DNA from: Methylobacterium sp.
Lineage (GTDB): Bacteria > Pseudomonadota > Alphaproteobacteria > Rhizobiales > Beijerinckiaceae
NCBI GenBank assembly: GCA_021154065.1
Contig: JAJKJG010000015.1
Coordinates: forward strand, 1 to 18,179
DNA length: 18,179 nt
Direction: 5' to 3'
Shown: positions 1-18,179 of the stretch, in pieces
How positions within the stretch are numbered: the stretch's first letter is position 1
Layout of the letters: every line of letters starts with the position of its first letter
The notes under the pieces: model-generated
Databases searched by the model: none
Told to the model about the DNA's origin: nothing
Seen by the model: the letters and a program-made list of their open reading frames with translations, nothing else
Program-made: the position numbers and the translations under genes

Positions 1-1211
1 CACAGCACAAGGTCCGCGATGCCGAGTCCGCGACGCTGTCGCGCCGCACCGTCATCGGAGCGCTCGGAGCCGGGATAGCCGTTGCGGGCTCCGGGGCGTC
101 CCTGGCGCAGCCGGTTGCGCCGCCGACCACGATCACGAACCCGCCGCGCGACTTCAGCCGCCGCGGCGCGCCGACGACCTATTTCACCGACCCCGACATC
201 CTCTCGGTCGATCCGGTGTTCGACGGCATCGCGCAACCGAACAGCGCCATCCAGCGCCTGTGGACCGGAGCGCTGTGGTCCGAAGGGCCGGCTTGGAACG
301 CCGTCGGGCGCTATCTCGTCTGGAGCGACATCCCGAACAATCGCCAGCTGCGCTGGCTCGAGGATGACGGCCACGTCTCGGTGTTCCGCATGCCGTCCAA
401 CAACTCCAACGGCAACACCTTCGACTTCCAGGGCCGGCAGCTCTCCTGCGAGCACCTGATGCGGCGGGTGGTGCGCTACGAGCTCGACGGCTCGATCACG
501 GTCCTGGCCGACAGCTTCGAAGGCAAGCGGCTCAACTCGCCAAACGACGTCGCGCCGCATCCCGACGCCAGCTACTGGTTCACCGATCCGCCCAATGGCG
601 GCCAGCTCTACGAGGGCGCCCCCGACGTCGCCGGCGGGCCGACGAACGCCTCAGGACGGCTGAAGCCGAAGCTCGGGCAGGCGGCCGGCATCGGCGAGTG
701 GCGGCGCGAGCTGCCGACCAATGTCTACCGGCGCGACCCGAGCGGACGGCTCGATATGGTGATCCCCGAAAGCCAGGTGCCGGACCCGAACGGCCTGTGC
801 TTCTCGCCCGACTACAAAAAGCTCTACGTCGTCTCGACCGGCAAGGGACCGGGCGACCAGGGGCCGGGCGGCAAGGGCGACATCCACGTGTTCGACGTCG
901 GGACCGACAACAAGCTCTCGAACGGCAAGGTGTTCTCGGACTGCATGGTCGACGGCGTGAAATGCGGGCCCGACGGCCTGCGCTGCGACGTCGACGGCAA
1001 CGTCTGGTCGTCGAGCAACGCCGGCCGCGCCGTCGGCTACAGCGGCGTCCTCGTCTTCAACCCCGACGCCAAGCTCATCGGCCGCATCCGCCTGCCCGAG
1101 ATCTGCGGCAACGTCTGCTTCGGCGGGCCGAAGCGCAACCGACTGTTCATGGCCGCGAGCCAGTCGCTCTACGCCGTCTATGTCAATACGCAGGGCGCCG
1201 CGCCGGGCTAG
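1..1211 (+). CDS. SMP-30/gluconolactonase/LRE-family protein, Tat-exported (5' end missing)
   Basis: The reading frame (codons from position 3) is open from the left edge, with no start codon before an internal GTG at 216, so the true start lies outside the window. The first residues read SRRTVIGALGAG followed by a hydrophobic Ala/Gly stretch and SLAQP, which is a twin-arginine signal with a probable cleavage site, placing the mature enzyme in the periplasm. The mature part carries the six-bladed propeller hallmarks of the SMP-30/gluconolactonase family: SEGPAW (Glu near 283), SPNDV (Asn at 543-545) and GPDGLRCD. In this family these supply the divalent-metal ligands used to hydrolyse sugar lactones or other esters. 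The C-terminus ends naturally at a TAG. The substrate cannot be told from sequence. The family call is firm; the exact enzyme name is not. Confidence 0.88.
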   Translation, partial: QHKVRDAESATLSRRTVIGALGAGIAVAGSGASLAQPVAPPTTITNPPRDFSRRGAPTTYFTDPDILSVDPVFDGIAQPNSAIQRLWTGALWSEGPAWNAVGRYLVWSDIPNNRQLRWLEDDGHVSVFRMPSNNSNGNTFDFQGRQLSCEHLMRRVVRYELDGSITVLADSFEGKRLNSPNDVAPHPDASYWFTDPPNGGQLYEGAPDVAGGPTNASGRLKPKLGQAAGIGEWRRELPTNVYRRDPSGRLDMVIPESQVPDPNGLCFSPDYKKLYVVSTGKGPGDQGPGGKGDIHVFDVGTDNKLSNGKVFSDCMVDGVKCGPDGLRCDVDGNVWSSSNAGRAVGYSGVLVFNPDAKLIGRIRLPEICGNVCFGGPKRNRLFMAASQSLYAVYVNTQGAAPG

Positions 1212-1242
1212 ATCCGGCAACGCTTTTCGCGCAGGAACGCGG

Positions 1243-1266
1243 GGCCGGTTGGAAAACCAGCCGGCC
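1243..1266 (+). terminator. Strong hairpin after the SMP-30 gene, possible terminator
   Basis: A 10-bp stem (GGCCGGTTGG against CCAGCCGGCC, one G-U wobble in RNA) closes on an AAAA loop and starts about 32 bases after the stop codon of the SMP-30 gene. There is no run of T after the stem, so it is not a canonical intrinsic terminator. It may stabilise the mRNA 3' end or work with Rho. Evidence is structural only. Confidence 0.4.
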
Positions 1267-1464
1267 TGCCTCGCCGGCGCGGTCTACCCGCGTGAGCCAT
1301 GGCGGCTGAGGGAAGCCGGGCGGCGGGCGCTACGCGCTGAAAGCGCCGACCGGTGCGGGCGCGTCGCCCGATCGCAAAACGCATTGAGGGCTTCACGGCC
1401 GGCAAGGGAAGGCCGTAGAAGAGGACGGCGGAGGCGCGACCGACAGCCCCGCACGGGGAGAACC

Positions 1465-2225
1465 ATGATCGCGTTTCGCAAGCTCTTCGCCTTCGCGGCC
1501 GCTGGCCTTGCCATCGGTTTTGCCGCGCCCGCGCTCGCGCAACAGACCGTCAAGGTCGGCTCGACGCCGACCGGCATTCCCTTCACCTTCCTCGATACGC
1601 AGTCGAACACGATCCAAGGCGTGATGGTCGACATCATCACCGCGATCGGCAAGGACGCCGGGTTTTCGGTGCAGGTCGAGCCGATGCAGTTCTCGACCCT
1701 GATCGGCGCGCTGACCTCGAACCGCATCGACGTCGTCGCCGCGCGATGTACATCACCGAGCCCCGCAAGCAGGTGATCGACTTCTCCGACCCGATCTACA
1801 CCTACGGCGACGGCCTCTTCGTTCCGAAGGCCGATACGAAGGAATACAAGACGCTGGAGGATTTGAAGGGCCTGACGGTCGGCGCCCAGGTCGGCACCGC
1901 CTACGTCGAGCCGCTGCAGAAAAGCGGCTTCTTTCCCGAGGTGAAGATCTACGAGACGCTGCCCGACATCATCCGCGACGTGAACGCCGGGCGGCTCAAG
2001 GCCGGCTTCGCCGACTACCCGATCGTCGCCTACAACCTGCAGCAGGGGCGCTTCCCGGACGTCCGGCTCGTCTCGGGCTACAAGCCGATGGTCGTCGGCT
2101 CGGTCGGCATCGGCGTGCGCAAATCGGACCAGGAACTGCTGAAGAAAATCAACGCCTCGCTCGCCAAGATCAAGGCCGACGGCACGCTCAAGCAAATCCT
2201 GGCGAAGTGGGGCTTGCAGGACTGA
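1465..2225 (+). pseudogene. Polar amino-acid ABC transporter substrate-binding protein, frameshifted
   Basis: ATG at 1465 follows the purine-rich GGGGAGA (1455-1461) and opens a clear Sec signal peptide (FAAAGLAIGFAAPALA, cleavage before QQ). Next comes the type 3 binding-protein fold: KVGSTPTGIPFTF, then VMVDIITAIGKDAG. This frame runs through RIDVVAA and then leaves the family, ending at a TGA at 1774-1776. The family resumes at once in another frame from the ATG at 1746 (MYITEPRKQVIDFSDP) and continues to a normal end, LAKWGLQD, at 2225. Restoring one base near 1741-1745, for example GCGGCG in place of GCGCG, would rejoin a ~253-residue protein of normal length. It heads a permease/ATPase operon, so it should be the periplasmic receptor. 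The shift is either a real inactivation or a sequencing/assembly error at a GC-rich site. Confidence 0.85.
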
Positions 2226-2245
2226 TGCTCTTGGCGCCGAACCAG

Positions 2246-2373
2246 CCCTCCTCATGCTGAGGTGCGAAGCGCGAAGCGCTGAGCCTCGAAGCACGCGCCG
2301 GCGCCAGCACGCCGCGTCGGCATCGTGCGTCCTTCGAGGCTCGCCTTCGGCTCGCACCTCAGGATGAGGGGGG
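2246..2373. repeat. Large imperfect inverted repeat inside the amino-acid transporter operon
   Basis: The left arm (2246-2294; core CTGAGGTGCGAAGC...GAGCCTCGAAG) and right arm (2328-2373; core CTTCGAGGCTCGCC...GCACCTCAGGATGAGG) are reverse complements with a few mismatches and small gaps. They are separated by about 33 bases of GC-rich loop. The unit resembles dispersed intergenic palindromes remembered from Hyphomicrobiales genomes. It fills most of the 169-base gap between the binding-protein stop and the permease ATG. As RNA it would fold into a long stem that could protect the upstream message from 3' exonucleases or reduce read-through, as REP elements do between malE and malF. Confidence 0.8.
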
Positions 2374-2394
2374 TCGCGGGCGCGTAGCCCTTTC

Positions 2395-3048
2395 ATGGAA
2401 GCCTTTCTCAAGCAATCGGCCGAGTTCCTGCCGATCCTGATGCAGCGCCTGCGGCTCACCGTCATCGTGACGGTGGGCTCGCTCGTGCTCTCGACCGCGC
2501 TCGGCCTTGTCTGGGCGCTGATGCGCGTCTCCGGCGTGCCTGTGCTCGCCGGGATCGCGAAAGCGGTCGTGAATGTGATCCGCGGCATCCCGATTATCGT
2601 GCAGCTGTTCTACATCTATTTCGTGCTGCCGGATTTCGGCATCTCGCTCACCGCGCTTCAGGCCGCGATCATCGGGCTCGGCGTCGCCTATTCGGCCTAC
2701 CAGTCCGAGAACTTCCGCGCCGGCATCGAGGCGATCGAGAAGGGCCAGGTCGAGGCCGCGCAATCGATCGGCATGGGCTGGTGGCTGACGATGCGCCGGG
2801 TGATCCTGCCGCAGGCGTTCAAGATCGTGCTGCCGCCCTACGGCAACATCATGATCATGATGCTGAAGGATTCCTCGCAAGCCTCGACCATCACGGTTGC
2901 CGAGCTCGCGCTGCAGGGCAAGCTCATCGCCTCGTCGACGTTCCAGAACACGACCGTGTTCACCCTCGTCGCTGCGCTCTACCTGTGCATGAGCATGCCG
3001 CTGATCTTCCTCGTCTCGCGGCTCGAGCGACGCTTCGGGCAGAAGTGA
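2395..3048 (+). CDS. Amino-acid ABC transporter permease (HisM/GlnP type)
   Basis: This 217-residue inner-membrane protein starts at ATG 2395, 22 bases after the large inverted repeat. It has the layout of the polar amino-acid permease family: hydrophobic segments near residues 22-42, 52-75, 86-103 and 183-206. The family sequences [16 protein letters not shown] and [16 protein letters not shown] are present. The cytoplasmic EAA loop ([11 protein letters not shown], from residue 120, then [11 protein letters not shown]) is the contact for the ATPase. Only one permease is present, so the channel is probably a homodimer. The stop overlaps the ATG of the ATPase gene by one base, implying translational coupling. 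No clear Shine-Dalgarno sequence precedes the ATG; the CCCTTTC next to it is pyrimidine-rich, so initiation may be weak. Confidence 0.93.
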
Positions 3049-3785
3049 TGGCGATGATCGAGCTCACGGACGTCCACAAGAGCTTCGGGACAAACCACGT
3101 CATCCGCGGCTTCTCGACGACCGTCAGCGCCGGCGAGGTGGTCTGCATCGTCGGACCCTCGGGCTCCGGCAAGTCGACCATCCTGCGCTGCATCAATGGC
3201 CTCGAGAGCTACGATGCCGGCACGATCACGGTCGAGGGCCTGAAGGTCGATCGCGCCGCCGCCTCGATCACGGCGGTGCGCACCCGCGTCTCGATGGTGT
3301 TCCAGCGTTTCAACCTCTTCCCGCACCGCACGGCGCTCGAGAACGTCGTCGAGGGTCCGATCTTCGTGAAGCGCGAGCCGCGGGCCGAGGCGCTGGAGCG
3401 TGGACGGGCGCTGCTTGCCCGGGTCGGCCTCGCCGAGAAGGAAACCGCGCACCCGCACGCGCTCTCCGGCGGGCAGCAGCAGAGGGTCGCGATCGCCCGC
3501 GCGCTCGCCATGCAGCCGAAGGCGATCCTGTTCGACGAGCCGACCTCGGCGCTCGATCCCGAGCTCGTCGGCGAGGTGCTTAGCGTGATGCGCTCGCTCG
3601 CCGACGAGGGCATGACCATGGTGGTCGTGACCCACGAGATGGGCTTTGCCCGCGAGGTCGCCGACCGCGTGCTCTTCCTCGACGGCGGCGTCATCGTCGA
3701 GGAGGGCAGGGCGCAAGACGTACTCTCGAACCCGCAGCATCCGCGCACGCAGGACTTCCTGCGCCGCGTGCTGCATCCGCTCTGA
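3048..3785 (+). CDS. Amino-acid ABC transporter ATP-binding protein (GlnQ/HisP type)
   Basis: This 245-residue ATPase begins at ATG 3048, sharing one base with the permease stop; an alternative ATG lies two codons on. All nucleotide-binding motifs are intact: Walker [10 protein letters not shown] (residues 36-44), Q-loop Gln86 in [10 protein letters not shown], signature LSGGQQQR (from 139), Walker B AILFDEP (Asp163, Glu164) and H-loop His196 in [11 protein letters not shown]. The RFNLFPH and [11 protein letters not shown] stretches are typical of polar amino-acid importers. It powers uptake through the permease encoded immediately upstream. With the frameshifted binding protein it completes a three-gene import operon, so the energising parts remain intact even if the receptor is dead. 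Confidence 0.95.
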
Positions 3786-3830
3786 CGGCCGATTCCGCGA
3801 GTTTCAGGCCTCGCCGAGCGATGATGCCCT

Positions 3831-3895
3831 TCATCATGATGATGCAGCACGCCGCACTCTCGTCATGACGAAGGGTTCGGTCATCATGAAGATGA
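3831..3895. promoter_or_regulatory. Cluster of three TCAT/ATGA palindromes
   Basis: Between the ATPase and oxidase genes lie a perfect 12-bp palindrome TCATCATGATGA (3831-3842), a perfect 10-bp palindrome CGTCATGACG (3861-3870) and an inverted repeat GTCATC/GATGAC around ATGAA (3880-3896). Their centres are about 29 and 22 bases apart. The composition is conspicuously AT-richer than the surroundings. Repeated related palindromes upstream of a gene suggest operators for a dimeric regulator of the downstream oxidase. No known regulator consensus was recognised, and no regulator gene lies in the window. Confidence 0.4.
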
Positions 3896-3942
3896 CGGCC
3901 TGAACGAGTTGCCGAACGAATGGAGTTGGCACAGAGAGCGAG

Positions 3943-3980
3943 GGCCGCAGGGGTTGAGTCCAAGGCCCCGGGCTGCGGCC
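3943..3980 (+). promoter_or_regulatory. Leader hairpin upstream of the FAD oxidase
   Basis: GGCCGCAG (3943-3950) pairs perfectly with CTGCGGCC (3973-3980). Inside it GGGG (3951-3954) can pair with CCCC (3966-3969), giving a 12-bp interrupted stem that ends 22 bases before the ATG. The putative ribosome site AGAAGGA (3986-3992) is left free just downstream. It could be a message-stabilising structure or an upstream terminator; no T tract is present. Confidence 0.4.
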
Positions 3981-4002
3981 GATCCAGAAGGATTCTTCCG
4001 CC

Positions 4003-5295
4003 ATGGCCGAACCGTTCCCGCTCGAACCCTCTCTCTGGGCCGCGACTGCCCCGGCGCCCGCACCGACGCTCCCGCTGCAGGAGTCGACCTCGGCCGACGT
4101 ATGCGTCATCGGCGCCGGCTATGCCGGCCTCTCGACCGCGCTCCATCTCGCCGAGCGCGGCGTCAAGACGGTGGTGCTCGAGGCCCACGAGCCGGGCTGG
4201 GGCGGCTCCGGCCGCAACGGCGGCCAGGTCATTCCGGGGCTGAAATACGATCCGGACGAGCTCGTCGAGAAGTTCCCGGAGCGCGGCGAGGAGCTCGTCG
4301 CCTTCGCGGGCGGCACCGCGGACGCGGTGTTCGACCTCATCGCCAGGCACCGGATGGACGTGCCGCACCTGCGGGCGGGCTGGATCCAGGGCGCGCATAC
4401 GCCGGACGCGATCGAGGCGGTGCGCCGCCGCGCCGAGCAATGGGCGAAGCGCGGCGCGGCGGCCGAGTTCCTCGATAAGGCGGCGACCGAGCGCCATCTC
4501 GGCACGGCCCAGTACGACGCCGGCTGGCTCGACCGGCGCGGCGGCGCGATCCAGCCGCTCGCCTACGCCCGCGGCCTCGCCAGGGCGGCGCTCGACGCCG
4601 GCGCCGCGATCCATGGGCAGAGCCGCGTCACGGCGCTCTCACGCAACGGCGCGCGCTTCAGGGTCACGACGGAGCGCGGGGCGGCGATCTCGGCCGACAA
4701 GGTCGTCGTCTGCACCAACGGCTACACCGGCGACCTCGTCCCGAGGCTGCGCCAGACCGTGATCGCGCCGAACTCGTTCCAGATCGCGACGCGCCCGCTC
4801 TCCGATAACATCCGCAAATCGATCCTGCCCGAGGGGCAGGTCTCGTCCGACACGCGCAAGCTGCTGCTCTATTTCCGCCTCGACCACGCCGGCCGCTTCA
4901 TCATGGGCGGGCGCGGCCCGTTCCGCGAGCCGGAAAGCGCCGCCGACTGGGCGCATCTCGAGCGCGTCGTCGGCAAGATGTTCCCGCAGCTCAAAGGCGA
5001 GCCGATCGAGCACCGCTGGTGCGGCCGGGTGGCGCTGACGCGCGATTTCCTGCCGCACCTGCACGAGCCCGAGCCCGGCCTCCTCGTCGACATCGGCTGC
5101 ATGGGCCGCGGCGTCGGCCTGCAGACCGCGATGGGTCAACGCATGGCCGAGTACGTCGCGACCGGCGACAAGCGCGCGCTGCCGTTCCCGCTCGTCCCGA
5201 TCCGGCCGCTGCCGTTCCACCCCCTGCACAAAGCCTACGTCGCGGCGATCGTCGCGTGGTACCGGATGACGGATGGGGGTGTGAAGGCGGCGTGA
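4003..5295 (+). CDS. FAD-dependent amine/amino-acid oxidoreductase (DAO family, PuuB-like)
   Basis: This 430-residue flavoprotein starts at ATG 4003, with AGAAGGA ten bases upstream. After a ~30-residue N-terminal extension comes the FAD-binding Rossmann motif VIGAGYAGLSTALHLAERG (GxGxxG at residues 37-42) and the ribose-binding acid Glu60 in VVLEA. GWGGSGRNGGQ (65-75) is typical of gamma-glutamylputrescine oxidase and related DAO enzymes. The second FAD segment near the C-terminus reads IGCMGRGVGLQTAMGQRMAEYVATGD. Such enzymes oxidise an amine or amino acid with O2 or another acceptor, giving an aldehyde or oxo acid plus ammonia. Placement directly after an amino-acid importer suggests it acts on the imported compound, but this is inference. 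Polyamine-derived, glycine-type and other amine substrates remain possible. Confidence 0.9.
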   Translation: MAEPFPLEPSLWAATAPAPAPTLPLQESTSADVCVIGAGYAGLSTALHLAERGVKTVVLEAHEPGWGGSGRNGGQVIPGLKYDPDELVEKFPERGEELVAFAGGTADAVFDLIARHRMDVPHLRAGWIQGAHTPDAIEAVRRRAEQWAKRGAAAEFLDKAATERHLGTAQYDAGWLDRRGGAIQPLAYARGLARAALDAGAAIHGQSRVTALSRNGARFRVTTERGAAISADKVVVCTNGYTGDLVPRLRQTVIAPNSFQIATRPLSDNIRKSILPEGQVSSDTRKLLLYFRLDHAGRFIMGGRGPFREPESAADWAHLERVVGKMFPQLKGEPIEHRWCGRVALTRDFLPHLHEPEPGLLVDIGCMGRGVGLQTAMGQRMAEYVATGDKRALPFPLVPIRPLPFHPLHKAYVAAIVAWYRMTDGGVKAA

Positions 5296-5390
5296 CGCGT
5301 GTCCGCTAAAGACCTGCCGTTCATGCGCGGTCGGGTGGCGCTGTGGTGGGCACCCGATATATTCGCGTAAGCTCGCTGGGAGATCGCATC

Positions 5391-6935
5391 GTGAACTTGA
5401 AAAGCGCGACGATCACCGCGTTCCTTGCTTTCGTTGCCCTTGTTGCATTCGCATTGAGTGCGGAAGCTCAAGAGAGAGGAACGTCCGTCTGGCCGACGAA
5501 GGCCTGGGAGGTCTCGACGCCGGAAGAGCAGGGGATGGACTCACGCGCGGTCGCGCGCTTGATCGACGATGTCGGCACCCACAAGCACGACAGCGTGCTG
5601 ATCGTTCGGAACGGAAGGATTGTTGCCGACGCCTACTATGCGCCCTACGTCGCCGGTATCAGGCACGACCTCCGCTCCGTGACCAAAAGTTTCGTGAGCA
5701 CCGCAATTGGCCTCCTGGTGCAGAACGGAAAGCTGGAGAGCGTCGATCGGCCGGTGCTCGACTTGTTTCCAGACAGACCGATTGCAAATCTTGACGAGCG
5801 CAAGCGGGCGATCACCGTCCAACACCTGCTCGACATGTCGTCCGGCATAGCCTGGATCGAGCAGGTTCACACACCCGATGAATCGCTCTCTCGCATGTAC
5901 GCGAGCCCCGACCCGACCGGCTTCGTTCTCGACCAGCCGATGTCCGATGCGCCGGGAGAGAAGTTCTCTTACAAGGGCGGCGACACGTACCTTCTCTCGG
6001 CGATCATCACCAAGGCGACCGGGCAGAACGCGCTCGAATTCGCCAGAAGGGAACTGTTTGTGCCGCTCGGTATCACGGATGTCCGTTGGGGCCCCATCGA
6101 TAAGCAAGGTGTCGTGACCGGCGAGGCCGGAATGCGCCTCACCCCGCATGACATGGCGAAGCTCGGTTATCTCTATCTGCGCAACGGGGTCTGGGATGGG
6201 AAGCGAATCATCCCAGCGGCGTGGGTCGAGCGGGCGAGGCGCGGCGGGCTCGCGACCGACTTCGGCAAATACGCAAACCTGTGGTGGTCGATTCCGGACA
6301 GGGATGCGTTCATGGCGCTGGGGCGGCACGGTCAATCGATTGTCGTGCTTCCAACGCTCGATATCGTTGCCGTCTTGACGGGGGTCATACCCGATAACGA
6401 GAGGCGCTACCCCGTGTCTGCGGTGATTGATCGAATCGTCGCGGCAGTCAAATCGGACCAGCCGCTGCCGCCTGACCCCGAAGGCGAAGCGGCATTGGGG
6501 GCGTCTCTGCTCAAAGCTGCCTCGGAGAAGGCGGCGCCCGTCGGTCCGGCCTCGGACCTGCTGGGAGAGGTGTCGAACAAGACCTGGCGTTTCGGCGACA
6601 ATGACCTGCGCATAAGGGCGATCCGGCTGAACCTTTTAGGGGATTCTCCGACGTTCGAGCTTACGATCTACTCCGACAAGCCAGGCGGCCGAGAGGTTGT
6701 CCTGTCGGAACCGATCGGGCTCGATGGCCGCTCGCGCCGCAAGCGTACCAACTATGCCTTCGTCGCCAACAAAGGGAGATGGCAGGACAACCATACCTTT
6801 GTGCTCGAACGCCGCTTCTTGGGGAACGGCGAAATGGTCTTCTGGAGCATGAAGTTCGAGGGAGAGCAGCTCAATCTGCGATTCAAGAATACGGATGGGT
6901 ATGAAACCGAGCTACGAGGGGAGACGGTGAACTGA
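5391..6935 (+). CDS. Secreted serine hydrolase, beta-lactamase class C/NylB type
   Basis: GTG at 5391 is chosen as start because GGGAGA (5378-5383) lies seven bases upstream and the protein then begins with a compact Sec signal peptide (NLKSATITAFLAFVALVAFA, cleavage near AEA/QE). A longer frame from GTG 5343 would bury that signal. The 514-residue protein has the serine beta-lactamase-like active site: SVTK (Ser96, Lys99), Tyr194 in FSYKGGDTYLL and GRHGQ near residue 313 in the third-motif position. YxG plus HGQ resembles the 6-aminohexanoate-dimer hydrolase/esterase branch more than true beta-lactamases (YxN, KTG). About 100 C-terminal residues beyond the hydrolase core form a separate, mostly beta-rich unrecognised domain. 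Codon use is less GC-biased than neighbouring genes, hinting at separate ancestry. A TATATT at 5358-5363 may be a -10 element. The natural substrate is unknown. Confidence 0.85.
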   Translation: MNLKSATITAFLAFVALVAFALSAEAQERGTSVWPTKAWEVSTPEEQGMDSRAVARLIDDVGTHKHDSVLIVRNGRIVADAYYAPYVAGIRHDLRSVTKSFVSTAIGLLVQNGKLESVDRPVLDLFPDRPIANLDERKRAITVQHLLDMSSGIAWIEQVHTPDESLSRMYASPDPTGFVLDQPMSDAPGEKFSYKGGDTYLLSAIITKATGQNALEFARRELFVPLGITDVRWGPIDKQGVVTGEAGMRLTPHDMAKLGYLYLRNGVWDGKRIIPAAWVERARRGGLATDFGKYANLWWSIPDRDAFMALGRHGQSIVVLPTLDIVAVLTGVIPDNERRYPVSAVIDRIVAAVKSDQPLPPDPEGEAALGASLLKAASEKAAPVGPASDLLGEVSNKTWRFGDNDLRIRAIRLNLLGDSPTFELTIYSDKPGGREVVLSEPIGLDGRSRRKRTNYAFVANKGRWQDNHTFVLERRFLGNGEMVFWSMKFEGEQLNLRFKNTDGYETELRGETVN

Positions 6936-7144
6936 GCCTACGTAGTGCGAAGGTGCTTGAAACGACTTGGACCATCCGCGGCGAGACCCGCACCTCGTCG
7001 AGGGCAGCCGCGGCGAGGAGCGGAAAGACCTCGCGCCCACCTGTTCGCGTCCCCGCGTCTTGCCCCGCAGCTCGCGACCTCGGCACCGCGGCGTGGGGCC
7101 GGCTACGGCTGACGGATGGGCGCATGAAGGGCACCGTTTAACCT

Positions 7145-8764
7145 TCACGCCTTCGGCGTCACTCCGCTCATGTCCATGAGCCAGCCCGCCGCCGTGACCG
7201 GCACCTTGGCGAGGCTGTTGCGGGCGGCGACCTGGTAGATCGGCTGGAACAGGATGAAGTGGTTCGCCTGGTCGACCATGCGCTTCTGGTACTCGACCCA
7301 GAGCTCGGCCTGCTTCTTCTGGTCGCTCTCGCTGGCCGCCTGGTGGACGAGCTGGACGAGATCCTCGGGCGGCGTCCAATGCACGCGCTTCGCGACCCGC
7401 TCGACGGTCGCAAGCGCCCAGAGCGAGTTCTCGATCGCCGGCGGGTTCCAGAAGGTCAGCACGCCGCCGGGCGACTTGCCGGTGGTGAACTGGGTGCGCA
7501 GGTTGACCTGGTCGACGGGCGCGAGCCGCGCCTTGATGCCGACGCGGCCGACATCCGCCTGGATCTTCTGCGCCAGGAGCTGATACGAAACGCCGGCGAT
7601 GGCGGCGTTGGCGTAGTTGATCTCGAACTCGAAGCCGTCGGCGAGGCCGGCCTTGGCGAGAAGCTCCTTCGCCTTCCCGAGATCCTCGCGGAAGCCGATC
7701 TGCCTCGCGATCTCCTCGGTCGAGCCGTTGATGCCGATCGGCAGGAAGTGCGCCGGCCGCAAGGCCGCGCCGCCGATGAGCGCGTTCTTGATGCCGTCAT
7801 AGTCGATCGCATAGCCGATCGCCTGACGCGCCTCCTTGACGGCGAGCGCCTTGTTGAACTCCGGGTTCTGCGTCAGCGCCATGTAGACGAAATCAAGGCT
7901 CGCGAGCTGCTCGAGGCGCACGTTGGCGTCGCCCTTGAGCGTCGCGACCTGCTCGGGGATGAGGTTGAAGGCGATGTCGATGTCGCCGCGGCGGATGGCG
8001 AGAAGCTGCGCCGCGCTGTCGCCCATGTGGCGGATGACGACGCGCTCGAAGGCCGGCTTGCCGCGCCAGTAATGCTCGTTGCGCACGAGCTGGATCTGCT
8101 GGTTGCGCTCCCAGCGCACAAGCCGGTAGGCGCCGGCGCCGGCCGAGTTCTCGTTCAGCCAGGCGGTCGCCTTGTCCTTCTCCTTCGCGTCCTTCGAGGC
8201 GTCGCCGCCATGCTCGGCGAGAAGCTTGCGGTCGAGCACGGCGAAGCCCGGGGCAGCGAGGGTGTTGAGCACCGGCCCGTTCGGGTCCTTCAGGATGACG
8301 TCGACGGTCTTGCCGTCGACGAGCTCGACGCGGTCGATGTTCGCGACGTACTGCGCCGGCTGGTCCTTGATGTTGAGGACGCGGTCGAGCGACCACTTCA
8401 CGTCCTCGGCCGACATCGGATTGCCGCTCGCGAACTTGACGTTCTCGCGGATCGTGAAGCGCCAGCCCTTGCCGTCCGGCGTGCGCTCCCATTTCGTCGC
8501 CATCATCGGCTTGAGGTTGATGTAGTCGCCGGGCTCCATCGTCACGAGCGCCTCGTAGGCGGCCTGCAGCGTCATCGGCGGCGAGTAGGAGGCCTGGCGG
8601 GCGGGATCGAGGGTGATCGTGTCGCTGATGTCGATGCCGATCACGAGCGCGGTCTTCGTCGCCTGCGCCATGACGCGGCTCGGCAGCCCGGCCGCGATCG
8701 CGGCGCCGCCGACGCCGAGGAGCTTTGCCACCTCGCGACGGCTGATCCAGCCCTGCTTGTCCAT
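7145..8764 (-). CDS. Family 5 (dipeptide/oligopeptide-type) ABC transporter substrate-binding protein
   Basis: Two adjacent ATG codons (8767 and 8764) follow GGGAGGA. The second has the better spacing to it, so it is taken as the start, giving 539 residues. The N-terminus (MDKQGWISRREVAKLLGVGG...VMAQA) is a Tat-like signal. The mature part has SBP_bac_5 landmarks: LDPARQASYSPPMTLQAAYEALV, the MSAEDVKWSLDRVL segment, GAGAYRLVRWERNQQIQLVRNEHYW and ARQAIGYAIDYDGI. It is a periplasmic receptor for a dipeptide/oligopeptide-type importer, presumably the one encoded further upstream in the same operon. Placing the receptor last, after two metabolic genes, is unusual because receptors normally come first. 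It has its own 91-base upstream gap containing a probable operator. The ligand may be a peptide, opine or other small molecule. Confidence 0.93.
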   Translation of the reverse strand: MDKQGWISRREVAKLLGVGGAAIAAGLPSRVMAQATKTALVIGIDISDTITLDPARQASYSPPMTLQAAYEALVTMEPGDYINLKPMMATKWERTPDGKGWRFTIRENVKFASGNPMSAEDVKWSLDRVLNIKDQPAQYVANIDRVELVDGKTVDVILKDPNGPVLNTLAAPGFAVLDRKLLAEHGGDASKDAKEKDKATAWLNENSAGAGAYRLVRWERNQQIQLVRNEHYWRGKPAFERVVIRHMGDSAAQLLAIRRGDIDIAFNLIPEQVATLKGDANVRLEQLASLDFVYMALTQNPEFNKALAVKEARQAIGYAIDYDGIKNALIGGAALRPAHFLPIGINGSTEEIARQIGFREDLGKAKELLAKAGLADGFEFEINYANAAIAGVSYQLLAQKIQADVGRVGIKARLAPVDQVNLRTQFTTGKSPGGVLTFWNPPAIENSLWALATVERVAKRVHWTPPEDLVQLVHQAASESDQKKQAELWVEYQKRMVDQANHFILFQPIYQVAARNSLAKVPVTAAGWLMDMSGVTPKA

Positions 8765-8820
8765 CATCGTCCTCCCGGATGTTGTCGTGTTTTGTCGTTG
8801 TGCCGCTCGGCCGCGGCGAG

Positions 8821-8836
8821 ATTGGTCATACCAGAT
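8821..8836 (-). promoter_or_regulatory. FadR/GntR-type operator upstream of the binding-protein gene
   Basis: On the minus strand this reads ATCTGGTATGACCAAT, with a perfect TGGT-N3-ACCA core, the arrangement recognised by FadR-subgroup GntR regulators. It lies between the aldolase stop and the binding-protein start. A TTGACG (minus strand, 8847-8842) sits just upstream of it and could be a -35 element, with the operator in the promoter spacer. No good -10 was found. The matching site near 15448 supports this call. Confidence 0.6.
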
Positions 8837-8855
8837 CACCGCGTCAAGCCGCCCG

Positions 8856-9626
8856 TCAGCCGCGATCCTTGAACTTCGCCGCGAGCGCCTCGGCGCCGCG
8901 CGCGAGGAGGCCGACATCGGAGCCGACGGCGACAACGAGCGCGCCGAGCGCGAGCCAGCGGCGCGCCGTCTCCTCGCCGTCGGCCAGGATGCCGGCGGCC
9001 TTGCCGTTCTTGACGATGCGCGAGATCGCATCGTCGATCCGCGGCATCACCTCGGCGTGGGCGCGCTCGCCGGGAAAGCCGAGCGAGGCGTGGAGGTCGG
9101 CCGGCCCGACGAACACGCCGTCGATGCCCTCGACCGCCGCGATCTCCTCGAGGTTCGACAGGCCCTCGCCGGATTCGATCTGCACCACGACGCAGATCTC
9201 GTCCGCCGCCTTCTTGAAGTAGTCCTTCACCCGCCCGAAGCGGGTCGCCCGCGTCGCGCCGGCGACGCCGCGCAGGCCCGCCGGCGGATAGCGCGTATAG
9301 GCGACGGCGTTCCGCGCCTCCTCTGCGCTCGCGACCTGCGGGACGAGCAGCGTCTGCACGCCGATGTCGAGGTATCGCTTCACCGTCACCATGTCGTTCC
9401 ACGGGATGCGGACGACCGCCGCGCTGTCGTAGGGCGCCGCCGCCTGCAGCTGGCCGAGCACCGATTCGAGGTCGGTCGGCGAATGCTCGGTGTCGATCAT
9501 GATCCAGTCGAAGCCGGCGCCGGCGATCACCTCGACGGTGTAGCTCGACGACAGCGTCGACCACAGGCCGATCTGGCGCCGGCCAGCCTTGAGGGCGCGC
9601 TTGAAACGGTTTTCCGGGATGTCCAT
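8856..9626 (-). CDS. HpcH/HpaI-class aldolase (4-hydroxy-2-oxo acid/deoxyglucarate aldolase type)
   Basis: This 256-residue protein starts at ATG 9626 after AAAGGA. It matches the metal-dependent class II HpaI family: His48 in DTEHSP (general base position), Arg73 in VVRIPWND (pyruvate-binding position), and metal ligands Glu151 in QIESGEG and Asp177 in [12 protein letters not shown]. Family members cleave 4-hydroxy-2-oxoacids such as 4-hydroxy-2-oxoheptanedioate or 2-dehydro-3-deoxyglucarate to pyruvate plus an aldehyde. All key residues are present, so it should be active; the substrate is unassigned. It starts 20 bases after the CoA-transferase stop, so both are surely on one transcript. 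In the cassette it would supply the carbon-carbon cleavage step in the cytoplasm. Confidence 0.93.
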
Positions 9627-9646
9627 GACGGTCCTTTGCGAGAAAA

Positions 9647-11221
9647 TTATTCGGCCGCGGCCGAGAAGGCATCGAGGAGCGCGAGCCGCGGCGAGCCCGC
9701 CCGCGCCGGCCGCGCCGCGAGATCGCGGGCGAGGGTCATCGGCTCGGGCCGGAACAGGCGCGCGTCCATCGTCGTGAGCTTCGCCGCGATCGCCGGGCGG
9801 AAGCCCATCCGGCCGAGGACGTCGCGCTCGAGGTCGAGGCCCGGCGCGATCTCGACGAGCTCGACGCCGCGCTCGCTCAGCCGGAACACGGCGCGTCCGG
9901 TGACGTAGAGCACGCGCTGCCCGCGCTCCTGCGCGTAGCGGCCGCTGAAGGTGATCTGCTCGACCGCCTCGACGAGCTTCGGCCGCTCGCCGTCGCGGCC
10001 GGCCGCGAAGGTGCCGCTGAACACCACGGTCCTGGCGTTCTGGCTGATGTTGATGAAGCCGCCCGGGCCGATGATGCGCCCGCCGAAGCGGCTGACGTTG
10101 ACGTTGCCCTCGCGGTCGATCTCGGCGAAGGAGAGGAAGGCGAGGTCGAGCCCGCCGCCGTCGTAGAAATCGAACTGGTAGGGCTGGTCGATCATCGCGG
10201 CGTAGTTGCGGGATGCGCCGGCCTCGTTGCCGGACGCCGGCGCGCCGCCGATCAGGCCCTGCTCGTTCGTCAGGCACACGGCGTCGAGCACGCCCTCCTC
10301 GGCCGCCACATTGGCGATGCCGGTCGAGATGCCGGAGCCGAGGTTGCAGATCGCGCCCGGGAAGAGCTCGAGCGCGGCGCGGCGGGCGATCACCTTGCGG
10401 GCGTCGAGCGGCAGCGCCGGGATGTCCGACAGCGGCACGCGGAGCTCGCCGGCATAGGACGGGCTGTATTCGGTCTCGTAGGTCTGGCGCTGACCGGGCT
10501 CGACCACGACGAGATCGACGAGGATGCCGGGGATCTTGACCGCTTTCGCCGGCAGCGTGCGCCGCTCGGCCATGCGCTTCACCTGCACGACGACGAGGCC
10601 GCCGCAACGCTTCGCGGCCTGCGCCATCGACAGCATCTCGCCGAAGATCGGCTCCTGCTCCATGGTGACGTTGCCGTCCTCGTCCGCGGTCGTGCCGCGC
10701 AGGAAGCAGGCATCGATCGGGAACGGCTTGTAGAACAGAAGCTCCTCGCCCCGGAACGTCACGAGCTCGACGAGGTCTTCGCTCGCGCGCCGGCTCTGGC
10801 GGCCGCCGCCGTGGCGCGGGTCGACGAAGGTGTGGAGGCCGGTCCGCGTCAGGAGCCCGGGCCGTCCCGCCGCGATCTCGCGCGTCAGCTGCGACAGCGC
10901 TCCTTGCGGCAGCGTGTAGCCCTCGATCATGTCGGCGACGGCAAGGTCCGAGATCTTCGGCGAGTTGACGAAGGTGCCGCAGACGATGCGCTTCAGAAGG
11001 CCTTCGTGAGCGAAATGGCCGGCGCCGAGGTTGCCGCCGTCGCCGAGCCCGACCGGGTGGATCGAGGTAATGTGGCGCGGCTCGCCGGTCGCGAGGAAGC
11101 GGCGCTCGACCGCGGCCATCAGCGCCTCCGGCACGGCGTGGCCGCCGCCCGAGCCGCCGATCAGGATCGTGTCGCCGTCGCGGACGAGACCGGCAGCCTG
11201 GTCAGCCGTGACGCGCCGCAT
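9647..11221 (-). CDS. Family I CoA-transferase (propionate/short-chain acyl-CoA:acetate type, fused alpha-beta)
   Basis: This 524-residue protein starts at ATG 11221 behind GGAGGAGGAG; its start overlaps the end of the ATPase fusion gene by 20 bases. The two halves are fused in one chain, as in propionate CoA-transferase. The N-terminal half has [22 protein letters not shown] and [13 protein letters not shown]. The C-terminal half has [19 protein letters not shown] and [15 protein letters not shown], where Glu320 is at the position of the catalytic glutamate that forms the CoA thioester intermediate. It would move CoA from an acyl-CoA donor to an acid from the pathway. Gene order (transporter, CoA-transferase, aldolase) implies that the imported compound yields a carboxylate that is activated by CoA transfer. 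The substrate is not readable from sequence. Confidence 0.93.
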
Positions 11222-13412
11222 GCGCTCCTCCTCCGTCAGGCTGGAACTCGCCGGCGAAATGGCAGGCGGCGAAATGCCCGCCTTGGTGCTCGGCGAGCGG
11301 CGGCGGCACCTCGGCGCACACGGCTCGGGCGATCGGGCAGCGGGTGCGGAAGCGGCAGCCGGACGGCGGGTCGACCGCGCTCGGCGGCTCTCCTTTGAGC
11401 TGGAGGTGCTGCCGCCGGCGCTCGACGACGACGTCCGGCACCGGCACCGCCGAGATCAGGTAGCGCGTGTAGGGGTGGAGCGGGCGCTCGAACAGCACGC
11501 CCGAGCGCGCGACCTCCACCACCTTGCCGAGGTAGAGCACCACGATCCGGTCCGAGATGTGGCGCACAACCGCGAGGTCGTGGGCGATGAACAGGTAGGT
11601 CAGCCCGAACTTCTCCTGCAGCTCGAGCATCAGGTTGATGATCTGCGCCTGGATGTTGACGTCGAGCGCCGAGATCGGCTCGTCGGCGATGATGAAGTCG
11701 GGGCGGACCGCGAGCGCCCGGGCGATCGAGATGCGCTGGCGCTGGCCGCCGGAGAACTCGTGCGGGTAGCGCTGCGCCGCCTTGGGGCTGAGGCCGACGG
11801 TCGAGAGCAGCTCTGCGACCTGCTCGCGGGTCTCGGCCGCGGTCGCGGCAAGGCCGTGGAAGCGCAGCGGCTCGCCGATGATGTCGGCGACCGTCATGCG
11901 CGGGTTCAGCGAGGCGTAGGGGTCCTGGAACACCATCTGCATGCGCTTGCGCAGCGGCCTGATCTCGGCGGCACTCGCGCGCGCGATGTCCTCGCCCTCG
12001 AACACGATCGAGCCCGCGTCCGGCTTGTGGATGCGGATCAGCACGCGGGCAAGCGTCGATTTTCCGCAGCCCGACTCGCCGACGAGGCCGACGGTCTCGC
12101 CGCGGGCGACGTCGAGGTCGACGCCGTCGACCGCGTGCACGATCAAGCGCTTCTGGAAGAAGCCGTTCTTCGGCAGCGGAAAGTGCTTCACGAGGCCGCG
12201 CACCTCGAGGAGGCGTTCGCCTTTCCCCGCCTGCCGGGAGAGGCCGGCCCGCGCCTCCGGCGCGACCGGGTGAGGGGCTGCCTCAGGATCGAGCGCGAGC
12301 GTCGACAGCCCCTCACCCTCGGCCTGCGGGCTCGCCTCGCCGGCCTCGCCGCCGAGGCCCTCTCCCCGCAGGCGGGAAGAGGAGGGGGGCAGTGCGAGCC
12401 GCCCTCCGGCTTGCGTCACCCAGCAGCGGGCGTCGCGGCCGGGCGCGACCGCGAGAAGCTCCGGGTGCTCGGTGCAGCGCTCGATGCGGAACGGGCAGCG
12501 CGGCGCGAAGCGGCAGCCTTGCGGCAGGTCGAGCGGATCGGGCGGCGCGCCCTCGATCGTCGTCAGGCGGCGGTTGCCGGGCGTGTGGCGGTCGATGCGC
12601 GGCACGGCGTTGATCAACGCCCAGGTGTAGGGGTGGCGCGGATCGGAGAGCACCTCCTCGGTCGATCCTTCCTCGACCACCTCGCCGGCGTACATGACGA
12701 CGACGCGCGCGCAGACGCCGGCGATGACGCCGAGGTCGTGGCTGATGAGCACGATCGCGGTGCCGAAATCCCGGTTGAGCTCGCGCAGGAGCTCGAGGAT
12801 CTGGGCCTGGATGGTCACGTCGAGCGCCGTCGTCGGCTCGTCGGCGATGAGCAGCACCGGGTCGTTCGACATGCCCATGGCGAGGACGACGCGCTGGCGC
12901 ATGCCGCCCGAGAACTGGTGCGGGTAGCTGTGGATGGCGCGCTCCGGCGCGTTGATACCCATCCGGCCGAGCATCTTCACGGCCCGATCGGTCGCCTGAT
13001 CGCCGGTGTAGTTGCCGTGCACCACCATGGTCTCAACGAGCTGGCGGGCGATGCGCAGCACCGGGTTGAGTGAGGTCATCGGGTCCTGGAAGACCATCGC
13101 CATGCGGCCGCCGCGCAGGTTCCGCATCTCCTCCGGGTCGGCGCCGAGGACGTCCCGGCCCTGGAAGCGGATGTCGCCGCCGACGATCCGGCTCGGCTCC
13201 TCGAGAAGCCGCATCAGCGAGAGCGCGGTGACGCTCTTGCCCGAGCCCGATTCGCCGACGATGCCGAGCGCTTCGCCGGCCGCGACCGAGAAGCTGACGC
13301 CGTCGACGGCGCGCACCACGCCCTCGTCGGTGAAGAACTGGGTCTTGAGGTTACGGACCTCGAGGACGGGCGTCGCGAGGCCCGTCGCGCCCGGCTTCAC
13401 GGCGACGTTCAC
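11202..13412 (-). CDS. Dpp/Opp-type ABC transporter, two ATP-binding proteins fused in one chain (DppD-DppF-like)
   Basis: GTG 13412 overlaps the upstream permease stop (GTGA), giving 736 residues, twice the normal length for one ATPase. The first half has Walker A GESGSGKS (Lys59), signature FSGGMRQR, Walker [13 protein letters not shown], and a C-terminal Cys-rich oligopeptide-ATPase tail ([15 protein letters not shown]). The second half has Walker [10 protein letters not shown] (Lys451), signature FSGGQRQR, Walker [13 protein letters not shown], and a matching tail ([15 protein letters not shown]). Both sites look intact, so one polypeptide can supply both nucleotide-binding domains. The join, about residues 344-398, is low-complexity Gly/Glu/Ala/Pro and is encoded by a palindromic repeat rather than by a conserved domain. 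Fused DppDF-type proteins are known in this family. It energises the two permeases encoded just upstream. Confidence 0.95.
12219..12383. repeat. Palindromic repeat in frame inside the ATPase fusion gene
   Basis: Inner arms GGGTGAGGGGCTG (12268-12280) and CAGCCCCTCACCC (12306-12318) are perfect 13-base complements around a 25-base loop. Outer arms 12219-12245 (CTTTCCCCGCCTGCCGGGAG core) and 12356-12383 (CTCTCCCCGCAGGCGGGAAG core) also pair with few mismatches. The 165-bp unit resembles the CCCTCACCC/CTCTCCCCGC palindromes common in intergenic DNA of Hyphomicrobiales. Here it is translated on the minus strand without a stop and supplies the linker between the two ATPases. Confidence 0.8.
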
Positions 13413-14290
13413 CGGCGCCTCGATTTCGGGTCGAGCCAGTCGCGGATGCCGTCGCCGAGGAAGTTGAAGCCGAGGACGACCGTCAGGATGGCGATGCCGG
13501 GAAAGGTCGCGACCCACCATTGCGAGACGAGCTCGCGGCCCTCGGCTACCATCGAGCCCCATTCCGGCGTCGGCGGCACGACGCCGAGGCCGAGGAAGGA
13601 CAGCCCGGCGAAGGTGATGATGGCGTTGCCGACGTCGAGCGTCACGAGCACGATCAGCGGACCGACGGCGTTCGGGATGATGTGGCGCAAGAGAATCCGG
13701 GCCGGGCTGAAGCCGATGACCATCGCGGCCTCGACGTATTCCTGCGACCGCTGGACGATGACGAGGCTGTGCGCGAGCCGGGCGAATTTCGGCCACCACA
13801 CCACCAGCATGGCGATAATGGTATTCGTCGTGCCGATGCCGAGCGCCGCCGCGATGGCGAGCGCCAGGATGATCGGCGGAAAGCACAGCACGAGATCGGT
13901 GAGCCGCATGATCAGCTCCTCGATCCGGCCGCCGGCATACGCCGCAATGCCGCCGAGGAGCGTTCCGACGGCCGCGGCGACGAGGACGACGACGATGCCG
14001 GTCGTGAGCGAGATGCGGGCGCCGTGGAGGAGGCGGGTGAGCACGTCGCGGCCGAGCGCGTCGGTGCCGAGCCAATGAGCCGGCGACAGCGGCTGCAGGC
14101 GGACCGTCACGTCGACTGCGTCCGGGTGATAGGGCGTGAGCAGCGGCGCCAGAAGGGCGATCAGGATCCAGGCCAGGATGATCGCCGCGCCGGCTGCCGC
14201 GAGCCCGTAGCGGCGGCGCCAGCGCTGACCGCGGCTCCGCACCGGCGCCACCGCGAGCACGGTCGAGTGCGAATCGACGAGCGCCGTCAC
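13409..14290 (-). CDS. Dpp/Opp-type ABC transporter permease 2 (DppC-like)
   Basis: GTG 14290 overlaps the stop of permease 1 (GTGA), giving 293 residues. A short cytoplasmic tail precedes a first membrane segment (YGLAAAGAAIILAWILIALL). The DppC signature LSPAHWLGTDALGRDVLTRLLHGAR follows, then transmembrane segments and the EAA loop (EAAMVIGFSPARILLRHIIPNA) that docks to an ATPase. FAGLSFLGLGVVPPTPEWGSM and GFNFLGDGIRDWLDPK near the end are characteristic of this subfamily. It pairs with permease 1 to form the inner-membrane channel. The stop overlaps the GTG of the ATPase fusion, so three successive genes share overlapping stop/start codons and are probably translated in near-equal amounts. 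Confidence 0.95.
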   Translation of the reverse strand: MTALVDSHSTVLAVAPVRSRGQRWRRRYGLAAAGAAIILAWILIALLAPLLTPYHPDAVDVTVRLQPLSPAHWLGTDALGRDVLTRLLHGARISLTTGIVVVLVAAAVGTLLGGIAAYAGGRIEELIMRLTDLVLCFPPIILALAIAAALGIGTTNTIIAMLVVWWPKFARLAHSLVIVQRSQEYVEAAMVIGFSPARILLRHIIPNAVGPLIVLVTLDVGNAIITFAGLSFLGLGVVPPTPEWGSMVAEGRELVSQWWVATFPGIAILTVVLGFNFLGDGIRDWLDPKSRRR

Positions 14291-15297
14291 CGCACCACCC
14301 GCGGGTCGAGGAGGGCGTAGCTGATGTCGATCAGGAAGTTGATCACGAGATAGACGAGCGCCACGACGAGGGTGATGCCCATGATGGCCGGGAAATCGAG
14401 CGCCGCGGCGCTGCGGAAGGTGTAGCGGCCAAGCCCCGGCCAGGAGAAGATCGTCTCCGTCATCACCGCGCCGGTCAGCAGGTTCGCATAGGCGAGGCCG
14501 CCGAGCGTCACGACCGGGATCAGCGCGTTCGGCAGCACGTGGCCGCGGACGATGGTGCGCTCGCGCAGGCCCTTGGCACGGGCGACGCGGACGTAATCCT
14601 GGCCGATGGTCTCGAGCATGCTCGCCCGGGTCGTGCGGGTGATCAGGCCGAGGGTCGCCGCGGCGAGCACGATCGAGGGCAGCACGAGATGCGCGGCGGC
14701 GTCGCGGAACGCCTCCCAATCGCCGGCGATGACCGAGTCGACGAGGTAGAGACCGGTCACGGTCTTCGGCGCAAAGGCGATCGGGTCGAGCCGCCCGGGG
14801 CCGGGCGCGATCTCGAGCCCGCCGTAGAACACGGCGAGCACGATGAAGGCGAGCCAGAACGTCGGCGACGAGACGCCGATCAGCGACACGACGCGGGCGA
14901 GGTGGTCGATCCAGCTGTCGCGCCGCACCGCCGCCAGGATGCCGAGCGGAATGCCGATGACGAGGGCGAGCAGGAAGCCGGCGGTTGCGAGCTCGAGCGT
15001 CGCCGGCGCGAACTGGGCGATGTCGGCAAGCACCGGGCGCTGCGAGGCGATCGATTGCCCGAGATCGCCGGCGAGGAGGCCGCGCAGGAAGATCAGGTAG
15101 CGCTGCCACAGCGGCAGGTCGAGGCCGTATTTCGCCCGCCATTCGGCGACGACCGCCTTGTTCGAGGCGGCGATGTCGCCGAGCTGCGCCAGCACCGGAT
15201 CGCCAGGCACGGTGTTGGCGATGAGGAAGATCACGAGCGTCGCAAGGAGCGCCATGACGACCGTGATCGCAAGCCGCGAGACGACGTAGCGCGCCAA
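14287..15297 (-). CDS. Dpp/Opp-type ABC transporter permease 1 (DppB-like), TTG start
   Basis: This 336-residue inner-membrane protein begins with TTG at 15297. An in-frame TGA lies two codons upstream, so no longer start exists, and the resulting N-terminus (ARYVVSRLAITVVMALLATLVIFLIAN) aligns with the family pattern. The next ATG would remove half of the first membrane helix. Family landmarks include NTVPGDPVLAQLG, KYGLDLPLWQRY, GDLGQSIASQRPV, the EAA-loop region DYVRVARAKGLRERTIVRGHVLPNALIPVVT, TETIFSWPGLGRY and the terminal YALLDPRVVR. It is the first gene of the minus-strand operon. The rare TTG start, with only a weak GGGGGCG upstream, may keep transporter synthesis low. Confidence 0.93.
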   Translation of the reverse strand: MARYVVSRLAITVVMALLATLVIFLIANTVPGDPVLAQLGDIAASNKAVVAEWRAKYGLDLPLWQRYLIFLRGLLAGDLGQSIASQRPVLADIAQFAPATLELATAGFLLALVIGIPLGILAAVRRDSWIDHLARVVSLIGVSSPTFWLAFIVLAVFYGGLEIAPGPGRLDPIAFAPKTVTGLYLVDSVIAGDWEAFRDAAAHLVLPSIVLAAATLGLITRTTRASMLETIGQDYVRVARAKGLRERTIVRGHVLPNALIPVVTLGGLAYANLLTGAVMTETIFSWPGLGRYTFRSAAALDFPAIMGITLVVALVYLVINFLIDISYALLDPRVVR

Positions 15298-15498
15298 GGT
15301 TCAGGCGCCCCCGCGCGCGGCTAAGACCGGAGGCGCCGCTATCGGTGCCATCGTGCTCAGGCCCATCCCTCCCCATCGCGGTCATGGCGGCGGTTCGCGC
15401 CCGGCCGCCGCTCGATTTCGGCTTAACATGCCGGCAAAAATCAGGTCTGACCAGATGGCGCTCGGCCGCGCGGTCGCGCCAAAGCATCGAGGAACGCC
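15298..15498. promoter_or_regulatory. Divergent promoter region of the catabolic cassette
   Basis: This 201-base gap separates the minus-strand transporter/catabolic operon from the plus-strand dehydrogenase gene, so both must be expressed from it. It contains the GntR-type operator at 15440-15456. Beside it is an AT-richer stretch (TTAACA at 15423-15428, a run of A at 15436-15440) and a TGCCGGCA palindrome (15429-15436). No convincing -35/-10 pair could be fixed in either direction. GAGGA at 15489-15493 is the ribosome site of the dehydrogenase gene. Confidence 0.6.
15440..15456. promoter_or_regulatory. FadR/GntR-type operator in the divergent promoter
   Basis: The 17-mer ATCAGGTCTGACCAGAT is a near-perfect palindrome around the core GGT-N3-ACC. 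Its minus-strand reading, ATCTGGTCAGACCTGAT, begins with the same ATCTGGT-N2-GACC as the site upstream of the binding-protein gene. It closely resembles FadR-type consensus sites (TGGT-N3-ACCA). It lies 43 bases before the dehydrogenase ATG and about 140 bases before the permease start, so one bound regulator could control both directions. Confidence 0.65.
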
Positions 15499-16503
15499 AT
15501 GCCGCGAGTCTTCCTGACGCACAGCCCCGACATGCTGCGCAACTACTACGGCGAGCGCGCCGTCGCGGCGCTGCGGGAGCTGGCGGAGGTCGTCATCAAC
15601 CCGACCGGGCGGGTGCTCGACGCCGAGGCGCTGATCGCCCACGGTCAAGGCTGCGAGATCGTCGTCTCGGACCGCCAGACGCCGGGTTTCGCCGCGTTCT
15701 TCGAGCGCGCCCCCGCGCTCGTCGCCTTCCTGCGCTGCGCCGTCGACATCCGCAATGTCGACGTCGCGGCGGCGAGCCGCAACGGCATTCTCGTCACGCG
15801 CGCAACGCCGGGCTTTGCGGCGTCGGTCGCGGAGCTCGGGCTCGGGCTGATCATCGATCTCGCCCGCGGCATCACCGATGCGGTTGCCGCCTACCGCAGC
15901 GGCCGGGCCCCGGAGGCGCGGATCGGGCGCCAGCTCAAGGGCGCGACGCTCGGCATCATCGGCTACGGCGTCATCGGCCAGCACCTCGCCGGCATCGCGA
16001 GCGCCATCGGGATGACGGTCCTGGCGAGCGACCCTTACAAGACGATCGACGAGCCGGGCGTCCGCCAGGTCTCCTTCGAGGACCTTCTGGCGCGATCCGA
16101 TTTCGTCGTCTGCCTCGCCGTCGCGACCGAGGAGACCGAGAACCTCATGAACGCCTTAGCCTTCGCCCGCATGAAGCCGACGGCGTTCTTTATCAATCTC
16201 TCGCGCGGCAACCTCGTCGACGAGCCGGCGCTTGCCGCCGCGCTCGACTCGAAGACCATCGCCGGCGCCGCGATGGATGTCGGCCGCGGCCAGGACCAGA
16301 TGCCCTCGCTCGATCTCGCCCGGCGCCCGGACGTGCTGGCGACGCCGCATGCCGCCGGGCTGACGCCGGATGCGATCGAGCATCAGGCCTTCGACACCGT
16401 CGCCCAGGTGCGGGCGTTGTGCGCCGGCGAGATCCCGCCGCACGCCGTCAATGCCGAGGCGGCGACGCGGCTTTCGCGCCTCCGGAAGGGCGGGAGCCGG
16501 TAG
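15499..16503 (+). CDS. D-isomer-specific 2-hydroxyacid dehydrogenase-like NAD-dependent oxidoreductase
   Basis: This 334-residue protein starts at ATG 15499 with GAGGA six bases upstream. The NAD-binding Rossmann motif LGIIGYGVIGQHLA (GxGxxG at residues 155-160) is followed by Asp178 after the second strand, favouring NAD. Of the catalytic residues of this family, Arg236 (NLSRGNLVDE) and His284 (ATPHAAG) are present. The acidic partner of His, normally Glu in a DVFxxEP motif, falls on Gln265 in MDVGRGQDQMPS. A Gln-His pair occurs in formate dehydrogenase of the same superfamily, and the DVGRxxDQMP form seems to mark a distinct subgroup. It probably interconverts a 2-hydroxyacid and a 2-oxoacid, though altered chemistry is possible. 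Divergent placement and the shared operator tie it to the minus-strand catabolic operon. Confidence 0.88.
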   Translation: MPRVFLTHSPDMLRNYYGERAVAALRELAEVVINPTGRVLDAEALIAHGQGCEIVVSDRQTPGFAAFFERAPALVAFLRCAVDIRNVDVAAASRNGILVTRATPGFAASVAELGLGLIIDLARGITDAVAAYRSGRAPEARIGRQLKGATLGIIGYGVIGQHLAGIASAIGMTVLASDPYKTIDEPGVRQVSFEDLLARSDFVVCLAVATEETENLMNALAFARMKPTAFFINLSRGNLVDEPALAAALDSKTIAGAAMDVGRGQDQMPSLDLARRPDVLATPHAAGLTPDAIEHQAFDTVAQVRALCAGEIPPHAVNAEAATRLSRLRKGGSR

Positions 16504-16597
16504 CGGGCCTCTCCCCGCCCGGATTGCGCCAGCGCCACGTCCCCAATAGCATCGGCCTCCACTCGCCATATCGTCCTTGAATCCGGAGTTAGATCCC

Positions 16598-17665
16598 GTG
16601 CCCGCCACCTACGATGTCCTGATTCTCGGAGCCTCCTACGGCTCGCTCCTTGGAACGAAGCTTGCGCTTGCCGGCCACAACGTGACGCTCGTCTGCCTGC
16701 CCGCCGAGGCGGAGGCGATCAACCGCGACGGCGCCATCGTGCGCCTGCCGGTCAAGGGCCGCGATCCGGTCGAGATCGATTCGCGCAAGGCGCCGGGCAA
16801 GCTCTCGGCCGCGGGTCCCGGCGCCGTCGACCCCGCCGACTACGACCTCGTCGGCCTCGCCATGCAGGAGCCGCAATACCGCTCGGCTGGCGTGCGCGAG
16901 CTTCTCGACGCGCTCGCGAAGGCGAAGGTGCCGTGCATGTCGATCATGAACATGCCGCCGCTGCCTTACCTGCGGCGTGTCCCCGGCGTTTCGGCGGACG
17001 CCCTCAAGGCCGCCTACACCGATCCGACCGTCTGGCAGAGCTTCGATCCGGCCTTCATGACGCTGTGCAGCCCGGACCCGCAGGCGTTCCGGCCGCCGGA
17101 GGAGCCGGTCAATGTCCTCCAGGTGACGCTGCCGACGAACTTCAAGGTGGCGCGGTTCGATGCCGACGAGCCGACGCAGATGCTGCGCGACATGCAGGCC
17201 GGCATCGAGGCGATCCGCTTCGACGCCGGCGGCCAAAAGGTCGAGCTGCCGGTGAAGCTCAAGGTCCACGACAGCGTCTTCGTGCCGCTCGCCAAATGGG
17301 CGATGCTGCTCACCGGCAACTACCGCTGCGTGACGAAGGACGGGCCGCGCTCGATCAAGGAGGCCGTGCATACCGACCTCGCCGAGTCGCGCGCCGTCTA
17401 CGACTGGGTGCGCGAGCTGTGCATCGCGCTCGGCGCCTCGCCGGACGACCTCGTGCCGTTCGAGAAATACGCCAGCGCCGCCCAGGGGCTCGCCCGTCCG
17501 TCCTCGGCGGCGCGGGCGCTTTTCGCCGGCGCGCCCAACATCGAGCGCGTCGACCGCCTCGTGCAGGCGATCGCGGCGCAGAAGGGCCGGCGCAACCCGG
17601 TCGTCGACGCGACCGTCGCCCTCGTCGACGACCGCCTCGCGGCAAACCGCAAGGCGGCCGCCTGA
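16598..17665 (+). CDS. Ketopantoate reductase-like NAD(P)-binding oxidoreductase of unknown substrate
   Basis: GTG 16598 is preferred over TTG 16577: GGAG lies nine bases upstream and the protein then begins MPATYDVLILGASYGS, directly at the first Rossmann strand. The protein has 355 residues. The fold looks like the ApbA/PanE group: an N-terminal nucleotide-binding domain (GASYGSLLGTKLALAGHNVTLVC, residues 11-33), a middle segment with AMQEPQYRSAGVRELLDAL, and a helical C-terminal domain with KLKVHDSVFVPLAKWAMLLTGNYRCV. The dinucleotide loop GASYGS departs from the usual GxGxxG, and a true PanE active site is not evident, so it is unlikely to make pantoate. It follows the hydroxyacid dehydrogenase by 94 bases on the same strand and is probably co-transcribed. 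It may reduce or oxidise another intermediate of the same pathway. Confidence 0.75.
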   Translation: MPATYDVLILGASYGSLLGTKLALAGHNVTLVCLPAEAEAINRDGAIVRLPVKGRDPVEIDSRKAPGKLSAAGPGAVDPADYDLVGLAMQEPQYRSAGVRELLDALAKAKVPCMSIMNMPPLPYLRRVPGVSADALKAAYTDPTVWQSFDPAFMTLCSPDPQAFRPPEEPVNVLQVTLPTNFKVARFDADEPTQMLRDMQAGIEAIRFDAGGQKVELPVKLKVHDSVFVPLAKWAMLLTGNYRCVTKDGPRSIKEAVHTDLAESRAVYDWVRELCIALGASPDDLVPFEKYASAAQGLARPSSAARALFAGAPNIERVDRLVQAIAAQKGRRNPVVDATVALVDDRLAANRKAAA

Positions 17666-17719
17666 TCGCCGGAGGAGCACCCTCTCCCGGCTCGCTCCGC
17701 TCGCCTCAATCTCCCTTGA

Positions 17720-17748
17720 AGGCCGACCAGATTCACACCTGTCGGCCT
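17720..17748 (+). terminator. Hairpin after the oxidoreductase gene, possible terminator
   Basis: AGGCCGAC (17720-17727) and GTCGGCCT (17741-17748) form a perfect 8-bp stem with a 13-base loop, about 55 bases after the stop codon. A pyrimidine-rich tract (CTCGCTCCTCCCTCCCCC) follows, but not a pure T run. It may end transcription of the dehydrogenase/oxidoreductase pair. Confidence 0.4.
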
Positions 17749-17754
17749 CTCGCT

Positions 17755-17796
17755 CCTCCCTCCCCCGCTCGGCGAAGCCGAGTGGCGGGGAGGGGT
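17755..17796. repeat. Dispersed-type palindrome (CTCCC...GGGGAGGGG)
   Basis: CTCCCTCCCCCGCTCGGC (from 17755) pairs with GCCGAGTGGCGGGGAGGGG (to 17796) across a GAA loop, with one small internal irregularity. The form is typical of intergenic palindromes seen in many copies in Hyphomicrobiales genomes. A G-rich run (GGGGTAGGGGTGGGGGG) follows directly. Confidence 0.65.
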
Positions 17797-17943
17797 AGGG
17801 GTGGGGGGTGGCTGGGCCAGGCGAGAGGGCGACGAGGATGATCCGGCTGGGCCAGGGCAGCCATCGACACCCCCGCCTGATCGTCGACGAAGCGCCTCGG
17901 AACGGTGGGCGGGCTCCGCCGGAAACAGCGTAACCCTCGCCCG

Positions 17944-17987
17944 GTCGGCGCTGGTGCGCCGACTCGACCTCTCCCTCCGGGAGAGGT
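17944..17987. repeat. Two adjacent perfect hairpins
   Basis: GTCGGCGC-TGGT-GCGCCGAC (17944-17963) is followed three bases later by ACCTCTCCC-TCC-GGGAGAGGT (17967-17987). Both stems are perfect. The second shares its CTCTCCC/GGGAGAGG logic with the outer arms of the repeat inside the ATPase fusion gene. A further GCGCGCG-TC-GCGCGC stretch follows at about 17990-18004. Confidence 0.65.
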
Positions 17988-18079
17988 GGGCGCGCGTCGC
18001 GCGCTCTCGAAGGGACGGCGCGCTTCGCCCACCGCGATCGCCCGTTTGCCTCGCCACCGTCTCGGCTTAGGTTTCCGCC

Positions 18080-18179
18080 ATGGCGGCAACTCCTGCGAAT
18101 CGCATGCCCTGGTGGGCCTGGGCATGGCCGGCGCTGGCCTGCGCGCTCCTCGTCGCGGCGGCGTTCATTGAAGTGACGG
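18080..18179 (+). CDS. Start of a probable membrane-anchored protein (3' end outside window)
   Basis: ATG 18080 opens a frame that runs off the right edge after 33 codons. The short polar N-terminus (MAATPANR) is followed by a Trp-rich entry (MPWWAWAWPAL) and a hydrophobic Ala/Leu/Val stretch, which looks like a membrane anchor or uncleaved signal. No clear Shine-Dalgarno sequence was seen; TTAGG lies about nine bases upstream. The fragment is too short to name a family. An internal ATG at 18104 is an alternative start. Confidence 0.5.
   Translation, partial: MAATPANRMPWWAWAWPALACALLVAAAFIEVT

Follow-up and report, generated by a model that had tools for sequence, protein, structure and literature searches.

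An in-frame palindromic repeat of a dispersed family in the linker of a DppD-DppF ATPase fusion

The stretch of DNA analysed here (the window; 18,179 nt, contig JAJKJG010000015.1, Methylobacterium sp.) encodes on its minus strand a fused DppD-DppF-like ATPase gene of 736 aa (11202..13412), recognised by its open frame, by domain models and by its fused homologs. The frame starts with a GTG at 13412 that overlaps the stop codon of the upstream permease gene (GTGA). Its DppD-like unit comprises residues 1-335 (12408..13412, minus strand; NF007010 match, residues 17-333) and its DppF-like unit residues 399-736 (11205..12218, minus strand; NF008453 match, residues 397-722). Each unit pairs an ABC ATPase with a C-terminal region of the oligopeptide type: ABC_tran and oligo_HPY are each matched in two stretches of this single open frame, and among the profile models the OppD/DppD-like one ends at residue 333 while the DppF-like ones start at residues 396-397. 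These limits, together with the two ABC_tran stretches, bear out the initial annotation in placing a palindrome between two complete ATPase units. Its remark that Dpp/Opp ATPases are usually separate genes was too strong, since solved two-ATPase fusions exist, and chains 8j5q_D (612 aa) and 8wd9_D (548 aa) match the window fusion in two stretches each. GsiA, YejF, Rv1281c and mycobacterial DppD likewise have two ABC ATPase units per chain, but the window protein differs from them in its longer linker with the repeat, and its NCBIfam scores fall under the cut-offs of GsiA (616.5 of 1077 bits) and YejF (539.6 of 834). The 736-residue product is probably made as one chain. We weighed a separate DppF start within the linker and rejected it, as by eye the closest GTG is 16 nt away from the purine run.

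The palindromic element occupies 12220..12382 on the minus strand and is delimited by its inverted repeats, by alignment with other copies of its family and by a family model that matches the window from 12384 to 12220 (E 8.3e-31). The interval 12219-12383 corresponds to residues 344-398 of the 736 aa and its minus-strand frame is open throughout, so the nested inverted repeat of ~165 bp and ~55 residues had been correctly sized and correctly described as translated in frame as the linker. The inner arms (12268..12280 and 12306..12318) are indeed 13 nt long and 100% complementary. The outer arms, given earlier as ~27 bases, measure 24 nt and are 88% complementary; in the coding sense the left one lies at 12359..12382 (CCTCTTCCCGCCTGCGGGGAGAGG on the minus strand) and the right one at 12220..12243. 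Both inverted repeats and alignment reveal a feature that had been overlooked, namely that each outer arm forms a hairpin of its own, with CCTCTCCCCGC..GCGGGGAGAGG at both ends of the element in the family alignment. The predicted RNA fold of the element has -121.5 kcal/mol (z = -4.60) and the DNA fold a z of -5.36, and in neither case did any of 200 dinucleotide shuffles reach the same stability; no Rfam RNA family reached its gathering score within the window. The openness of the repeat frame alone constitutes weak evidence, since across the repeat copies 68 of the 114 frames (six for each of 19 copies) are open, against 44% in mononucleotide shuffles.

With the window element as query at E <= 0.001, we found at least 32 matches in G077 and at least 17 in its genus-mate G039, counts in which both strands of one place can figure and for which up to 40 candidates were scored per genome. 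G077 is the closest genome found, the window gene being matched there at 90-93%, and near-identical proteins (P0007, P0086 and P0121) carry the NCBI names of Microvirga sp. MAGs. The copies were counted in the genomes of relatives rather than in the window's own genome; with this scope, the lack of related copies elsewhere, which the initial annotation had named as evidence against its idea, was not what we observed. Matches in other genomes were all short (two in G109, three in G046, one in G082), and there were none in G001. Eighteen full-length copies (12 from G077 and 6 from G039) could be aligned, with 67-83% identity to the window over the match, which confirms that the repeat belongs to a dispersed palindromic family. 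In their common plan both ends form a hairpin CCTCTCCCCGC..GCGGGGAGAGG and the centre forms another, GGGTGAGGGG..CCCCTCACCC; partial copies of the right half are also found alone. GC-frame plots and Pfam give no sign of coding in 13 of the 18 copies, which are intergenic or touch merely the over-extended start of an open reading frame. As the members of this dispersed family are mostly noncoding, the window element is best seen as a repeat inserted in frame. Two Methylobacterium plasmids have 16 and 19 matches to the repeat; these are the only two Methylobacterium records among the plasmid matches, and their gene tables are empty across the matched stretch. A family-level survey yielded matches in at least 8 of 298 genomes at E <= 1e-12, with 2 candidates scored per genome, and an order-level survey in 4 of 397 at E <= 1e-140.

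The window holds two further features of this sort. At 2246-2373, between the genes of a binding protein and a permease, there is a second, unrelated palindromic repeat with arms of 22 nt at 91% and inner arms of 16 nt at 94%, which has 32 matches in G077 and 0 in G039. The stretch 17913-17984, beyond the last of the listed genes, weakly matches the right half of the linker-repeat family (E 0.0029).

Four of the 18 full-length copies (L146, L162, L174 and L147) are open in frame with a gene. Those at L162:1501-1570 and L146:1594-1664 encode the C-terminal end of a cNMP-binding protein and of a DUF4112 protein, respectively, stop codon included. The other two, L174:1501-1660 in G077 and L147:1501-1660 in G039, represent one orthologous site in two species, where the repeat lies in a gene for a YejA-like binding protein; it follows an ATG overlapping the stop codon upstream and precedes the twin-arginine motif. 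From the start ATG to this motif the G039 gene has no ATG, GTG or TTG and one CTG only, while the G077 gene has two TTG, and translation through the repeat is therefore compelling in G039 and likely in G077. Among the 120 YejA-like homologs listed, 103 have a recognisable mature start; among these matches the N-region spans 35-39 residues in 85 and at least 75 residues in seven. Five of the seven long N-regions (P0245-P0248 and P0251) contain other peptides that by eye, from protein alone, look repeat-derived.

Several palindromic repeats are known with which this family can be compared. Rickettsia palindromic elements (RPEs), according to PMC2229807, are palindromes of 105-146 bp, mostly intergenic and also found in frame in protein genes, in 19 reading frames, and a Gmk carrying an RPE insert is described there as translated and active. 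The likeness that the initial annotation had drawn with them holds: the window repeat is likewise in frame and comes from a dispersed family with mostly noncoding copies (13 of 18), and the family has in-frame members in several conserved genes (dppDF, L147/L174, L162 and L146). The likeness is a descriptive one, and the window repeat differs in that its host is a free-living member of the Hyphomicrobiales, in its start (CCTCTCCCC) and in its GC content of 71-79%. The elements RU-1/ERIC, RU-2 and RU-3 are presented in PMC2759123 and PMC2229807 as MITE-like, 103-168 bp long and with open frames fused to other genes, including signal-peptide regions. Our repeat has the terminal inverted repeats of a MITE, but the target-site duplications reported for RU-1 and RU-2 are not seen: none of 19 copies has an exact flanking duplication of at least 2 nt (p 0.69 against re-paired flanks), in a test where copy ends were set by motif and one (L172) was placed wrongly. 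REPs of the GTAG/CGTC type are also small palindromes found in genes, but they measure 20-40 bp against ~160 bp and end in GTAG or CGTC, with RAYT transposases for GTAG, whereas our repeat ends in CCTCTCC..GGAGAGG. PF01797 (Y1_Tnp, the REP transposases) was found in neither G077 nor G039, while the control search detected it in 5 of 14 named genomes. Intragenic REPs offer a case, in PMC3733652, of different REPs at about the same recB site in two Xanthomonas species. Br-REP1 and Br-REP2 of Bradyrhizobium, from related Alphaproteobacteria, consist of multiple palindromes whose flanking palindromes also occur alone, according to PMC5082802, but their printed consensus (CCGGAATCTCGAGATTCCGG) is another sequence and they were reported from 3'-UTRs. 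In-frame palindromic repeats are thus already established for Rickettsia, enterobacteria and others (PMC2229807, PMC2759123, PMC5082802, PMC12306157, PMC3733652), and the window dppDF gene is a new place for an ordinary kind of event. Search listings of the open-access literature showed no paper on this gene or repeat.

Whether the fusion or the repeat came first can be approached from the relatives of the gene. We built a quick tree of 59 hand-picked rows (46 fused and 13 split; 33 of 119 window-plus-protein rows plus 26 loci rows) with SH-aLRT as sole support, in which 20 of 55 inner branches stayed open. The window groups with P0001-P0006 within a clade of 42 rows, all of them fused (SH-aLRT 100), while the 13 separate dppD/dppF pairs fall outside this clade and are 45-58% identical to the window; this is the outcome of the comparison of fused and separate loci proposed earlier. 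When the repeat model was scanned over 14 dpp loci (L001 and L116 being two views of the same one), its sole match was a weak one in G109 (E 0.0005); 8 of the 9 fused genomes had no repeat in the linker, and none of the 4 split loci had it either. An all-fused clade and eight fused relatives without the repeat indicate that the fusion predates the repeat and that the repeat did not create it. The initial annotation had left two possibilities, and in-frame insertion into a linker is the one that stands. In the other, the repeat once separated dppD from dppF, became coding when the intervening stop and start were lost and so made the fusion. The arrangement that this requires does exist: G039 has a copy between a separate dppD (stop TGA) and dppF (GAGAGGAGG and then ATG), and in G077 a related palindrome lies between separate paralog genes and provides the tail and stop of dppD. 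These split pairs are, however, distant paralogs of 51-55% identity, outside the fused clade and thus not of the window's lineage, and fusion without the repeat is the rule in 118 homologs, as it is in the eight relatives' genomes, which makes a repeat-made fusion very improbable. Some evidence points the other way: a search with the DppD half, in which tails were inspected for 44 of 120 listed matches, returned P0131, P0141 and P0168 (70-79% identity), which end in the linker as separate proteins on long contigs, and P0126 (86% identity over the DppD half), which stops in the linker and comes with no contig information. These four may be frameshifts, fragments or real splits, and none of them shows the repeat as a spacer.

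The linkers of 118 fused homologs (120 minus P0007, which is partial, and P0086, which is internally deleted) have a median of 39 aa and reach at least 50 in 13 of them, against 70 aa in the window. The window exceeds the median by ~31 aa rather than by 55, which means that some of the former linker was replaced or lost. The window and P0001 differ at 8 of the 56 residues of the insert and at 11 of the other 680, so that the insert diverges ~9 times faster. At the protein level, the full insert is present in the window, P0001 and P0007; P0002, P0003 and P0004 retain the right-half peptide alone, probably as a half-deleted remnant of the repeat, and P0006 has no clear trace of it. The insert of P0005, also known from protein only, is a version near another G077 copy (L164) and may for this reason represent a separate insertion. 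Long linkers (at least 48 aa) changed state 8 times over 37 hand-picked rows; as length alone reveals no repeat and the long ones were chosen deliberately, these changes were not counted as repeats. The AlphaFold model says little on the linker, because its pLDDT of ~25 there is equalled by residues 283-333 and 654-736 and its mean is 61.5. Two other candidates were rejected. The palindrome in the fused linker of G046 matches only itself in 6 genomes and has a fold z of -1.39, and the linkers of P0080 and P0119 (PRESGDP..DSRLRGNE), which resemble another repeat, gave a single weak match across 8 genomes, itself interrupted by a stop, and none in the fetched loci.

The strong predicted fold of the RNA (-121.5 kcal/mol, z -4.60) and the repeated acquisition of palindromes at the dppD|dppF joint could be taken to mean that the insert has been put to use, as an mRNA hairpin that slows the ribosome between domains or as a longer linker that tunes the motor. 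We consider this unlikely, since the insert changes ~9 times faster than the rest of the protein, close kin (P0002-P0004) hold only a remnant of it, and its fold energy reflects its palindromic nature. The repeat also bears on the assemblies themselves. In P0121, from a Microvirga MAG, a DppD half 100% identical to that of the window is joined inside the repeat to an unrelated protein, probably by a misjoin at two repeat copies. In G077, contig C60 (L212, whole; also L142) has the gene without 519 bases (query 658-1176), an in-frame gap that starts in the middle of DppD and reaches the repeat's end, its protein being P0086 (560 aa); the gap is either a deletion or an assembly error. The repeat does then break assemblies, and the window arrangement could be suspected of being itself an artefact of contigs misjoined by it. 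The same fused arrangement nevertheless recurs in the separate records P0001 (736 aa, 41 member sequences), P0005 (738 aa) and P0007, and fused homologs are the rule around the window gene, which leaves such an artefact with a very small chance.

The reading that we prefer, at a probability of roughly 0.86, is that a non-autonomous palindrome dispersed in a Microvirga-like genus entered the pre-existing DppD-DppF linker in frame, was tolerated, and has since been drifting and eroding. The element would be ~160 bp long, with a hairpin at each end and one in the centre, and its two ends would also pair with one another. The insert would be tolerated on account of the linker's variability and probable disorder; as the DNA has a high G and C content and few stops, an insertion of the right length would preserve the frame of the already fused gene. 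We regard the repeat family, the in-frame position, the older fusion and the fast divergence of the insert as established; the insert itself is probably neutral.

The part worth following is the recurrence at the dppD|dppF junction. The G039 copy (L152; L117:2433-2610), one of the 18 full-length ones, sits between the separate dppD and dppF with its purine-rich end just before the likely dppF start and ribosome-binding site. In the split paralog of G077, the junction is occupied by a palindrome of another subfamily (model E 0.002, weak alone) which the dppD frame enters and in which it stops. The fused gene of G109 has a divergent member of the repeat in its linker; used as query, this linker finds dozens of matches in G046 with its first 60 bases and 65, among the matches listed, with the whole query. 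Fold z values are -4.68 for the G109 linker and -4.90 for that of the window, and range from -2.39 to +0.38 in eight other fused linkers. As these loci lie on different branches, the junction repeats of G039, G077, G109 and the window appear to be separate insertions, on a tree too weak for dating. Joints between co-translated units, that is, the dppD|dppF gap or linker and the start-to-Tat stretch of the YejA-like protein, may then be recurring landing sites, with the repeat apparently read on one strand and in one frame (SPRLRGEG); we offer this tentatively, at slightly less than even odds. The shared strand and frame hold for the window, L146, L162 and L147/L174, four loci in which they were noticed post hoc. 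If this were so, repeats would treat a fusion linker like intergenic space and keep turning into protein.

Rickettsia is the best-known source of coding palindromic repeats, and the finding adds a free-living high-GC lineage. It further provides a datable case in which the fusion is older than the insert and full, half and absent states occur among close sequences. Since the repeat yields chimeric proteins such as P0121, it is also a warning to annotators and assemblers. If the recurrence is true, fused operon genes would serve as a natural assay for the positions at which a protein tolerates added sequence, and linkers would regularly gain length, and signal peptides their N-regions, through repeat insertion.
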